Shown piece after piece: positions 1 through 64,000 of a DNA stretch of 64,000 nucleotides. Location: the NCBI GenBank assembly GCA_025057995.1, contig JANXEW010000001.1, forward strand, positions 186,001 through 250,000, in the 5' to 3' direction. Position numbers and translations under genes: made by a program. The stretch is from Thermofilaceae archaeon. GTDB taxonomy: Archaea > Thermoproteota > Thermoprotei > Thermofilales > Thermofilaceae. Numbering within the stretch: the first letter of the stretch is position 1; every line of letters starts with the position of its first letter. A model generated the notes under the pieces. It was given only the letters and a program-made list of their open reading frames with translations, made no database searches and was not told where the DNA came from.

Positions 1-444
1 AGGTATCCCGAAGAACATTCCGAAAATCGGCGCCAAGGAGTTAGCCGGTCGAAGCCAGGTGAAACCTGGTACGATGACTATGGGAGCTGTCGCAGCTAAG
101 AGACCTCCGTACACGGCAGCGCTTAGGGCTGCAAGAGCTACGTCGATGACCCCCCAGTTGGCAATTCCAGTGCCAGATTTTGTTAACCCTCGCCTTGTAA
201 AAGTCAACCCGAGCAACTCAACTACAAACACGAGTGTGCCAAGTATCCAGATGACAGCTCCGACGACGAACATCATATCCCGGTATCCGAAGAAGATTTG
301 AGAAAGGATAAATGAGGACCAAGGGTTTTCGGGGTTTGCGGTTAGAGCTTGCCAAAACGCGTATACGACTAACGCTGCCGCTAGGACGCCTAGAAGCACT
401 GAAAACAGGACCAGGACTCTAGCTGAACTTTTAGCCTCGCTCAC
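1..444 (-). CDS. ECF-type transporter S-component-like membrane protein (partial, 3' end outside window)
   Basis: An open frame of 148 codons reads from a GTG at 444 to the first base of the window with no stop, so the C-terminal part is missing. The visible part has an N-terminal membrane helix (about residues 9-28), a second helix (about 57-78) and, near residues 100-148, a small-residue-rich helix followed by a PGFTWLRPANSLAPIFGMFFG stretch. That stretch resembles the substrate-binding (S) components of energy-coupling-factor transporters, which carry vitamins or similar small molecules. There is no Shine-Dalgarno before the GTG, but an A/T-rich box (about 464-472) lies 22-28 bases upstream, as in a leaderless message. 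The substrate cannot be told from this part. Confidence 0.55.
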   Translation of the reverse strand, partial: MSEAKSSARVLVLFSVLLGVLAAALVVYAFWQALTANPENPWSSFILSQIFFGYRDMMFVVGAVIWILGTLVFVVELLGLTFTRRGLTKSGTGIANWGVIDVALAALSAAVYGGLLAATAPIVIVPGFTWLRPANSLAPIFGMFFGIP

Positions 445-631
445 AGGGAGGTGTTGATTGAGGGTTTTTATGCCTTATCGTAATCTAGTTATAGAGACAA
501 GTATAGATGAGTTTTAACGAGCAGTTGAATTAACATAAATATGAAAATAAAGTCGAGAAACCTTCCCACTGTACACCTACCCCAGTTGAAAGTTCAATAG
601 AAGAAGCCTAATCTATCTTTCCAAATAAACG

Positions 632-1336
632 CTAGGTTAGCATTACGGGTAGATCGGGGTCGTCGAGAAATACTGTTGAGGTTACCGGGTTATAGTGCAT
701 GGAGATCGCGTGTACTTCAACACCTTTCATGTAAGCTTCTTTAAGCAGTGCCGGGATAACGGGATCTCCTTCGACATAAGGCTTGAATGCTCGAACCCCG
801 GGTAGAGCGGCGATAAAGACGATAGTGCCTTTTCCTCCAGATTCTACAAGTTTTACCAGCTCCCGGATGTGACGCCGCCCTCTCTGCGTGGGACAGTCAG
901 GGTATGCTGCATAATCTCCGTCTCTTAAGACAGCGCTCTTCAACTCGACGTACATGACTTCTTTTCCACACTCCAGTAGGTAGTCTAAAACCGAAGATCC
1001 AAGTCTCGGGTTACGTGCCACTACGAGGCACGGAGCCCAAGGCAAGAGCTTCTCTTCTAGAGCTTTTTCAAAAGCCTTCGACTGCAACGATGTGTCAATC
1101 AGCGCAGCTGCACCTCTCTCTTCAATCGCTATTAGCCGCAAGCGAGTTGCCCCCTCTTTCTTCGGCATACAGTAACATTTTCTACCTGAGACTAATAGCT
1201 CGATGAGCCTTCCAGTATTATTTATGTAGGCTTTCTCCACAGTATTGTCGACTGAGACTTCAACTGCGAATCTGTTTACTCTCCTGACGATCTTACACTC
1301 AGTCGCAACGGGCAGCCTAATGAGTTCACTGGGCAT
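632..1336 (-). CDS. sfsA: SfsA family DNA/RNA nuclease
   Basis: A 234-residue protein of normal length for the SfsA family (sugar fermentation stimulation protein A), now thought to be nucleic-acid-binding nucleases with a PD-(D/E)XK-like core. Visible marks are the N-terminal OB-like part with the NTGR motif (residues 40-43), the E131-L-K133 catalytic strand and the highly conserved RGRRH motif at 152-156. The ATG at 1336 has a TATA-like box (about 1358-1365) 25 bases upstream and no Shine-Dalgarno, fitting a leaderless start. It stands alone on the minus strand. The biological substrate of archaeal SfsA is unknown. Confidence 0.9.
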   Translation of the reverse strand: MPSELIRLPVATECKIVRRVNRFAVEVSVDNTVEKAYINNTGRLIELLVSGRKCYCMPKKEGATRLRLIAIEERGAAALIDTSLQSKAFEKALEEKLLPWAPCLVVARNPRLGSSVLDYLLECGKEVMYVELKSAVLRDGDYAAYPDCPTQRGRRHIRELVKLVESGGKGTIVFIAALPGVRAFKPYVEGDPVIPALLKEAYMKGVEVHAISMHYNPVTSTVFLDDPDLPVMLT

Positions 1337-1567
1337 ACGTAGTAGAATGGATGCAAGCTCTTATACAGTTGATTCTCGTAAACGAGGGCTATGTCCGAAG
1401 AGGTTTCAAGAACTAGCATCCTTATCGGTCATGTAGATCTCGAGTAAATAAGTAAACCCGACCGAAGTTTACTACGTTTTTCTATTATTTTGAACAGTTG
1501 AAACCTGTTGAAATCGTTGTTAGATGAACATAATTTTAAAAAGTGGGTTAAAGAGGCTAGAGTTTAG

Positions 1568-2035
1568 ATGGTCTCAAGAAGAAATCTAGAAGAATTTTTG
1601 AAGGAATCGGGTGTAGATTTTAAAATAATTGAAGTATCAGAGGCCGCTACCTCGGAAGAAGCTGCGTCGAGCCTAGGTATAAGTTTATGTGACATAGCGA
1701 AGACTATCGTCTTAAAATCCGACTCAGGGAGATACGTCCTCGTCGTGGTAGCTGGCAACAGGAGGGTCGATTTAGATAAACTCGCTAAGACATTAGGGTT
1801 TCGAAAATTGAGATTAGCAAACGCTGAAGAAGTTGAGGAGGTAACTGGTTATCCTCCGGGCGGCGTTCCCCCTATATGTCATGCAAGGCAGCTTCCCACC
1901 TACGTAGATTTAGAGGTTTTTCAACTGGATCTAGTATACACAGGCGGAGGCGATGATAGACATTTGCTCTGCATATCTCCTAAATCGATAGTGGATCTTG
2001 CAAGAGCTAAGGTAATCGATGTACCTAAAAGGTGA
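1568..2035 (+). CDS. YbaK/EbsC/ProX-type aminoacyl-tRNA deacylase
   Basis: A 155-residue protein of the YbaK/ProX family, which hydrolyses mischarged aminoacyl-tRNAs in trans (for example Cys- or Ala-tRNA(Pro)). The family pattern is clear: a helix-rich N-terminus, then the DIAKTIVLK strand with the conserved lysine K45, and the GYPPGGVPP loop at 94-102 that forms part of the pocket. Full length and single domain, not fused to prolyl-tRNA synthetase. A TATA-like ATAATTTTAAAAA sits about 30 bases before the ATG. Specificity among YbaK, ProXp-ala and related types cannot be assigned from sequence alone. Confidence 0.85.
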   Translation: MVSRRNLEEFLKESGVDFKIIEVSEAATSEEAASSLGISLCDIAKTIVLKSDSGRYVLVVVAGNRRVDLDKLAKTLGFRKLRLANAEEVEEVTGYPPGGVPPICHARQLPTYVDLEVFQLDLVYTGGGDDRHLLCISPKSIVDLARAKVIDVPKR

Positions 2036-2166
2036 GGCTGGAGCTTCGAGGTAGATGCGACGTAATGGAAAAGTCTTACCTCTCCATGTTGAACTCTTAC
2101 GATTCAAGGGTTGAAGGGTACGCAGCTTAGTTTTTAAAGACTAGACCTTTTACTTTTATTACGGTA

Positions 2167-3051
2167 ATGGGCTACGTTAGACCCTTCGACCCTTGGAGAG
2201 TTACTAGCCTTTGCACGTGCCCGTTCAAGTACACTGTAAACCCTTACACCGGCTGTAGCCACGGTTGCCTGTATTGCTACGCTAGCAGCTACATAAAGAG
2301 GTTTTTCGAGCCTAGACCTAAAGCTGACTTCCTTAGGGTCGTATCGAGGGACCTACGTAGGATTCCGCCTGGATCGATTATTAACGTGTCAAGCAGTAGC
2401 GACCCTTACGAGCCACTAGAGTTGAAGTACGGATACACACGTAGTCTTTTGGATATGATCGCGGGAAAGTACGTAGTTGAAATTGTCACAAAATCCGATA
2501 TCGTCTCAAGGGACGCGGATTTGCTCATGAAAGGCTCGAGCGTTGTCTCGATGACGATCACCACGCTCGATCGGAGCTTAGCCGCTAAGCTCGAACCCCG
2601 ATCTCCGCCGCCTGAGAGAAGGCTTGAAGCGATAAGGAAACTTTCTGAGCTCGGTATCCCTGTGGTAGTCCGACTAGATCCGTTGATCCCCGGACTCAAC
2701 GATTCTCTTGATTCGGTAAAGGGTGTGTTGGAGGCTGCCGCAACAGCTGGAGTAAAGCACGTAGTGTGTAGTACATACAAGCTAAAGCCTGACAACCTTA
2801 AAAGGATGGTAAACGAGTTCCCTGAGCTTATACCTACGCTCAGAGAGCTATACTTATCGAAAGGCGAGAAGATACATGGCTACCTTTATGCGTCTCCAAG
2901 CTACAGGCTCCGTTCCCTAACGGTTGTGAGGGATCAAGCTCACAAGCTTGGCTTAACATTCGCACCCTGCAGAGAAGGTTTCCCCCAGCTAATAGATGAA
3001 AAGGTCTCCTGCGACGGTACGCATCTAGCTTTCAAAAGTAAAAGGGACTAG
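2167..3051 (+). CDS. Radical SAM protein, SPL-like (COG1533)
   Basis: A 294-residue radical SAM enzyme. The 4Fe-4S motif C30-x3-C34-x2-C37 lies inside the NPYTGCSHGCLYCYAS stretch typical of the spore-photoproduct-lyase-like family, followed by the SSSSDPYEPLE strand and a complete TIM-barrel. The archaeal members of this family have no established reaction; the name reflects similarity to spore photoproduct lyase, not evidence of DNA repair. The ATG at 2167 is preceded by T/A-rich sequence and no clear ribosome site. It lies just upstream of the VapBC pair, which has its own promoter region. Confidence 0.85.
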   Translation: MGYVRPFDPWRVTSLCTCPFKYTVNPYTGCSHGCLYCYASSYIKRFFEPRPKADFLRVVSRDLRRIPPGSIINVSSSSDPYEPLELKYGYTRSLLDMIAGKYVVEIVTKSDIVSRDADLLMKGSSVVSMTITTLDRSLAAKLEPRSPPPERRLEAIRKLSELGIPVVVRLDPLIPGLNDSLDSVKGVLEAAATAGVKHVVCSTYKLKPDNLKRMVNEFPELIPTLRELYLSKGEKIHGYLYASPSYRLRSLTVVRDQAHKLGLTFAPCREGFPQLIDEKVSCDGTHLAFKSKRD

Positions 3052-3090
3052 TCTTCAGCTCACCAAAATTAGGCAACATAAATAAATATT

Positions 3091-3114
3091 CCATAGCTAT
3101 AGCTATAGCTATGG
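3091..3114. promoter_or_regulatory. 24-bp perfect palindrome over the vapB start codon (probable operator)
   Basis: The half site CCATAGCTATAG is followed directly by its exact reverse complement, and the last four bases are the ATGG of the downstream antitoxin gene. The palindrome also contains three tandem AGCTAT units. Ribbon-helix-helix antitoxins bind such short repeated or palindromic sites and repress their own operon, so this is probably the VapB operator, placed to block transcription initiation or a leaderless start. Confidence 0.65.
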
Positions 3115-3311
3115 TAACTACCATTCAAGTTAGCAGGAAGACAAGACAGCTTTTAGATGCTTTAAAAAAGAAGTATTCTGCGCGAAGCTACGATGAAGTG
3201 CTGCGGAACCTCTTGACCGAGAAAATGGGGGTTCCCACTTCAATGTTCGGGTCCAACCCGAAGCTATCCAGCTTTAGAGAAGAAGAGGAGGCAGAGTTGC
3301 ATGAGCTATGA
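3111..3311 (+). CDS. Ribbon-helix-helix (VapB-like) antitoxin
   Basis: A 66-residue protein with an N-terminal ribbon-helix-helix fold: a short beta strand (VTTIQVSRKTRQLL), helix 1 (LLDALKKKY) and helix 2 (SYDEVLRNLL), followed by an acidic tail ending EEEEAELHEL that would bind and neutralise a toxin. Its end overlaps the start of the PIN-domain gene by 11 bases, the usual antitoxin-toxin arrangement. The ATG lies inside a 24-bp palindrome, which argues for autorepression. The family is clear; the exact VapB subfamily is not. Confidence 0.82.
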   Translation: MVTTIQVSRKTRQLLDALKKKYSARSYDEVLRNLLTEKMGVPTSMFGSNPKLSSFREEEEAELHEL

Positions 3312-3717
3312 GTACGTGATTGACGCGTACGCTTGGATCGAGTACTTTAAGGGTTCGAGGAGCGGCGAGGTAGCGAAGCGTTACATCGAGGAGGAGAGTT
3401 CAGCTACTCCAACAGTGGTAATCGCAGAGTTGAGTAGGAAACTGTTGAGGGAGGTTGAGAGGGGCGTGGAGACTCTTGACGGTAGGAGAGTAAAGTTAGA
3501 GTTTATAGTAGCCGTCACTGAAGTCGTGGACTTGACACGTAGAATCGCTGAACTAGCTGGTGAGATAGATGTAGAGAGGAAGAGGAAGGTGAGCAACTGG
3601 GGGTTGGCAGATTCGATAATCTTGGCTACGGCTAGACTATGCAATGCCAAAGTCGTCACAGGTGACAAGCACTTCGCAGACTTGAAAGATGAAGTAGTGA
3701 TGATAGAACAGTTTTAA
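3301..3717 (+). CDS. vapC: PIN-domain ribonuclease toxin (VapC family)
   Basis: A 138-residue PIN-domain nuclease. The acidic residues expected for metal binding are visible: D8 in the first strand (YVIDAYAWIEYF), a glutamate in the TVVIAELSRKL helix, an aspartate in the NWGLADSIILATA helix and the aspartate of VVTGDKHF near the C-terminus. VapC toxins cleave tRNA or rRNA and are held inactive by the partner antitoxin encoded just upstream and overlapping by 11 bases. It looks intact and full length. Confidence 0.88.
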   Translation: MSYEYVIDAYAWIEYFKGSRSGEVAKRYIEEESSATPTVVIAELSRKLLREVERGVETLDGRRVKLEFIVAVTEVVDLTRRIAELAGEIDVERKRKVSNWGLADSIILATARLCNAKVVTGDKHFADLKDEVVMIEQF

Positions 3718-4063
3718 CTCTCCGGCTCTAGACGAGGGAATCCTAACGCGCTTCAACCTAAAGCATGTTGAGTGCCTAGCTGAAGTAGGGCTGTAGTTAG
3801 GGTCCCGTAAGACCTCAATATACTGATTTATGGTGTCGATTAAAACGCGAGATAAGTTTTACAATTTAACATGGGAGGAAGCATTTAGCCGCTTTATAAA
3901 GGATCGGGTTTACCGCCATACCAATCAATCTTAGTAGCTTTTACCTCGTCAACATCTATCGAACGAAACATAGAAGCGCTTTGGAAATTTAACAGGTTGA
4001 ACCCACTCATGTGTGGTTTAACGTGATTTTACGCGTAATATTTTAACCGGGTTTTATAGTGTT
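3718..4063. other. Non-coding gap with a possible PIN-domain remnant
   Basis: No intact gene is recognised here. The first 78 bases, read in the plus frame ending with TAG at about 3795, give ALDEGILTRFNLKHVECL and a short tail, which looks like the C-terminal end of another PIN or nucleotidyltransferase-type protein, so this may be a relic. The end of the gap holds a TATA-like box (about 4039-4047) placed about 25 bases before the GTG of the next gene. Confidence 0.3.
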
Positions 4064-4774
4064 GTGCATCTATCTCGCTACTTGAGGCAAATTCAGGTTT
4101 GGGGGGTTGAAGCGCAGGAGACGATTATGTCATCAACTGTTCTTGTAGCTGGTTTAGGGGGTTTAGGATCAGCGGCTTCGCTTTACCTAGCAGCCGCGGG
4201 TGTGCGAAAGCTCGTGTTAGTCGACCACGATGTTGTGAAGGAGAGCGACTTGAATAGACAAGTGCTACACTGGACGAGGGATTTAGGCGCGTTGAAGGTG
4301 GAGTCGGCGGAGGAGAAACTTCGTTCTCTAAACCCCGATGTGAACTTCGTACTGTACCGCGAGAAGCTGGAATCGTTAAGCAGAGTTGAAGAACTCGTGA
4401 GGGAAGTTGACGTCGTAGTTGACGCGCTAGATAACTGGACTAGCAGATTTCTGCTTAATAGAGCGTGCGTAAATCTCGGCAAGCCGTTCGTGCACGCGGC
4501 TGTAGAGGGGCTCAAAGGGTGGCTTACAGTGATCCATCCACCTCATACCCCTTGTCTAGCTTGTATCCTCTCAAACCCGCCGGAGAAGGGGAGCGTACCA
4601 GTAGCAGGACCGCTGCCAGGCATCCTAGGTTGCATGCAGGCCCTTGAAACCTTAAAAGTAATAACAGGGTTCGGTAAAACTTTGACAGGACGGTTACTGT
4701 TCTTCGATGGTCTTGAAGGATCAGTGGAAATTTATGAAGTTAGGAAAAAAGTGAACTGTCCAGCTTGTTCTTAA
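4064..4774 (+). CDS. ThiF/MoeB/HesA family adenylyltransferase (E1-like)
   Basis: A 236-residue E1-like enzyme that activates the C-terminal glycine of a small ubiquitin-fold sulfur carrier (ThiS/MoaD/SAMP type) by adenylation. The nucleotide-binding GLGGLGSAASLYLAAAG lies near residues 31-47, then the conserved LVDHDVVKESDLNRQVL region with the R-finger-type arginine, the VVDALDNWTSRF strand, and two zinc-binding CxxC pairs (CLAC and the C-terminal CPAC). It starts at a GTG with a TATA-like box about 25 bases upstream. No carrier-protein gene is adjacent, so its partner (molybdopterin, thiamine or tRNA thiolation) is undetermined. Confidence 0.88.
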   Translation: MHLSRYLRQIQVWGVEAQETIMSSTVLVAGLGGLGSAASLYLAAAGVRKLVLVDHDVVKESDLNRQVLHWTRDLGALKVESAEEKLRSLNPDVNFVLYREKLESLSRVEELVREVDVVVDALDNWTSRFLLNRACVNLGKPFVHAAVEGLKGWLTVIHPPHTPCLACILSNPPEKGSVPVAGPLPGILGCMQALETLKVITGFGKTLTGRLLFFDGLEGSVEIYEVRKKVNCPACS

Positions 4775-4783
4775 AGAAAAGGT

Positions 4784-6001
4784 TTAAGAGTTTTCCTCAT
4801 CTTCCACCATCGTCTCCTTAACCCAGGGCGTAAGGATAATCGATAGAGCACCAGTAAGCGTAAACAGCGCAAGTGCAGAGAGCGGGTTTTGTACATAGTA
4901 GCCGGTTACTTGATAGATCGCAACTCCGATGAACGTCGAAGCGTTTACAAAAGAGAGGTTGGTCCCCGAGAACTCTGGATCGTAAGCTTCCCTAGCCATA
5001 GGTGATATTATAGAGTGTGTTGCAGCGACTAGACCGAGTAGAACTGCATGCAAAGCCAAGAGCTCTGAACTCCCGCCCCAGGCTAAAATTATGCTAAACA
5101 GCCAAAACACAGTGTGAAGGAAGCAAGTGAGCGTTAGGAGAGGCTTCCTTCTACCGATGTTATCGCTGAAGAATCCTACGGCTGGCACTGATACAGTGAA
5201 TGTAAGTGAAGTAAGGAAGAGCAGGTAGGCTGTATAGGATGGGGAGACTCTGTAGCAGGCGGTCAAGTAGAGTGAACCCCAGTACGATTGATAGGCTAGG
5301 TAAGCCGAGTAAGTCCCCAAGCCCGCTACTACAAGAGCTAGGGAGTGGGGAGTTCTGGCAACGAGGCGAAGCTGTTTAACGGCTGCTACTAAACCCTGTT
5401 TTGTACTGCCTAGGCCGATACCTTTGTCGTCGACGAGAAGGAAGACTCCAAAAGCGCATAATAGAGAGGCTAAGCCGAGGAAGAGGAAAAGAGCCTGAAT
5501 ACCGAAAACTTCAACGAAGTTCTTAGCTGGGATAGTGGCAAACAAGCTTCCTATACCGCCCACCATTAAGCCTAGACCGGTTAACAACCCACCTCTATCC
5601 TTCCTAGCCTTCAATCCTATGATCCTTTGCATCGAAATCCAGATAGCTGCAGCCCCTAAGCCTACCAACAACCTTCCCAGGATAAAGAGTGAAGGATTAC
5701 CGATCGTTGAGAGGAGGGAGCCCGAAGCCATCAACCCGATGCTTAATGTTGCGTACAAGCGGGCTCCAAGCGCATCAGCGAGAACTCCTGCGGGCAACTG
5801 CATTGCGGCGTAAGTGTAGAAGTAGGCTGATGAAGCCAACGCCGTAAACAGGCGAGGGTCCCAACCTCCTCGTTCAGCTAGGACCTCCATCTCAGGCAAC
5901 AGTACGCCGGTCACTGTTCTATGAAAGAAGGAGAAGAAGTATGATGCGTAGAGAGCGGTAATGCTTCTAACGAGCGAATTGTATCGGTTCGACAATACCA
6001 A
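4784..6001 (-). CDS. Major facilitator superfamily transporter
   Basis: A 405-residue protein with about 12 hydrophobic helices in two halves. The MFS signature between helices 2 and 3 is seen as GVLADALGARLY, and again in the second half as GFFSDNIGRRKPL. The N-terminal half resembles the anion:cation symporter/phthalate-type carriers (FSFFHRTVTGVLLPEM), but the substrate cannot be assigned. It converges on the ThiF-like gene with a 9-base gap. The ATG at 6001 is taken as start because the first membrane helix follows directly. Confidence 0.85.
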   Translation of the reverse strand: MVLSNRYNSLVRSITALYASYFFSFFHRTVTGVLLPEMEVLAERGGWDPRLFTALASSAYFYTYAAMQLPAGVLADALGARLYATLSIGLMASGSLLSTIGNPSLFILGRLLVGLGAAAIWISMQRIIGLKARKDRGGLLTGLGLMVGGIGSLFATIPAKNFVEVFGIQALFLFLGLASLLCAFGVFLLVDDKGIGLGSTKQGLVAAVKQLRLVARTPHSLALVVAGLGTYSAYLAYQSYWGSLYLTACYRVSPSYTAYLLFLTSLTFTVSVPAVGFFSDNIGRRKPLLTLTCFLHTVFWLFSIILAWGGSSELLALHAVLLGLVAATHSIISPMAREAYDPEFSGTNLSFVNASTFIGVAIYQVTGYYVQNPLSALALFTLTGALSIILTPWVKETMVEDEENS

Positions 6002-6158
6002 CTCACCTGCTTGCTAATTGTAACCTTTCAGCTAGCTGTAGCCCCTTAATGAAAGGCTGAGTGTACAAGCATCCTCCTAGCATGGGGATCAGCACGCGGG
6101 CTGTAGATCATACTTTAAAACGTTTAGGGTTCCCCTATTGTTTAAAGGTGGACAGAGC

Positions 6159-6869
6159 GTGAGTGAAAAATTTGCTATCGGTGATGAGATACTAGAGATT
6201 CTCAAAGGCAGTCTAAGCATCCGTGCTGGCGAGTTTGCAGCTCTAGACGCTGGAGTAGGCGATCCTTTTAGGGTTCTTGTAGCTACAATAATCTCTCAAA
6301 ACACCAACGAAAGAAACACTTACCTCGCGCTCGATAGACTCGAGAGGGTGATTGGTGTTGACCCCCCTAGGCTTTTGTCCACGGGTGTAGAAGCGATAGA
6401 GAAGGTCATCGCGGTGTCAGGTCTACAGGGTCAGAAAGCGCGAGCGATCCATGAAGCGGCAAGGCTGGTAATTGAGCGTTACAACGGGGATATGAAAAAA
6501 CTCCTAGAGCTCGGTGAGGAGAAGGTTAGGGTGGAGTTAAGCTCGATAAGAGGTATCGGTGATAAAACGATAGACGTCCTCTTAGCTTTCTCAGGTTTCC
6601 CCGTGTTGCCGGTAGATACCCACGTGAAAAGGGTTTCAAGAAGGCTTGGTCTGACTAATAGTTCAAGTTACAACGGCATAAAAAGAGATCTTCACAATGT
6701 CTTTAGAAAAGAGGTTAGGCTGTTGGCTCACCTTCTCCTGATAAAGTTGGGGAGGGAGATATGTAAAGCTCGGGCCCCCCTATGCAGCAGATGCCCACTC
6801 CTATCGAAGTGTCCTAGCGCTAGTTTGGAACAGAAAACTAATGTACCTACGAGAGAGGGGGGAGAGTGA
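6159..6869 (+). CDS. nth: Endonuclease III, DNA glycosylase/AP lyase
   Basis: Base-excision-repair enzyme that removes oxidised pyrimidines and nicks the AP site. The helix-hairpin-helix LSSIRGIGDKTIDVLL carries the catalytic lysine (K136), followed by the catalytic aspartate in LPVDTHVKRVSRRLG (D153), and a C-terminal 4Fe-4S motif C202-x6-C209-x2-C212-x5-C218. The frame opens further up at a TTG (6138), but the GTG at 6159 has an AAAGGTGGA site 8 bases upstream and is preferred; that gives 236 residues, near the usual size. Four bases separate it from the next gene, so the two are probably co-transcribed. Confidence 0.92.
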   Translation: MSEKFAIGDEILEILKGSLSIRAGEFAALDAGVGDPFRVLVATIISQNTNERNTYLALDRLERVIGVDPPRLLSTGVEAIEKVIAVSGLQGQKARAIHEAARLVIERYNGDMKKLLELGEEKVRVELSSIRGIGDKTIDVLLAFSGFPVLPVDTHVKRVSRRLGLTNSSSYNGIKRDLHNVFRKEVRLLAHLLLIKLGREICKARAPLCSRCPLLSKCPSASLEQKTNVPTREGGE

Positions 6870-6872
6870 AAC

Positions 6873-7547
6873 ATGCCTTTACCTGAACCCAGGCAGATGG
6901 AGTGGCTGTTTCACTTCACGCTTATTCTAGCTGTTCTCGACGCGGTTGGTGTATTCGCCTTAATCCTTATTTGCTACTTTCTTTATAAAGCGTATAGGAT
7001 CTCCAATCAACGTCTATTCCTCTTCTTCTTCGTTGGGTACGCTGTGTTGGCTGCAGGGGAGTCAGCGCGTTTCCTCCTCTTAGCAACTGCCTTTATAGCG
7101 AGAGCCAGGTTGTTGATGTTCTTCCTAGCACACAACATGGGACCTCTTCCACAACTGTTTCAAACAATTGCCCTCCTTTTCATTGCAGGAGGTTACGCGT
7201 TAGAGCTAGCCCAAGCAAGGGTTGAGAAGACGTCACTTGCTATCTTGCCGTTGCCACTCCTCCTAGCTCTTCAAAGACCCTGGAGTGGACTTTTCGTTCT
7301 GTTAACTTTCATAAATCTGGCTTTGCTCGTTTTCATCATCTTAAACGCTTCAAGCGTATACTTAGCATCAAGAAGCAGACGCACACTGCTGATCGTCATA
7401 GCCTTCCTTCTACTCCTTCTCTCAAACATCCTCATGCTCCCGGCTGTCGTAAGAGTGAGCGACGAACTTTTCATTATATCAAAGCTTCTTTACTTAACAG
7501 GCCTACTAACTTTCCTTTTGCTCGCGATTGAGGTGGCTCAAGCCTGA
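6873..7547 (+). CDS. Seven-helix membrane protein of unknown function
   Basis: A 224-residue, very hydrophobic protein with about seven predicted membrane helices (near residues 12-38, 47-70, 92-108, 119-130, 133-158, 166-190 and 198-222) and short charged loops such as ASRSRRT. No catalytic motif is seen. It starts four bases after nth and its stop codon overlaps the proposed start of a winged-helix protein, so the two look like a membrane sensor and a regulator translated together. This pairing is an inference; the family was not recognised. Confidence 0.7.
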   Translation: MPLPEPRQMEWLFHFTLILAVLDAVGVFALILICYFLYKAYRISNQRLFLFFFVGYAVLAAGESARFLLLATAFIARARLLMFFLAHNMGPLPQLFQTIALLFIAGGYALELAQARVEKTSLAILPLPLLLALQRPWSGLFVLLTFINLALLVFIILNASSVYLASRSRRTLLIVIAFLLLLLSNILMLPAVVRVSDELFIISKLLYLTGLLTFLLLAIEVAQA

Positions 7548-7816
7548 CGAAGAGGAGATCAAAGTTAAGGATTCTCGTAGACATTTTACGTGTAGCAGAG
7601 AGAGGGGAGGCAAATATCACACAGATCATGTTAGAAGCCAACTTACCTTACACGCGTCTTTCTAAATACATTGATGAGCTTCTAGAAAAGGGGCTACTAC
7701 TAAAAACAGAAGACGCTAGGGAAGTGAAATTTAAAGTGACGAAGAAAGGTAGAGAGTTTCTTAAAGAATTTGAGCGCATAGAGAGAGTAGCTGAAGCCTT
7801 TGGCGTCGAGCTTTAG
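7544..7816 (+). CDS. Winged-helix transcriptional regulator with a probable CTG start
   Basis: The winged helix is of the archaeal LRILVDILRVAERGEANITQ type followed by IMLEANLPYTRLSKYIDELL (recognition helix) and a wing (KTEDAREVKFKVTKKG). The only ATG in frame (7628) would cut the domain in half. The frame is open back to a TGA at 7529 and contains no ATG, GTG or TTG before 7628. A CTG at 7544 overlaps the stop of the membrane-protein gene as CTGA and has GGTGG 8 bases upstream, so it is proposed as the start, giving 90 residues. DNA target unknown; it may control the exporter genes that follow. Confidence 0.7.
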   Translation: MTKRRSKLRILVDILRVAERGEANITQIMLEANLPYTRLSKYIDELLEKGLLLKTEDAREVKFKVTKKGREFLKEFERIERVAEAFGVEL

Positions 7817-7871
7817 CCGGCAACATAATGGACGATAAGTCCATAATCGACTTTAATACTCTTTTCCACGT

Positions 7872-9635
7872 TTGTTCGTGAAGGGTAAAGCCAAAGAATC
7901 AATTATATCCGCTGCCTTACCAATTCTCGTAACCTTACTAGTTTCATCTACAGTGATTGCTGAGTTGTCTCCCCAATCTTACGTAGGAGTAGGGGGAGTG
8001 GTTGTAGATCGTGAAGTAAAACCTCTGGAAGGTGTCACAGTGGTCGTATATGACTCAAGTACGGCATTAGTAGGGAAAACCTCCACTGGAGTTAACGGAA
8101 TGTTCGCGGTTACTCTACCTTCGGGAACATATACGTTGAAACTTTCAAAAGCTGGATATATTGACAAGACAATCTCCTTTTCAATCAGTAAAACAAGTTT
8201 TTACACGGATTTGGGAACGATAACACTTGACTACAGTTTATCGATCTCGATGCCTTATTCTTCTGTAAGCGTTAACACTCTCTCGACAGCTTCTATACCA
8301 GTTACAATTTCAAACAAGGGAGGATTATCTGAAAATATTTCAGTGGAGCTGGAGACAGACTGCAACTTAGATTTAACTCTGTACTCGGGTAACTTGAAGG
8401 TTAGTGCACTGTCACTTAACCCAGGCGAGACCCAGACTTTAACTCTTAAGGTCAAAGTTCCATATAGGGAGAGTTCTTTATGTAATGTTATAATAAGATT
8501 CAAAGGTTCGATCATTCATGAAAGAAAACTGAATATTTTTGTCGAAAACAATCCTTTATCTCTCATTTCGGCACAGTTAACGTCTATTCAATCAGCTCCA
8601 GGCTCCGTCATGTACTTACCATTCAAGGTTGTCAACACTCTTTCAGAGGCTTTCAAAGCTCGAATCTACTTAGAGCTACCCAGCGAATGGAGTGGAGTAA
8701 TAAAAGACTCGAGCGGAAACATGGTCAGTGAAGTACAGCTTAACCCAGGTGAAAGCCTTCAATTGTTCCTAACCTTAGGCGTACCGCGTGACGCGTCACC
8801 CGGGTCTTACAATATAACACTAAGGCTAGAGGGTATAACCCCCTTCTTCGTCAATGATCTTCAGTTCAAGGTTTCTGTCTCAACTGGGAAACCTCTTGTA
8901 CGCTTGAGCACGGGGACTCCGCATGTTGACGCTTACGCCGGTAAAACAGCGAAGTATCAACTCACTTTAGTCAACCTAGGTGATGCTAGTTGCTTAGCTA
9001 ACGTGACTGTTTCCGGTCTACCTAAAGGTTACAACTGGGTTTTAACAGACGTTCAAGGCAATGCGTTATCTCAGATCTATTTACCAGCCGGGGGTAGCTC
9101 CACTTTAACCCTATCTGTAAGCGTACCCCCTTTAGTTGAACCTACGGTGATAAGCTTCAAAGTTAACGCAACGACAAGCTTCTCTCGAGATGAACTACCG
9201 TTGAGCTTAGGTGTTCTGGGTAGGTACGAGCTTAGCTTTGTAACTCAAAACTTCTACCTAGAGTTGACACCGGGATCAAGCGGCGTTTTCGAGATTCAAG
9301 TGCGAAACACTGGCTATAGCTCATTGACTAATGTTGCGTTAAGCTTGTTAAACACACCAAGTGGTTTTTCAGTAAATGTTGAACCAATTAACGTTCCTTT
9401 ACTGAAGCCCGGCGAGGTAGCTGCTTTCAATTTGAATATTGCGACCGAAGCAACGGTAGACACGGGAGACTACTACGTGACTTTTATGGTGAAAGCGGAT
9501 CAGCTTGACCCCATTCGCAGGGACTTGCACACATACTTGAAAACTTCTGGTAACATTGCATACGTACTTGCAGCCGTAATAGTCGTCCTAGTACTCCTAT
9601 TCCTAGTAAGCTACAGGCTTTTTGGTAGAAGGTGA
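7872..9635 (+). CDS. Secreted, membrane-anchored protein with NEW3-type Ig domains
   Basis: A 587-residue surface protein. An N-terminal signal/TM segment (about residues 11-30) is followed by a carboxypeptidase-regulatory-like Ig domain (GVVVDREVKPLEGVTVVVYDS, TSTGVNGMF, about 40-110). Then come four repeats of the NEW3 type (alpha-galactosidase-associated), each with an xNPGExxxLxLxxxVP-like line (for example LNPGETQTLTLKVKVP). A C-terminal TM helix (about 565-583) ends in a short basic tail, so the chain faces outward. It starts at TTG 7872 or GTG 7878, both leaderless candidates. It ends 6 bases before an ABC ATPase, suggesting that it is the exporter's extracellular partner. Confidence 0.78.
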   Translation: MFVKGKAKESIISAALPILVTLLVSSTVIAELSPQSYVGVGGVVVDREVKPLEGVTVVVYDSSTALVGKTSTGVNGMFAVTLPSGTYTLKLSKAGYIDKTISFSISKTSFYTDLGTITLDYSLSISMPYSSVSVNTLSTASIPVTISNKGGLSENISVELETDCNLDLTLYSGNLKVSALSLNPGETQTLTLKVKVPYRESSLCNVIIRFKGSIIHERKLNIFVENNPLSLISAQLTSIQSAPGSVMYLPFKVVNTLSEAFKARIYLELPSEWSGVIKDSSGNMVSEVQLNPGESLQLFLTLGVPRDASPGSYNITLRLEGITPFFVNDLQFKVSVSTGKPLVRLSTGTPHVDAYAGKTAKYQLTLVNLGDASCLANVTVSGLPKGYNWVLTDVQGNALSQIYLPAGGSSTLTLSVSVPPLVEPTVISFKVNATTSFSRDELPLSLGVLGRYELSFVTQNFYLELTPGSSGVFEIQVRNTGYSSLTNVALSLLNTPSGFSVNVEPINVPLLKPGEVAAFNLNIATEATVDTGDYYVTFMVKADQLDPIRRDLHTYLKTSGNIAYVLAAVIVVLVLLFLVSYRLFGRR

Positions 9636-9641
9636 TTACCG

Positions 9642-10586
9642 ATGGGCGAGTACGTTATTGAAACACAGGATTTAGTTAAAGTGTACAAAGATAGAAGCGG
9701 CGTTGTCAAAGCTCTTGACGGCGTTTCACTGAAGGTTCCTAAAGCGGTTTTATTTGGTCTTTTCGGACCTAACGGCAGCGGTAAGACAACGTTGATCTCC
9801 ATACTTGTAGGTCTCCAATTACCGACTAGCGGTTCAGCGCAGGTCCTAGGCTTTGACTGTGTGAGAGAGTCGATAGAGGTCAGGAAACGCGTAGGTCTTC
9901 TGCCTGAAAACTACGGTTTCTACGAGTCTATGACAGCATATGAGAACTTAGAGTACTTGGGTAAACTCGATGGGATACCTGTTCAAGAATTAAAGCGGAG
10001 GATACCCGAGGTTCTCGAGTTAGTAGGGTTAAAGGAATGGATAAACTCAAAAGTAAAAAGTTTTTCAAGAGGTATGACTCAGAGGCTTGCTCTCGCTCAA
10101 GCTCTTCTCAAAGACCCGGAGATCCTACTCTTGGACGAACCCACGCTTGGACTAGATCCTCAGGGTTCAACCATGTTCAGGAAACTTATGGAAGAGTTTG
10201 TTAAATCAGGTAAATCTGTATTGATTTCAACTCACCTTCTACATGAACTAGGCTATATCTGTACTCAAGCTGCTTTTTTACGTAAAGGGAAACTCGTTGC
10301 CCAAGGTAGTATAGAGGAGCTTGCAAAGGTGTACAGCAAGGAGAAAGGCTACAGCTATGAGTTGCTTGTAGCAGAAGATGTTGAGCTCTTAGTGAAAGAG
10401 TTGATGAAGCTGGAAGGCGTCATACACGTCAGTTTTGAGAACGATAAAGTTAGAGTCAGAGCCAGCGAAGACATAAGCGACGAGCTGGCATCCTTGGTTG
10501 GTAAGTTTAGGGTAAAGGCTATGGTACCTATTTCACCGACGTGGGACGAGCTTTACCAGTTCTACCAGGGAGGTGGTTGGGAATGA
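9642..10586 (+). CDS. ABC transporter ATP-binding protein
   Basis: A 314-residue ABC ATPase. Walker A is GPNGSGKTT (about residues 43-51), the signature is SFSRGMTQRLALAQ, Walker B is ILLLDEPTLGLDP, and the switch histidine lies in ISTHLLHE. The C-terminal extension of about 90 residues is typical of the DrrA/CcmA-type exporters. The ATG follows GGTGATTACCG. The stop overlaps the next start by the ATGA arrangement, so ATPase and permease are translationally coupled and form one exporter with the NEW3 protein upstream. Confidence 0.9.
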   Translation: MGEYVIETQDLVKVYKDRSGVVKALDGVSLKVPKAVLFGLFGPNGSGKTTLISILVGLQLPTSGSAQVLGFDCVRESIEVRKRVGLLPENYGFYESMTAYENLEYLGKLDGIPVQELKRRIPEVLELVGLKEWINSKVKSFSRGMTQRLALAQALLKDPEILLLDEPTLGLDPQGSTMFRKLMEEFVKSGKSVLISTHLLHELGYICTQAAFLRKGKLVAQGSIEELAKVYSKEKGYSYELLVAEDVELLVKELMKLEGVIHVSFENDKVRVRASEDISDELASLVGKFRVKAMVPISPTWDELYQFYQGGGWE

Positions 10587-11515
10587 TAGAGAAAGTTCTA
10601 ATCATAACTAAAAAGGAAATCTTGGAGAACATTAAAAGTGTTAAGTACTGGGCTATCGTTGGACTATTTGTACTCCTATACCTGTCCTCAACTTATGCCA
10701 TCGGTTTCGCGCTAAGGGGTCTAGGTCAACAGGGGATTCAAAGGAGAGAGAGGGTCGTGTTGACTCTTTCGTCACAAGTTGCCAACACAATGAGTTACAT
10801 TGCGCCGTTGATCGGAATAGCCCTAGGCTTCGGAGCTGTTGCCGCAGAACGTGACAAGGGTACGATTAGACTCGTTCTAGCTAGACCCATCTACAGAGAT
10901 GCTCTTATCAATGGAAAGGTTATTGCAGCATTTATTCTCATCGTTCTAGCCGTGCTTGCTTCCACTCTCATAGCCGTACCGCTAGCTATATCTGTTCAAG
11001 GAGTCAACGTGACTTTAGATGACTTCACTAGGTTAGTTTTTGTTACAGTTCCAGCATCCCTGCTAGCGTTAGCCTACTACACCATGGCGCTATTCGTGTC
11101 CGTTAACGCCGGGCGCTCCAGCCAAGCATTAGTAGTAAGCCTTAGTATGTGGATTTTCTTTTCGTTCATACTGCCTATAATCTCCTCTTTCATAGCCTTT
11201 CAAATCCTTGGACCTCCACCAGCGATGCCGTTTAACGCTACAAGACCCTTCCAGCCTGGGCAAGGTTCACGCCAGTTTGCTGAATACTACGGAAAGTATA
11301 GTCAGATCGTAAACACGATACAGATAATGTCACCTAACGCGCGTTACACTTCACTAATTAACGCCCTATTCGCTCTAAGACAGAGTGGGTCATATGAGAC
11401 TCTCACATCATCCTTGGGTGCACGCTGGCTTGACGTAGTAGTTCTCTTGTTCTACATAGCTGCGTTCGCGATACCCTCCTATGTGCTGTTTTTGCGGAGG
11501 CAGGAGACAAGATAG
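10583..11515 (+). CDS. ABC-2 type permease
   Basis: A 310-residue membrane subunit of the ABC-2/NosY class. Six hydrophobic helices are visible: one near the N-terminus (YWAIVGLFVLLYLSS), a large extracytoplasmic loop, a cluster of four, and a C-terminal helix ending LFLRRQETR. The motif AAERDKGTIRLVLARPIYR is the conserved cytoplasmic coupling region of this family. The ATG at 10583 overlaps the ATPase stop (ATGA) and has AGGGAGGTGG just upstream, so it is chosen over an earlier in-frame start. The substrate is unknown. Confidence 0.88.
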   Translation: MIEKVLIITKKEILENIKSVKYWAIVGLFVLLYLSSTYAIGFALRGLGQQGIQRRERVVLTLSSQVANTMSYIAPLIGIALGFGAVAAERDKGTIRLVLARPIYRDALINGKVIAAFILIVLAVLASTLIAVPLAISVQGVNVTLDDFTRLVFVTVPASLLALAYYTMALFVSVNAGRSSQALVVSLSMWIFFSFILPIISSFIAFQILGPPPAMPFNATRPFQPGQGSRQFAEYYGKYSQIVNTIQIMSPNARYTSLINALFALRQSGSYETLTSSLGARWLDVVVLLFYIAAFAIPSYVLFLRRQETR

Positions 11516-11550
11516 TTTTTCTGGTCTGTAAAGTCTTTCACTTCAAAGCA

Positions 11551-11561
11551 ACATTTATATA
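11551..11561 (+). promoter_or_regulatory. TATA box of the superoxide reductase gene
   Basis: ACATTTATATA lies centred about 24-25 bases before the ATG at 11581, with no Shine-Dalgarno between. This is the spacing expected for an archaeal TATA box of a leaderless gene. Confidence 0.6.
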
Positions 11562-11580
11562 TGACAATGGTATAAGCTTC

Positions 11581-11958
11581 ATGATAGGCATGGAAATGTT
11601 TAGAACCGAAGATTGGAAAAAAGAGAAACATGTTCCCGTGATAGAAATTTTGGATCGAAAGGATAATATTCTCACCGTAAAAGTCACAGTCGGTAAAGAG
11701 ATTCCTCACCCTAATACGACTGAACATCACATAAGGTACATTGAACTCTTCTTCTGGCCTGAAGGAGAACCATATCCTTTCCATATCGGTAGATCGGAGT
11801 TCAACGCTCACGGAGAGTCTGTGAAAGGTCCAAACACTAGCACCGTCTACACCGAGCCCATAGCCTACTTCGTGTTTAAAACCGAGAAACGTGGCAAACT
11901 CGTAGCCTTTTCGTACTGTAATATACACGGCCTCTGGAAGAGCGAATCATCTATATGA
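11581..11958 (+). CDS. Superoxide reductase (neelaredoxin type, 1Fe)
   Basis: A 125-residue one-iron superoxide reductase, reducing superoxide to peroxide in the cytoplasm without making oxygen. All ligands of the mononuclear iron site are visible: the E15-K16-H17 loop (distal glutamate, lysine and first histidine), H43 and H49 in the HPNTTEHH stretch, and C113 and H116 in YCNIHGLW. It lacks the N-terminal rubredoxin-like iron domain of desulfoferrodoxin. The leaderless start at 11581 is supported by its TATA box; an internal ATG at 11590 is possible. It implies an anaerobic or microaerophilic host exposed to oxygen stress. Confidence 0.95.
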   Translation: MIGMEMFRTEDWKKEKHVPVIEILDRKDNILTVKVTVGKEIPHPNTTEHHIRYIELFFWPEGEPYPFHIGRSEFNAHGESVKGPNTSTVYTEPIAYFVFKTEKRGKLVAFSYCNIHGLWKSESSI

Positions 11959-12059
11959 AATTTTTATTTTAAAATCATAATTTTCTTAATTTTTCCTACT
12001 AACAAAGTTTCATTTACGATGAAAAGAAATTTAAACAACTTATGGATTGAAAGGAAAAT

Positions 12060-12782
12060 ATGCTAGCTGTAGAAGTCAGGGAGCTTGTCAAGGATTTTGG
12101 TGACTTCCGAGCTTTACGTGGAGTAAGCTTTAACGTGGAGGAAGGTGAGGTTTTCGGATTGGTGGGACCTAACGGCGCTGGGAAAACTACGACGTTTCGG
12201 ATAATTGTCGGTTTATTGCCCCCGACTTCTGGGGATGTAAAAGTCTTCGGGATGCGGCCCGGAGACATTAAGGTGAAGAAGTTAGTTACGTACCTTCCCG
12301 AGGATGCTGGAGCTTACAGGAATATTACCGGCTACGAGTACTTGGACATGGTCGCTCGACTGTATTCTAGTAAGGGAAAAGAGATGGAAGAGACTTTGGA
12401 GCTGGGTCTCAAGATAGCCGGTCTAGGCGATAAGATAAACGAAAAAATGAAGAATTATAGCAAAGGGATGAAAAGAAGGATTCAAGTCGCTCGCGCCTTA
12501 ATGGTTAAGCCGAAGCTAGCTGTTCTCGATGAACCATCTGCTGGCTTGGACGTTATACAGGCGCGAGAGGTTCGCGAGCTTATTAAAAAGTACTCTAATG
12601 AGCTCGGTGCGACAGTCTTACTTTCAAGCCATAACATGCACGAGGTAGAGGAGATTTGTACTCGCGTAGCACTTCTTCATAAAGGGGTTGTCTTAAAGGA
12701 GGGTGTTATAAGAGAACTGTTAAGAGAGTACGGTTCGAGGAACCTAGAGGAGCTTTTCATAAGCTTAGTAAGAGGTGAGTGA
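12060..12782 (+). CDS. ABC transporter ATP-binding protein (second exporter)
   Basis: A 240-residue ABC ATPase with Walker A GPNGAGKTT (about residues 37-45), signature NYSKGMKRRIQVARAL (the usual SGG is here SKG), Walker B LAVLDEPSAGLDV, and the switch histidine in LSSHNMHE. It is smaller than the first exporter's ATPase and not a recent copy of it. The stop overlaps the permease start, GTGA. Upstream lies an A/T-rich stretch (11960-12059) that probably holds its promoter. Confidence 0.9.
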   Translation: MLAVEVRELVKDFGDFRALRGVSFNVEEGEVFGLVGPNGAGKTTTFRIIVGLLPPTSGDVKVFGMRPGDIKVKKLVTYLPEDAGAYRNITGYEYLDMVARLYSSKGKEMEETLELGLKIAGLGDKINEKMKNYSKGMKRRIQVARALMVKPKLAVLDEPSAGLDVIQAREVRELIKKYSNELGATVLLSSHNMHEVEEICTRVALLHKGVVLKEGVIRELLREYGSRNLEELFISLVRGE

Positions 12783-14125
12783 GTGTGAATTTTTCAATTG
12801 TAAAAACTTTAGTTTTTAAAGAAGTGAAGGACCTTCTAAGAGACCCTCGCATAATAATACCCTTCATCTTGTCCGCAGCTATAATGCCGGTAATAGGTTT
12901 CATGATTTTTTCAGCTATGCAGATAGCCGCAAGGCAAGTGATGGTTGAAGCTCGTACAATAGCCGTATTAGACTTAGATCGTTCAGCTACATCACTTGAG
13001 TTGGTAGAGTGGCTTTCGAGAAGTGGAGCTTACACCGTCAAGCTGTTGAACGTGAGCCTCGAAGCCAATTATAGCTTGTTGGTGAGAGAGGCTTTCAAAC
13101 TCGATGTTTCAACCCTAGTAATCATAGAAAGAGGGTTCGAGAAAGAACTGTTTTCAGAGAGTAGACCTAAGGTCCACATCATATCTCTCGTTAAAGAGTT
13201 CGGCATTTTCTCCGCTGCAAGCGGTGTGGCTATCGTTGGTACTTTAACGGATTTTGCAGCTAGAAAGCTGGTGGAAGGAAGAGGGTTAGACTACCAGCTT
13301 GTAAGAAATCCTTTGCGAGTTGAGGAGACAACATATATAGCTCCCAAGGAGATCTTCCTAGAAGATCCGTCTCTGCTCGTGGCTGCTTCAATGGCTTCTT
13401 TGCTTATACCGTTGATCCTCGTTTCTGTGGCGCTAGTCGTCATGCAAATGGCTGCTACTTCCATGGCCGTGGAGAACGAGGAACGGACTCTTGAAACCCT
13501 CCTTACGCTGCCGGTGAGCAACTACGAGGTTTTATTATCGAAGCTCTTCGGGATGTTCGTAGTCTCAATGATAGGAACTGTATTCGAGGTAGCTGGCATG
13601 GCTGTGTATTTCCTCCTGCTCATGCAACTACCCACGCAACTTGCGCAAACGCCCAGTCAGACGAGCTCAGCTTTTCAGCTGCCGTTGTTTGTAAACCCGT
13701 CGGATCTAGTATACATAACTCTCAGCCTTCTACTAGCGCTCTTTTTCGCAGCGGCCTTGGGTCTCGTCGTAGGTGCGCTGAGCAGGGACGTGCGTATCGC
13801 GAACACCATAATTGGTCCTCTCTCCATGCTTTTCTACCTACCGAGCATGTTCATAGTCTTTGTGCCGTCAAAAGCTCTAGGGGATTTAGGCACACTTCTT
13901 CTCTATACGATGCCGGTGACCCAGCCGGTAATTGCGGCTAAGGATGCCGTCGGGGCTCGGCTACCTTTAGAGATGCCCATGTACTTGATCCTGTCGCTCG
14001 TTATTTCGCTTCTGACGGTATACGCGACATCTAAACTGTTTTCACTAGAGGTTCTGTCTTCACTTCAGTACAAACTTTCGACTTTCATCCACAGGAGAGG
14101 GAGGCGGAGTGGTGAAAGAGGCTGA
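12779..14125 (+). CDS. ABC-2 family permease with large extracytoplasmic domain
   Basis: A 448-residue permease of the NatB/ABC-2 class: TM1 near residues 27-47, an extracytoplasmic domain of about 150 residues, then five or six helices (about 205-235, 255-285, 315-345, 353-375, 400-425). The motif VENEERTLETLLTLPVSNYEVLLSKL is the conserved coupling helix. Two starts are possible: GTG 12779 (overlapping the ATPase stop) or GTG 12785, which has the better distance from GAGGTGA. The end overlaps the ferritin-like gene by 17 bases, so iron handling and this exporter may share a transcript. Confidence 0.87.
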   Translation: MSVNFSIVKTLVFKEVKDLLRDPRIIIPFILSAAIMPVIGFMIFSAMQIAARQVMVEARTIAVLDLDRSATSLELVEWLSRSGAYTVKLLNVSLEANYSLLVREAFKLDVSTLVIIERGFEKELFSESRPKVHIISLVKEFGIFSAASGVAIVGTLTDFAARKLVEGRGLDYQLVRNPLRVEETTYIAPKEIFLEDPSLLVAASMASLLIPLILVSVALVVMQMAATSMAVENEERTLETLLTLPVSNYEVLLSKLFGMFVVSMIGTVFEVAGMAVYFLLLMQLPTQLAQTPSQTSSAFQLPLFVNPSDLVYITLSLLLALFFAAALGLVVGALSRDVRIANTIIGPLSMLFYLPSMFIVFVPSKALGDLGTLLLYTMPVTQPVIAAKDAVGARLPLEMPMYLILSLVISLLTVYATSKLFSLEVLSSLQYKLSTFIHRRGRRSGERG

Positions 14126-14987
14126 GTTTAGAAGGTATGCGCTAGACGAGCTCTTCGACCATAGGCTTTACTCTAAACTTGTTGAGGTGGAAAGAAAAGG
14201 AGAGAACTTGAAGCTTTTAGAAGAGTTAACGCGGGAAGAACATTCCCACTACCTGTTTTGGCGAGAGCTGGGCGGCGACGTAAGCTGGGGAGTCAAGGAG
14301 GATATTAAGTTGGCTCTCTATCTTATCCTAGCTAGGCTTTTTGGGAAGACTTTCGTCATAAAGTACTTGGAGGGTCATGAGGTTAACACCGTAAAGAAGT
14401 ACGAGCGTGTAATGGAGTTTATTGACGAGAACAGGAGAGCTAGATTGCGCGAGATAATAGAAGATGAAAGACGTCACGAGCTTGAACTTGCGAGCATGCT
14501 TGATGAACTAATAGTCAAACAGCTTGGGTCTATAGCCTTAGGGGTGAGTGATGCGATTATAGAGTTGACAGGGGTCTTAGCTGGATTCGCTGGTTACTCA
14601 GGCGCTCCTTTACAGATCGCGGCCGCAGGGTTGATCGTCGGAGTTAGTGCGGCCATGTCCATGTCTGCTGCGGCTTACGCTCAAGCAAAACATGAGAAAG
14701 GTAAAAGCCCGGCGGCTACTTCTGCCTTCACCGGGATCTTCTATATGTTGACGGTACTTGTTTTAATTACCCCGTTATTGATAGGGTTAGAAGTTAAAAG
14801 TGCCCTTTTCCTTTCCATTGTCTTCGCTTTGGTATTTCTAGCCGCTTTCACTTTCTTTAGCAGTGTTATCACAGGTAGACGATTCATCAGCGAGTACTTA
14901 GAGAACTCCTCACTGATAATGTCTGTGGCACTCGCTAGCTACGTTTTCGGCCATCTTGTGAAAGGGTTGGTAGATCACCTTCCTTGA
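14109..14987 (+). CDS. Ferritin-like/VIT1-CCC1 fusion, membrane iron protein
   Basis: A 292-residue fusion. Residues 1-145 form a rubrerythrin-like four-helix bundle with diiron-type motifs (EELTREEHSHY and IEDERRHELE). Residues 150-292 form the VIT1/CCC1 membrane domain with about five helices (ISDAIIELTGVLAGFAG-like start, then PLLIGLEVKSALFLSIVFAL). Such proteins oxidise or sense ferrous iron at the bundle and move iron or manganese across the membrane, as in MbfA. Start GTG 14109 or GTG 14112. Close to superoxide reductase, it fits a metal and oxygen defence theme. The direction of transport is not evident. Confidence 0.85.
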   Translation: MVKEAEFRRYALDELFDHRLYSKLVEVERKGENLKLLEELTREEHSHYLFWRELGGDVSWGVKEDIKLALYLILARLFGKTFVIKYLEGHEVNTVKKYERVMEFIDENRRARLREIIEDERRHELELASMLDELIVKQLGSIALGVSDAIIELTGVLAGFAGYSGAPLQIAAAGLIVGVSAAMSMSAAAYAQAKHEKGKSPAATSAFTGIFYMLTVLVLITPLLIGLEVKSALFLSIVFALVFLAAFTFFSSVITGRRFISEYLENSSLIMSVALASYVFGHLVKGLVDHLP

Positions 14988-15361
14988 AACTGGTACAGAG
15001 AACGCTTGAGTTCAACCCATCTTCGAGATAGGATTACGCTTGCAACATGAGTGCATACAGACTTTTCCCTACTAGAACCGAAGAGCCTATTATGACAGTC
15101 GCAGCGGTACTTTCCTCCACGTACTAGCCATACGTTGTAAAGCCCGTAGTAGTCCCCTTGGAGCCCTGGAACGATCCAGTGTTTTTCACCTACTTGCTTA
15201 ACTCCTATAATAGCTCTAGCTGTGGTCTTCAAGAACCAGGATTCTGGTTTCGAAAAAGAGACTTTAAGCTCTAAGAGAGCAGCGTAAAGCTCGTCGTACT
15301 CTGCCGGCGGCTGCCCTTTAACAATCCTTCTAGCTATACTGAGTGCCGTTGCGCTGTCCAT
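14975..15361 (-). CDS. SWIM zinc-finger protein
   Basis: A 128-residue protein whose C-terminal half has the SWIM pattern CxCx(n)CxH: C-D-C-H, then a spacer with NRLFGSSREKSV, then C-T-H-V. SWIM domains bind DNA or mediate protein contacts; archaeal stand-alone SWIM proteins are linked to Sws1-type recombination partners, but no such partner is adjacent. It converges on the VIT1 gene with a 13-base overlap. The N-terminal half is helical with no recognised motif. Confidence 0.75.
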   Translation of the reverse strand: MDSATALSIARRIVKGQPPAEYDELYAALLELKVSFSKPESWFLKTTARAIIGVKQVGEKHWIVPGLQGDYYGLYNVWLVRGGKYRCDCHNRLFGSSREKSVCTHVASVILSRRWVELKRSLYQFQGR

Positions 15362-15545
15362 CTAAGCAAGATGGAATCACGGTTGTATAAGCCTTTTTAT
15401 GGCGGCTTGGGGGAATAGACGAGCCATCGCAGTTTATAACCAAGTCATGCGCGTTTCACAAGGAGAGCGCACTTTAATTAAATTTAATTGAAAACCAAGA
15501 AGGTTTAAAGCATGTAAAAACAGGGGCTTTTGGCAGGGGGGTCAG

Positions 15546-16154
15546 GTGTCATTCCTTGAGTCACTCATAGATCTCGCGTCCTCAATACTCGGGCGTCTCG
15601 GAGTATTAGGTCTCTTCGCTCTCTCTGTGGCTGAGCTGCTCTTTGCACCGATACCGGGTGAAGTCGTCATGACTCTAGCTGGCTTCACCGCTAGACGCGG
15701 CTTAATGCACCTCATAGAAGCAGTCGTTGCGGGAACTCTAGGTAACTTGACGGGCGCCGTTATACAATATTACATCGGAGTTTCAGCCGCTAAGCCTTTG
15801 ATACTGAAGTTGGGCAGGTATTTCATGATTAAAGAGGCTGATTTAGAGAGAGCTGAAGAATTTTTCAGAAAAAGAGGAGCGGTAGCAGTTTTTACGGGTA
15901 GACTCATCCCCGGTTTACGCTCTGTGATTAGCTTCCCAGCGGGCATGGCTCGAATGAAGGCCCAGTATTTCGTCACAGCTACCCTTGCCGGCAGCCTCCC
16001 ATGGAACGCCCTTTTCGTTTACACCGGCTTTTTTCTCGGCGAGAACTGGAGAATAATACTCGCCTATTCGGAGCTTTTAGACGCGATCGGATTGTCCGTA
16101 ATCTTAACTCTAACCGGTTACTTAGTGTTTAAGTTGTGGCGGCGAGATAGATGA
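15546..16154 (+). CDS. DedA family membrane protein (SNARE-associated/VTT domain)
   Basis: A 202-residue polytopic protein of the DedA/VTT family, now implicated in undecaprenyl- or other phospholipid flipping. Family marks are the re-entrant region EVVMTLAGFTARRG, the central GNLTGAVIQYYIG segment and the diagnostic FTGRLIPGLRSVISFPAGMARM loop (about residues 116-137). It starts at a GTG preceded by GGGGGGTCAG. Its 3' end overlaps the glycosyltransferase gene on the other strand by 33 bases. The lipid carried is unknown. Confidence 0.88.
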   Translation: MSFLESLIDLASSILGRLGVLGLFALSVAELLFAPIPGEVVMTLAGFTARRGLMHLIEAVVAGTLGNLTGAVIQYYIGVSAAKPLILKLGRYFMIKEADLERAEEFFRKRGAVAVFTGRLIPGLRSVISFPAGMARMKAQYFVTATLAGSLPWNALFVYTGFFLGENWRIILAYSELLDAIGLSVILTLTGYLVFKLWRRDR

Positions 16155-17855
16155 GTCAAAAAGCGTTTTCCAACCCGAACTAGCGTACTCTTCGAGAACC
16201 CGCCCATATATATGGAAAAGGTATCGTACAATTTTACCCCATCCGTATAATTCTTCAACCCTCTTCCTACCCTTTAAACCCATATCCTTGGCGAGCTCAG
16301 GGTTGTCTAGCAACCGCTCTATGGAAACAGCTAGGGCTTCCGGGCTCTCAGGTGGGACGAGGACACCGGTTTCACCTTCCTTCACGAGTTCTGCTAAACC
16401 GCCGATCTGGGTAGCTACAACGGGTTTCGCCGCCGCCATAGCTTCGAGCGCTACGATACCAAAGGGCTCGTAACGGGAAGGTATGACGATTACGTCAGCT
16501 AGCTTCATGACCTTGTACAAGACGTTATCGGGGAGTCTACCGGTGAAGAGCACTTTATCGCCCAACCCGTAGCTCCTAGCCAACCATTCTAAGTGCATAC
16601 GCATCGGACCGTCCCCCGATATAACGAACTTAACGTCGCTTCTCCTTTGTAACAGTATTCTCGCGCACTCTATCAACAGATCAACGCCTTTATCGTAGAC
16701 GTGCCTGCCCGTGAAGAAGACTATCTTCTCCCAAGGGAGAGCATAGTTATCTCTCTCGCCGTGCTCGGGTTTGAAGGCGTCGAATTCTTCTAAATCTATC
16801 CCGTTAGGGAGCACGATTACTTTATCACGCGGAAGTTTAAAGGCGGCTTCCACTTCCCCTCTCATCGAGTTGCTACACACGAAGACTCTCCAAGCCTCAT
16901 AGGTAAGTCTCCACTCCCAGTAGTGTATCTGCTGTTGCATTGAAGTTGAAATGTTTCCCCTGCTTCTACCGTATTCAGTGGCGTGGATGGTCACTACGAG
17001 AGGGGCACGTAAAAGGTGCTTTAACGCAACGGCCGCTGGAGCTGTTAACCAGTCGTGAGCGTGAATGATACTCGGTTTTACCCCCTCCGTCAGGACTTTA
17101 GCTACAATCAAGGCGTTGAAAGCATACACCCATGAGACGAGACCGGTGGATCTAAGCGAAAAAGGGTCAACTCTCATTACCTTCAACCTTTCCGCTCTCT
17201 CATCATGTACTCGGCCCGGAAGCCCTATGGTGGCGACAAATACATCGGCGTAACTCGTCAAACGCTTTGTCATGCTGGTGACAGCACGGCCTAGTCCCCC
17301 GACCATGTGGGGAGGGTACTCCCAAGATGCGTGAAGTATACTGAATCCACCGTTAGAGTATTGTTGAAAACCGCTTGACGACTCTCTCCTAAACCGGGAA
17401 TTCTTCAATCTTTCAAAGACTTCGTCAGCTGAACTCATGAGGAAGGACTCGATGCTCTTAATGGCTTCTGAGACGAGCCCCTGCCCCCCACGCTCCTCCT
17501 CCCTCGTATATATTGAAAAGCGGAATGGCACTCTAAGTCTCTTCGCGATGATGTACGCTGCAAGACCCCCCCTCCACTCATGACCTTCTACCAAACTCAC
17601 GTTCCTAGGGTCAAGCTTGTAAGGCAGTTCAGCTAGTGTGGTAAAGAGCTCCATGAAAGCTTCTTCCACTACATCCGACACCGCTACACGAGGGGATAGA
17701 CCGCCGCCGACTACTTCAATCCCGTCCAGGTTGCGTCTCCCCTCGAAACCGAGGAGGAGAACCTTCCCTCCATCAACGTTTTCCCTAACCCACTTTGCTA
17801 GTTGACCGATACGCTTCAGGGGTTCAAGCTCGTTCGTCACGTGAAGCACAACCAT
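16122..17855 (-). CDS. Glycogen/starch synthase-like glycosyltransferase (GT4/GT5)
   Basis: A 577-residue retaining glycosyltransferase with the GT-B fold. Residues 1-175 are a poorly conserved Rossmann-like extension. The catalytic part begins at WEYPPHMVGGLGRAV (about 188), the GGLG loop being the nucleotide-sugar contact of glycogen synthases, then IHAHDWL, and in the second half the GDGPMRMHLEW and SRYEPFGIVALEAMAAAKPVV motifs with the E-x7-E pair. It probably elongates alpha-1,4-glucan from NDP-glucose. Its neighbours are GH57 alpha-glucan enzymes, supporting a storage-glucan role. Residues 172-183 may be a linker between two domains. Confidence 0.85.
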   Translation of the reverse strand: MVVLHVTNELEPLKRIGQLAKWVRENVDGGKVLLLGFEGRRNLDGIEVVGGGLSPRVAVSDVVEEAFMELFTTLAELPYKLDPRNVSLVEGHEWRGGLAAYIIAKRLRVPFRFSIYTREEERGGQGLVSEAIKSIESFLMSSADEVFERLKNSRFRRESSSGFQQYSNGGFSILHASWEYPPHMVGGLGRAVTSMTKRLTSYADVFVATIGLPGRVHDERAERLKVMRVDPFSLRSTGLVSWVYAFNALIVAKVLTEGVKPSIIHAHDWLTAPAAVALKHLLRAPLVVTIHATEYGRSRGNISTSMQQQIHYWEWRLTYEAWRVFVCSNSMRGEVEAAFKLPRDKVIVLPNGIDLEEFDAFKPEHGERDNYALPWEKIVFFTGRHVYDKGVDLLIECARILLQRRSDVKFVISGDGPMRMHLEWLARSYGLGDKVLFTGRLPDNVLYKVMKLADVIVIPSRYEPFGIVALEAMAAAKPVVATQIGGLAELVKEGETGVLVPPESPEALAVSIERLLDNPELAKDMGLKGRKRVEELYGWGKIVRYLFHIYGRVLEEYASSGWKTLFDSSISPPQLKH

Positions 17856-17886
17856 ACGTATCGCAACTCCTCGATCGCGTCGTGAT

Positions 17887-18111
17887 CTAACAGAAGAGGC
17901 TGCTTATTTTCATTATCCCGAGCTCTGTCAAGTAAACCTTAGGACCGTTTAAAATAACGTAATCCATGCCGCGTAGAACCTTGAGGGCATCGTCGATCTC
18001 TCGTGGAGTAACCCCTATTATCTTAGCCAACAGCTCTACTTCAATAGCCCTGTACTCGTCTACAGCCGATAAAGCGTGAAGAGTCTTCAGTATCTCAAAC
18101 GGATCTAACAT
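17887..18111 (-). CDS. Small winged-helix protein
   Basis: A 74-residue protein with a winged-helix pattern: helix (DPFEILKTLHALSAV), helix (EYRAIEVELLAKIIG), recognition helix (TPREIDDALKVLRGM) and a wing (DYVILNGPKVYLTELGIMKI). It lies 31 bases upstream of the glycosyltransferase on the same strand and may regulate the glucan genes, which is inference. The start is the ATG at 18111; a T/A-rich box lies just before it. Confidence 0.65.
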   Translation of the reverse strand: MLDPFEILKTLHALSAVDEYRAIEVELLAKIIGVTPREIDDALKVLRGMDYVILNGPKVYLTELGIMKISSLFC

Positions 18112-18175
18112 CGGAATAAAGTTGAGCTAGGTGACTAAAATTTTTTAGGGTGTAAGCGGAGTCCAGTGCGAGCTT

Positions 18176-19852
18176 ATGGCTAGAATTCTACCGGAGTTTG
18201 CTGCTTACCTACCAGGTGAACGCGTCAAACTCGTAGTGGAAACCGAGAAAGGTGGCGAGCTGCTACTTAAGAGTAGCTTTGAACCCTTACGTCGGCTTAG
18301 CGTAAGCCCCGGCGTATCGGTAATTGAAATTGACGCCGGAGATCCAGGGGTTTACGAAATAGTGTTGGAACCGGAGGGGGTTGCCGCCTCTTTAGCTGTT
18401 CTAGAGCGGCCTTCAACTCCACCTCTCGTAGCTATAGTTTTCCACAACCATCAAGCTCCAAATTATTCACCGAATGGATCAATAAGAGAACCTTGGGCTT
18501 TTAAACACACATGGGAAAACGAGTTTCACCCCTACTTTGAAGGCGGCGCATATTACGTTCAAGCTAAACTATTGAAGAAGTGGGATATCGCGTGGAACGC
18601 GAACCTCTCGCCGAGTCTCCTTCAACAATGGGTTGATCTGGTAAAACGTGGCGTCGTCATAAACTCTGATAGCGTTTACCTCTGTATAGGACCTGAAAGT
18701 CCCGCGGCAAACAGGGTAGCTGAAACGTTGCAGACTTTTATTGAGTTATCGAGAGGGAGGCTGGAAGTTCTTACGAGTTTCTACTCTCATCCCTTGTCAG
18801 GCTACATCGTTGAGTCCTTCGGTTGGATCGACCTCCTTAGAGAGGAGCTTAAGCTCGGCAAAGCTATAACGAGCCAAGTGATTGGAGTAGACCCTAGAGG
18901 GGTCTGGTTACCGGAAATGTCGTTCTCTATGAAGCTTATTCCAATCTTACTTGACCTTGGAATCGAGTATACGATACTAGATTCGGTGAGTCACTTCACT
19001 GGTGCTGTTGGAGATAAAGGTGGGATCTTTGAGCCGTATACTCTCGACGGACTTACAGTTTTCTTCAGGCATACAGGTCTTTCAGACTTGTGGAGTTTCA
19101 AGTATAGCAACGTAAAGAGTTTAAAGGAAGCGGAGGTAGCCGCTCGCGAGCTAACCCTTAGGATCGTTCTAGAGGCTTACTTAAACAGAGCTAAACCACT
19201 AACCTTAGCATTAGACGGTGAAAATTGGATGGTGTTACCGTCTCCGAAACCGACTACCCCAGTTTTATTCGATGAATTATTGCACCAGTTGAAAATAGCT
19301 GAGAGGAAGGGGTTGATCAAGATGGTGAAGCTGAGCGAGATCGTAAAGGAAGGGGGGTCAAGGAGATTGTTGAGCGTACCGTCTAAAAGCTGGATGGGAG
19401 GATACGATAAGTGGACGAGCGAGAGAGCTGTCGTTCAAGAGAAGATTTGGGCGAACGTCGTAAACGCCTACGAGACTTTCAAGGCGTTAGTGAACAGCGT
19501 AGGCTGCAGGGAGGAGGATCTACTAGCTCTCATGCATGTTGTAAACAGCGACCACATATGGGCTGAGTTCGCGGATGAAAGTTTTTCGCACGAATGGGCT
19601 TCAACTCTAGAGAACAGGTTAAACCTAGTTCTCGCTTCAATTAAGTTGGAGGGCTTCTCAAACGGTAAATTGAAGTTGTGTAACAAATTTGACAGACCTG
19701 TACGCGTTTATTTACGCGAAGACGGAACGGTGAGGGAGGTAACTCTCCCTACGGGCTTTAGCGAAATAGAGGTAGCTGGATCTCTCGTCGAGATTGAACT
19801 TAAGGGTTGGAGGAAAAGCTTCAAGCTATGTAAACCGTTGGTGAAGAAGTAA
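18176..19852 (+). CDS. GH57 family glycoside hydrolase (alpha-glucan-acting)
   Basis: A 558-residue protein with the five GH57 conserved regions: region 1 FHNHQAPN, the WNANLSPSLLQQW segment, the nucleophile in WLPEMSFS (E247) and the acid/base in LALDGENWM (D347). The first 75 residues are a beta-rich domain placed ahead of the barrel. GH57 enzymes act on alpha-1,4 or alpha-1,6 glucans as amylases, branching enzymes or 4-alpha-glucanotransferases. The exact activity is not evident, although the neighbouring synthase suggests glycogen turnover. It has no signal peptide, so it acts in the cytoplasm. Confidence 0.85.
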   Translation: MARILPEFAAYLPGERVKLVVETEKGGELLLKSSFEPLRRLSVSPGVSVIEIDAGDPGVYEIVLEPEGVAASLAVLERPSTPPLVAIVFHNHQAPNYSPNGSIREPWAFKHTWENEFHPYFEGGAYYVQAKLLKKWDIAWNANLSPSLLQQWVDLVKRGVVINSDSVYLCIGPESPAANRVAETLQTFIELSRGRLEVLTSFYSHPLSGYIVESFGWIDLLREELKLGKAITSQVIGVDPRGVWLPEMSFSMKLIPILLDLGIEYTILDSVSHFTGAVGDKGGIFEPYTLDGLTVFFRHTGLSDLWSFKYSNVKSLKEAEVAARELTLRIVLEAYLNRAKPLTLALDGENWMVLPSPKPTTPVLFDELLHQLKIAERKGLIKMVKLSEIVKEGGSRRLLSVPSKSWMGGYDKWTSERAVVQEKIWANVVNAYETFKALVNSVGCREEDLLALMHVVNSDHIWAEFADESFSHEWASTLENRLNLVLASIKLEGFSNGKLKLCNKFDRPVRVYLREDGTVREVTLPTGFSEIEVAGSLVEIELKGWRKSFKLCKPLVKK

Positions 19853-19903
19853 AAGGAAAGCGTTTTTTAAGGAGCATCTCAGTATAATCCCACGTGAACT
19901 ACC

Positions 19904-20983
19904 TTGGATCTCGTGCTCTATCTTGAGATGAATCAGCCGATTGAATTGAAGAAAGAACCTCCAACGAGAGTGAGTGAATGGGTAGATCTAGTAGATGAAG
20001 CGGTGATGCGAAAGCGTTTCGAAGAAGCGGCGGGTAGGTGTTACACTCAACTTATGAAGGTGTTGGAGGAACTTATCCCTCACGGTTTTAAAGTTGGGGT
20101 TAAGGTCAGCGGTACTTTTCTTGAACAAGCGGAGCGCTGGGGCAAATGGTTGCTAGAAGAGCTGACGTCACTCGTCTCACGTGGGGCTGTAGAGTTGATA
20201 GCGGGACCATACTTCAACAGTCCCCCACTCTTGATACCTAACGATGAGTTCGTGGATCAAGTTAGGCTGCATGTGAAAAAGGTGGAGGAGGTTTTCGGCT
20301 GTAAGCCTAGAGTATTCGCTGGACCCTACTTAGCTTACTCAGACGAAGTTGGAAGGTTAGTGTCTGACGAACTGGGCTTCAAGGCGGCGTTAACGGAAGG
20401 TGTGGCCCAAGTTTTAGCCTGGAGGTCCCCCCACTTCGTATATAAACATCCGGCAAGGGATTTGTTGCTCCTACCACGGGATCAAACCCTTAGCAACGAG
20501 ATAGCGTTCGGCTTAGGCAAGTGGTTGACGGCAGCTATCTTAGCTGAAAAAGCTTCACACGTCGAAGGTCACGCCGTGTTGTTAGGAGTTCCAGCGGAGA
20601 CCTTTGGCCTAGCAATTCCAGCGACTGCTGGTGTGTTTGAGTTCCTCCGTTGGCTACCCCGAGAATTAGCCAAGTACCCGTGGGCTAGCTTCGCAACTCC
20701 AAGCGAGGCTATTGAAAAACATGAGCCGATCGACGTGTTAAGTATCCCCAATCCGGTATCGTGGCTTGAGTCGGGTGACCTTAGGCTGCTGAGCGAAAAC
20801 CTTCTTCAACAAGTCGTCCTATCTCTTCTAACGGAATTAAGAGGTCTAGCTGCTGAAAAAGGTTATCAAAAAGCTTGGCGTCTTCTAACTCAAAGCGACT
20901 TACTCCTCTCTCTACGTAACGTTTCGACGGCGATCCGTGCTTTAAAGGCAACGTGCGCTCTTCGAGAGGCTCTAGCAGGCTAG
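19904..20983 (+). CDS. GH57-fold protein without catalytic residues (pseudoenzyme)
   Basis: A 359-residue relative of the GH57 protein encoded tail to tail with it (next entry). The two align along most of this chain, for example TEG-x5-L-x-WRSP-x2-VYK and the EFLRWLPREL region. At every catalytic site the residue is changed: region-1 His becomes N10 (EMNQP), region-2 His becomes N105 (YFNS), the nucleophile Glu becomes Y142 (FAGPYLAY) and the acid/base Asp becomes P230 (GVPAETFG). It should keep the fold and possibly bind glucan without cleaving it. The start is a TTG at 19904. GH57 amylase-like homologues lacking catalytic residues are a known group. Confidence 0.8.
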   Translation: MDLVLYLEMNQPIELKKEPPTRVSEWVDLVDEAVMRKRFEEAAGRCYTQLMKVLEELIPHGFKVGVKVSGTFLEQAERWGKWLLEELTSLVSRGAVELIAGPYFNSPPLLIPNDEFVDQVRLHVKKVEEVFGCKPRVFAGPYLAYSDEVGRLVSDELGFKAALTEGVAQVLAWRSPHFVYKHPARDLLLLPRDQTLSNEIAFGLGKWLTAAILAEKASHVEGHAVLLGVPAETFGLAIPATAGVFEFLRWLPRELAKYPWASFATPSEAIEKHEPIDVLSIPNPVSWLESGDLRLLSENLLQQVVLSLLTELRGLAAEKGYQKAWRLLTQSDLLLSLRNVSTAIRALKATCALREALAG

Positions 20984-22554
20984 TAAACGCTTGAAAGTTT
21001 TCCCCTCCTTGAAGACAACTCTTCTAGAAGGGTTAGGAAACGTTTCCTTAGCTCTTCACCGCTTACAGCTTTCAACTCTTCGATCCTGCGGGCAGCTTCC
21101 TCATCGTAGAGAACATTTCTAAACCATTCGGCAATATGTCCATTCTTTACGTGAAACTCTAAGCTCTTGATCGGAATCTTCTTTATAGTATCAGCTAAGT
21201 CGAGGACACTAGCTGCAGAGTACGGCGTTGGGACTCCTACATCTTCATAGAACTGGAAGGCTAAGGTGTCCGGTAGAGGCCTGAACCAAGATGGGGGAAC
21301 CCCTCTTCTCAAAGCTTTCTCGAAAATTCTCGACTCGAGATCCATCACGGCCTCATGGAAAGCTGCGAAAGCGTGGTACGGTGTTGGGTAGGGGCTGAAA
21401 TAGCTGTGAACCTCACCCGGGCCTCCGGCTTTCGTGCTCATGTAGTAATAGTGGTCGCTGATGGAGAGCAGCCTCCACAACCTAATCAAAGTCTCGTCCC
21501 CTAGACCCTTGACTAGAAACTCCAGTCTCGACTCCCTTTTCAAAGCCAGGTTTTGCATAGGGTTACCGACCCAAGCCGAAAGATCTCTCTCAACGTCGGC
21601 CCAGGAGACTGGTTCTGGAGCGTCGATTTCTCCCACTGGCTCATGGGAGTCGACCGTTTCGCTCGGCTTCGCGAAACTGAGGCCCCAAAGCTCTGCTTCG
21701 CGGGGAAGCCACTCAAAGAACTTGAAGATTCCAGTCTCTTGAGGATAGTGTTCACCTATTGTTTCATAATCTATGAATATACATATCACCTGCCCTGGTG
21801 TAGCAGCGAGCCAAGCCGCGTACTTCTCGGCTGTCAACGGGTATTGATCCCAGTCGCGAGAAGCGAAACGGAACCCGATGTCGTCGCTTAGTCTATAATT
21901 ACGTAAGAGTACTTTAACGTTAGACCCTTTAGCCTTGTAGACGTAGTTAGGCGAACGCCAGCCTAGCAATCGTTCAGCACCTTCAGTGACTACGGCTTTA
22001 AATCCTAGCTCTTCAGCTACAGCAGCTACACCGTTATCGTATATCAACTCTGTGTTCTCAAAAACCCTTGGTTCTACACCTAAAAGGTCACGTACCGTTC
22101 TCCTGTGCTCCTCTACCTGCTCTACAAACTCTTCACGGGAGATGAGGTAAGCTAGGGAATGGTAGTACGTCTGACCCAAGACTTCACACCGACTATGCCG
22201 TGCCACTTGACTAAAAAGGTCTAGAAGCTCAGGTGCCCAACGGGACGCCTGCTCTAACAAAACTCCGGAAAAACTGTAGGCCACTCTAAAATGCTCGTGC
22301 TCATCTAAAAGCTGGAGGAAGAGCGAGGTCGCAGGCTTATAGCAGCGCTCCGAAACCCTTTCAAACACTTTTCTAGTTAAGTCGAGGTCAAAGTATACGT
22401 TCTCCAAGTCTTCAGGCTTGAGACCCCCGCCCGATTCCAAACAAGCAAATCTTTTCTCATGAATCCTTTGGTACAGCCTATACGGCTGATGAACTTCAAA
22501 AATGAGAATTATCTCAGGGGCAGCGCTAGGAAACCCTTCCGCTTCAGCAGCCAT
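20980..22554 (-). CDS. GH57 alpha-amylase-type hydrolase (catalytic)
   Basis: Region 1 is FEVHQPYRL; region 2 is GQTYYHS; the nucleophile is the second Glu of VFENTELIY (E169 from this start) and the acid/base is the Asp of FIDYETIGEHYP (D262). This matches the MJ1611-type GH57 alpha-amylases. The frame is open back to a GTG at 22614, which would add 20 residues; the ATG at 22554 is preferred because the family starts a few residues before HQP and a CTTATACG box lies about 25 bases upstream. An ATATTTTA box before 22614 keeps the longer form possible. It overlaps the pseudoenzyme by 4 bases, tail to tail. Confidence 0.83.
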   Translation of the reverse strand: MAAEAEGFPSAAPEIILIFEVHQPYRLYQRIHEKRFACLESGGGLKPEDLENVYFDLDLTRKVFERVSERCYKPATSLFLQLLDEHEHFRVAYSFSGVLLEQASRWAPELLDLFSQVARHSRCEVLGQTYYHSLAYLISREEFVEQVEEHRRTVRDLLGVEPRVFENTELIYDNGVAAVAEELGFKAVVTEGAERLLGWRSPNYVYKAKGSNVKVLLRNYRLSDDIGFRFASRDWDQYPLTAEKYAAWLAATPGQVICIFIDYETIGEHYPQETGIFKFFEWLPREAELWGLSFAKPSETVDSHEPVGEIDAPEPVSWADVERDLSAWVGNPMQNLALKRESRLEFLVKGLGDETLIRLWRLLSISDHYYYMSTKAGGPGEVHSYFSPYPTPYHAFAAFHEAVMDLESRIFEKALRRGVPPSWFRPLPDTLAFQFYEDVGVPTPYSAASVLDLADTIKKIPIKSLEFHVKNGHIAEWFRNVLYDEEAARRIEELKAVSGEELRKRFLTLLEELSSRRGKLSSVY

Positions 22555-22704
22555 ATGGACAAGTAAAGAAAACAAACGTATAAGCGTTCCGTCCAACAGT
22601 TCCAGTAAAAGCACTACATACAGCCCATCCTTAAAATATCATTTTTTAATATTCTGATACATTTTTAAATAAAGTTTATAGGATCAAGCTTATCTATAAA
22701 AGGG

Positions 22705-24813
22705 ATGGCGACTGAAGTTAGGAGGGAGGTCGTCGAGTACTTGCCTGGTTTGACTGTTCGTTCGTTGTTGATCGGTGTGCCCTTACTGTTGCTGTACGCT
22801 TACCTTAGCGTCGTAGTAGGCTTGTACACTGACAAGGCCGGCACGTTCGGCACCTTCATCATACCCATGATCTACCTCATCATAATCCTAGAACTCTTGG
22901 GGAGAACAAACCCCAAGATGAGGCTAACGCCACAAGAACTAGTATTCATCTTCTCACTATTCACGTTCATGGGGATGCACAGCCACTTATTCATGCACGC
23001 GGCGGCTCACGGCAACCCTCCTCAGTATATTTGGAGTTGTATTCCTTGGGGTGATTATCTTGCTTTTACTATTGATGCTTTGAGGGATTATTGGAGTCGT
23101 GCTGTTCCTGCTGTTAGTGTTCCTCCTGAGCCTTTGCGTTTTGATGTTGCTAGGATGGTTGTTCAAGGCCGTAGTCCTGGTGAAGCTATTCCTTGGGGTA
23201 GTGTGCTTCAGCCTTTGTTGTATTGGGGTTTAGTCTACGTCTTCTACAGTTTTATTAGCGCTTGGGTTGCTTTCGCCTTCGGTAAGCCTTGGGCTGAAGA
23301 GGAGAGGCTTGTCTTCCCGTTAGCTGTACCTAGCCTCTACTTGTTTAGAGAAGCTAGTGAAGTCTCTACAGGCGGTAAATCCCGTTTATTCGACTTCACT
23401 ATACCTCACACTAAGGTATTCTGGGCTATGTTCGTAGTAGGCATCATCAGCGGAATCAACCCTATACTAGCTGAACTACTACCAGCATTCCCGATAGCAG
23501 CATGGTGGGGAGAAACAAACGTAACACTACCATTCCTAGCATCACTACTACCCGGAGTTTACGCGGCAGCCATATTCTTCATACCGCAAGTAGCCGTAGG
23601 TTTAGTTATGCCGAATGACGCGTTGGTTACGTTAATTCTCTCGTGGGTTGTATTCGGCGTGATCTACCAGTACGTTGGAGTGGCTACGGGGCAAGTTCAG
23701 TACCAACCGGGGATGGAATACGTTTGGCCTTGGGAGGCTTACCCAGGAGTCTGGATGCCGTTCCCCTACCGTTTCATAGCGGCTAACGGTATAGGAGTGT
23801 CCATCTTCCTTTGGTTGCTTTTCAGATACAGGAAGAGGGTCGTCGACGTTTTCTCGACACTGTGGAAGAGGGATATTGTTGAGCAAGGCTTGTCGATGAG
23901 GCTTGTAACAATACTAATGCTCATAGGCTTCTTCGGCTGGTACGCCCTCATGCTAGCAGAACAAGCAAGTCCAGTTGTGGCGCTCCTCGTCCCGATCTGG
24001 GCGCTATTATTCAACATAACGTTTGCTAGAGTGTTTGCTGAAGTCTTCTGGCACGTGGGAACAGGGTGGGGTCACGCATGGATACCAACCTACGAATTTG
24101 GTAGGTTGGTTCACGGGTGGCCTGACTCCGCCGGAGTTACGTGGGATAACCCAATGACCAACCCATCCTGGTTCACTGTAGCTAGACACATGGCCAATAT
24201 TCACAACTGGAATATAAGCTTCAGCCCGTTGACAGCCGGACACCAGGTTACACTGTATAAATTAGCTCACGACCTGAAGATGAAGATGACAGATCTGCTT
24301 ATAGCAATTATCCTCGGCTCTATAGTGTTCTCGTTCGTAGCGATGCCCCTTGAGGCATTCTTCATCCTCCACACAAAGGGAGGACTTAACGCTACAAACG
24401 CTTCTGGAGCAAACTGGTGGCCGTGGATGGCCGCAGGCTGGTACCACAGAGGTTACTGGATGGGCGCAGGGATGACCCCTGACGTTGTAGGCTGGCTCTT
24501 CTACGGTGTCGGTATCGCCTTGGGCATAATATTCTACTTACTGAAAGCAAGGTTTACATGGTTCTGGTTTATAAGCGTGCCAGCCTTGTACGTAGGCATG
24601 ACGATAGTAACTTACATGTGGTTGACTTCTCTACTTGCTTTAATCATCAAGTTTGTTGCTATCAGGACTGTAGGTATTAAACGCTACGAGGAGTATGCAA
24701 TGCCCGCGTGCGCAGGATGGATCCTCGGCTTCGGCGCCGCCTGGCTACCAGCAGCTCTCGTCAACATGTTCACTGTCGTGCTACCGAGAGTAGGAGCTCT
24801 CTGGCTACCTTAA
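22705..24813 (+). CDS. Large polytopic membrane protein, DUF6785/DUF6784-like
   Basis: A 702-residue protein with about 14 membrane helices and aromatic, Trp-rich loops (WPWEAYPGVWMPFPY, HVGTGWGHAWIP, WWPWMAAGWYHRGYW). It resembles the DUF6785/DUF6784 proteins, distant relatives of oligopeptide-transporter-like carriers common in heterotrophic archaea and Planctomycetes; no function is proven. A TTTATAGG box lies 27 bases before the ATG, suggesting a leaderless message. Codon use changes abruptly inside the gene: C-ending up to 23016, T-ending from 23017 to 23232, A-ending around 23464-23550. It may import sugars or peptides for the nearby hydrolases, which is inference. Confidence 0.72.
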   Translation: MATEVRREVVEYLPGLTVRSLLIGVPLLLLYAYLSVVVGLYTDKAGTFGTFIIPMIYLIIILELLGRTNPKMRLTPQELVFIFSLFTFMGMHSHLFMHAAAHGNPPQYIWSCIPWGDYLAFTIDALRDYWSRAVPAVSVPPEPLRFDVARMVVQGRSPGEAIPWGSVLQPLLYWGLVYVFYSFISAWVAFAFGKPWAEEERLVFPLAVPSLYLFREASEVSTGGKSRLFDFTIPHTKVFWAMFVVGIISGINPILAELLPAFPIAAWWGETNVTLPFLASLLPGVYAAAIFFIPQVAVGLVMPNDALVTLILSWVVFGVIYQYVGVATGQVQYQPGMEYVWPWEAYPGVWMPFPYRFIAANGIGVSIFLWLLFRYRKRVVDVFSTLWKRDIVEQGLSMRLVTILMLIGFFGWYALMLAEQASPVVALLVPIWALLFNITFARVFAEVFWHVGTGWGHAWIPTYEFGRLVHGWPDSAGVTWDNPMTNPSWFTVARHMANIHNWNISFSPLTAGHQVTLYKLAHDLKMKMTDLLIAIILGSIVFSFVAMPLEAFFILHTKGGLNATNASGANWWPWMAAGWYHRGYWMGAGMTPDVVGWLFYGVGIALGIIFYLLKARFTWFWFISVPALYVGMTIVTYMWLTSLLALIIKFVAIRTVGIKRYEEYAMPACAGWILGFGAAWLPAALVNMFTVVLPRVGALWLP

Positions 24814-24837
24814 AACTAGTTAAATTAAAATTATTTT

Positions 24838-25530
24838 TTATGTTATTATTTCGTTGTTGATTTCCCTCTTTTTAATATATTTTGATATAGATGTAACAAC
24901 TTTAGAATATTTTTTCAGCCTCCTATATCCACTAAGGCTGGGCAGCAAACCGGCTGCCCTAAGCTTACCTAGCATCTTCTCAATCTCTTCCTTGCTAAGT
25001 CTTAGTTGCTCTGATGCTTTCTCAAGACTTTCACTTTCCGCTATAGCTTCAAGGATCCTTAACTCATGATCGCTTTTAACGGAGCAAAACCCTGAGAGAA
25101 GCTCTAACAGTGCATCTTCGACAGCCGTTTTAACTATTAGGTATAGTTCGTCTTCATCAATAACGAATAGGTCACGTAGCTCTATAACCTCGACGCCGAG
25201 GGTATCTGCCAAGCTCCTACTGGATTCTGGAACGTGCCTAGCTACAATCATAGGTTTTGCACCGAGGATCAGTGCGTTCACATAAGCTTGTTTCACTTCT
25301 GATGGGCTTGCGCTGCCAGCCTTTACCTCGACAGCGTATTGTTCCCCCTCTTTTCCTTTTGCTATAATGTCGACTTCGCCCACCTGCAAGTTGTTTATGG
25401 TAAGCTTTACCTCTTCTTCGACTACCGTGTATCCTCTTTCCTCTAAGGCTTTCTTAGCTACTTCAACGCTGGCTCGCCCCCTCACGTTTATCGACCATCT
25501 AATCTTTAGAGCATCAATTAAAGTTTCCAA
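24838..25530 (-). CDS. PD-(D/E)XK nuclease-like protein with C-terminal helix-turn-helix
   Basis: A 230-residue protein. Residues 10-115 fit a PD-(D/E)XK nuclease core: GEVDIIAKG provides the metal-binding Asp (about residue 54) and YAVEVKAGSAS the E-x-K pair (about 69-71), with a following helix (SEVKQAYVNALILGAK). Residues 145-220 are helical with an HTH-like segment (SESLEKASEQLRLSKEEIEKML). Similar archaeal proteins are described as RecB-family or Holliday-junction-like endonucleases of unknown role. The start overlaps the deacetylase gene by 13 bases, so the two form an operon. Confidence 0.72.
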   Translation of the reverse strand: METLIDALKIRWSINVRGRASVEVAKKALEERGYTVVEEEVKLTINNLQVGEVDIIAKGKEGEQYAVEVKAGSASPSEVKQAYVNALILGAKPMIVARHVPESSRSLADTLGVEVIELRDLFVIDEDELYLIVKTAVEDALLELLSGFCSVKSDHELRILEAIAESESLEKASEQLRLSKEEIEKMLGKLRAAGLLPSLSGYRRLKKYSKVVTSISKYIKKREINNEIIT

Positions 25531-26570
25531 TACTTTTTTAACAGTGCTTTCAGCTCGTATACGTAATTTTTAGCCATGTTGAAAACAGGCTCAGGAGACT
25601 TTGTGAGAGGGTATTCCATCTCTAAACCGCATAGCGCTGAGGCGAAAGCTGGTAGTCCGTTCTCGAGGCCCAGCGAGTAACCTCCTTCCAGAAAAACAGC
25701 AGTTTTACCCTCTGTTAACCGTCTAGCTATTGAACCTATCCTTGCGAAGGTCCACTCAGTTGCTTGAAGATGAGTGAGTCCATCAGCCTTGTAAGCATCG
25801 AAACCTGCCGAAAACAACAGTGCTTCAGGCTTAAACTCTTCAACTAGGGGGACTACGACCTCCTCTAGAGCTAGAGCGTAGACGTCGTCGCCCCCACCGG
25901 GCGGCAACACCATGTTGACCTTCGTCCCTTCCCCTTCCCCATCCCCTAGCTCTGTGGGGAATCCTGTTCCCGGGTAAAGGCTAACAGGATCCTCGTGTAT
26001 GTCTACGTGAAGTAGCTTAGGGTCTGAGTAGAAGATCTCCTGTGTTCCATTGCCATGGTGAGCGTCGAAATCTATCACAGCTACTCTCTTCAAGCCTAGC
26101 TCGAACAATCGAGCTGCAGCTACAGCCACGTTGTTGAATATGCAGAAGCCCTGTGTGAGCGCCCCCATGGCTGCCCCCCTCTTGCCTGCGTGATGGCCTG
26201 GAGGTCGAGAGAGAGCTAGTAGAGTACAATCCCCCTTCAGCGCTTCAGCGGCGTCGAGGGCGGCCCCAGCTGCTGTTAAAGCGGACCGCAAGGTCCCGGG
26301 AGAAAGGTAGGTGTCGCTGTCTAGCATAGCCATTCCTGTCTCCACGTAACGTTCGATTTTATCTACGTAGGTCGGATCGTGCGCTCGATACAGATCCTGT
26401 TTTTGAGCAGGTTTTGGCTCCGTAAACTTAAACTCTAGTCCAGACTTCTTCAACGCCTTAACGGCGATTTCGAGTCTTTCAGGTCTCTCAGGGTGAGGGA
26501 AGGGGGGCTTATGTTCTAGGAAGACCGGGCTGTAGACTACCTTTAACACATCGTGTCCTACCAATGACAT
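25518..26570 (-). CDS. Histone deacetylase family protein (AcuC/HDAC-like)
   Basis: A 350-residue zinc amidohydrolase of the HDAC superfamily. Seen are SRPPGHHAGKRGAAMG with the catalytic His pair, VAVIDFDAHHGNGTQEIFY with the zinc-binding D-x-H, the second zinc Asp in SAGFDAYKADG, and the C-terminal EGGYSL glycine-tyrosine motif. It removes acetyl or acyl groups from lysines or polyamines. In archaea candidates include acetylated Alba or acetylpolyamines; no acetyltransferase is adjacent, so the substrate is open. It is the first gene of a pair with the nuclease-like gene. Confidence 0.9.
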   Translation of the reverse strand: MSLVGHDVLKVVYSPVFLEHKPPFPHPERPERLEIAVKALKKSGLEFKFTEPKPAQKQDLYRAHDPTYVDKIERYVETGMAMLDSDTYLSPGTLRSALTAAGAALDAAEALKGDCTLLALSRPPGHHAGKRGAAMGALTQGFCIFNNVAVAAARLFELGLKRVAVIDFDAHHGNGTQEIFYSDPKLLHVDIHEDPVSLYPGTGFPTELGDGEGEGTKVNMVLPPGGGDDVYALALEEVVVPLVEEFKPEALLFSAGFDAYKADGLTHLQATEWTFARIGSIARRLTEGKTAVFLEGGYSLGLENGLPAFASALCGLEMEYPLTKSPEPVFNMAKNYVYELKALLKKYWKL

Positions 26571-26667
26571 ATTTTTTCCTTTTCTCTCTGCCCAAGCCGT
26601 GAAAGAAGGGGCTTTATCCTTAAGTCACTAGACAATAATTTAAGCCGAACTCCAGCGAGTTTAATGC

Positions 26668-27546
26668 GTGGCAACTAAGGTTTTATCGACAGTGGCTCTA
26701 CTTGCGTCGATACTCGTCTTAGGCGCTCCTCTCGAGCCTCTAGTCGTAGTATCGGTACACGACGGGGGCTTGAGCAGAGTGGAATATTTTATTCCACTGC
26801 AGGGCAACTTGAGCGTTACAATCCGTCTCGTAGGAATGCCTGATGAAGCGCTAGGATTGCTCGTCACAGACGAGTGGGGGGAGCCCCTGGCTTACGAGTT
26901 AAACGAGACGTTGAAGACGCTCTTTATAGCATGTTTTAACGTCAGTACGGTTCACGTTTCCTATTATACTCAGGACCTCACCGTGAAGTTTGGAGCTACT
27001 TGGATTCTAAACGTTAGCTCACCTTTCAAACTAAGGCTTGCTCTTCCTGAAAACGCCACGATTACAGAGATCAATAGGTTGCCTTCAAGCATCTACGAGT
27101 ACAGAAACCGTATAGTCTTGGAGTTTACACCCGGTGAAGTCGTTGTAAAGTATGTGGTGCTTTACATGCCTTCGACAGGTACGGTACAGCAGCCTATGGA
27201 GCAAGAGACCCCTACCCGACCAAGCCAGGAAGAGCCTCAACCTAGACAACCTCTGTTCCAGTCAATCTTCATATATCTATTTGTCGCGTTGAGTTTAATC
27301 TCAATTCTAGCTATTTTACTCGCTCTAAAGAGAAGGTCTTCAGCTGAAGTTCTCCAACTTAGTGAGGAAGATTTAGCGATCCTAGAGGCTTTAAAGAGAG
27401 CAGGCGGTGGCGCCTTCCAAAGCGAGCTTCAGAGGGCTGTGAGCATGCCTTCCACTACGCTGTGGAGGAGGGTGAAACGGTTAGAAAAACTTGGGTACCT
27501 ATCGGTGGAGAAGAGAGCTGGGAGAAATTACGTTAAGCTAGCTTGA
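26668..27546 (+). CDS. Membrane-tethered winged-helix regulator
   Basis: A 292-residue protein: N-terminal signal/anchor (about residues 1-24), an extracytoplasmic beta-rich domain of about 170 residues with several N-x-S/T sequons (NLSV, NETL, NVST, NVSS, NATI), a Pro/Gln-rich linker, a membrane helix (about 203-223, IFIYLFVALSLISILAILLAL), then a cytoplasmic winged helix (LSEEDLAILEALKRAGGG, FQSELQRAVSMPSTTLWRRVKRLEKLG, about 235-292). This is a one-component sensor layout: outside domain, membrane, DNA-binding domain. GTG start with a TATA-like ATAATTTAAG upstream. The signal is unknown. Confidence 0.78.
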   Translation: MATKVLSTVALLASILVLGAPLEPLVVVSVHDGGLSRVEYFIPLQGNLSVTIRLVGMPDEALGLLVTDEWGEPLAYELNETLKTLFIACFNVSTVHVSYYTQDLTVKFGATWILNVSSPFKLRLALPENATITEINRLPSSIYEYRNRIVLEFTPGEVVVKYVVLYMPSTGTVQQPMEQETPTRPSQEEPQPRQPLFQSIFIYLFVALSLISILAILLALKRRSSAEVLQLSEEDLAILEALKRAGGGAFQSELQRAVSMPSTTLWRRVKRLEKLGYLSVEKRAGRNYVKLA

Positions 27547-28639
27547 TCGTAGCTAGTTTAACCAGTTTTGACTCGTCTACGTCAACTCCAAGACCTGGTT
27601 CTCTCGGCACCGAGCGGCGTCCCTTGTCCACAGTTGAACCGTTGAAAGCGTAGTCGGAGGCTAGCAATATGTCTGAGTCTAGATCATAATACTTTATGTT
27701 GAGAGAGCTTGAAGCCAGGAAAACGGCGCCAGTTATTCCCAGCCGCCCTTCACCCATGCACCCTATCATATTTGTTAGACCGGCTGCTTCGCTGGCGTGA
27801 GCTACTCTTAAACCGCCGAGGAGGCCGCCGCTTTTCATAACTTTTATGTTAATTATGTCTGCTGCTTCAGCTCTAGCTATCTTAAACACGTCAGAGTGTT
27901 TCTTAACGCTCTCGTCTACTGCAATGGGTAGAGAACTCTCCTTCCTTATTCTGTTCAAACCTTGAAGGTCGTCCCAGCGTGTAGGCTGCTCAACATACTC
28001 CACATCGTAGTTGGCTATCTTGTTGATCACTTGGATCGCGGTTTCCACACTCCAACCTTGGTTCGCATCCACTCTGATTTTAACGTCTCCTCCAACTGCG
28101 TCACGCACTGCTTTCACTCTCTCGACGTCCTCTTCAGGATCGACACCGAGCTTCAACTTTATTACCCTAAAGCCCTCTTCCACGTACTTCAAAGCTCTTA
28201 CAGCTTGCTCTTCTGGCTCCATTATCCCTATAGTGACGTCAGTCTCAATATAATCCCTACAGGGTCCGCCGAGGAGTTTCCCGAGGCTCATGCCAGTGCT
28301 TTTAGCCCACGCGTCTAGAACCGACATTTCTACAGCAGCTGCTGCGCTTGGGGAAGGCGAACGCGAGCAGAACTCGTACAATTGTTCCATACAGTTGCAA
28401 CCGTTGGATACGAGAACTTCAGCTAGGCGGGTGGCACTTGAGACTACAAGCTCCCTAGTCTCTCCAAGAACACTGTAGGAAGGGGAACCTTCACCCCATC
28501 CTATGGTTCCGTCCTCTAGTACAGCTTTTACCACGAGGTTCCATGAGGAAGTGGAGGATCCTGTGGCTATCGTAAAGGTCTCTTTATACGGTAGCTGAAC
28601 GCTGAATAGTTCCAATCTCATTATACTAGGCCAACTCAC
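27533..28639 (-). CDS. Enolase-superfamily epimerase (dipeptide epimerase type)
   Basis: A 368-residue member of the muconate-lactonising subgroup. The barrel carries K161-L-K163 (first catalytic Lys), metal ligands D191 (VDANQGW), E217 (VEQP) and D242 (VDES), and the second catalytic Lys K268 (IKVMKSGG). This KxK/DxN/E/D/K set fits L-Ala-D/L-Glu and other dipeptide epimerases, but substrate assignment in this group is often wrong without structural modelling. An ATG at 28621 (MRLELFSVQLPY) is an alternative start matching the family N-terminus. Its last 14 bases overlap the end of the regulator gene. Confidence 0.85.
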   Translation of the reverse strand: MSWPSIMRLELFSVQLPYKETFTIATGSSTSSWNLVVKAVLEDGTIGWGEGSPSYSVLGETRELVVSSATRLAEVLVSNGCNCMEQLYEFCSRSPSPSAAAAVEMSVLDAWAKSTGMSLGKLLGGPCRDYIETDVTIGIMEPEEQAVRALKYVEEGFRVIKLKLGVDPEEDVERVKAVRDAVGGDVKIRVDANQGWSVETAIQVINKIANYDVEYVEQPTRWDDLQGLNRIRKESSLPIAVDESVKKHSDVFKIARAEAADIINIKVMKSGGLLGGLRVAHASEAAGLTNMIGCMGEGRLGITGAVFLASSSLNIKYYDLDSDILLASDYAFNGSTVDKGRRSVPREPGLGVDVDESKLVKLATIKLA

Positions 28640-28652
28640 AACTTATCCTTTC

Positions 28653-28895
28653 TCACTTATTTATAGCGGTATCGCGATCTTTTCTAAGCCAAACGCGAGC
28701 TAAGTTGACAGTTGAAAGGATCGTGGCTGCTGAGTTCAGTAAGGTGAATACGAGATCTCCTACAGTCAAGGAGTGGTAGACGAGTAGCGCGCTCCCGATT
28801 GCGTAAAGGAAGCTTAGCTTGGGTGGAGGTACTTCGTTAAAGCTTGAGACCCAGCCGGCCAATATCAGAACCATACCCGCTACCCCGATCCACAT
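28653..28895 (-). CDS. Small SemiSWEET/CBU_0592-like membrane protein
   Basis: A 3-helix hydrophobic protein of 80 residues from the ATG at 28895 (MWIGVAGMVLILAGWV, then YAIGSALLVYHSLTVGD, then LLNSAATILSTVNLARVW). The helix spacing and the LN-x-AATILS-x-VNL line resemble CBU_0592-type or SemiSWEET-like proteins, which are half-transporters acting as dimers. The start at 28895 is supported by a palindromic TATA sequence 28 bases upstream. A start at 28979 would add 28 residues but would overlap the helicase start. The function is unproven. Confidence 0.6.
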   Translation of the reverse strand: MWIGVAGMVLILAGWVSSFNEVPPPKLSFLYAIGSALLVYHSLTVGDLVFTLLNSAATILSTVNLARVWLRKDRDTAINK

Positions 28896-28919
28896 ACAGG
28901 TGAACGCGAAACCGTGAAC

Positions 28920-28927
28920 GTTATAAC
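28920..28927. promoter_or_regulatory. Palindromic TATA box shared by two divergent genes
   Basis: GTTATAAC reads the same on both strands. It is centred 28 bases before the ATG of the small membrane protein (28895, minus strand) and 36 bases before the ATG of the helicase (28960, plus strand). Both distances fit initiation about 25 bases from a TATA box, with no or a very short leader. No other TATA-like sequence is seen between the two genes. Confidence 0.45.
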
Positions 28928-28959
28928 TGTTCTCGAGCGTCTCTAGAACGGGTTCTAGA

Positions 28960-31206
28960 ATGGATTCTAACGAGTTCATCGAGAAGCTGGGCGGGGACGG
29001 GGCTAGGAAGATAGTTCTCGTTGTCTCCGAAAAGCCTTCTCCCCCCGAGCCGGGACCACTGGTAGAGGATGTGGTGAAAAGCCATGAGGTTAAGGAGGCT
29101 TTAAGGAGGAGAGGTATCGAGAGACTGTACCGTTTCCAAGCTGAAGCTGTAAACCTCTTGAACTCTGGAAAAAACACGATGATCGTCGCTGGGACAGGAA
29201 CTGGTAAAACTGAAGCGTTTCTAATTCCAGTGCTTGAGAGGGTTGTCGAGGAACCTTTTCTTCGTAGAGTGAGAGCTTTGCTCGTTTACCCGACTAAGGC
29301 TTTAGCACGAGACCAGTTGGCTAGGATCAACTCGCTCCTCAGCGCTATCTTCGGGGTTAGAGCCTCGGTGTTCGATGGGGATACAAGCGAAAAGGAGAGG
29401 GAGGAGATCTATAATACGCCGCCACAGATATTAATTACAAACCCTGACATGCTCCACTACGGGCTAATGCTCTCTCCCCGGTTCCGCCAGCTCTGTTCAA
29501 CGGCTGAGTTTGTCGTGCTCGACGACGTTCATGCTTACGTCGGTGTACTCGGTGCTCACACACATTACGTTTTCCGCCGGCTTAGGAGAATACTTACAAC
29601 GGAGCCCGTTTTTGTTGGAGCGAGCGCCACTATAGGTAACCCTCGTGAATTCGCTTACGCCCTCTTCGGCGGAGAAGTTGAGGTAGTTAACGCTGGGCCA
29701 GGACGAAGGGGTTTAGTTTACCACGTTTTTGAGAAGCCTCTGGTTAGATCTAGGCTAGCTGAGGTCGCTAGTTTAATCTCCATCTGCGTAAAGGAGGGAC
29801 TTAAAACTCTAGCTTTCGCTGACAGCCATAAGGCTGTTGAGTTTATCCGAAGGTTGTGTAAGAGGATGGATGTAGAAGTGCTCGTACACCGGGCTGGTCT
29901 ACTACCAGAGGATCGGAGGAGGGTTGAAGAAAGCTTCCATAGTGGCAAGGCATTGGCCGTAGCTGCTACACCAACTCTAGAACTCGGGATCGACATAGGC
30001 GACTTAGATTGTGTAATTTTGGCAAACGTGCCCCCATCGTATGGGAGGTATGTTCAACGAACCGGTAGGTGTGGTAGGAGGGGTGGCACCAGTTACGTGA
30101 TCACAGTTCTAGGAAACGACCCTATAAGCCAATATTATGAAAGCTGCCCCGACGATTTCTTTACCAAAGGTGTTGAACCTTTAGCCATTGAGCCTCGAAA
30201 CGAAGAAGTAGCGAGACTACAGCTTCTCGCTGCCGCGCTCGACAAGCCGTTAAGGTTAGGTGAACTCAACGAATTTGAGCGCGAGATAGTTGAGAATTTG
30301 GAAGCTGAAGGATTTCTCCGATTCGTTAAAGGCAAGGGGTACTATAGGGCTACTTCTTCGGCTGCAAGCTACTTGAAGTCCAGACCCGGGCTTCGCGGGA
30401 CAGGTGAACTTATTTTCATACACGATACCAGGGGTAAACTCCTAGGCTTCAGGGAAATGCCCATGGCTCTTAAAGAGCTTTTCCCAGGCGCCGTGTACTT
30501 CCACAGTGGAGGTACTTACCTTTCGCTGGACCTATCTCCTCCGCGGGCTACTGTTTCCAGGTTACCAGATGATTACGGTTTAGCAACTAGCCCACTCTAC
30601 TATTCTGAACCGGTGGAGTTCAAGCCGCGGGGGTCGAGAGAAGTCTGGGGGGTGAGCGTCGATTATGGCTCTCTCAGAGTCAAAGAGGTCGTTTACGGAT
30701 ACGTTCTCCGCGACTTCGAGAGCGGGGCTACGTTGAAGGAATCGGTTTTAGATAAAGAGTACACGTACGAGTTTTCAACAAAGAGCTTGCTTATACACTT
30801 TCCAATGAACTTTGAATGGAGCCTTATGGGCAACGCTGAATCTTTTCATGCAACCGAGCACGTACTTATTGCAGCTGCGCAAATGGTAGTGGGTGCAGCT
30901 CCTACTGACTTGGGAGGAGTGAGTTACCCTTCGGGTCAGGTGTTCATCTATGATAGCTACCCAGGTGGATCTGGTTGCTCAAAGCTACTGTTTGATAGGC
31001 TTGAGGAGGCTTTCAAGAAAGCGTTGAGGATACTGGGCTCGTGTAGTTGTGAAGACGGTTGTCCAAAATGTATTTACTCTCCCTATTGCGGTAACAACAA
31101 CAAGGTCTTATCCAGGAGGAAGGCTCTTAAGCTACTTTCGAGCCTCGCGGAAGGTGGAGGCGAGTTGAAAGCCTCCGATAACCTCCTTGGTAGACCGTTA
31201 GCTTAA
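28960..31206 (+). CDS. Hrq1/MrfA-like DEAD/DEAH helicase with DUF1998 zinc domain
   Basis: A 748-residue superfamily-2 helicase. Motif I is AGTGTGKTEA, motif Ia LLVYPTKALARDQ, motif II VLDDVHAY, motif III GASATIGNPREFA, motif V ATPTLELGIDIGDLD and motif VI QRTGRCGRRG. The C-terminal part is the DUF1998 type with four cysteines in SCSCEDGCPKCIYSPYCGN (about 690-708), as in MrfA and Hrq1, 3'-5' helicases that act in excision of mitomycin-type or crosslink damage. Full length. Its stop overlaps the convergent kinase gene by 4 bases. Confidence 0.9.
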   Translation: MDSNEFIEKLGGDGARKIVLVVSEKPSPPEPGPLVEDVVKSHEVKEALRRRGIERLYRFQAEAVNLLNSGKNTMIVAGTGTGKTEAFLIPVLERVVEEPFLRRVRALLVYPTKALARDQLARINSLLSAIFGVRASVFDGDTSEKEREEIYNTPPQILITNPDMLHYGLMLSPRFRQLCSTAEFVVLDDVHAYVGVLGAHTHYVFRRLRRILTTEPVFVGASATIGNPREFAYALFGGEVEVVNAGPGRRGLVYHVFEKPLVRSRLAEVASLISICVKEGLKTLAFADSHKAVEFIRRLCKRMDVEVLVHRAGLLPEDRRRVEESFHSGKALAVAATPTLELGIDIGDLDCVILANVPPSYGRYVQRTGRCGRRGGTSYVITVLGNDPISQYYESCPDDFFTKGVEPLAIEPRNEEVARLQLLAAALDKPLRLGELNEFEREIVENLEAEGFLRFVKGKGYYRATSSAASYLKSRPGLRGTGELIFIHDTRGKLLGFREMPMALKELFPGAVYFHSGGTYLSLDLSPPRATVSRLPDDYGLATSPLYYSEPVEFKPRGSREVWGVSVDYGSLRVKEVVYGYVLRDFESGATLKESVLDKEYTYEFSTKSLLIHFPMNFEWSLMGNAESFHATEHVLIAAAQMVVGAAPTDLGGVSYPSGQVFIYDSYPGGSGCSKLLFDRLEEAFKKALRILGSCSCEDGCPKCIYSPYCGNNNKVLSRRKALKLLSSLAEGGGELKASDNLLGRPLA

Positions 31207-31955
31207 GCTAGAAGCCAGGCTATAGCGTCCTCCCTCCTAGTCTCCTTGTATAGTTTTGCAGCCTTTAGAACGTCCTCTTTTGTGACCCCGAAGGCGCTTC
31301 TTGCCTTTTCCGAGAGTTCGGAGTCTCTAATGAAGAGCCCTTGTATCAGTTGCGTCACGTTGCTCTTCCTGCTCCCTAGGCTGGAGGTCTCGAAGTCAAA
31401 GATAACAGCCTTCAGCTCGGGTGTAACTACGATGTGATCCCCTATCCTAGAAAGCTCCATGTGGATAAGCCCTATCCGATCCAACTCTAAAGCTTGTCTA
31501 AGTAGGTTAATAACGACTTGCCTCAGCTCTCGAGAGGTCGCTCTCGAAAACCATTTCTCCAGTGGAAGACCCTTCACGTAGTTCCAGACGAGGAAGTTCC
31601 TCGACGCTGCCAGCAATCGGGGTCCGGAGCCTACGCTGTTTGCAAGGTGAAGTTTTTCAGCTTCTTCTAGGAGCGAGGGCCTGTTGGCATCTAGCCTTCG
31701 AACCTTCACAGCTACTTCCCTCCCGAACGCACACCCTTTTAATACGATGCCGACGGTCCCCTTAGCTATGATGTGTTCCCCATGGACTTCGGAAGGGCCT
31801 TCGAAAGAGAGCTTTTCTACTCCAAGCATTGAAAGCTCTATTAGCCTCTTGTTAGCTTCCGCCTCGTCTACAACCGGGTAAGTGAGCAGGCTACGCTGTC
31901 TACGGCTCAACTGCCATAAACTTACCGCAGCCACGGGTACCTTCGAGCTAACCAT
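31203..31955 (-). CDS. Predicted Ser/Thr protein kinase (COG2112 type)
   Basis: A 250-residue atypical kinase. The glycine-loop region is IIAKGTVGIVLKG, the ATP lysine is in REVAVKVRRLD, the catalytic loop is LIHMELSRIGDH (where typical kinases have HxD, this family has HxE) and the metal-binding motif is VIFDFETSS. The first 40 residues include QLSRRQRSLLTYPVVDE, probably part of a small N-terminal domain. It overlaps the end of cca by 34 bases and closes the gar1-tfb operon. The target is unknown; its place among transcription and tRNA genes suggests control of information processing. Confidence 0.75.
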   Translation of the reverse strand: MVSSKVPVAAVSLWQLSRRQRSLLTYPVVDEAEANKRLIELSMLGVEKLSFEGPSEVHGEHIIAKGTVGIVLKGCAFGREVAVKVRRLDANRPSLLEEAEKLHLANSVGSGPRLLAASRNFLVWNYVKGLPLEKWFSRATSRELRQVVINLLRQALELDRIGLIHMELSRIGDHIVVTPELKAVIFDFETSSLGSRKSNVTQLIQGLFIRDSELSEKARSAFGVTKEDVLKAAKLYKETRREDAIAWLLA

Positions 31956-33319
31956 TCGGAGAGAAAACTCCTATAACCTTCGCTCTCGGACGCTCTAGCT
32001 ACTTCCTCCCCCAGGTACAGCTCACCTCCTTCTTTAGCGCTTGAAGAAATGAAACTGCCGATGTTGTACGAGGAGATTAGTTTAGCTAAAGCCTCTCTAA
32101 CCCCCCTAATCTTGCGGTGTCGAACGACGACCCACTTTTCCCCTTCTACGTATGGACCAGCTACACAGTTACCCCCCTTATACTTTGAAACAAAACTTGC
32201 ATCATGGTTAGAGTAGACTGGTGGACCGTAGTGTTTCTCTAATATAGGAAGCTCTAGCGATTCAAGCTCGAAGACTAGCACGAGGGTTTTTCCGTCGGTC
32301 CAGATCCCTTTATCAAAAACAACGAACCCCATCCTTTGTAAACCTTTGCAAAGAGCCTTAACGGCTCTTTTAGCTTGACCCCATAGCACGTCTTCAGGCA
32401 ATTGGGGGACCGTGAGCTTGACTGCCGCCACGGGCCTCTGCTTAAGCTCTTCTTGAAGGTTCTGAGACCACAAGGGGGTAGGGTAGAAGAAATGGATGCC
32501 AGGCTCCCTTAGGAAGGCGCGTGAAGCTGCGATAAATTTACAGAAATTCTCGAGCGAAACAGGGCTCGCTACGTTACGGTTTGAGTCTACAGGGTCTATG
32601 ACTACGAAAGGTTCTCTAAACTTTTTCAGAACTTCACGTGGATCTGTATAGTGTTTCTCAGGGTCTAAGATTGTAACCCAAGGTTTCCATCTCGCAGCCG
32701 CCTCTAGTACAGATAGAAAGGAGCCGTAGTGAATGACCAGCAGCTCTATTAAGTAGCCTGAGAAGCCTTCTACCTTTATTTCAGCCCCGTAAACGTCAAC
32801 CCCTTTAGCGAATCTTTTCAGCAGTCTAACTTCCTTTATAAGCTCAGGGTTCGCCTTGAGCTTGTTCTTCACGTAAAGTGTATGGAACGGAGTTCTGTCT
32901 ACTGGCGACACTATCTGTGCAGGAGACGCTACTCTATAAGCTGGAACTACGTCCACGTTACATACGTCCAAGTTGAGAGTTAAGTAGGGGTGAGATGCGT
33001 ATCGCTCAGTCCAAGTTGCTCTGATCAGTTCAGCCCCCCTTTTTGCTATCCTTAAACCGTTATATCGCAACTCCTCCAACGGTACCGTGGGGTTGAAGAG
33101 CAGGAAGATGTCCACATCCACATCCCCTGATAACCACGTATCTTTGGCAAAAGAACCCTCAACTTCGACCTCGACGTCTACTTCAAGCTCTCGCGCTGCT
33201 TTTCGCAGAGCATTTACAGTTGCATCAACTGCTGAAGCGATGAGAATCTTCTCCTCTAAGGACGGTGTAACCTTTTCAGAGACTTGTTTAAGAATCTCCT
33301 CAATAGTTTTCATCGTCAC
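31922..33319 (-). CDS. cca: CCA-adding enzyme, archaeal class I
   Basis: A 465-residue tRNA nucleotidyltransferase that builds or repairs the 3'-CCA end of tRNAs. The class I polymerase motif is GSFAKDTWLSGDVDVDIFLLF (residues about 52-72, with the G-S and the D-x-D metal ligands), followed by the archaeal central domain and the tail domain (KLTVPQLPEDVLWGQAKRA, GKTLVLVFELE). Its length is normal for archaea. The ATG overlaps the thpR stop by 4 bases (ATGA), so the two are coupled. The one tRNA gene in the window already encodes CCA, so repair is also a role. Confidence 0.95.
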   Translation of the reverse strand: MTMKTIEEILKQVSEKVTPSLEEKILIASAVDATVNALRKAARELEVDVEVEVEGSFAKDTWLSGDVDVDIFLLFNPTVPLEELRYNGLRIAKRGAELIRATWTERYASHPYLTLNLDVCNVDVVPAYRVASPAQIVSPVDRTPFHTLYVKNKLKANPELIKEVRLLKRFAKGVDVYGAEIKVEGFSGYLIELLVIHYGSFLSVLEAAARWKPWVTILDPEKHYTDPREVLKKFREPFVVIDPVDSNRNVASPVSLENFCKFIAASRAFLREPGIHFFYPTPLWSQNLQEELKQRPVAAVKLTVPQLPEDVLWGQAKRAVKALCKGLQRMGFVVFDKGIWTDGKTLVLVFELESLELPILEKHYGPPVYSNHDASFVSKYKGGNCVAGPYVEGEKWVVVRHRKIRGVREALAKLISSYNIGSFISSSAKEGGELYLGEEVARASESEGYRSFLSEWLARRYPWLR

Positions 33320-33876
33320 CGCTTCGCAAGTTTCTCAAACAGAGTTTCATACACCGGTCCACGGGGGGTTAGCGTACTCTTCTTTAACCGAATCTTCTCA
33401 ACAACCATCGTACCGACTTCAACACTAGAGTTCTCCTCTACAACTCTAGATAGGCTGCTTCCCCCAGTCTTCAACCTAGCGATCGTTAAGTGAGGCGTAA
33501 ATTCCTCACTAGGCTTTGGAAGCTTAAGTTTAGCGAGAGATTTATTCACCTTAACGTTCAAGTCTGAAAGTTCCCTAGCCCCCTCCTTTACGTCTACCCA
33601 TACGACCCTGGGGTTCCTAGGGGTTGGGAAGGCTCCTAGCCCTGCGAAGTGCGCTTTAAACGGTTCAAAATCAACTTCCCGTAACGCGTCAGATATCTTC
33701 TCAACAACCTCCTTGGGGACCTCGCCTATAAACCTGATTGTGAGGTGGAGGTTCTCAGGCTCAACTAGCTTTAGCTTAGCTCCTGTAGCCTTTAACTGTT
33801 CTTGTAATCCCGCTACTCTTAAGAGAATCCCAGGATCTTCTACGTCTACAGCTATAAAACATCTTATCGTGTTCAC
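33316..33876 (-). CDS. thpR: RNA 2',3'-cyclic phosphodiesterase / 2'-5' RNA ligase (2H family)
   Basis: A 186-residue 2H phosphoesterase. The two H-x-T motifs are HLTIRFIGEV (about residues 47-56) and HLTIARLKT (about 128-136). The enzyme hydrolyses 2',3'-cyclic phosphates and can ligate tRNA halves in vitro. The N-terminus TIRCFIAVDVEDP is typical of the family. It lies 39 bases after the TFE-beta-like gene and overlaps cca by 4 bases; thpR-cca pairing recurs in archaea and points to tRNA end metabolism. Confidence 0.93.
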   Translation of the reverse strand: MNTIRCFIAVDVEDPGILLRVAGLQEQLKATGAKLKLVEPENLHLTIRFIGEVPKEVVEKISDALREVDFEPFKAHFAGLGAFPTPRNPRVVWVDVKEGARELSDLNVKVNKSLAKLKLPKPSEEFTPHLTIARLKTGGSSLSRVVEENSSVEVGTMVVEKIRLKKSTLTPRGPVYETLFEKLAKR

Positions 33877-33915
33877 ACCTAACTCAGGTTCAGTGTATTT
33901 TAATAGCTAGCGGAG

Positions 33916-34317
33916 TTAAGTTGGAGCTAAAGCTGAGTCTAAGAGCCACTTGTTCATCTTATCACAGCTTAAGATCCTTGAGATTTCACCGCAGATAACA
34001 AGAAAGGGGCAATAGAAGCATGGTATTGTATCGAGAGAAGGAGGAAGCTTCGGAATCTGACGAAGCTTTGGAGTAGGTTTTAAAAGGTAGACTTTCCTAC
34101 CTTTATACACGATAGACTCCCTTGACAGAAGCCCTATCTTCTCCAACCTCTTTATTATCTTACTACCTCTTCTGCTATCTACGTTTAGAAGATGCCAAAT
34201 GTCTCGTTGGAGGACTCCTGCGTCGCCGGATGCAGCAACTATGTCAAGTATTCGTTTCTCTAGTTGTTCACCTCCTCCCTCACTTAGTTTAAGCTCTTTA
34301 GCTTCACTATGAGACAT
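33916..34317 (-). CDS. Transcription factor TFE-beta/RPC34-like winged-helix Fe-S protein
   Basis: A 133-residue protein with a winged helix (residues about 18-80: ILDIVAASGDAGVLQRDIWHLL, RRGSKIIKRLEKIGLL, wing YKGRKVYLL) and a C-terminal cysteine cluster C100-x2-C103-x5-C109-x8-C118 followed by WLLDS. This is the pattern of the archaeal RPC34/RPC39 homologue, TFE-beta, which binds a 4Fe-4S cluster and, with TFE-alpha, helps RNA polymerase open the promoter. Position supports it: it directly follows tfb in the same operon. A generic MarR-like protein is the alternative, but would not have this Fe-S tail. Confidence 0.75.
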   Translation of the reverse strand: MSHSEAKELKLSEGGGEQLEKRILDIVAASGDAGVLQRDIWHLLNVDSRRGSKIIKRLEKIGLLSRESIVYKGRKVYLLKPTPKLRQIPKLPPSLDTIPCFYCPFLVICGEISRILSCDKMNKWLLDSALAPT

Positions 34318-34369
34318 AGTCTTTTATAAGATGAAAGACGGGCTAAAAAGCCTTCCGTATATTGTTTCT

Positions 34370-35242
34370 TTACACTTTCACAACTATATCCAACTTTCTC
34401 AGCAATTCTCGGGCGCGTTTCCTTAAAGTTGTCTCAGTAATGCCCGCTACAGAAGCAAACGACATTCTCCCCTTTTTCTCACCGTAAATTATAGAGGAGA
34501 TGTAAAGAGCGGCTGCTGCAACACTTCTAGGAGGTTTCCCGAGTATTACGTGAGCCTCATCTGCGACTCTAATGATCTCAGCTGCAGCGAGTTGAACTCG
34601 CTGGCTTAAACTAAGCTTGTTTGCAATCATTGGGATGTATTTGATAGGGCTGGGAGGTTTTAGTTTCAGTTTACTTCCTAAGTGTTCGAGGAGCTCCATG
34701 TAGCAACGGCGGACTTTGCTTGAGTCAGTCGATGCGAGCTCGCACAACTTTTTCGTAGGGCTGGGTATTTGGAATTCTCTACAGGCTAAGAGAATGCATG
34801 CGGCAGCCATACTAGTTATACCTCCAACCCTTAGAAGATGTGCTTTACAGGCCAATCCGAACAGCCGAAAGGCCTCATCCCTCACTTGCCCAGGGAGCTG
34901 AAGGGCCGCGGTAAGCCTGTTTATCTCTTTCCTCCCGATGTTTAAACTTCTATCCTCCTCGCCGGAGATAGATTCCTGGATTAACGATAGACGGGCGAAC
35001 TCGTGCCTCTTCACAACCCCCAGACTACTTGACTTGCCGATTACGGTAGATAGGGGGGTGAGGTTTCTAGAGGGCTCGGCTCTTGTCCTAGCAAGCTTTT
35101 GTTCTTCGTCGTATGCGCGCCATTCAGGACCACAGTCTATCATCCCCTCTTCTACCACGTACCCGCACTCTACGCACTTTAACTCTCCCGTGTACGTATC
35201 TAGGATTAGTCTGCTTGAACCGCAGTTAGAGCAGTTGTTCAT
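34370..35242 (-). CDS. tfb: Transcription initiation factor B
   Basis: A 290-residue TFB. The N-terminal zinc ribbon has C4-x2-C7 and C23-x2-C26, then the B-reader region (GPEWRAYDEEQ), then two cyclin-like repeats (about 98-185 and 195-285), the second ending in an HTH that reads the BRE (SFASVAGITETTLRKRARELL). It bridges TBP-TATA and RNA polymerase. The ATG overlaps the gar1 stop by 4 bases. The gar1-tfb pair is a conserved archaeal arrangement. Confidence 0.96.
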   Translation of the reverse strand: MNNCSNCGSSRLILDTYTGELKCVECGYVVEEGMIDCGPEWRAYDEEQKLARTRAEPSRNLTPLSTVIGKSSSLGVVKRHEFARLSLIQESISGEEDRSLNIGRKEINRLTAALQLPGQVRDEAFRLFGLACKAHLLRVGGITSMAAACILLACREFQIPSPTKKLCELASTDSSKVRRCYMELLEHLGSKLKLKPPSPIKYIPMIANKLSLSQRVQLAAAEIIRVADEAHVILGKPPRSVAAAALYISSIIYGEKKGRMSFASVAGITETTLRKRARELLRKLDIVVKV

Positions 35243-35499
35243 TTCCCACTCACCCTTACCTTAGACACCTCATGCGTGTAGAGTAACCGGTTAAGCAGGT
35301 ACTCTGGCTGTTTTATCCTCGGCGAGGAAACCTTCACTACAACGTATGGGGAGGACACGGGTCCGATGATATCGTAGACGTAGCCGATTACATTTGCTGT
35401 CGAATCGTAGACTTGAGCTCCTAGCTTCGGCAAGGCCTCTGCTTTAATCAAGAGCTTGCCGTCGCGTGTAATCTTAATCACTTTACCTACAACCAACAT
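35239..35499 (-). CDS. gar1: H/ACA RNP protein GAR1
   Basis: An 86-residue protein matching archaeal GAR1: VGKVIKITRDGKLLIKAE, LPKLGAQVYDST, GYVYDIIGPVSSPYVVVK. GAR1 binds Cbf5 and speeds pseudouridylation guided by H/ACA RNAs. The frame is open further up to 35646, but that would run into the aRF1 gene on the other strand; the ATG at 35499 gives a normal-size protein and has a CTTATAGG box about 27 bases upstream, fitting a leaderless start. It is the first gene of the gar1-tfb-TFE-beta-thpR-cca-kinase operon. Confidence 0.92.
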   Translation of the reverse strand: MLVVGKVIKITRDGKLLIKAEALPKLGAQVYDSTANVIGYVYDIIGPVSSPYVVVKVSSPRIKQPEYLLNRLLYTHEVSKVRVSGK

Positions 35500-35613
35500 A
35501 AGGGCGGAAGAATAGAAGACCCCCCCTATAAGATAGTAATGTTTTGGGAAAATACTTTCGGCGCCACTCTTTAACATAAGTCTTTTAACAGCCGTTAAGG
35601 TGGACGCTTGCAT

Positions 35614-36831
35614 ATGTCTGCGGAGCTGGAGAGGTACAAGCTTCACGAGTTTCTCAACGAGTTGAAAAAGAAAGAGGGGAGAGGTACAGAGCTCATATCG
35701 CTTTACGTACCTGCGGGTAGACCTTTAAGTGAGGTCGCTGAAGTCCTTAGAGGCGAATACTCTGCTGCATCCAACATCAAGGATAGGACCACTAGACATC
35801 ACGTATTAGATGCTCTTACAGTCGTCATGCAGAGATTGAAGCTCTTCAAAACCACGCCCCCCAACGGACTTGTGATCTTCGCAGGTTACGTAGCCGGCTC
35901 TGCGCCGGGGGATGAGAAGCTAGAGGTTCACGTGCTTGAACCTCCTCAAAAGCTTAGGGTGTGGCTGTACCGGTGCGATTCCCGCTTCTACACGGAGATT
36001 TTAGAAGACATGATAGCAGTGAAGGACGCTTATGGTCTGCTAGTTCTAGACGCTGGTGAAGCTGCGTTCGGAATTTTGAAGGGTAGGAGTCTCGAGATAG
36101 TTAAGGAAATCGAGTCAGGTGTGCCAAGAAAGCACAGGGCTGGAGGGCAGTCTGCCAGAAGGTTTGAACGTATAGTTGAGCAGCTTACCCACGAGTTTTA
36201 TAAAAGGGTTGGTGAGTACGCGAACAAAATTTTCTTAGAGCATCAGGACCTTAAGGGTATACTGGTCGGGGGTCCGGGTCCAGCGAAGGAGGATTTCTTG
36301 AAGGGGGATTATCTACATTATCAGTTGAAAGAGAAAGTCCTAGGGGTTTTTGATGTCGGTTACGCTGGTGAAGCTGGAATTTACGAGCTTGTTAATAGGG
36401 CTGAAGAGCTGTTGAGAGACGTTCAATACGTTAAGGAGAGGGAAGCCGTTAACGAGCTGCTTTACAACGTGTCCAGGGATACGGGTCACGCGGTTTACGG
36501 CGAAGCTGAAGTTAGGAGAGCTTTGGAGATGAAGGCTGTGAAAACATTGTTGTTATCAGAGAGATTGGATTTAGTTCGGGTCAGCTACGAGTGCAAGTCC
36601 TGCGGCTACGAGGGACGGGTTACAGTGAACAAGGGGAGGGGGGTAGCGTGTGAGAAGTGCGGCTCCCAGGATCTATTGGTAATCCAGGAGTTACCCCTGA
36701 TAGATGAATTGGGGAAACTCGCTGAGGAAGGGGGTGCTGAGTTAGTGTTAGTCTCAACTGACACAGGGGAAGGGAAAGAGTTCCTAAGGATATTTGGCGG
36801 CATAGCAGCGGTGCTCAGGTATCAGATTTAG
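35614..36831 (+). CDS. prf1: Peptide chain release factor aRF1
   Basis: A 405-residue class I release factor reading all three stops. Domain 1 carries the NIKS-type stop-recognition loop, here N54-I-K-D57. Domain 2 has the G177-G-Q179 peptidyl-tRNA hydrolysis loop in RAGGQSARRFERI. Domain 3 includes a C4 zinc minidomain (CKSCGYEG, CEKCGS). A TTG at 35608 in the same frame is an alternative, but the ATG at 35614 has AAGGTGGA 9 bases before it and a CTTTTAA box about 27 bases before it. The gene diverges from gar1. Confidence 0.95.
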   Translation: MSAELERYKLHEFLNELKKKEGRGTELISLYVPAGRPLSEVAEVLRGEYSAASNIKDRTTRHHVLDALTVVMQRLKLFKTTPPNGLVIFAGYVAGSAPGDEKLEVHVLEPPQKLRVWLYRCDSRFYTEILEDMIAVKDAYGLLVLDAGEAAFGILKGRSLEIVKEIESGVPRKHRAGGQSARRFERIVEQLTHEFYKRVGEYANKIFLEHQDLKGILVGGPGPAKEDFLKGDYLHYQLKEKVLGVFDVGYAGEAGIYELVNRAEELLRDVQYVKEREAVNELLYNVSRDTGHAVYGEAEVRRALEMKAVKTLLLSERLDLVRVSYECKSCGYEGRVTVNKGRGVACEKCGSQDLLVIQELPLIDELGKLAEEGGAELVLVSTDTGEGKEFLRIFGGIAAVLRYQI

Positions 36832-36833
36832 GT

Positions 36834-36863
36834 CTGTTACACCTGAAACCCTTTTTTGTAACA
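36834..36863 (+). terminator. Inverted repeat with T-run after aRF1
   Basis: CTGTTACA and TGTAACA flank a short spacer that contains TTTTTT (about 36851-36856). Archaeal termination mainly needs a T-run on the non-template strand; the dyad is a bonus. The position just after the aRF1 stop fits a terminator. Confidence 0.4.
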
Positions 36864-36947
36864 CGATATCTAGTTTTAATAAGTTCTTTCATAGAAGTTA
36901 AATTCTAATTCGGGTTGTACCATCTACAAGTTAACGGGGGTTCTACA

Positions 36948-37589
36948 GTGAAGAAGAAAGACCTAGAAAGGGTCTTGGCAAAGATTCCTCCGCATCCAAA
37001 GCCTAAGCTTGAGCTTGAACAGTACACGACTCCGCCGCACGTGGCTTCTCGCCTCCTTTGGATTGCAACTGTAACTTATGAAGATTTACCAGGTGAGTTG
37101 GTCCTAGATTTAGGGGCGGGAACCGGTAGGCTTGGTCTGGGGGCTGCTCTTCTCGGTTCCACCCGTGTAGTGCTAGTAGACGTAGATAGAGAAGCTCTAA
37201 AGCTTGCTTTGAAATCTGCGAGAGGTCTAGGTGTGGACGCTAAAATCGATGCTGTCTGCTGCGATGTAAGAAAACTTGTTCTCTCTAGAGAGGCTGTATG
37301 CGTCCTGCAAAACCCCCCCTTCGGCGTGCATAGGAGAGGCGCCGACGTGGAGTTCCTTCGCTCAGCGTTAAGGCTTTCAAGGGTAGTTTACAGTATCCAT
37401 AAAATCAGCGCCGTGGATTACGTTTCCCAAATTTGTGAGGAGTGGGGAGCAAAAACCCTAATGCTTTTTGAGGAAACAATTCGCCTCCCCCCAACAATGC
37501 CGCACCATGAGAGAAGGGAGCATAAAGTAAAGATCGCCGTGCTTCGAGCAGCTAGGACCGGTGGACACTATAGAGCGGCAGGTTTTTGA
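36948..37589 (+). CDS. METTL5-like N6-adenine RNA methyltransferase
   Basis: A 213-residue SAM-dependent methyltransferase. The SAM-binding motif is LVLDLGAGTGRLGLGAALLG, the acidic loop is VLVDVDREAL, and the catalytic motif is NPPFGVHRRGADVEFL, as in METTL5 and its archaeal relatives that methylate an rRNA adenine. The N-terminus LEQYTTPPHVASRLLW is diagnostic. The frame is open from TTG 36915; GTG 36948 is preferred because GGGGG lies 8 bases upstream and the family starts at KKKDLE. It is followed after 21 bases by csl4. Confidence 0.85.
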   Translation: MKKKDLERVLAKIPPHPKPKLELEQYTTPPHVASRLLWIATVTYEDLPGELVLDLGAGTGRLGLGAALLGSTRVVLVDVDREALKLALKSARGLGVDAKIDAVCCDVRKLVLSREAVCVLQNPPFGVHRRGADVEFLRSALRLSRVVYSIHKISAVDYVSQICEEWGAKTLMLFEETIRLPPTMPHHERREHKVKIAVLRAARTGGHYRAAGF

Positions 37590-37610
37590 CTACCATGCTA
37601 AAGTAGCAGC

Positions 37611-38168
37611 GTGATTGAAGAGAACTTTGTAGTTCCAGGAGACATGTTGGGAGTAATCGAGGAGTTCATACCCTCCGACAACACCTATACTCATTCCGGA
37701 GCTGTAAGAGCTAAAATCGTGGGTAGACCTGATGTCGATATCAACAAGCACGAAGCTAGTGTCGTGCGAGCTAAGGAAGTACCTGTCCCTAGGGAAGGTG
37801 ACGTCGTTCAAGCTGTTGTAACTTTAGTTAGAGATGCTGTAGTGCACGTGGACATATTCTACAACGAGACTAGGAGAACAGCTTACGCAATACCGTTCAG
37901 GGGGGTGATCCATATATCCGAGGCTAGCAACGAGAGGTTGAGAAGCTTTTACGACATTTTCGGTTACGGCGACGTCGTAAGAGCTAGAGTTTTAACGGGT
38001 AAACCGCCTTACATGCTTTCAACGCGTGGTCCCGATTACGGGCTTATCGTAGCTCGCTGTCCGCGTTGTATGGCTCTCTTAAAAAAGAAAGGTCTCTGGC
38101 TATATTGTTCAAACTGTAGGAAGACCTTTAGGAAGAGGAAAGTTTCAAGGCTGTACATGATGAGATGA
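37611..38168 (+). CDS. csl4: Exosome RNA-binding subunit Csl4
   Basis: A 185-residue cap protein of the archaeal exosome. The N-terminal domain (FVVPGDMLGVIEEFIPSDNTY), the S1 domain (VVQAVVTLVRDAVVHVDIF to ARVLT, about 62-130) and the C-terminal zinc ribbon (CPRCMALL, LYCSNCRKTF) are all present in order. Csl4 recruits substrates to the Rrp41/Rrp42 core and contacts DnaG. It starts at GTG. The order Csl4-DUF2067-Rpo11 recurs in Thermoproteota. Confidence 0.93.
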   Translation: MIEENFVVPGDMLGVIEEFIPSDNTYTHSGAVRAKIVGRPDVDINKHEASVVRAKEVPVPREGDVVQAVVTLVRDAVVHVDIFYNETRRTAYAIPFRGVIHISEASNERLRSFYDIFGYGDVVRARVLTGKPPYMLSTRGPDYGLIVARCPRCMALLKKKGLWLYCSNCRKTFRKRKVSRLYMMR

Positions 38169-38174
38169 GAAGAG

Positions 38175-38792
38175 ATGGTGAAAGAGGTTAAGAAACGGGT
38201 CGTTACTATAAAGTTTAGTTCATCTACAGAAGCGTTGGATTTCCTGGTCTTTGCCTTATCCTCGTTAAAGAATGTTACGGGAGAGCAAGTTGGAAGTAAG
38301 GTAAAGCTCGTATTAATATCTTCTTCAGATGAACCTGATGACGATTACCACAAGATAATATCCATAGTGAGACAGTGGGGAGCGTCGAGGCAATACCCAA
38401 GGGCTGGATTGTATAGGCACAGCTTAGGGCTTCTCTTATCAACCGCAAATTTGGTCGTAGGGATTCCAGTGGAGGCGGTAGCTGAGCTCCTCGCATTGAA
38501 GGGTTTTAAGGCTCAACTAGAGGGAGGGAATATAGTTACGAACGCCGACTTTAAGCTTGTAGTTAAGGTAGCAGAAGTCTTTGCTGAGAAGTATGCTAGA
38601 GCCCTACAGTTGGAGTCAACCCCCCAAGTGAAAAGGTTAGTGGCTCTATACGCAGCAACTTACGAATGCACGATAGACCAAGCTGTAGATGAGCTTAAGC
38701 GTAGGGGGTTGGTTAAGGAGGAAGAAAACACGAGAAGGTTAGTATTGACGGCTAGTTACTCCGAATGCTTGGAGGCGGTGAAGAGGCGTTAG
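38175..38792 (+). CDS. DUF2067-like archaeal protein
   Basis: A 205-residue soluble protein beginning VKKRVVTIKFSSSTEALDFL, with conserved-looking segments HSLGLLLSTANLVVGIPVEAV and STPQVKRLVALYAATYECTIDQAVDEL. It resembles the DUF2067 family found next to csl4 and rpo11 in Thermoproteota; no function is known. Six bases separate it from csl4, so it is in that operon. A role in RNA processing or transcription is suggested only by context. Confidence 0.65.
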   Translation: MVKEVKKRVVTIKFSSSTEALDFLVFALSSLKNVTGEQVGSKVKLVLISSSDEPDDDYHKIISIVRQWGASRQYPRAGLYRHSLGLLLSTANLVVGIPVEAVAELLALKGFKAQLEGGNIVTNADFKLVVKVAEVFAEKYARALQLESTPQVKRLVALYAATYECTIDQAVDELKRRGLVKEEENTRRLVLTASYSECLEAVKRR

Positions 38793-38873
38793 GCACGTGA
38801 GTTTGGGTAAAAGTCTGTTCTAGCGACTGTTAACCCCCGCTACATTTTTTAGTGGTTTCTGAGCGAGGACTGC

Positions 38874-39167
38874 GTGAGCGATAAGCTAGAGCTGATTGTA
38901 GTCCGCGACGAAATAAACAAGCTTACACTCAGGATAAAGGGTGAAGATCACACGTTGCTTAATCTGCTTGTAGAAGAGCTTAACAAGGATGCCAACGTAA
39001 CATTCGCTGCCTACAGGTTAGAACACCCTCTCACTGGAGAGTATACTCTAACTATTTTTACGGACGGTAATAAGAAGCCAGTAGACGCGCTTATGGAAGC
39101 AGTAGAGCGTGTGAAGGGAACTTTCCAAGAGCTCCTGAGGCAATGGAGGAACATAAAGGAGCGTTAG
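38874..39167 (+). CDS. rpo11: RNA polymerase subunit Rpo11 (RpoL)
   Basis: A 97-residue RPB11/RpoL homologue with the alpha-motif region KLTLRIKGEDHTLLNLLVEELNK and the C-terminal PVDALMEAVERVKGTFQELLRQW helix that pairs with Rpo3 during assembly. It starts at GTG; an A/T box (CATTTTTTAG, about 38842-38851) lies about 25 bases upstream. The next gene starts at the base after its stop, so they are co-transcribed. Confidence 0.94.
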   Translation: MSDKLELIVVRDEINKLTLRIKGEDHTLLNLLVEELNKDANVTFAAYRLEHPLTGEYTLTIFTDGNKKPVDALMEAVERVKGTFQELLRQWRNIKER

Positions 39168-39533
39168 ATGTCTGAACGAGTAGTAGGCTCTCCCAAGGAA
39201 TTAGCTAAGCTTGGCGATGCATTAATTAATTTCATCGCATCGGCGGCGTTAACGGTTAGCCAGGGGTACCCGGTCGGCTTAAAGGTTCCCGACAAGCTCC
39301 TTAGAGATGTGGCGAAGCGTGCGGGGATCAACAGGCGTGGATCACTGAAATCAGAAGATCTATTTGAAGCGTTAGTAGCTTACGCGTGGCTTAAGGGAGT
39401 GAGCACGGAGGAGATGTTGAAATTCGTGTTAAAAGGTCTTCGTAAAGGGGATTTGGGTGATGGGCTTTATTCTCTTCTAAAACACTTACTTGAGACAGCT
39501 GGGGATCTCTTCGAAGCGGTTCAACAGGTGTAG
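39168..39533 (+). CDS. Small RNase III-like protein (archaeal)
   Basis: A 121-residue all-helical protein. LAKLGDALINFIASAALT near the N-terminus recalls the LGDA helix of RNase III, and FEALVAYAWLKGVST the second acidic helix; VGLKVPDKLLRDVAKRAG lies between. It resembles the short archaeal family described as Ribonuclease III-like (about 120 residues, no double-stranded-RNA-binding domain). Catalytic metal residues are not all obvious, so activity is uncertain. It abuts rpo11 with no gap and overlaps nothing; a NUDIX gene follows after 4 bases. Confidence 0.6.
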   Translation: MSERVVGSPKELAKLGDALINFIASAALTVSQGYPVGLKVPDKLLRDVAKRAGINRRGSLKSEDLFEALVAYAWLKGVSTEEMLKFVLKGLRKGDLGDGLYSLLKHLLETAGDLFEAVQQV

Positions 39534-39537
39534 GCGA

Positions 39538-40005
39538 ATGACTACGCGTGCCGTACTCTGCTTCCTACTTTATAAGGAGAGCATACTACTGATAAGAAAG
39601 AAAAGGGGTTTTGGAGCTGGTAAAATAAACGGGGTGGGAGGAAGAGTTGAGCGCGGGGAAAGTCTCGAGTCGGCTGTGGTAAGAGAAGTTCAAGAGGAGA
39701 TCGGGGTAAAGGTCTCATCGTTGAGGCCGGCAGGCACGTTAAAGTTCTACTCTTCTTCCTCGGAACCTGACTGGATCGTTCACGTCTTCCTCTCAAACCA
39801 TTTCGAGGGTCAACCTACGTCGAGCGACGAAGCCGAGCCTCACTGGTATCATATGGATGCCTTGCCCTACGAGGATATGTGGGAGGACGATAGGATTTGG
39901 CTGCCTTACGTTTTAAAGGGTTGGACTGTTGAAGGAGAGTTCTGGTTCGATGAAGGATATAAACGGCTTCTGCGTTGGGCGTTAACTGCGCGATTTAATG
40001 TCTAA
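39538..40005 (+). CDS. NUDIX hydrolase, MTH1/8-oxo-dGTPase-like
   Basis: A 155-residue NUDIX enzyme with the box G-x5-E-x7-REVQEEIG (GRVERGESLESAVVREVQEEIGV, about residues 36-58). KKRGFGAGKINGVGG before the box and EPHWYHMDALPYEDMWEDD after it are typical of MTH1-like 8-oxo-dGTP diphosphatases, which clean the nucleotide pool. The ATG at 39538 is chosen because the family starts at this point, although the frame opens at 39490. Its end overlaps the convergent gene by 11 bases. Confidence 0.85.
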   Translation: MTTRAVLCFLLYKESILLIRKKRGFGAGKINGVGGRVERGESLESAVVREVQEEIGVKVSSLRPAGTLKFYSSSSEPDWIVHVFLSNHFEGQPTSSDEAEPHWYHMDALPYEDMWEDDRIWLPYVLKGWTVEGEFWFDEGYKRLLRWALTARFNV

Positions 40006-40285
40006 TCTTAGCATACTTTAGTAAGTCTTCCAGTGTTGTAAAAGTCTTCTGTTCGCCTTCTTCGACGATTATGGATTCAACGGGAAGAGATGAGAGTACA
40101 TCCTGGGGAGACCGTGAGCCGAAAGCTGTTGTCCAAGCTATTACCCTTCCCGAAGGGTCTAGGGCCTCGACGTACCGGCTTATGCTAACCATATAACGAT
40201 ACCCCTTGAACTTTACTTTTACCCGCCTTGAGCCGGCCCTAGCCCATAGCACAATCTCTTCTAACTCCTTCTGGCTAATCCTCAC
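39995..40285 (-). CDS. Hypothetical protein, same strand as rpo8
   Basis: A 96-residue protein of mixed alpha/beta pattern (VKVKFKGYRYMVSISRYVEAL, GRVIAWTTAF, QKTFTTLEDLLKYAK). No known motif was recognised. It lies 32 bases downstream of the probable Rpo8 gene on the same strand and may be co-transcribed with it. Confidence 0.5.
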   Translation of the reverse strand: MRISQKELEEIVLWARAGSRRVKVKFKGYRYMVSISRYVEALDPSGRVIAWTTAFGSRSPQDVLSSLPVESIIVEEGEQKTFTTLEDLLKYAKIRH

Positions 40286-40317
40286 AACAACTCCGTATCG
40301 TAACCCCTTTAAAACAG

Positions 40318-40653
40318 TTAACGAGCCCTACGTAGTTTTAAATAAATATTTCTCGGGGTCGCGACGCCGGTTTCCTTAAGTGTGCACAGGAGACCTCCGC
40401 AACTATATGTGACTTCCCCTTCTCTAGCCTTGAGAAGTTGTCCAGAAAGGGCTATCTCCCAATCACTCAAGTCACCGACCTCAGGTGAAGCTTCCAGTTC
40501 GACTTCGTCGTTGATAGAAGGCCTCCATCCGATGCTCTCAAGGATTTTTTCCGGCAACTCCAAGCTGGCTTCTTCCCCCTTCTCCCCTCTCATCTTCAGC
40601 ATCAAAACTTTAGCGTAGTCATATTTATGAACTGATACTAGCTTCAACTTCAC
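40318..40653 (-). CDS. rpo8: Probable RNA polymerase subunit Rpo8 (RpoG)
   Basis: A 111-residue protein whose pattern follows RPB8: an N-terminal strand pair, LELPEKILESIG with GD-like INDEVELEAS, then D64-W65-x-IALSG and the hallmark G86-G-L-L segment in VTYSCGGLLCTL, ending IYLKLRR. RPB8 orthologues (RpoG) are known in hyperthermophilic Crenarchaeota and Korarchaeota, not in most Euryarchaeota. Compared with eukaryotic RPB8 it lacks the large omega loop, as expected in archaea. The sequence is divergent, so this is a motif-based call. Its closeness to the Rpo11 operon fits. Confidence 0.62.
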   Translation of the reverse strand: MKLKLVSVHKYDYAKVLMLKMRGEKGEEASLELPEKILESIGWRPSINDEVELEASPEVGDLSDWEIALSGQLLKAREGEVTYSCGGLLCTLKETGVATPRNIYLKLRRAR

Positions 40654-41081
40654 AAGGGCTCTTCACTCGTTCTCTTTTATTTATTCCCTTAACAAGCGTT
40701 ATACGAATGCATCTCCCTTTCCATGTTTCCTTTACTCCCCTTCAAGTATCGCTCCTCCCCATGTCTAAGTTTAGTGTTCGGAATTGCCTTATTGTCTAAC
40801 CAGACTGATCCAGTGAGTTCTATTGTTTTGCCGCCGATGATGCTAGATTCGGAAGCGTGAAAATGCCGCTAGAGTAAGGAGCAGATACGCGGCGAGATGT
40901 TAGGGTAGGGGTTAAAGGGCCTTAGTGATTAAAAGCGAACACATAGAAGGCTCTTACGGAAACTCGAGCTTTCTCGAAGTTCGATAGTCGTTTTGAGAGG
41001 GGTTCAGCCTTTTTTTAATCTTGTTGAACGATGTAGCAAAGTTATTAAAAGTATCTTAGATGACCAAGGCGGTGGAAATCT
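40654..41081. other. Long gap without a recognised gene
   Basis: No protein or tRNA is seen. The stretch contains a GATGATG at about 40836-40842 without matching D boxes, a small hairpin with TCGAG/CTCGA arms near 40964-40978, and GTTCA/TGAAC arms (about 41002-41029) around a T7 run. GTTATTAAAAG at about 41041-41051 is the likely TATA region for the Sm-like gene. An unannotated RNA gene is possible. Confidence 0.3.
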
Positions 41082-41522
41082 GTGAGCTTCGTCGATGCAG
41101 CCTTTAGAAGGTTTAACGCGGAACTAAGTTCGTTGCTCGACAAACACATAACTGTTAGAACAGTGAGTGGGCAGGTATTTGACGGCACTCTACTCGGCTA
41201 CGAGACTTCAAGGTATAGTATCGTACTCAAAGACGCTAGAGGACCGAGCGGAGACATCTACCCGAGATTGATAATATACGGTCACTCAATAGCAGAGATC
41301 ATGTTGACGGAACCGCCGCTTGACATGGAAGAGTTAGCTAAGAGACTGGAAGAAGTGTTCCCAAAGATGGTCAAGTTTATGCCTGACGCTAGGGTGATAA
41401 CTATCATGGATAGGATCAGGGTTACTGAGAAAGGAGTAGAAGGAACTGGACCCGTAGCCGAGAGGGTAAAGGTCATCTACGAAAGGTTCGTTGAAGAGTG
41501 GAGGTCTAGGCATAGGACATGA
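41082..41522 (+). CDS. Sm-like archaeal protein (SmAP3-type)
   Basis: A 146-residue Lsm protein. The Sm1 motif is HITVRTVSGQVFDGTLLGYETSRYSIVLKDA (residues about 20-50) and Sm2 is IYPRLIIYGHSIAEIML (about 59-75). The extra C-terminal domain of about 65 residues (LEEVFPKMVKFMPDARVITIMDRIRVTE) marks the SmAP3 class, which forms stacked rings binding RNA. It starts at GTG. It overlaps tgtA by 4 bases (ATGA), so a tRNA- or RNA-linked function is likely. Confidence 0.85.
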   Translation: MSFVDAAFRRFNAELSSLLDKHITVRTVSGQVFDGTLLGYETSRYSIVLKDARGPSGDIYPRLIIYGHSIAEIMLTEPPLDMEELAKRLEEVFPKMVKFMPDARVITIMDRIRVTEKGVEGTGPVAERVKVIYERFVEEWRSRHRT

Positions 41523-43126
41523 CTGATTGCTTCGAGATAGAGGAAGTTGACTTACTTGGCAGGGTTGGAGAGCTCAAGACGAAGAGCGGGGTCATCGAGA
41601 CCCCAGCCCTAGCCCCGGTTATCGATCCCGGAAGAAACGTTTTATCTGCAAGTGAGATCGTCGATTTAGGCTTCCCCCTCCTGATGACGAACTCTTACAT
41701 TATAAAGAGGAGGTATGACGCTGTAGCATTAGACATGGGTGTCCACGCCCTCCTAGGGGTTGACACTCCCATCATGACTGACTCGGGAGCCTACCAACTT
41801 ATGGAGTACGGGGAAGTCACTGTTGAGCCCCTAGAAATCGTGGGGTACCAAGTGAAACTTGGAAGCGATATAGGAGTGATCCTGGATATCCCCACGAGGT
41901 ACGGGACACCGAAGGACGTCGTAGCAGAGGAGGTTGAGGAAACCCTTCGTAGAGCTAGGGAAGCCCTTACCGTCGACAGGGGAGGTATGCTTCTCGTTGG
42001 ACCTGTTCAGGGAGGCTTGTACTTGGATCTTGTAGCTAAAGCTGGACAGGAGCTTTCTTCGATGAATTTCGACATGTACGCTGTCGGCGGTCCCGTTCAG
42101 TTGATGTCGAGCTACAGCTACAGTGATCTAGTGCGCTTGGTGATGACAGCTAAGATGAACCTTCCTCCAGGTAAACCGTTGCACCTTTTCGGGGCTGGCA
42201 ACCCTCACATGTTAGCTCTAGCCGTCGCGATGGGAGTAGATACCTTCGATTCAGCCTCCTATGTATTGTACGCTAGAGACGGAAGGTATATGACGCCTAC
42301 CGGTGTCTACAGGATTAACGAGCTCGGGGACCTACCTTGTGAATGTCCAGTGTGCTCTAAGACTACAGTTGAAGATCTGCGTGAGAGACCGTCTCAGGAA
42401 AAGGTGCCTCTACTAGCTCTCCACAACCTTTACGTCCTGCGGGGGGAGCTAAGGAGGATAAAGAACGCCGTTAAGGAGGGTAGACTATGGGAGCTTCTCG
42501 AGTTGCGGGCGAGAGGACACCCCTCTCTCAACCAAGCCTTAAGGGAGTATGCCAAGTATGTACCTTACGTGGAAAAACACCATTACGTGACTAAGGGCTC
42601 TATCCGTGGGCTTTTCTTCTATGATCTCTTAAGCAGGGGACGCCCGGAGGTGTTCAGGCATTACTCCAGGATGAGTGACCGGTATAGCCCTCCACAAGCT
42701 GAAGTACTTCTCATAGTTTTGGAGACAAAGGCTAAACCTTCTTCGAGGTTTGGTTGGGTTGCGGAGCTGTTAAAGGAACTGCGCGCAGATGATGAATTGA
42801 GAGGTAGGGTTCAAGGCGTAGTGCTCTCCAGCGCATACGGTGTAGTTCCTCTAGAGCTAGATCTCTTGTACCCTCTCTCACAGTATGAGTCTTCAGTGAG
42901 TTTAAATGACAAAGAGGTAGCTGAAGAGTTGTCAACTGAAGCGGCTTGGTACGCTGCTAAGCTCAAGAGTCGTCCCAAAGTGGTAATCGTATACGAGGAG
43001 GGTAGAGTCACCGCAGAAGCGGTTGCAAAGAGATTAAGAAGGCTTGGTTTTAAAACATACCTGAGACCGTTTAAAAACGTCAGCGACGTGGTCGCTTTCA
43101 TAAAGCTCGTGAATAAGTTGGGATGA
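41519..43126 (+). CDS. tgtA: tRNA-guanine(15) transglycosylase (archaeosine)
   Basis: A 535-residue enzyme replacing G15 in the D-loop of tRNA with preQ0, the first step of archaeosine formation. The nucleophile region is MTDSGAYQLMEYGEV (D88), the second catalytic Asp is in VILDIPTRYG, and the zinc site is CECPVCSK (about 277-284). The C-terminal part (about 360-535) corresponds to the archaeal C1/C2 domains (LLIVLETKAKPSSRFGW, VEKHHYVTKGS). It ends without a clear PUA domain, so it is shorter than the Pyrococcus type; a separate PUA protein may supply it. Confidence 0.93.
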   Translation: MTDCFEIEEVDLLGRVGELKTKSGVIETPALAPVIDPGRNVLSASEIVDLGFPLLMTNSYIIKRRYDAVALDMGVHALLGVDTPIMTDSGAYQLMEYGEVTVEPLEIVGYQVKLGSDIGVILDIPTRYGTPKDVVAEEVEETLRRAREALTVDRGGMLLVGPVQGGLYLDLVAKAGQELSSMNFDMYAVGGPVQLMSSYSYSDLVRLVMTAKMNLPPGKPLHLFGAGNPHMLALAVAMGVDTFDSASYVLYARDGRYMTPTGVYRINELGDLPCECPVCSKTTVEDLRERPSQEKVPLLALHNLYVLRGELRRIKNAVKEGRLWELLELRARGHPSLNQALREYAKYVPYVEKHHYVTKGSIRGLFFYDLLSRGRPEVFRHYSRMSDRYSPPQAEVLLIVLETKAKPSSRFGWVAELLKELRADDELRGRVQGVVLSSAYGVVPLELDLLYPLSQYESSVSLNDKEVAEELSTEAAWYAAKLKSRPKVVIVYEEGRVTAEAVAKRLRRLGFKTYLRPFKNVSDVVAFIKLVNKLG

Positions 43127-43153
43127 AGGGATAGAAGACTTGAAACCTACAAG

Positions 43154-43900
43154 CTACACGTAGAAGGTTGGTACCTTAGGCTTACCTCCCTCTTGTTCAG
43201 CTTTGCTTTTGAGCAGCTCTAGCTCTTTCTCGAGTCTCACTTTCTCTTCAGCAAGTTTAAGCAGTTCGCTCGAGTCCACTTGGACATCTAAGATCTTTGC
43301 TATGAAGTCTACAGCTGTTTTAGCGGCGAGGGGGTCCGCCGTACTAGGGTCTGTGTAGGGTAGTATGGCGACGGAGGGGAAGTTGTTCGCCTCGTAGTAC
43401 GCTAGCATAGCAGCTAGAGGTCCTACGATAGAAAGCCCCTCCTCCAAGGGGAGCTCACCCTTGACGAGATAACCGTAACGGGCGAGGAAGGAGCGCGTAG
43501 CCGCGTACCTCAAGACCCCTTCTCCTCCTCTAAAGCTAGCGTCAAGCCCTCCTACAAGTATAGCCATTCTAGCGCCGCCCGTGAAGCTCGCTTCAGCCAG
43601 AGCGTAAGGTACGCGAAAAACGTCGTTCCGCGTCAGCGGAGCGTTGGGTAGAAAGACAACAGCCGACCCAGTGTCGTAGAGCTCGTAGGGTGTCGCAATC
43701 CCTTCCGAGCAGGTGCTAACGACTTGAGGCATGAAAGGAGAGATTACGTATCCTATCCTCACACCCTTCAAAACTTTGACGAGGTGCCTGGCGGTCAAGT
43801 AACCTACGAACCCGAACCCGTGAAAACCTGCGATAAAGACTTTCTCTCTAAAACCCCCTTCGGCTATCTTAAGTATTACCTTAGAGGGCACGTACGACAC
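43154..43900 (-). CDS. PAC2 family protein (proteasome assembly chaperone-like)
   Basis: A 248-residue PAC2 family protein, an archaeal relative of proteasome assembly chaperone 2. Seen are FIAGFHGFGFVGYLTARHLV near the N-terminus, VGGLDASFRGGEGV, SIVGPLAAMLAYYEANNFPSVAIL and the YTDPSTADPLAAKTAVDFIAKIL helix, then a C-terminal coiled coil (VRLEKELELLKSKAEQ). The actual role in archaea is not established. It converges on tgtA with a 27-base gap and sits after the S8e gene on the same strand. Confidence 0.85.
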   Translation of the reverse strand: MSYVPSKVILKIAEGGFREKVFIAGFHGFGFVGYLTARHLVKVLKGVRIGYVISPFMPQVVSTCSEGIATPYELYDTGSAVVFLPNAPLTRNDVFRVPYALAEASFTGGARMAILVGGLDASFRGGEGVLRYAATRSFLARYGYLVKGELPLEEGLSIVGPLAAMLAYYEANNFPSVAILPYTDPSTADPLAAKTAVDFIAKILDVQVDSSELLKLAEEKVRLEKELELLKSKAEQEGGKPKVPTFYV

Positions 43901-43927
43901 CTGGTTAGAGTGACTCTACGCAGTATA

Positions 43928-44308
43928 TTACAGTAGGATTGCGTTGACGACTCCATCTTGTCCTGGGCGTGAGGAAACCTTTGCTCTACCTATCTCTGTC
44001 TCAATAATCGCACCTTTTGTTATCACCCCCCTCCTGTCATAGTCCTTGTTGGAAGGATTGGAGGAAACTCTTAGTATTCTGACTTTTCTAGTCTGTCCAG
44101 TTTTAGGATCTATCACGTTCGCGTAAAGAGCGAACTTTACCTTTACCTTCATATTACCGCCTCGCGTCCTTACGCTGATCCGCTTTTCTCGCCCAGGTAA
44201 AGTTTCGATTGGCGGTCTACCCATCCAGTACTTTCTCTTCACCTTGACATGTCTACCCTTCACTCCACCGGAGATCTTCCTTAAGTCGTTCGCGTGGTAT
44301 ATAACCAT
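43928..44308 (-). CDS. rps8e: 30S ribosomal protein S8e
   Basis: A 126-residue ribosomal protein S8e, of archaeal length. The hallmarks are KISGGVKGRHVKVKRKYWMG near the N-terminus, RTRGGNMKVKVKFALYANVIDPKTGQTRKV, and SNPSNKDYDRRGVITKGAIIETEIG. It diverges from the SRP19 gene with 57 bases between them, a compact promoter space for two highly expressed genes. Confidence 0.96.
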   Translation of the reverse strand: MVIYHANDLRKISGGVKGRHVKVKRKYWMGRPPIETLPGREKRISVRTRGGNMKVKVKFALYANVIDPKTGQTRKVRILRVSSNPSNKDYDRRGVITKGAIIETEIGRAKVSSRPGQDGVVNAILL

Positions 44309-44365
44309 ACTACTTCTCGACCTCAGAGACGTACAGTTTAAAATCTTAGCGCTGTCAGCTATCTA

Positions 44366-44668
44366 GTGAGCGAGGAACGTAGACCGATTGTCTTGTGGCC
44401 CGTATACTTCGAGGCTGGCAAAAGCAGGAGTAAAGGTAGAAGAGTTCCCGTTCATCTCGCTGTTAAGGGAATGACAGCAGAGGAGCTCTTAAAAGCCGCC
44501 CGAGCCGCAGGTTTTCAAGCCGATCTCGATTCCAAGGCGAAACATCCATCGCATTGGTTTGAAAGTAGCGGAAGGGTTTTGGTGTTCACAAGAGAGAAGA
44601 AGAGCACAGTAGTAAGGAAAGTTGCCGTCCAGTTGAAGAGCATGAAAGCTGAACGGGCGACAAGGTAA
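44366..44668 (+). CDS. srp19: Signal recognition particle 19 kDa protein
   Basis: A 100-residue SRP19. IVLWPVYFEAGKSRSKGRRVPVHLAV carries the conserved strand that binds helix 6 of SRP RNA, and HPSHWFESSGRVLVFTREK is the second RNA-contact region. SRP19 primes SRP RNA for SRP54 binding. It starts at GTG 44366. It is a single gene, converging on gatE. Confidence 0.94.
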   Translation: MSEERRPIVLWPVYFEAGKSRSKGRRVPVHLAVKGMTAEELLKAARAAGFQADLDSKAKHPSHWFESSGRVLVFTREKKSTVVRKVAVQLKSMKAERATR

Positions 44669-44673
44669 TTTTG

Positions 44674-46563
44674 CTACCCGGAGCCTTTGATAACCTTCAA
44701 AACCTCCTCTCTCACAAGCTTGCTGAGGAGGCCTCCGTCTACCCTCCCCCGAAGCTCGCGCATGGTAGCACCCATGACGGTACTGAATGCGGCTTCCCCC
44801 CTCTCTTTGATTACGTCAGACATTCGGCTTACGATCCTCCTCACAGCCTCTTTAGCCTCTTCTAAGCTGAGCGGCGTCAACCCTAGTTTCTTCACAGCTT
44901 CCTCAACCTCTACATCCGGGTTTTCAGCTAAATACTTGATTACAGCAGGGATAGCCTCCTTAACTAGCCCCCCGCGCGCTAATAGTTTGAACAATTCCAG
45001 AAGGTGCTCGTCCGTAATGTTGTGGACTGGCACGCCATCCCTCCTTAACTCAACGAGAGTTCCTTCGAGTGTAGATGCTACCACCGTAGGTGACGCACCC
45101 GCCTCTCCCACAGCTTTCTCGAATACGTCAAGCCTATAGGACCAGAGAACCCTCTTTGCTATCTCTGGGTTTAACCCGTAAACCTTGACGAGTTTCTCGT
45201 ATTTTACTTCCGGAGGCTCCGGTATTAAGGCCCTGATGCGCTCAAGCATGACTGTTTCAATGGGGATCGGCCTAATGTCAGTCTCAGGATACATTCTCGC
45301 GCTACCAGGCATGGGTCTCATGAATCTCGTAGTACCGTCAGGGTTAGCTCCCCTAGTTTCCGGGGGCACTCCCTCTAGCGCCTCCCTTGCTCTCTCTACG
45401 ACGGCCTCAAGAGCTCTAATAGCCCTCTTTTTCTCCTCGAAGACGAGGACAAACGCGTCAAGCTCGCCGCATTGGAGAGCCTTTCGAACGGCTGTAACCT
45501 CCTCGGAGCTGATACCGTAAGCTGGAAGCTCATCGCTGTGGAATATGCCTCCGACCTCAGCCCAGTATCTAGCCCTGTCAGCCATCTCAGTTCCCAGCCT
45601 TCTACCTGGTTGAAGCTCCACTCCCAGTAGTCGCGCGAACCCCGGCAGCTTTACAGCTAAAGCAACGCCCCCAGAGGTCAACGCTTTCCTAGCTACTCGT
45701 GAGCTTGTGTCCTTGAAGAGCTCGCTCACGTCGAGAACGTTCGTCGACAAGTCCCCCCTCCCCACCCCCCTCTTCCTCAACTCCTCTCCCACCTCGAGGA
45801 GTTTCTTCTGTCTCATCACTTCGTACTCCACGACCCTAGGGATCAACTCCAACTCTTGAACCCCTTTGATCTCGACTCTTGCACCCCCCTCCACCGAGAT
45901 GTTGAGATCCTGCCTTATAGTCCCAAGCCCTCTCTTGACGCGCCCCGTCATCCTCAACAGTTGCCCGATTCTCAAAGCTACAAGCCCAGCCTCCTCAGGA
46001 TTGGAGATCACCGGCGCTGTTGTAACTTCGACGAGCGGTATGCCCAACCTATCCAACCTGTAGACCACTTCGCGTTCTCTCTCCTCCATTTTCCTCGCAG
46101 CATCCTCTTCAAGGCAAACGGTGTTGATGGGCACCTTCTTACCTCCTACATCCACATGCCCATTAAGACCTATGAGGGCGGTACGCTGGAACCCCGTCGT
46201 GTTAGAGCCGTCTATGACGATCTTCCTCATCACATGGACTTCGTCTACCACTTTACAGTTTAGCGCGAGGCTGACTAGAATAGCTGTCTCGAGCGCCTCT
46301 GGGTTAAGTTGGTGAGGCGGTTCTTCGTCCATCTCTACCAAGCATGTGCTGTCGAAGTAGGCTTCGTAAAGGAACATTTTACCTTTCGAGTACTCGAAGA
46401 CAGCCGCGGGATCGAGTTCTCCGAGCTCGCTTCTAGCTAGACGCAGCCACCTTCTAAACTCGCTATGAGGACCATCTCGCCTAAGCTCAGTAGGGCAGTT
46501 GCAAAAGAGCTTATGCTTAGTGTCTAGCATCTGGTGAATTTCTATCCCAACCTTCACGCTCAA
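44674..46563 (-). CDS. gatE: Glu-tRNA(Gln) amidotransferase subunit E
   Basis: A 629-residue GatE, the kinase/transferase subunit of the archaeal GatDE complex that converts Glu-tRNA(Gln) to Gln-tRNA(Gln). The N-terminal cradle is VGIEIHQMLDTKHKLFCNCP, the ATP/Mg part includes ETAILVSLALNCKVVDEVHVMRKIVIDGSNTTGFQRT, the AspRS-like insertion lies in the middle, and the tail helical domain ends in the YqeY-like GEAAFSTVMGATMRELRGRVDG. The first codon overlaps the gatD stop by 4 bases (ATGA). Confidence 0.97.
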   Translation of the reverse strand: MSVKVGIEIHQMLDTKHKLFCNCPTELRRDGPHSEFRRWLRLARSELGELDPAAVFEYSKGKMFLYEAYFDSTCLVEMDEEPPHQLNPEALETAILVSLALNCKVVDEVHVMRKIVIDGSNTTGFQRTALIGLNGHVDVGGKKVPINTVCLEEDAARKMEEREREVVYRLDRLGIPLVEVTTAPVISNPEEAGLVALRIGQLLRMTGRVKRGLGTIRQDLNISVEGGARVEIKGVQELELIPRVVEYEVMRQKKLLEVGEELRKRGVGRGDLSTNVLDVSELFKDTSSRVARKALTSGGVALAVKLPGFARLLGVELQPGRRLGTEMADRARYWAEVGGIFHSDELPAYGISSEEVTAVRKALQCGELDAFVLVFEEKKRAIRALEAVVERAREALEGVPPETRGANPDGTTRFMRPMPGSARMYPETDIRPIPIETVMLERIRALIPEPPEVKYEKLVKVYGLNPEIAKRVLWSYRLDVFEKAVGEAGASPTVVASTLEGTLVELRRDGVPVHNITDEHLLELFKLLARGGLVKEAIPAVIKYLAENPDVEVEEAVKKLGLTPLSLEEAKEAVRRIVSRMSDVIKERGEAAFSTVMGATMRELRGRVDGGLLSKLVREEVLKVIKGSG

Positions 46564-47933
46564 GAATATCCACCGTTTAAACGGTCTTCAAAGTAGCTGA
46601 GAGGCGGGTAACCCCACTCTTCACTCCTTTCCTCGATTTCGAAGGCCAAGTTTGTAAGGAAGAGCTTAGCAGCTTCCCTCGGATCATCAGTCCGAGCCAG
46701 CACCCAAGAGAGCTTCACGTAAGCCGTTTCAGGAAGCATGTCTTCAGAGGGTATGGCTCCAACCTTTAGGAGTTCTACCCCTCTCCTGTACACGTTCATG
46801 TTCACCCTACCCCATATGCATTGAGAGGCTATCGCGACCACGACCCCCTCGTCTACAGCCCTCTTAATAGATGGAAGAAGGTTCTCAGCTACGTGTCCGA
46901 GCCCCGTACCCTCGATGACCATACCCTTGTACCCATTGTCGACAAGGTAGTCGATAAGCTCTGCGCTCATGCCAGGGTAGAATTTCACTAAAGCGACCTT
47001 TTCTTCAAAACCGTTCTCCAAGAGAACCCCTTCTTTAGAGCGTCGAGCGTACCTTTTCGTGAAGACCTTTAACTCGCGAGCCGGTAACTCGACTTTCGCC
47101 AAGGGTATCGAGTTGACGCTCCTAAAGGCGTCCCTTCTGCTCGTATGCATCTTCCTAACCCTCACCCCCCTGTTCACGTAGAACAACGTATCCCTTAACC
47201 CAGCGTGCATTACTACGACAGACTCCGCGAAAGGTGCTTTAACTGCGGTCACTGTAGCGGCGAGAACGTTTGTAGCTGAGTCGCTCGAAGGTCTATCAGA
47301 TGATCTCTGCGCACCGACGAGCACCACGGGACCCGGCAGCCTCCGAAGGGCGAAAGCTAAGGCAGCGGCAGTATAGCCCATAGTGTCAGTACCGTGAGCC
47401 ACTATCACGCCTGCTGGCTCCTCCTTTTCAAACACCTGGGCGACACGCTCAGCGATCATCGACCAGTGACGCGGAGTTAGATCCTCGCTAAACACGTTGA
47501 AGAGAGTTTCAGCTGTCACGAAGGCTACCTCTTCGAGCTCGGGGACCATCGAGTAGATATCTTCAGCCGTGAAGTAAGGGTATACGGCGCCTGAAACGTA
47601 GTCTATCCTCGAGGCTATCGTACCCCCAGTGCCGAGGAAGTGAACCCTAGGAAGACCAGGCTTGAGAACCGGTGAAGGCGTCTGCCCCCCTCTTGAAACT
47701 TCAACTCTTCCAACCTTCCTCAATGATTTAACCCTCCTAGCGTCGACTCCAACGTTGTAGCCGTTTGAAAGCTTCAGGACGAGAACCTCAGGATCGCCGT
47801 ACTGGGGTCTCGGGAGTAGTACACCACACAGTAGGACGCCATCATCTCTTTCAACTTCGATTTCATCAAAAACACTGACTCCAGCGTTCTCGAGCAAAAC
47901 GACTGCCTTCTCCCCATAACCCGTCAAATCCAT
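46560..47933 (-). CDS. gatD: Glu-tRNA(Gln) amidotransferase subunit D
   Basis: A 457-residue GatD, an L-asparaginase-like subunit that releases ammonia from Gln or Asn for GatE. After an N-terminal beta domain (about residues 1-90), the asparaginase fold has the first Thr in FLGTGGTIASRID, the second Thr-Asp pair in VAHGTDTMGYTAAAL and the Lys region later on. Its presence implies that the organism makes Gln-tRNA indirectly. It is followed directly by gatE and preceded by rps30e, all on the same strand. Confidence 0.97.
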   Translation of the reverse strand: MDLTGYGEKAVVLLENAGVSVFDEIEVERDDGVLLCGVLLPRPQYGDPEVLVLKLSNGYNVGVDARRVKSLRKVGRVEVSRGGQTPSPVLKPGLPRVHFLGTGGTIASRIDYVSGAVYPYFTAEDIYSMVPELEEVAFVTAETLFNVFSEDLTPRHWSMIAERVAQVFEKEEPAGVIVAHGTDTMGYTAAALAFALRRLPGPVVLVGAQRSSDRPSSDSATNVLAATVTAVKAPFAESVVVMHAGLRDTLFYVNRGVRVRKMHTSRRDAFRSVNSIPLAKVELPARELKVFTKRYARRSKEGVLLENGFEEKVALVKFYPGMSAELIDYLVDNGYKGMVIEGTGLGHVAENLLPSIKRAVDEGVVVAIASQCIWGRVNMNVYRRGVELLKVGAIPSEDMLPETAYVKLSWVLARTDDPREAAKLFLTNLAFEIEERSEEWGYPPLSYFEDRLNGGYS

Positions 47934-47941
47934 CGCCGGAG

Positions 47942-48100
47942 CTACTCAGCAGCAGGTTGCTGAGCTTGGTAAACCAAACGGCGGAGGAAGTTCCTCTTGT
48001 TCCTCCTCCTCGGTATAAGGTTCTTCTTAGGCTTAGGCGGGATCTTGGGAGTAGCGTTTCTCACTTTTCCAGCTTTAGTAAGTGAACCATGACTGGGCAT
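47942..48100 (-). CDS. rps30e: 30S ribosomal protein S30e
   Basis: A 52-residue protein: [20 protein letters not shown], then [20 protein letters not shown], matching S30e, which occurs in Thermoproteota and other TACK archaea and in eukaryotes. The frame stays open to 48163, but the ATG at 48100 gives the family N-terminus and has GGCTATACT about 25 bases upstream. It lies 8 bases before gatD on the same strand, so the three genes are probably one transcript. Confidence 0.9.
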
Positions 48101-48186
48101 AACCCTCGCCTCGGTGCTGAATAGTATAGCCTTAAGCCTTTCGCTCGAGAACCTCCTACCCAACCATCGGGGGAAACCCTAGTAAA

Positions 48187-48194
48187 CTAAATAT
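48187..48194 (+). promoter_or_regulatory. TATA box of tRNA-Lys
   Basis: CTAAATAT lies about 25-30 bases before the first base of the tRNA, in the otherwise GC-rich stretch between rps30e and the tRNA. Confidence 0.5.
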
Positions 48195-48217
48195 ACCCGC
48201 CCTAAAGCCAGCCTCAA

Positions 48218-48291
48218 GGGCCGGTAGCTCAGCACGGTAGAGCGACGGGCTCTTAACCCGTAGGTCCCGGGTTCGAATCCCGGCCGGCCCG
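48218..48291 (+). tRNA. tRNA-Lys (anticodon CTT)
   Basis: The cloverleaf closes fully: acceptor GGGCCGG with CCGGCCC, D stem GCTC/GAGC, anticodon stem ACGGG/CCCGT with loop CTCTTAA (anticodon CTT, reading AAG), and T stem CCGGG/CCCGG with loop TTCGAAT. There is no intron. The discriminator is G, and CCA is encoded at 48292-48294. The GC-rich stems fit a hyperthermophile. Confidence 0.97.
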
Positions 48292-48357
48292 CCAACCTTC
48301 TATCGCTATCCGAAGACGTTTTTATAGTGTTGTAACTAGAGTTAATTTGTTTGTGAT

Positions 48358-49398
48358 ATGTTTACACAAGAGATGCATGAATATTTACAAGAACTGGCTA
48401 GGCAAAGGGTTTCACCTTTTGACCTGTTAGTAGCATCTATGAGGCGAGGATGGTTACGTTTACAAGTAAGGTATAATTTTTACATAAGAAAATACAAGTT
48501 TATAGATCGTCGTAGGAAAGGTAAGCTAACAATAGTTGTTCTAACTGGTAAATACCCAAAAATCTGGGATGTTACATTTGAGAGATTACATGCGTACTCT
48601 TTAGGTGCGAACATAATAGTCGTAAATCCCGATGGGCTTCACGGGAGTATAGTGGAAAAAATTTGTGAAAAATATGATTTTAGTTATTTTGAAAGCGTAT
48701 CAAGAAACTTTGAAGCAGCTCAAAATTTCGTGAACACACATCTAGTTGAATCACCACTCATTTTAAAGATGGATGATGATGTTTTTCTTACTGAAAATAC
48801 TATTCGTAACTTATATCGCTCATACTGGAAGCTGAAAGGAGAAGGTTACTGTATAGGCTTTCTCGCCCCCATACTAAACGTGAACAACGTATCCTATTAC
48901 CACTTTTTAAAAATACTAGGTTTGGAAGAAGAATATACTCGATTATTTGAGAAACCAATTTTTGCCCGTCATTGGACTAAACAACGAATTTGGTACGACC
49001 CCGAGGCTGCCATGTGGGTTTGGAGACATTCGCTTCCCCTCAACGAAGTAGCGAGGATATTCGAGGAAAGGAAAAGTCTCCACTTCGAACTCATACCTGT
49101 CCGTTTCTCTATAAGTTGTATAATGTATGAAAGAGAATTCCTTCTGGCTAGGAGAGGGTTTGTAGCGTACTATAGATTCGCAGGCAGAAAAGGTACTTCC
49201 AAAAAGACACCGGTGTCTCTCTTTATTCCGTTTGGTGACGAGAGCTCTATCAATTACTTTGCCAACGATGGAATGTGTGGTCGATTCCTTATCCTCGATG
49301 CTTTCGCTGGACACTTATGTTATGGGCCGCAAGCAAGCTCTATGCTAGAATGGTTTGAAAGAAATAAGAAGATCCTTCTCGAGGATTTGAAGAGATAA
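48358..49398 (+). CDS. Putative glycosyltransferase with DDD motif
   Basis: A 346-residue protein with an inverting-glycosyltransferase-like start (IVVLTGKYPKIWDVTFERLHAYSLGANIIVVNP) and a metal-binding motif LILKMDDDVFLTENTIRNLYRSY (about residues 137-159), where DDD would hold the nucleotide-sugar metal. The rest is rich in aromatic residues, and no membrane helix is clear. The DNA is A/T-richer than its neighbours. It starts 64 bases after the tRNA CCA and is followed 2 bases later by the flavoprotein gene, so it opens a glycan operon. Confidence 0.68.
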   Translation: MFTQEMHEYLQELARQRVSPFDLLVASMRRGWLRLQVRYNFYIRKYKFIDRRRKGKLTIVVLTGKYPKIWDVTFERLHAYSLGANIIVVNPDGLHGSIVEKICEKYDFSYFESVSRNFEAAQNFVNTHLVESPLILKMDDDVFLTENTIRNLYRSYWKLKGEGYCIGFLAPILNVNNVSYYHFLKILGLEEEYTRLFEKPIFARHWTKQRIWYDPEAAMWVWRHSLPLNEVARIFEERKSLHFELIPVRFSISCIMYEREFLLARRGFVAYYRFAGRKGTSKKTPVSLFIPFGDESSINYFANDGMCGRFLILDAFAGHLCYGPQASSMLEWFERNKKILLEDLKR

Positions 49399-49400
49399 GA

Positions 49401-50702
49401 ATGACGACGATTGCGGTTTTAGGAGGAGGATGGGCCGGGGTCTTGCTTTCTAACGAACTAAAGCGCAGATACCCTGCAGCTGAGGTAGTAGTATTAGAGA
49501 AGAACGATACTCCAGGTGGACTTTTAAAAAGTGTAAAAGTTAGAGGACATACCTTTGATACGGGCGGAAGTCACGTTGTCTTTTCGCGCGATCAAGTTGT
49601 GTTGAAATCATTGTTGTCGCTGCTTCCCGATAATTGGTCGACAAATGTTCGAAAATCCTTCGTTAGATTAAATTCTATGTTTATCCCTTACCCCTTTGAA
49701 AACGGTCTATACGTGTTACCTCCTGAGGATCGTGCAGAAGCTTTGATATCTTTTCTAGAAGCTTTTTTCTCCCTAGAAAAAGATTGGAAGCCTAAAAACC
49801 TCATGGAATGGATCAGAGGATTTTTTGGAAAATGGATTGCTGAAACGTATCTGGTACCTTACAATAATAAGATCTGGAAGAGGCCTCTAGAAGAGATAGA
49901 TGTCGATTGGATCTACACGCCTGGGAGACTACCTGTACCCAACTGGAAAGATGTAGCTAGGTCGGCCATCGGGGTTCCGACCGTAGGGTTTACAGAGCAG
50001 TCAATCTTCTACTATCCGACGAAGGATGGCATCCAAGCCTTGTATAACTCCGTGTACGAGAAAGCTGAGAGAATAGGCATTAAATTTGTAACCAACTGTG
50101 AGGTTAACAGCTTGAGAAGAACTAGTGATGGGTACCTCATTAATGAAAAGTTTAAAGCGGAAAAGGTTTTCAACACTATTCCCCTAAAGGAATTAGTACA
50201 TCTCTCAGATGCACCCGAGGGGGTCGTAAAAGCTGCTGAAAAATTAGACTATAATAAGGTCCTTGTAGTCGGTATAGCTCTTAAGAGGGATGCGCCGGAT
50301 CAGCACTGGATCTACGTTCCCGACAATCGAATCATATTTCACAGGTATGCTTGGATCAGCAACTATAGCCCGTACAACGCGCCGCAGGGTGAATCAACTC
50401 TACTGGTTGAAATCACGTTACCGAGAGGTCACGTCGAAACCCATAGACTTGAGGAACAGACGATTAACCAGTTGGCAGATTTAGGCGTTCTTAACGAAAG
50501 AGAAATTCTTCATGTAAACTGTTGGCTACATGAGTACGGTTACCCGATTCACACGCTTGAGAGATCGCCTGCCCTTCATGAGATCAACAACTGGTTGAAA
50601 GAGCTAGGTATAGAATCTATCGGTAGATGGGGGAGCTGGGCCTACTGGAACATGGATAAGGTATACTCTGAGGTAGTAAAACTAGTAGGTGAAAAATCGT
50701 GA
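49401..50702 (+). CDS. FAD-dependent UDP-galactopyranose mutase-like oxidoreductase
   Basis: A 433-residue flavoprotein. The dinucleotide-binding fold is IAVLGGGWAGVLLSNEL with VVVLEKNDTPGGLL, followed by TFDTGGSHVVFS, as in UDP-galactopyranose mutases and related amine oxidases. Further on are MEWIRGFFGKWIAETYLVPYNNKIWKRP and the C-terminal GRWGSWAYWNMDKVY that closes over FAD. It probably makes an altered sugar nucleotide for the surface polymer built by the adjacent glycosyltransferases. It overlaps the next gene by 4 bases. Confidence 0.78.
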   Translation: MTTIAVLGGGWAGVLLSNELKRRYPAAEVVVLEKNDTPGGLLKSVKVRGHTFDTGGSHVVFSRDQVVLKSLLSLLPDNWSTNVRKSFVRLNSMFIPYPFENGLYVLPPEDRAEALISFLEAFFSLEKDWKPKNLMEWIRGFFGKWIAETYLVPYNNKIWKRPLEEIDVDWIYTPGRLPVPNWKDVARSAIGVPTVGFTEQSIFYYPTKDGIQALYNSVYEKAERIGIKFVTNCEVNSLRRTSDGYLINEKFKAEKVFNTIPLKELVHLSDAPEGVVKAAEKLDYNKVLVVGIALKRDAPDQHWIYVPDNRIIFHRYAWISNYSPYNAPQGESTLLVEITLPRGHVETHRLEEQTINQLADLGVLNEREILHVNCWLHEYGYPIHTLERSPALHEINNWLKELGIESIGRWGSWAYWNMDKVYSEVVKLVGEKS

Positions 50703-51433
50703 AGGCTAAGGTTCTTACTTTTTTCCTAACTAAAGATGCGAGTACCTTCAACGTAGAAAACTTTGAGCGAGTAAAGAAGCAAATCGGTGTAATCCAAAGC
50801 ATATACGTGGTTTCGGCTGCTCCAGTGCCTGTTGGTAATAACGTCGTAGTACCCGTTCCACAACACTACCCTCTCCCAGTGAGAATCGGTATAACGATCA
50901 ACAGAGCTCTCGAAGAGTTTGATTTGAGCGAGTATACCCACCTTTTTAAGGTAGACAGCGATGTCAAACTACCGCGCGATTACCTCTCTAACCTGCTCTC
51001 TAAAAACAAGCCTGTAGCTGGAAGGGGAGTGGCGCTCCTTATTTCAACAGATTTTCTTAGAAAGCAACTAAGTGGAAAATACCCTGTAAGTTACTGCGAT
51101 GACGGTTATATTTCGGCCCTAAGTATAGCTGAAGGTGTTTGGCCTCCAGAATACAATGGCACTGGACTTTTCAAGTTCCCCGTACAACATCAACCACTAA
51201 GAGAGTACACGTACGGTTACGAGTACTACAAGTGGGGGCTTCCATTACCAATCTTCTTCCTCATATCGCCAATACTCCTAGCTACGAGGCAACGAGATGT
51301 AAGAAGTCTAGTCTATAACCTAGCAGGCTACTTGTCAGCAAGCATTAATTATGAAAAGAAATACCCTTGGTGGCGACGTTATTCCTACCATCGCACTAGT
51401 CACTTTGTAAGTAAACTCTTCAAGTTCAAATAG
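50699..51433 (+). CDS. Putative GT2-like glycosyltransferase
   Basis: A 244-residue protein with a short GT-A-like core: VLTFFLTKD, IQSIYVVSAAPVPV, NRALEEFDLSEYTHLFKVDSDVKLPRDYL (D-x-D in VDSDV, about residue 84), then a C-terminal amphipathic/membrane part (PIFFLISPILLATRQ). No full catalytic base motif is seen. The start is the GTG at 50699, overlapping the flavoprotein stop. Together with the two preceding genes it forms a single transcription unit. Confidence 0.6.
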   Translation: MKAKVLTFFLTKDASTFNVENFERVKKQIGVIQSIYVVSAAPVPVGNNVVVPVPQHYPLPVRIGITINRALEEFDLSEYTHLFKVDSDVKLPRDYLSNLLSKNKPVAGRGVALLISTDFLRKQLSGKYPVSYCDDGYISALSIAEGVWPPEYNGTGLFKFPVQHQPLREYTYGYEYYKWGLPLPIFFLISPILLATRQRDVRSLVYNLAGYLSASINYEKKYPWWRRYSYHRTSHFVSKLFKFK

Positions 51434-51527
51434 CCTTGACAGGCGGCTTCCCTACAATTCACTATGAACTTCTATAGGAGATACTCATGGAAATTCATTT
51501 GATTTTTACAATATAAGCGAGAAGTTA

Positions 51528-51564
51528 GAATATAAAATTCTGGTGATATTGGGAATATAAAATT
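51528..51564. repeat. Two direct copies of GAATATAAAATT, 25 bases apart
   Basis: GAATATAAAATT is found at 51528-51539 and 51553-51564, in the A/T-rich gap between two glycosyltransferase genes. Each copy contains a TATA-like TATAAAA. They could be tandem promoters or regulator sites, or remains of a short duplication. Confidence 0.5.
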
Positions 51565-51672
51565 TTCTTCAGCTAAGACTTGAACTTAAAATCGCTGGAA
51601 AACAAAAGTTACTTAGAGGATCATACTCTAATACACCTATCATAGCTGAGAGAACAGATAAGTAATTTAATT

Positions 51673-52767
51673 GTGGCAAGTTTAAGCTGGTCATCAAGAA
51701 AATTGATGTTTCAGAGTAGGGCGAATAGCGTGAGGCTGTTGATGGTATCCCCTCGTGTCGAGGGAATAGGCGGAGTAGCCCGACACGTATCAAAGCTAGT
51801 TTTTGAGCTCAAAGGCCGAGGGTTCGACGTCACAGTGGTCTCTACTGAGAATACATTCCATATTCCAATCAAAGGGCTCTATAACCCTAGCTTTTCACTT
51901 TTCTCCGCGGCAAAAGAAGTTCTTGAAAGATTACATGGCAAGTTTTTTGACGTAGCTCATGGGCATAACATCCCCTCTTGGCCGGCTGTCAAGGTAGCTC
52001 ACGCGACAGCTAAGATTCTCACGCAGCACGGTGTATATTCTGAACAGGTGAGAATGCTTCACGGTAAGCTCTTCGGCAGCATTGGCAAATGGGTTGAGTC
52101 GCGAGCCTTAAAAGAGGTAGATGCCTTAACCTGCGTCTCACGAAGTACCTGTGAGTACTACAGGAGCATGGGTATTGAAGCATATTATATACCAAACGCT
52201 GTTGATCTCGACGAAATGCCGAAAGAGGAGTTACGGCTATATGATAAGCAGGTCGTTTACGTTGGGAGGCTGAGCCCTGAGAAGGGGTTCGACGTACTCC
52301 TTGAGGCTGCCAATAGGATAGACGAAGACATTCATCTAGTGATCGTCGGCTCCGGAGTTAGAGAGCTGGAGGAGAGAGCTCTCGCACTGGCCCAGCGGTT
52401 AAGCAACTTCCACTTTCTCGGCTATAAACCGAGAGAGGAGACGTTGAGAATCATTAAAGGAAGCGACCTACTCATACTTCCGTCGCGTATCGAAGGACTC
52501 CCGACAGTCCTACTTGAAGCGATGGCGATGAAAGTTCCGATTATAGCATCAAGGATACCGGGCGTCTTAGACGCTCTTGACGAAAGTTGTGCCGTATTGA
52601 TCGAGCCCGAAAACCCGAATAAGCTAGCCGAAGCTATCAACACTTACGTAGCAGCGCACCCTAGAACACTGGTTGAAAGAGCGTACGAGAGAGTTGTCGC
52701 TGAATTCAACTGGGGAAAAGTAGTACAACAGTATATAGAGTTATACGAGCGTCTGTTGAGAGGCTAG
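51673..52767 (+). CDS. GT4 family glycosyltransferase
   Basis: A retaining GT-B glycosyltransferase of up to 364 residues. The N-terminal half has RLLMVSPRVEGIGGVARHV and VAHGHNIPSWPAVKVA; the C-terminal half has VVYVGRLSPEKGFDVLLEA, the donor-binding VIVGSGVRELEE, and the E-x7-E in PSRIEGLPTVLLEAMAMKVPII. Starts within the first 20 residues are unclear (GTG 51673, ATG 51706, GTG 51730); the conserved fold begins at residue 20, so a later start is likely. It probably extends the glycan made by the genes before it. Confidence 0.83.
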   Translation: MASLSWSSRKLMFQSRANSVRLLMVSPRVEGIGGVARHVSKLVFELKGRGFDVTVVSTENTFHIPIKGLYNPSFSLFSAAKEVLERLHGKFFDVAHGHNIPSWPAVKVAHATAKILTQHGVYSEQVRMLHGKLFGSIGKWVESRALKEVDALTCVSRSTCEYYRSMGIEAYYIPNAVDLDEMPKEELRLYDKQVVYVGRLSPEKGFDVLLEAANRIDEDIHLVIVGSGVRELEERALALAQRLSNFHFLGYKPREETLRIIKGSDLLILPSRIEGLPTVLLEAMAMKVPIIASRIPGVLDALDESCAVLIEPENPNKLAEAINTYVAAHPRTLVERAYERVVAEFNWGKVVQQYIELYERLLRG

Positions 52768-52976
52768 ATATCGGCGAGAAGCCTTCTTTCGCTTAAAGAG
52801 GCTAGGATCGTCTTAGCTAATCTCCTAGACTTTACCTTGACTAGTATTATAGGACCCATCTTTTCAACTATAATGTCTTGGAACCCACTGAGAAGGTCCA
52901 TTGCATCTCTTTTTGCTGGAATCGTAAAGAAGCCAAGTGGATCCCTCTTCCGAAGATAGCTGCTTAAATCCGGCAT
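52764..52976 (-). CDS. Hypothetical small protein
   Basis: A 70-residue protein of mixed pattern (SSYLRKRDPLGFF, PIILVKVKSRRLAKTILASL). No family was recognised. It overlaps the end of the GT4 gene by 4 bases on the other strand; a CTTAAAC box about 28 bases before its ATG makes expression plausible. It might be a chance frame. Confidence 0.4.
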   Translation of the reverse strand: MPDLSSYLRKRDPLGFFTIPAKRDAMDLLSGFQDIIVEKMGPIILVKVKSRRLAKTILASLSERRLLADI

Positions 52977-53285
52977 AATATCTTCATGTTAAGATTGTTT
53001 AAGGATTTCTGTTTACCTGGACATTTGTTAAGCAATGTATCTAGAGATAATGTCTAAACTATACAGGGGGCGAATGATGCCTGAGAAACGAGATAGGCTC
53101 ATGGTTACTTCAGAGGCCCGCCAAATTTGTGAAACAGTACTAAGGGTTAGGTTTAGACAAGTTTAGGAGATTTAGGATACTTTACAATAGGCGCTGGTGT
53201 GCAACGCTCCATTGATACAATGTATAAATCCATTTTTAAATAAAGAAAAGTTTATATATTAATCTCAAGCTATCTTTATGATGGG
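52977..53285. other. Gap without a recognised gene
   Basis: Nothing firm is seen. A 30-codon frame begins ATGATGCCTGAGAAACGAG near 53076, with GGGGG before it, and could be a very short peptide or noise. TTTATATATTA at 53251-53261 is the promoter TATA for the following ArsR-like gene, about 30 bases before its ATG. Confidence 0.35.
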
Positions 53286-53600
53286 ATGTGTGAAGTTAGC
53301 GGAGAAGTTGAGCTTGACAAGCTCATTCGGGTGTTGCACATGCTCGCAAACCCAATTAGGTTGAAGATGCTTGCGTTAATTGCCGTAAAACCGAGGCATG
53401 CATACGAGCTTTCTAAACTGTTGAACTTGTCATATCCATTAACGCATATACACCTTAGAGCAATGGAGCGTGCAGGACTTGTAGAGGGGTCGTACATTGA
53501 AGAGGCTAGAGTGAAGCGGGTTTATCAACTAAAAAATGTTCATCTTGTGATAAACCCTGAAACTCTAAGGAAACTGGGTGAAAAACTTGGAGGTGAGTAG
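53286..53600 (+). CDS. ArsR-like winged-helix transcriptional regulator
   Basis: A 104-residue ArsR-type regulator: helices LIRVLHMLANPIRLKMLALIAVKPRHAYELSKLLN, recognition helix YPLTHIHLRAMERAGLV, then wing (YIEEARVKRVYQL). Two ATGs lie upstream in another frame, so ATG 53286 is the start, about 30 bases after a strong TATA. No metal-binding cysteine motif is clear. It overlaps the membrane-protein gene by 23 bases and probably controls that gene and the ones after it. Confidence 0.8.
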   Translation: MCEVSGEVELDKLIRVLHMLANPIRLKMLALIAVKPRHAYELSKLLNLSYPLTHIHLRAMERAGLVEGSYIEEARVKRVYQLKNVHLVINPETLRKLGEKLGGE

Positions 53601-53970
53601 TGCTGTAGCATGGGTAGTTATACTCGCTGCTATAATGGCCGCTATCCTTATGGCTGTCTACGTGCCTGTTCGTCTCTTTGAACTTTCAGGTGAGGGCAAG
53701 TTAAACGTAATCGCAGCTGGTATCTTCAGTGCACTCGGGATAATCGCAGGGGCCTCCATAGCTTTTTTCACGGTAGTCGTCGGTATACCCATTCTTCTCG
53801 GGGCATGGGGTACTGGAGAGCGGGTTGAGGTTCCATTAAAGCAGAAAGAGCTGGAGGAAAAGCTTGTCGTTTATAGAGCTAGGCAGAGGGCTATGCTTGA
53901 GGAGCTTGACGAAGTAAGAAAGATCCTCGAGGAGATTAGAGATTTACTAAAAGAGGGGATGGGTGCTTGA
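53578..53970 (+). CDS. Small two-helix membrane protein with C-terminal coiled coil
   Basis: A protein of up to 130 residues: two membrane helices (about residues 9-29 and 45-76), a short linker, and a charged coiled-coil tail (QKELEEKLVVYRARQRAMLEELDEVRKILEEI). GTG 53578 is the first start; GTG 53593 is an alternative inside the GGAGGTGA sequence. It may anchor the small helical peptide encoded next. Function unknown. Confidence 0.6.
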   Translation: MKNLEVSSAVAWVVILAAIMAAILMAVYVPVRLFELSGEGKLNVIAAGIFSALGIIAGASIAFFTVVVGIPILLGAWGTGERVEVPLKQKELEEKLVVYRARQRAMLEELDEVRKILEEIRDLLKEGMGA

Positions 53971-54104
53971 ATAAGGAGTTAAGGTACACGAATCTTTCAG
54001 ATGAGGAAGTTGAACAACTAATTTTGCAGAAGCTTCGAGAAATCAAGAAGGCGCTGGAAGATATTCGGGAAATTTTCAAGAAAGCTAGTGTAGGGTATGA
54101 GTAA
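53967..54104 (+). CDS. Small helical peptide of 45 residues
   Basis: A TTG at 53967 overlaps the stop of the membrane protein (TTGA) and has AGAGGGGATGGG just before it. The product begins MNKELRYTNLSDEEVEQLIL and continues QKLREIKKALEDIREIFKKA, one long amphipathic helix similar in character to the coiled-coil tail of the preceding gene. Its stop overlaps the start of the broken downstream gene (ATGAGTAA). It is too short for most gene callers. Confidence 0.5.
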   Translation: MNKELRYTNLSDEEVEQLILQKLREIKKALEDIREIFKKASVGYE

Positions 54105-54728
54105 TATATTTGATCCTCACGAGCAAGCTCCTAAGGGCCATCGAGTTGGGAGTGGTTCTGCTCGTATAATCAGCGCAGGTACGCTAGCTGGAGGATCTCA
54201 TGAGAAAGTGAAGATAGGTAGCCCCGGCAGAGTAAAGGGATAAAAAGTCGAAAGGGTGAAAGAGGTAAGCGTAGCAAGTCATAACACTAGTCTAGAAACT
54301 ACATACGCGACACTCGCTGGCTCCACAAAAGCGGAAGGAAACTTGAAGGTTGGACTACCGAGGGTGGTTAATACATCACGGCGGGTAGGGTTGAAAAGAT
54401 AAACGTTTCAGTTCTTCTTAGGACACGAACTCTAAACGTGAATATGGATAGACTTAAGGGAGAGCTCTCTGCTGAGGAAAGGGTCACTGGTTCGCTAATA
54501 ATGCTGAAACCATCAAGTAACTCCCCAGATGATAATATTAAAGGAGGAAGTTACTATTCAGAAATTTGAAAAAGGTTTTAGGCTACTCTCAGCTTTCAGG
54601 AAACTGGTGTTTAAAACAGGATGTATTGAAGCTTAAAGCTGAGAGTAGAGGACGTGATAGTCGAAGTTTCTATTAACGCAGAAAAGATTGAGCACAAAGG
54701 TAGAGCGTTGGTCGAAGGTCTGGTATAG
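54097..54728 (+). pseudogene. Decayed repetitive polymer-forming/bactofilin-like protein gene
   Basis: From ATG 54097 the chain reads MSNIFDPHEQAPKGH, then GSGSARIISAGTLAGGSHEK and stops at 54241. The same kind of sequence resumes in other frames: VKEVSVAS with YATLAGSTKAEGNLKVG (about 54256-54360), TAGRVEKINVSVLLRTRTLN with GELSAEERVTGSL (about 54377-54510), and VEDVIVEVSINAEKI (about 54647-54728). The repeating AGS-x-K-x-EG type of line is typical of beta-helical polymer-forming proteins of archaeal SHOCT/DUF4097-like clusters. At least three frame changes are needed, so the gene is broken. Confidence 0.65.
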
Positions 54729-54780
54729 TGGGAAATAGCTGAAGCGTAGCGCCTATATACTTCTACGTTTTTCTTTTTTT

Positions 54781-55056
54781 ATGAAATCTTACCTGTTTCG
54801 CGTTGTAGTTCCCCGCCGGGATTTTCAACGGGTTGAATGGCTTAAGGATTTTCTAAACTCGGAGAACGTAAAGGTTCTCTACGCGAAGGTTGACTACCTG
54901 TTCAGTGAGCGGAGTGACCTTGACGCTGTAGAGGTAGCTTTCATCCTCACAGCTGAGCCGAGGGCTAGGAGGGAACTGGAGAGACGGCTTGCAGCTAGTC
55001 TTACGGGAAGCCTCGGCTTCTTCATCTCCTCCTCCTACAAGAAAGCTGGCGACTAG
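54781..55056 (+). CDS. Hypothetical protein
   Basis: A 91-residue alpha/beta protein (SYLFRVVVPRRDFQRVEWL, VKVLYAKVDYLFS, EPRARRELERRLAASLTG) with no recognised motif. A run of T residues precedes the ATG. It overlaps the convergent gene by 4 bases. Confidence 0.5.
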   Translation: MKSYLFRVVVPRRDFQRVEWLKDFLNSENVKVLYAKVDYLFSERSDLDAVEVAFILTAEPRARRELERRLAASLTGSLGFFISSSYKKAGD

Positions 55057-55337
55057 TCTCTCATAAGCTCGTTGAGTATGACCTTAGCGTCTTCAAGGGT
55101 GCCCGCCTCGTTGAGCCTGATGATCAGTCGGTCGGGCGCTACGTACGTTAGAGACTGCCCCTTATAGTCGTACTTCATGAGAGCTGAGCCGAGCTTAAGC
55201 TTCTGTCTAGCTCTTCTAGAAAGTCTTTTGATCACTTCATCCTCGTAACCTTTCCTTATCGTAGCTAGAAACGTTGCCGCCGTTTGACACACTATATCTA
55301 CTCGTTCAAAAAACTTGTCTATGTTCTCCTCAAACAC
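55053..55337 (-). CDS. Hypothetical protein
   Basis: A 94-residue protein: helical N-terminus (EENIDKFFERVDIVCQTAATFLATIRKG), basic middle (IKRLSRRARQKLKLG) and a strand-rich end (QSLTYVAPDRLIIRLNEAG). The basic middle could bind nucleic acid, but there is no family match. It converges on the 91-residue gene. Confidence 0.5.
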   Translation of the reverse strand: MFEENIDKFFERVDIVCQTAATFLATIRKGYEDEVIKRLSRRARQKLKLGSALMKYDYKGQSLTYVAPDRLIIRLNEAGTLEDAKVILNELMRD

Positions 55338-55413
55338 GTTTTTGTGACTTTAAGCAACGGTAAAAAGTTTTCTTCTTGAAAAAGAATATAAGGTTGCCTA
55401 CTGTTCTTCAATT

Positions 55414-55755
55414 ATGTTGCTTTCAACAACTCACTCGATACCCGGTTATAGAGTTACTCGAGTTTTAGGTGTAGTCACGGGGATGACCGTGAGGACGAGA
55501 GGCATGCTTGGAAGGTTTATCGCTGGAATTGAAGCTATGGTAGGCGGGAGAGCTGAGTCCTACATTATGGAATTGAAGAAGGCTAGGGAGGAGGCTGTGA
55601 GAGACCTTGTAGCAGAGGCTATGAGGCTTGGAGCTAACGCGGTGGTAGGAGTCGATTTCGAGACTAGTGAAGTTCTTGAGGGATTCGTCGTCATAACAGC
55701 TACAGGGACGGCTGTACTTGTAGAACCTGATCAACGTGTAGATCGAGCTCAGTAA
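55414..55755 (+). CDS. YbjQ/UPF0145 family protein
   Basis: A 113-residue protein of the YbjQ (UPF0145, heavy-metal-binding-like) family: TTHSIPGYRVTRVLGVVTG, then the conserved GRFIAGIEAMVGGRAESYIMELKKAREEAV and MRLGANAVVGVDFET near the C-terminus. These form ring-shaped oligomers; the role is not known. A GAATATAAGG box lies about 25 bases before the ATG, supporting a leaderless start. Confidence 0.88.
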   Translation: MLLSTTHSIPGYRVTRVLGVVTGMTVRTRGMLGRFIAGIEAMVGGRAESYIMELKKAREEAVRDLVAEAMRLGANAVVGVDFETSEVLEGFVVITATGTAVLVEPDQRVDRAQ

Positions 55756-55787
55756 CATTGAAATAAAGTACTAGGGTTAGAAACTAG

Positions 55788-55836
55788 ATGATGAAGGGTA
55801 CCAAATCGGATAAGTGAAGAGTTGGTGTATTACTGA
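55788..55836 (+). ncRNA. Probable C/D box sRNA (2'-O-methylation guide)
   Basis: In the gap between two convergent genes, the boxes fall in order: C ATGATGA (55788-55794), 12-base guide, D' CGGA (55807-55810, one change from CTGA), 3 bases, C' GTGAAGA (55814-55820, one change from RTGATGA), 12-base guide, D CTGA (55833-55836). Both guides are exactly 12 bases, the typical archaeal spacing. A TATA-like GAAATAAAGTA lies about 25 bases upstream. No terminal stem is seen, and the targets were not identified. Confidence 0.55.
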
Positions 55837-55854
55837 CCCTTTGGATTCGGTTTG

Positions 55855-57714
55855 CTACTGTGTACGTTTCACCCATACTATCATGGGGCCGGGTTCCCTG
55901 TTAGCCCAAGAGTAGTACGGTATTGCTTTGAACTCTACCTCCCTTGGGGTTACTTCCACGCTCCCGGCTGGAGCGTAGAGCCTGCCAGCCCACTTGCTAG
56001 AATCAAAGTAGAGGGCTGCGCCTTTCACTACGTTGACGCCGCCGAGGAGGTCTGGTCTCCACTCGACGTCGAGTTGACCTGGTACTATAGCGAGATCCCA
56101 GACGTCGTATACGTTGTCCGGCTGTTCAAGACAGTAGATGAGTGGCCCATGCCTTATAGCGACTCTACACGTGTTGTAAGTCACATGCGGATGGGCTTCG
56201 AGGAGAAGGGGTCCCATTTCGAAGACTAACCTAACTACATCCCCTTCCCTCCATCTCCTTTCAACTTTTACATATGATCCAGGGTTTACGTGCTCCAATC
56301 CTCGACCGTTTACTTCTACGCGAGCCTTCCTCGTCCAACCGGGTATCCGTAGGAATAGCGGGAACTCGTCTAACCCTTCCGGCTTGACCTTAACTTCCAC
56401 TACCCCTTCCCAAGGGTACACCGTACGCTGTTCCAAGTACACTGAACCGTCTTCTAGCTCTATCCTAGCTTTGTTAGCCGCGTAGAGGTTCAGGTATATG
56501 CCGTCTACAGACTTAGCGTAAATCATGGCAGGCGTATAAGCTATCAGCCTCGCTATATTGGGTGGGCAACAAGCGCACTCGAACCACGTTTGCCTCCTAT
56601 GCCCCCCTCTGTCGGCGAGAGGGTTCACGTAGAAGTATCGGTCGCCGCTTAAGGAGATGCCCGCTAAGGCTCCGTTGTATAAGGCTAGCTCCATTACATC
56701 AGCGAACCTCGCTTCTCCAGTCGCTAGCAACATCCTCCAGTTCCACATGACGTTCGCCACAGCTGCACAAGTTTCAGCGTAAGCTCGCTCGTTAGGTAGC
56801 TCGTAAGCTTCCCCGATCGCCTCCCCCTCATACCTTGATCCTACACCCCCTGTGACGTACATCTTCCTCTCAACTAGGTCCCGCCAAAGCCTTTCGAGCG
56901 CTTCTCTCAACTCTGGATCGCCGGTCTCCATGTAGACATCTGTAGCCCCGCAACAGAGGTACAGGGCTCTAACGGCGTGACCTGTCAACTCGCTAAGTCG
57001 TTTAAACGGTAGATGGTCTAAGTGGTATGGGCTACCTCCGATCAACCCCCTCCCCCTCCTCTCGATTAGAAGGTGGGCTAGCTCTAGGTACTCCCTCCTA
57101 CCCACCTCCCTGTAGAGCTCTACGAGGGCCATCTCTACCTCTGGATGCCCGTCTACCCCCTCCCTCCCCTCCGGTCCAAACACCTTGTAGATGTGATCGG
57201 CGAAACGTAGGGATACGTCCAGCAAATCGCGTTTCCCTTGAGCCCTGTGTCTAGCGACAGCAGCTTGGAAGAGGTGACCGGCGCAATACATCTCGTGTAG
57301 GTCTCGCAAGTTTTTCCACCTCTCATTTCTCTTTTCGAAGGTAAAGTATGTGTTTAGGTAGCCGTCCTCGTCTTGGGCTGCTGCAACTTCTTCCGCCACT
57401 TGATCCACCATCCTCTCAACGTGAGAGTCGTATTCATAAGCTAACGCGTACGACGCAGCTTCGATCCACTTGTAGACGTCGGAGTCATTGAAGACTAGAC
57501 CGCGGAAAGGGCCGCTGACCTTGCCTGCAGCTCTTCTAAAGTTGTCTAATCGTCCCGTCTCCTCGAGTAACCTATATTGAGTTGGTATAGTGACCTTTAG
57601 CAAGGTCTGAATCCTAGGAGCCCAGAAGGAGTCTTGAAGCCTCACGTCGTCCAAGGGGACTGGCTTAAGTTTTGCGTAAGCACTCCTTGAAGAATCTACT
57701 ACTACGGTACGCAT
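55855..57714 (-). CDS. GH127 beta-L-arabinofuranosidase-like enzyme
   Basis: A 619-residue protein of the GH127 family (formerly DUF1680). It starts with VRLQDSFWAPRI, has (alpha/alpha)6-barrel helices, then the conserved AYAETCAAVANVMWN glutamate segment and the cysteine cluster FECACCPPNIARLIAY that holds zinc and the nucleophilic cysteine. The C-terminal beta-domain ends with FKAIPYYSWANREPG. It removes arabinofuranose from plant-type or glycoprotein sugars. There is no signal peptide, so it would act inside on imported oligosaccharides. It stands alone on the minus strand. Confidence 0.9.
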   Translation of the reverse strand: MRTVVVDSSRSAYAKLKPVPLDDVRLQDSFWAPRIQTLLKVTIPTQYRLLEETGRLDNFRRAAGKVSGPFRGLVFNDSDVYKWIEAASYALAYEYDSHVERMVDQVAEEVAAAQDEDGYLNTYFTFEKRNERWKNLRDLHEMYCAGHLFQAAVARHRAQGKRDLLDVSLRFADHIYKVFGPEGREGVDGHPEVEMALVELYREVGRREYLELAHLLIERRGRGLIGGSPYHLDHLPFKRLSELTGHAVRALYLCCGATDVYMETGDPELREALERLWRDLVERKMYVTGGVGSRYEGEAIGEAYELPNERAYAETCAAVANVMWNWRMLLATGEARFADVMELALYNGALAGISLSGDRYFYVNPLADRGGHRRQTWFECACCPPNIARLIAYTPAMIYAKSVDGIYLNLYAANKARIELEDGSVYLEQRTVYPWEGVVEVKVKPEGLDEFPLFLRIPGWTRKARVEVNGRGLEHVNPGSYVKVERRWREGDVVRLVFEMGPLLLEAHPHVTYNTCRVAIRHGPLIYCLEQPDNVYDVWDLAIVPGQLDVEWRPDLLGGVNVVKGAALYFDSSKWAGRLYAPAGSVEVTPREVEFKAIPYYSWANREPGPMIVWVKRTQ

Positions 57715-57796
57715 CGGTAACTTCTTTTCTTCTCTCTATTTTATTCTTAGCGCAATACCTAAAAGAGGGAGTTTGCTGGCAAACCGGGTGGCTTAA

Positions 57797-58561
57797 GTGG
57801 CTGAAGTGGACGTAGTCGAAACTGAGAAGGTCGTCGAGGAAGCGCGTAGCACGTTAAAGCAGCTCAACGACCTACAGTACGAGTTGAGGGACTATGAGAG
57901 GAGAAGGGGGGAGATTCTGCGCATGTATTCCACGGGTCAAGTTTCTAGGGAAGTATACGAGGGGTTGATGAACGAACTTCGGCAGAAGATGTTGCCGATA
58001 GTTAAAAAGTATTTTGAAGCTAAGGGAGGTTTAAGGGAGCTGGAGTCGAAGCTCCGGTTGCTAGTCACCCGGTTGAGCGTCGAGGCGAAGGCTTCAGAAA
58101 GCTCTCTGTATAGGGCGAGTTTTGAGAGAGATCAGCGTATTAGACAAGTGTTGAATCGGGTTGGTGGAGCGCTAGAGGATGTTCAGAACTCCCTAAAGTC
58201 CGTTGACGTCGAGAGAGAGCTACGCATGCTTGACGTACTCCTCGACGCGTTGCCGAGGGAGGAAGTTAACGTTTGGAGGCAGGCGATAAACGAAGTTGTG
58301 GAAAGCTGGTCTCGGATACGATTCTCGTATGCTGGTAGGATTGAGGAAATAGAAAGGAGGATTGAAACTCTAAACGATATGTTAAGAGAGCTTGAAATTC
58401 GGTTTGCTGTAGGAGAGTTTGAGAGAGTAGACTATGAGGCACGCCGCTCGTCTACAGAGAAGGAAATGAGTGAACTACAATCGCAGCTTGAGGGATTACA
58501 GGAGAAACTAGAGGATCTTGACCTTATAGCCGCTAGGTGTAGAGAGTTTTTAAAAAGGTGA
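57797..58561 (+). CDS. Cytoplasmic coiled-coil protein
   Basis: A 254-residue, almost entirely helical, highly charged protein with coiled-coil heptads at about residues 5-100 and 150-250. Two short stretches have a SHOCT-like pattern (YSTGQVSREVYEGLMNELRQ at about 41-60 and AVGEFERVDYEARRSSTEKE at about 211-230). No TM or signal. Its stop overlaps the start of the large surface protein gene by 4 bases (GTGA), so the two are coupled. It may form an internal scaffold for the exporter-like complex. Confidence 0.7.
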   Translation: MAEVDVVETEKVVEEARSTLKQLNDLQYELRDYERRRGEILRMYSTGQVSREVYEGLMNELRQKMLPIVKKYFEAKGGLRELESKLRLLVTRLSVEAKASESSLYRASFERDQRIRQVLNRVGGALEDVQNSLKSVDVERELRMLDVLLDALPREEVNVWRQAINEVVESWSRIRFSYAGRIEEIERRIETLNDMLRELEIRFAVGEFERVDYEARRSSTEKEMSELQSQLEGLQEKLEDLDLIAARCREFLKR

Positions 58562-61239
58562 TAAAGGTGTTTAAAAGACTGTTATGTCTCCTCTTGTTCT
58601 TGCCTCTGTTATTCAACCTTTCGCCAGCGGCGGGGGAAGGTTTAGGAGTTCGAGAAGTTAAAGTCTTTAACCCGTTGCCAATCCCTTACACTGACCTCGT
58701 TTCGCTGGATCTCAACTTCATTGAAGGAGAAGCATACAACGGGACGCTCTCAGTATTAGACCCAGCTGGTGTTCGCCTCCCAGCCCAACTCGTAAACTGT
58801 ACCTTCTACCCTAGCGGCTACTATCGCAGTTGTAGACTACTGTTCCCTGTAAAAGTTCCTCCATTTAACTCTTCAAGGTATACTCTAGTCTATCACTCTA
58901 CCCCGTTAAAGCGCGACAACGGTCCCACAGGAAACCTTACCGTCACTTTCGCTAACTTAACTTTAATAGCCTTCAACGCGACAAGCTCTTACGCTGTCAA
59001 CGTAACGAGAGGCTTAGTAATTAGAGGACCGGGGTATCTTGCTGTTTTCAACAACTCAACGCTGTTACGTTTAAGCTTCACCGACACAGGAGTCAACCTA
59101 GTTTTCACGGACTGGCCGTTCGCCGGATTCATCACCCTCGCCAAAGGTAGCATCGTCTCAAGCGGGTATGACCTATCCTCCTGTAAAGTAGAGCTGCTGC
59201 TTAACGGATCTTTACTCGCGAAAGTTAAGCAAGTATGTTCCAACAGGAACATAACCGTTAAACAAGTGTTCACGTTTACGAGCCTAGGGCCTCTAGTGAG
59301 GATTGACGCTGAGATTGATGGTATAAGAGAAGGCATCGTCTACTTTCCATACTTGAGGATTCCCTCAGGATCCTTTACTCAAGCGTTCATCAACGGTAGC
59401 TCGGTCGAAGCTACGAAAGAACGCAGCTTCGTCCCAGCTCCAAGGTGGGTTGGGTTAAGAGGAAGTAGGGAGTGGCTGGTTCTAGCGGTTAATTTCACGA
59501 CCCTTAGAGCGAGGGAGTTGATTGAATCGTTGAATTCAACAGTTTGGAAAGCCTATGTGAACGAAACTATCGCCGCGAGGAGGGCGTTCTACGAGCGAAT
59601 GCTAAAGCTACACACTAACTTTTCTCGCTTGCTTAGCGCTAGCGAACTAGTGGCAACTGGCAGGTACAATACGACGGCTTTACTGCTCGAGGCACGTTTC
59701 CTCGAGAAAGAGAGAGCCTACCTTGATGCCCTTCTAGACAACGTCACCACGATCCTAGAGAAGCCCGAGCGGAAGCCGTATCGACTCCTACTGGTTCCGA
59801 GGGAGGGGGTGATCAACTTAGCATACCAGCTGACCGGTAAACCTCAGCCCACGAGAATTACCCTGCTACTCGCTATGGTAGACGGAGATCCTCAAGCTTG
59901 GATTAGAAAAGAGTTACTCAAAGGGGTGGTCGACTTAGCTGTCAGTTATGCTCCTGTTTCAGCGAAACTAAATTCGCCGGAGGAGACGATAGTTGACGAC
60001 TACATAGTTGTGAGCGCTGACGTAAGTTCAGTAAGCAAGTTGAGTAACGTGAGTTTAAGCCTCGAGTACCCGAGGAAAGCTTTCACCCTCGTGGAGGGAA
60101 AGAGCAAGGTAAACTTCACTAGCTTAGAGGGGGTCCACAGGATTCAGTGGGTTTTGAAAGCGATGTATGAAGGGGAATGGACTCTACTACTCAACGTAAC
60201 CAGCTCTTGGGGTTCTCTAGTAGCTAAACGCGCGATTAACGTGTCCCTTCCCCCCATCGTCCCCAAGATCGTAATCCCACGAAACTTCAACGTTACGATC
60301 ACCTGTGTTGACGCCAGAGGTAGATCGCTCGCAGGCTACCTTGTCAACCTGTACGAAAACTCTACACATACTCTCGCGGCAGCCGGGTTCACGAACGAGA
60401 GTGGTCTAATAAGGTTCCTTAACTTGAGCGCAGGAGTCTACAGGCTAGAAGTTACGGATGGTCTCCACAGTTCGTGGTCCACGTTGCTCGTATACTCTAA
60501 TAGGAACATCGCTTTAAAAGTAGGTTTAGTCAGTTTAAAAGTTAGAGTTTTGATCGCTGAGGCAGAACCTTTACCGCAAGCAGCTGTCTACGTTAGAGAC
60601 GAGGAGGGACGCATCGCATGTACCGGCTTTACCGATAGGAACGGTGTCACCGTTTGTGAAACATTGCCTCGAGGAAACTATACTGTCTCTGTAAGATGGC
60701 AGGGCTCTATCGCAGGCAGTGCCAGAGTGACGCTCGTCAACGACACGGAAGTCTTGTTGCAAGGCCTCGTTAAAAGGGTTACAATCTACGTCGACCTTGG
60801 TGGGAAGCCAGCTAGTGGAACTTTGATCACCGTACACTCTGCAACGGGTACGCTTGTAACTACAACTCGTACAGATGAGAGAGGCATAGCCGTCCTCTAC
60901 CTTCTACCAGGTCCTTACAGGTTCACGGCGAGCAAGGGTCAGTACACTGTAACGAGGATGACGGACGTGAGAGTTGAACAATACATACGCTTGGAACTCG
61001 GTCTCTCTCTCAGTTTATGGGTTCTCATAGCAGTAACAACGGTTCTATGGTTTGCGATGGCTTACGCCTGGCACCGTAAAACAAGCTTTGTTTACAGGGA
61101 AAGAGAAAGGTATAGGCGATTACTTCAACGTCTTGAAGAGTTGTACAATAGAGGTGAGGTTGAGGAGCGTTTCTACCTAAAGCTTAAACAAGAGTACGAG
61201 GATAAACTCAACGAGTTGAGTAGAGGTGAAGCTCTATGA
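58558..61239 (+). CDS. Large surface protein with DUF2341-like and Ig-like domains
   Basis: An 893-residue surface protein. It has a signal peptide (residues 1-25), a DUF2341-like N-terminal domain (VRLPAQLVN with the VPPFNSSRYTLVY line), a helical region (about 310-395), and three carboxypeptidase-regulatory-like Ig repeats (about 575-800: GLIRFLNLSAGVYRLEV, GVTVCETLPRGNYTVSV, GIAVLYLLPGPYRFTA). A membrane helix (about 820-840) follows, then a cytoplasmic SHOCT-like coiled tail (LQRLEELYNRGEVEERFY). More than 20 N-x-S/T sequons suggest glycosylation. It overlaps both neighbours by 4 bases. Confidence 0.78.
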   Translation: MIKVFKRLLCLLLFLPLLFNLSPAAGEGLGVREVKVFNPLPIPYTDLVSLDLNFIEGEAYNGTLSVLDPAGVRLPAQLVNCTFYPSGYYRSCRLLFPVKVPPFNSSRYTLVYHSTPLKRDNGPTGNLTVTFANLTLIAFNATSSYAVNVTRGLVIRGPGYLAVFNNSTLLRLSFTDTGVNLVFTDWPFAGFITLAKGSIVSSGYDLSSCKVELLLNGSLLAKVKQVCSNRNITVKQVFTFTSLGPLVRIDAEIDGIREGIVYFPYLRIPSGSFTQAFINGSSVEATKERSFVPAPRWVGLRGSREWLVLAVNFTTLRARELIESLNSTVWKAYVNETIAARRAFYERMLKLHTNFSRLLSASELVATGRYNTTALLLEARFLEKERAYLDALLDNVTTILEKPERKPYRLLLVPREGVINLAYQLTGKPQPTRITLLLAMVDGDPQAWIRKELLKGVVDLAVSYAPVSAKLNSPEETIVDDYIVVSADVSSVSKLSNVSLSLEYPRKAFTLVEGKSKVNFTSLEGVHRIQWVLKAMYEGEWTLLLNVTSSWGSLVAKRAINVSLPPIVPKIVIPRNFNVTITCVDARGRSLAGYLVNLYENSTHTLAAAGFTNESGLIRFLNLSAGVYRLEVTDGLHSSWSTLLVYSNRNIALKVGLVSLKVRVLIAEAEPLPQAAVYVRDEEGRIACTGFTDRNGVTVCETLPRGNYTVSVRWQGSIAGSARVTLVNDTEVLLQGLVKRVTIYVDLGGKPASGTLITVHSATGTLVTTTRTDERGIAVLYLLPGPYRFTASKGQYTVTRMTDVRVEQYIRLELGLSLSLWVLIAVTTVLWFAMAYAWHRKTSFVYRERERYRRLLQRLEELYNRGEVEERFYLKLKQEYEDKLNELSRGEAL

Positions 61240-64000
61240 GGAAGCACCTCGTTTTACTGGCATTCGCACTCCTCTATTCTGTAATAGCGACAGCTGAACC
61301 TCAAGTCCAACTGATTGTAGCCGCGAGGGAGTACCCTAGTGGAAAACCGCTAGCAGGAGTCAAGTTCAACGTGACCCTATGGTTAGACGGGAGAGTACAG
61401 AGCTTTAGAGTAACAACAAATCGCGTCGGCGTGTGGACCATCAGACTGCCCGATGTCCCTCGGGAAGCTTACCTGCTTGGACTTTCCATCGGGCCGAGCA
61501 ACTACACTGGTTTCCGCCAGCCCCGACCCTCCGTGCTCGTAAGAGTTGCAGACGTTGTCGTAGAGGAGGTCGACTACAGGTCTTCCTTCGAACAGGGGCG
61601 CAACGTGACCGCCTACACTGAGTTCAGGATACCTTTGCTGGTTTCACGTGAGGGTAACGCTAGCATCATCAGATTTGGCGTATGGCTGGCTCCAGGAAGG
61701 CCGGTAAACGTTACCTCCCTCGATCCTGTTACGCGGAGGCCGGTAAGGCTTTCCGTGAAACCGGGAGTCCCCATCATAACTAGAGGTTTCTTCCTATCCT
61801 ACCTTGTGCCCGTAGGGTATCCCGTTCTTGTTTCAGCTGATACAACTCTAGCAGAGGTCAGGCAGTTGAGGTTCTGGATTTCGAATGAAACTAGCGTCGT
61901 CCCATGGTCTTACTACGCTGCAGAAGCCTTCCTTAAATGGCAGCTGAGCACGGTTGATGAATCCCTTAAACAGCTAGAATCTATCGGCTACTCCACAGAC
62001 GAGTTTAGAAGGGAGGCTGGAGTTCTTAGAGTTCTAGCTCAACAAGCCCTCTTCTTCTTTGAGCGGGGCAACTACACTTCAGCGGTTGGAGCCCTTTTAA
62101 GCCTCGTTAACGGAGCCAACTCGTTGAAAAGTCGTGTTGAAGGGTTATTCAGTTATTCTCAAATAGCTGCGCTCGGGATAATCCTTCTCACTCTCTCTTT
62201 CGCGCATACTTTCTCGATGCTCTTCTTCGAGCGTGGGAAAAGCCTCTACACAATGAGGCTAGCATTGCTCACAGGTTTCCTTCTAGCAGCTACGTTATTG
62301 TCCCCTACTATGAGACTAGCTATCGCTGGTCTGCTAGGCGCGCTCGGCATCCCGCTAGCCATTCTAGACATCCCGACGGTCGTTGCGGGCACCCTCGTAA
62401 TGGGCTTTCTAGCTTACGGGCTTCTCATGTTGGTTTCGTTAGCAGCTGGTCCCGTCAGAGGCTTCTGGCTTTACCTAGCTATCCGCTACATGAAGTCCAA
62501 GCGTTTAAGGACGATACTTGTCTTATCGTCCATGACTCTTGTTATAGCCTCTACTCTCGCTGTCTCAGGAGTTACACTGGGTATAACCTCAACCGCTAAA
62601 ACGGGTAGGGGTGCTGGCTTCTATGGTTTAGACATTGAGGTAAACACTATACGGCGACCTATGGGTTTAAACAGCACTGAAGTAGAGTGGCTTAAGGCTA
62701 CAATCAACGCAACTGATGTTGGTCTAATGGCAACGGTCCCCCCGACGTACATTGGGGTTCTAGTAAGCGGGCGCGAGTCCCAGACAATGATTTTATCGTA
62801 TTTAGTGGCCCTCGACATACCGTTTGCAGTACGTCACTTCAACCTGACCGCAGCTGTTTACGAAGGAAGATTGCCTAGAACTGGAGCTGTAGAAGTTATA
62901 CTGCCTAAAGGGTTCGCTGAAACGATAAAGGTCGGCGATAACGTTTGGCTTTTCTTTGCTCAACCTAGCGCGACAGGACCCCCCTCTCCCGCAGGACCCG
63001 TATGGGACACGCCCGTGAAAGTCGTCGGCTTCTTCGACCCTATGGTGTTAAACTCAACCCTAGACCCAGAGCTTAGACCACTCTTCGGCGACCTCTCTCG
63101 AGTGAACTTCATGGTTATAGCTCCTTACGAACCCTTCGCAAGGCGTCTCTCCACTTCTCGTTTATGGCTTCTGACAAAGGACTTGACGACTGTCAGGTTG
63201 ACGGCTGAGTTAACGTTCTCGACGTTGCCGGTCACCGTACATGTTCTCGAGGGATCAAAGGTTACGACCTATGAGAGAACTGCGCAAGTCTCCTTTAGGG
63301 GTGCTGAAGCCATTGTGCTCTTGGTCGTGGCGGCTTTAATGAACGCCAGCGTAATGCTCGGTCACGTGGAAGATAGGCGTAAAGAGGTCTACACGATGGC
63401 GACACTCGGAGCCGATCCGAAAGGGTTGTTCAATTCTATGCTCGTCGAGGCTTCAATCATAGGCATCATAGCCTCGTACTTAGGATGGCTCCTAGCTCCA
63501 TTGATTAACACAGTTCTTGGAGCTCTCGGCTACCTAATCAGCGGACAACCAGTTAGCGCGACACCCTTACCGGTTGAAAGTCTCTTTTATGCGTCTGGCG
63601 TAGGCTTAACCGTTACGCTCGTCTCAGCTTACATACCATCTAGGAGAGCGAGTGGTTTATCTAGGATGGGAAGAGAGGAGAGGAAGGTCATCTCCACTAG
63701 CGAGCTGAAGGTTGTTGGAGGGATCGCCGTCTACGAGTTACCGATAAGAGTGTCCATATTTGAGAGCGAAGGCCTATACAGGTATCTAAAGGAGATACTC
63801 CCCAAGAAGGACATTATAGGTGAAGAGGTGTACTTGGACGGTACTTTCGCCATCTCTTTCGCCATTCTCCCACCACACATGAGGGGAGCCTTTGTTACCT
63901 GCCGTCTAAGGACTGTTAAACGGGGAGACAGCCTAATACTACAACTGGAGGTTCCAGAAGAGTACAAAAGCTATATGTACTTGAGTGACGTAATCTACGC
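61236..64000 (+). CDS. FtsX/MacB-type ABC permease with extracytoplasmic domain (partial)
   Basis: Reading from ATG 61236, the frame is open to the window end with no stop (over 920 codons), so the C-terminus is missing. It has a signal peptide (about 1-19), an extracellular domain with an Ig-like start, a block of TM helices (about 308-332, 345-360, 366-385, 388-410), then an FtsX core: TM (LVLSSMTLVIASTLAVSG), a MacB-like periplasmic domain, and three more TM helices near 690-805 (RGAEAIVLLVVAALMNAS, IIGIIASYLGWLLAPLIN, SGVGLTVTLVSAYIPSRRAS). FtsX-type subunits transmit ATPase motion. No ATPase is seen here; it may follow downstream. Confidence 0.75.
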   Translation, partial: MRKHLVLLAFALLYSVIATAEPQVQLIVAAREYPSGKPLAGVKFNVTLWLDGRVQSFRVTTNRVGVWTIRLPDVPREAYLLGLSIGPSNYTGFRQPRPSVLVRVADVVVEEVDYRSSFEQGRNVTAYTEFRIPLLVSREGNASIIRFGVWLAPGRPVNVTSLDPVTRRPVRLSVKPGVPIITRGFFLSYLVPVGYPVLVSADTTLAEVRQLRFWISNETSVVPWSYYAAEAFLKWQLSTVDESLKQLESIGYSTDEFRREAGVLRVLAQQALFFFERGNYTSAVGALLSLVNGANSLKSRVEGLFSYSQIAALGIILLTLSFAHTFSMLFFERGKSLYTMRLALLTGFLLAATLLSPTMRLAIAGLLGALGIPLAILDIPTVVAGTLVMGFLAYGLLMLVSLAAGPVRGFWLYLAIRYMKSKRLRTILVLSSMTLVIASTLAVSGVTLGITSTAKTGRGAGFYGLDIEVNTIRRPMGLNSTEVEWLKATINATDVGLMATVPPTYIGVLVSGRESQTMILSYLVALDIPFAVRHFNLTAAVYEGRLPRTGAVEVILPKGFAETIKVGDNVWLFFAQPSATGPPSPAGPVWDTPVKVVGFFDPMVLNSTLDPELRPLFGDLSRVNFMVIAPYEPFARRLSTSRLWLLTKDLTTVRLTAELTFSTLPVTVHVLEGSKVTTYERTAQVSFRGAEAIVLLVVAALMNASVMLGHVEDRRKEVYTMATLGADPKGLFNSMLVEASIIGIIASYLGWLLAPLINTVLGALGYLISGQPVSATPLPVESLFYASGVGLTVTLVSAYIPSRRASGLSRMGREERKVISTSELKVVGGIAVYELPIRVSIFESEGLYRYLKEILPKKDIIGEEVYLDGTFAISFAILPPHMRGAFVTCRLRTVKRGDSLILQLEVPEEYKSYMYLSDVIY

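Follow-up and report, generated by a model that had tools for sequence, protein, structure and literature searches.

The abrupt codon patches in a membrane-protein gene of this Thermofilaceae archaeon are probably gene-conversion tracts shared with a second copy of the gene and shaped by a strand-polar ratchet of the mismatch endonuclease EndoMS/NucS. Gene conversion between paralogues in this and other archaeal genomes has a strand-polar base bias. The bias is visible at synonymous sites.

The window, the whole stretch of 64,000 nucleotides that was analysed (C11:186001-250000), comes from a genome (G000) of 1.81 Mb in 83 contigs. Each base occupies 25% of the genome's third positions, the synonymous-usage baseline for the patch scores. 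The first-pass annotation, made from the letters alone, had described three patches in the gene, and a recount returned its figures exactly: pyrimidine-ending codons end in C in 30 cases and T in one at 22831-23016, and in T in 52 cases and C in one at 23017-23232, while 22 of the 29 codons at 23464-23550 end in A. The protein does run on through all of them, the changes being synonymous within a single open frame. Scored against the genome's own synonymous usage, the T patch reaches 40.3, the highest value among 1,435 genes, whereas the best T score from five within-gene synonymous shuffles of each of the 1435 genes was 17.0. The A patch (21.1) is high, yet within the range of the most A-biased shuffled genes (22.2), and the C patch, scored as a C-run, gives merely 9.6. 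No T/G-versus-A/C junction among 1295 genes is stronger than the switch at 23016/23017 (z 5.38).

Table 1. Codon patches, stretches shared with the second copy and conversion tracts in the patch gene (positions in the window)
Feature	Position	Strand	Basis and relation to tracts
DUF6785 membrane-protein gene, 702 aa, bearer of the patches	22705..24813	+	one uninterrupted frame; Pfam DUF6785
5' stretch, gene nt 3-129, 98% DNA identity to the end of contig C19	22707..22833	+	second copy, different upstream DNA
A/C-type patch, T avoided, 30/31 pyrimidine-ending codons end in C	22831..23016	+	counted; apparently the 3' part of the first conversion tract
T/G patch, T or G at 62/65 synonymous third positions	23017..23229	+	counted; 5' part of the second conversion tract, presumed left tract border
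A/C patch, T or G at 6/54 synonymous third positions	23431..23598	+	counted; 3' part of the second tract
77 bp, gene nt 777-853, identical to the end of contig C55	23481..23557	+	C55 diverges beyond, the right border of the second tract
Third conversion tract, gene nt 1136-1263, near-identical to C55	23840..23967	+	diverged flanks; T/G first half, A/C second half

The first-pass annotation had considered that close homologues might carry the same patches. Aligned with the gene, they do not: the patches are absent from homologues at 81% and 79% identity and from four more distant ones, and are therefore specific to this lineage. The border at 23016/23017 adjoins a place where the protein family varies in length (HGN|PPQYIWSC versus NNPLSMPVY in L007-L009), which could be a homology break between two copies. 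In that reading the gene is made of successive T/G-to-A/C units, the first running up to 23016, the next from 23017 to about 23557-23598, and the last from 23840 to 23967. The homologue at 79% identity (L006 and L013, G001:C108) is split at residue 577 into two frames, through either a frameshift or a misassembly. Upstream of the patch gene (19904-22614) are two family 57 glycoside hydrolase genes in convergent orientation, and downstream lies a histone-deacetylase-like gene (25518-26570). The adjoining gene on the minus strand (24838-25530) encodes a protein of 230 aa with matches to UPF0102 (restriction-endonuclease-like, E 7e-6), to NucS_C below the cut-off (E 4e-4) and, weakly, to a helix-turn-helix.

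Parts of a second copy of the gene end two other contigs, C19 with its 5' stretch and C55 with its 3' part. Three differences separate the copies in the 5' stretch, each a C in the window copy and a T in C19. The 77 bp shared with C55 is as long as the overlap seen repeatedly where contigs of this assembly end. Within one alignment, the window gene and C55 show an identical stretch with abrupt borders and diverged flanks; as read from the DNA, this mosaic of identical and diverged segments is the mark of gene conversion between the two copies. The patches sit in or beside the stretches common to both. The middle of the second copy (22834-23480) is absent from the assembly, as would be expected if it were identical to the window copy and had been assembled once, and the T patch itself is presumably common to the second copy. 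Recombination between diverged copies, one of the causes suggested in the first-pass annotation, thus holds in substance, the patches being part of tracts in which paralogues have undergone gene conversion. Blocks brought in from other genomes, raised there as a point to check, do not explain them: the composition arises inside the tract through a strand-polar bias that recurs across many tracts and many genomes. A mosaic of donor genomes was rejected because T plus G alone is a property of a strand, not of genome composition, and because the tracts are polar.

A codon-aware search of 1105 paralogue pairs for DNA-identical tracts in otherwise diverged pairs found further examples in the same genome, among CoA-ligase-like proteins, family 3 glycosidases, Cdc48/VAT ATPases, RadA with two RadA-like proteins, ABC ATPases and a further pair; four of these families received Pfam assignments. 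Of the contig-to-contig matches that resemble tracts (C11/C17, C8/C15/C16/C20 and C3/C12), two were left out as strain duplicates or contig overlaps. Over several genes C17 matches the final part of C11 (C11:515000-519467) at about 85-92% identity, probably reflecting a second strain or a duplicated region. The tracts have a common anatomy, with synonymous sites rich in T and G at the 5' end and in A and C at the 3' end, and sharp borders at the end of homology. The pattern is its own reverse complement, so that either strand is T/G-rich at its start and A/C-rich at its end. Over 12 tracts of the genome the difference between halves has a z of 8.66, a value reached by none of 20000 random segment sets. 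Ordinary genes showed no genome-wide excess of T/G-to-A/C switches (1295 genes), and the signal therefore belongs to the tracts. The claim that nothing like the patches occurs elsewhere is true of the window but not of the genome, whose next-highest T patches fall in such tracts, in the CoA ligase (23.5 and 22.7) and RadA (18.8 and 17.4).

The gene for RadA is itself a conversion partner (C33:22978-24451 and C33:62016-63107; L049 and L051), a Walker A segment of 60-70 codons being identical in DNA between it and two tandem RadA-like genes. A 167-bp tract lies in two short minus-strand genes, CopG-like by eye (C66:85359-85525 and C82:45901-46067), and likewise passes from T/G-rich (51/83) to A/C-rich (49/84).

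Across 19 archaeal genomes, several of them closed, 50 of 55 tracts had this polarity, four had the opposite and one was tied. When only the longest tract of each pair was counted, 24 of 25 were polar. Apart from those in the patch gene's own genome, most tracts belong to a single gene pair, VAT, in related species that have inherited part of their state, so the tracts are not fully independent. Polarity also occurs in other families of the class, including the single-contig genomes G025, G030 and G045, and weakly in G034. At fourfold sites T drops along the tracts from 0.62 to 0.08 and A climbs from 0.07 to 0.57; G and C remain at 0.09-0.27 throughout. The T/C and G/A choices change in the same direction. 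The first base of leucine codons follows the polarity as well, and the bias therefore acts on DNA rather than on codons. Flanks are flat, the bias jumping within five codons of the homology border. Paralogues of E. coli, a MutS/MutL organism, provided four tracts only, with a mean difference of -0.04.

The Cdc48/VAT pair provides the key control. In Thermofilaceae, single-contig genomes included, the two VAT genes are near-identical in DNA over the same D2 segment, the proteins as a whole being about 70% identical. The codons of the segment differ by species and the polarity is constant. Across 11 genomes the codon identity of the paralogues rises from 0.31 to 0.89-1.00, then drops to 0.14, and the T/G fraction inside the tract runs 0.87, 0.83, 0.70, 0.50, 0.52, 0.15 and 0.27, against about 0.5 outside. 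Where the paralogues have been converted (nine genomes), the T/G fraction of the segment runs from 0.79 to 0.21; where they have not (ten genomes), the same segment gives 0.47 and 0.52. The pattern therefore tracks conversion and not the protein, the mRNA or the region. In four draft genomes (G005, G006, G009 and G012; L197-L200, L211-L214) contigs stop inside VAT where the D2 segment has been converted, as though assembly had failed across the identical tract. The G006 pair (L199 and L213) is T/G-rich in both halves, 0.9-1.0 on the left and 0.56-0.9 on the right, partly because its contigs end within the tract.

The tracts divide the bases into keto (T, G) and amino (A, C), and the T/G versus A/C split of 50 of the 55 agrees with the specificity of EndoMS/NucS as given in the available part of PMC7736090. 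According to that account, EndoMS/NucS is the mismatch endonuclease of many archaea that lack MutS/MutL, and the Sulfolobus islandicus enzyme cuts G/T, G/G and T/T, spares A/C, A/A and C/C, and cuts C/T and A/G weakly, with manganese. In Mycobacterium smegmatis, NucS is reported to suppress the recombination of diverged sequences (PMC5290159). Haloferax volcanii needs NucS for gene conversion, which is severely impaired when the protein is lost; in the same study Rad50 proved dispensable, and its authors made a case against a break-induced pathway (PMC11276520). A NucS_C domain is encoded in the patch gene's own genome (C82:54430-54747), and 40 of 44 genomes of the class have one above the cut-off. 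Three genomes (G046, G162 and G027) have no NucS_C match at 1e-10, while sisters in the same genus have one, which suggests, on gene content, recent losses of the mismatch endonuclease. The sisters with a match are G045 and G047 for G046, and G060 and G153 for G162.

We infer a repair pathway in which NucS is the agent. In established models of recombination, where a break is mended through strand invasion, copying and annealing, the left-hand heteroduplex consists of the top strand of the recipient and the bottom strand of the donor, and the right-hand one of the top strand of the donor and the bottom strand of the recipient. A broken copy of the gene would be repaired from its paralogue in this way. 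Left of the break a keto-keto mismatch would then form exactly where a T or G was about to become A or C, and to the right in the opposite case. Keto-keto mismatches would be cut and the event would fail, while the reverse changes, passing through amino-amino mismatches, would survive. The surviving changes would thus be A/C to T/G left of the break and the reverse to its right. A site near the left end of a shared stretch would lie mostly left of the break and therefore move to T or G. With breaks spread over the stretch, the left end should fill with T and G and the right end with A and C, leaving the middle mixed; the bias should end where homology ends, and should act wherever the protein is indifferent. 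All four predicted features are seen: the T/G left end, the A/C right end, the mixed middle and the stop at the homology border.

Simulation with an EndoMS-like cutting table produced the gradient, and simulation with no enzyme or with a symmetric table did not. The simulated excess of T over G was weaker than that observed. For T to exceed G on the left, as it does, the enzyme would have to cut T/C mismatches more readily than A/G, a difference not established by PMC7736090, the available part of which describes both as weak and seen only with manganese. We are inclined to extend the idea beyond this gene: a mismatch nuclease that prefers keto-keto pairs may act as a directional ratchet, and recurrent tracts in NucS-bearing archaea, and perhaps actinobacteria, would then be readably polar from T/G to A/C, marking their borders and the strand polarity of repair.

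Other sources of polar tracts have to be weighed against the NucS ratchet. Error-prone repair synthesis, with a polymerase misinserting A and C in the new strand and so leaving T/G to the left of the break and A/C to the right, would be polar and would fit the dominance of T and A; its borders would also be sharp if the copied stretch alone counts. It is nonetheless unlikely, as the polymerase would have to be very inaccurate to override the existing variation, yet the proteins encoded by the tracts are conserved, and no such polymerase has been identified here. The recombinase itself might prefer T/G-rich strands, which would form better RadA filaments and invade more, and such tracts would spread selfishly. 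RecA forms its most stable filaments on TGG repeats (PMC3763553), and the polarity of the tracts would place T/G on both 3' ends, as this preference wants. The TGG preference is, however, that of bacterial RecA and would have to extend to Thermofilum RadA; it should moreover raise G, whereas at fourfold sites T alone rises. We therefore think this route distinctly unlikely. In a hot cell, damage to the single-stranded 3' ends that breaks expose would change the top strand on the left and the bottom strand on the right, by deamination of C to T, change of A to G via hypoxanthine, or reading of lost purines as T. It too predicts polarity, and clusters of mutations in break-derived single strands are described in PMC6765108 and PMC6786661, as far as the available parts go. 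Resected ends should run past the homology border, but the flanks are at baseline within five codons, and this explanation seems highly improbable.

We find two further readings scarcely credible. Selection on codons, mRNA structure or translation speed would suit a continuous protein with synonymous changes, and the first-pass annotation had proposed programmed translation speed or an RNA constraint. Neither survives the comparison of the same VAT protein segment, flat in codon choice where unconverted, nor the lack of patches in the homologues of the window gene at 79-81% identity, and a pattern that is its own reverse complement also speaks against selection on codons. An assembly or strain chimera might be suspected in a draft genome where C19 and C55 end inside the repeat, but a chimera is unable to make one-letter codon endings, and closed genomes have the same anatomy.

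If the NucS ratchet is the true explanation, gene conversion can be biased in a strand-polar way, in contrast to its GC-biased form. A single genome would then be enough to read off where tracts lie, where they end and with which strand polarity they were repaired, and the tracts would form a natural record of EndoMS/NucS specificity. It would also call for caution, since extreme codon patches would be possible without translational selection. Our searches of an open-access library found no earlier description of polar tracts, which is not proof of novelty.

The closest known process is GC-biased gene conversion, described for bacteria in PMC4450053. There too, on the part of the paper available, recombination of copies that differ gives some bases the advantage where mismatches arise in the heteroduplex, and synonymous sites change with no selection on the protein involved. 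In our tracts, by contrast, T and A rise while G and C stay nearly level, with no rise of G+C over A+T, and which base is favoured differs between the two sides of a tract; the bias is therefore strand-polar. Break-associated mutation clusters in single-stranded DNA (PMC6765108, PMC6786661), as far as those texts were available, are likewise linked to recombination and strand-specific; unlike them, the bias here stops at the homology border and the protein is kept, so that it looks like a choice among variants and not a burst of damage. The mtrA genes of methanogens show long-lasting conversion between archaeal paralogues, in which recurrent events keep segments identical as they do here, and the available part of that paper does not mention a polar base composition (PMC4632066). 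EndoMS/NucS repair and its barrier to recombination (PMC5290159, PMC8228993, PMC7736090) are alike in that the specificity fits the keto/amino split, the enzyme acts on recombination heteroduplexes and the gene is present here; the parts of these papers at hand do not mention a directional effect on the composition of tracts.
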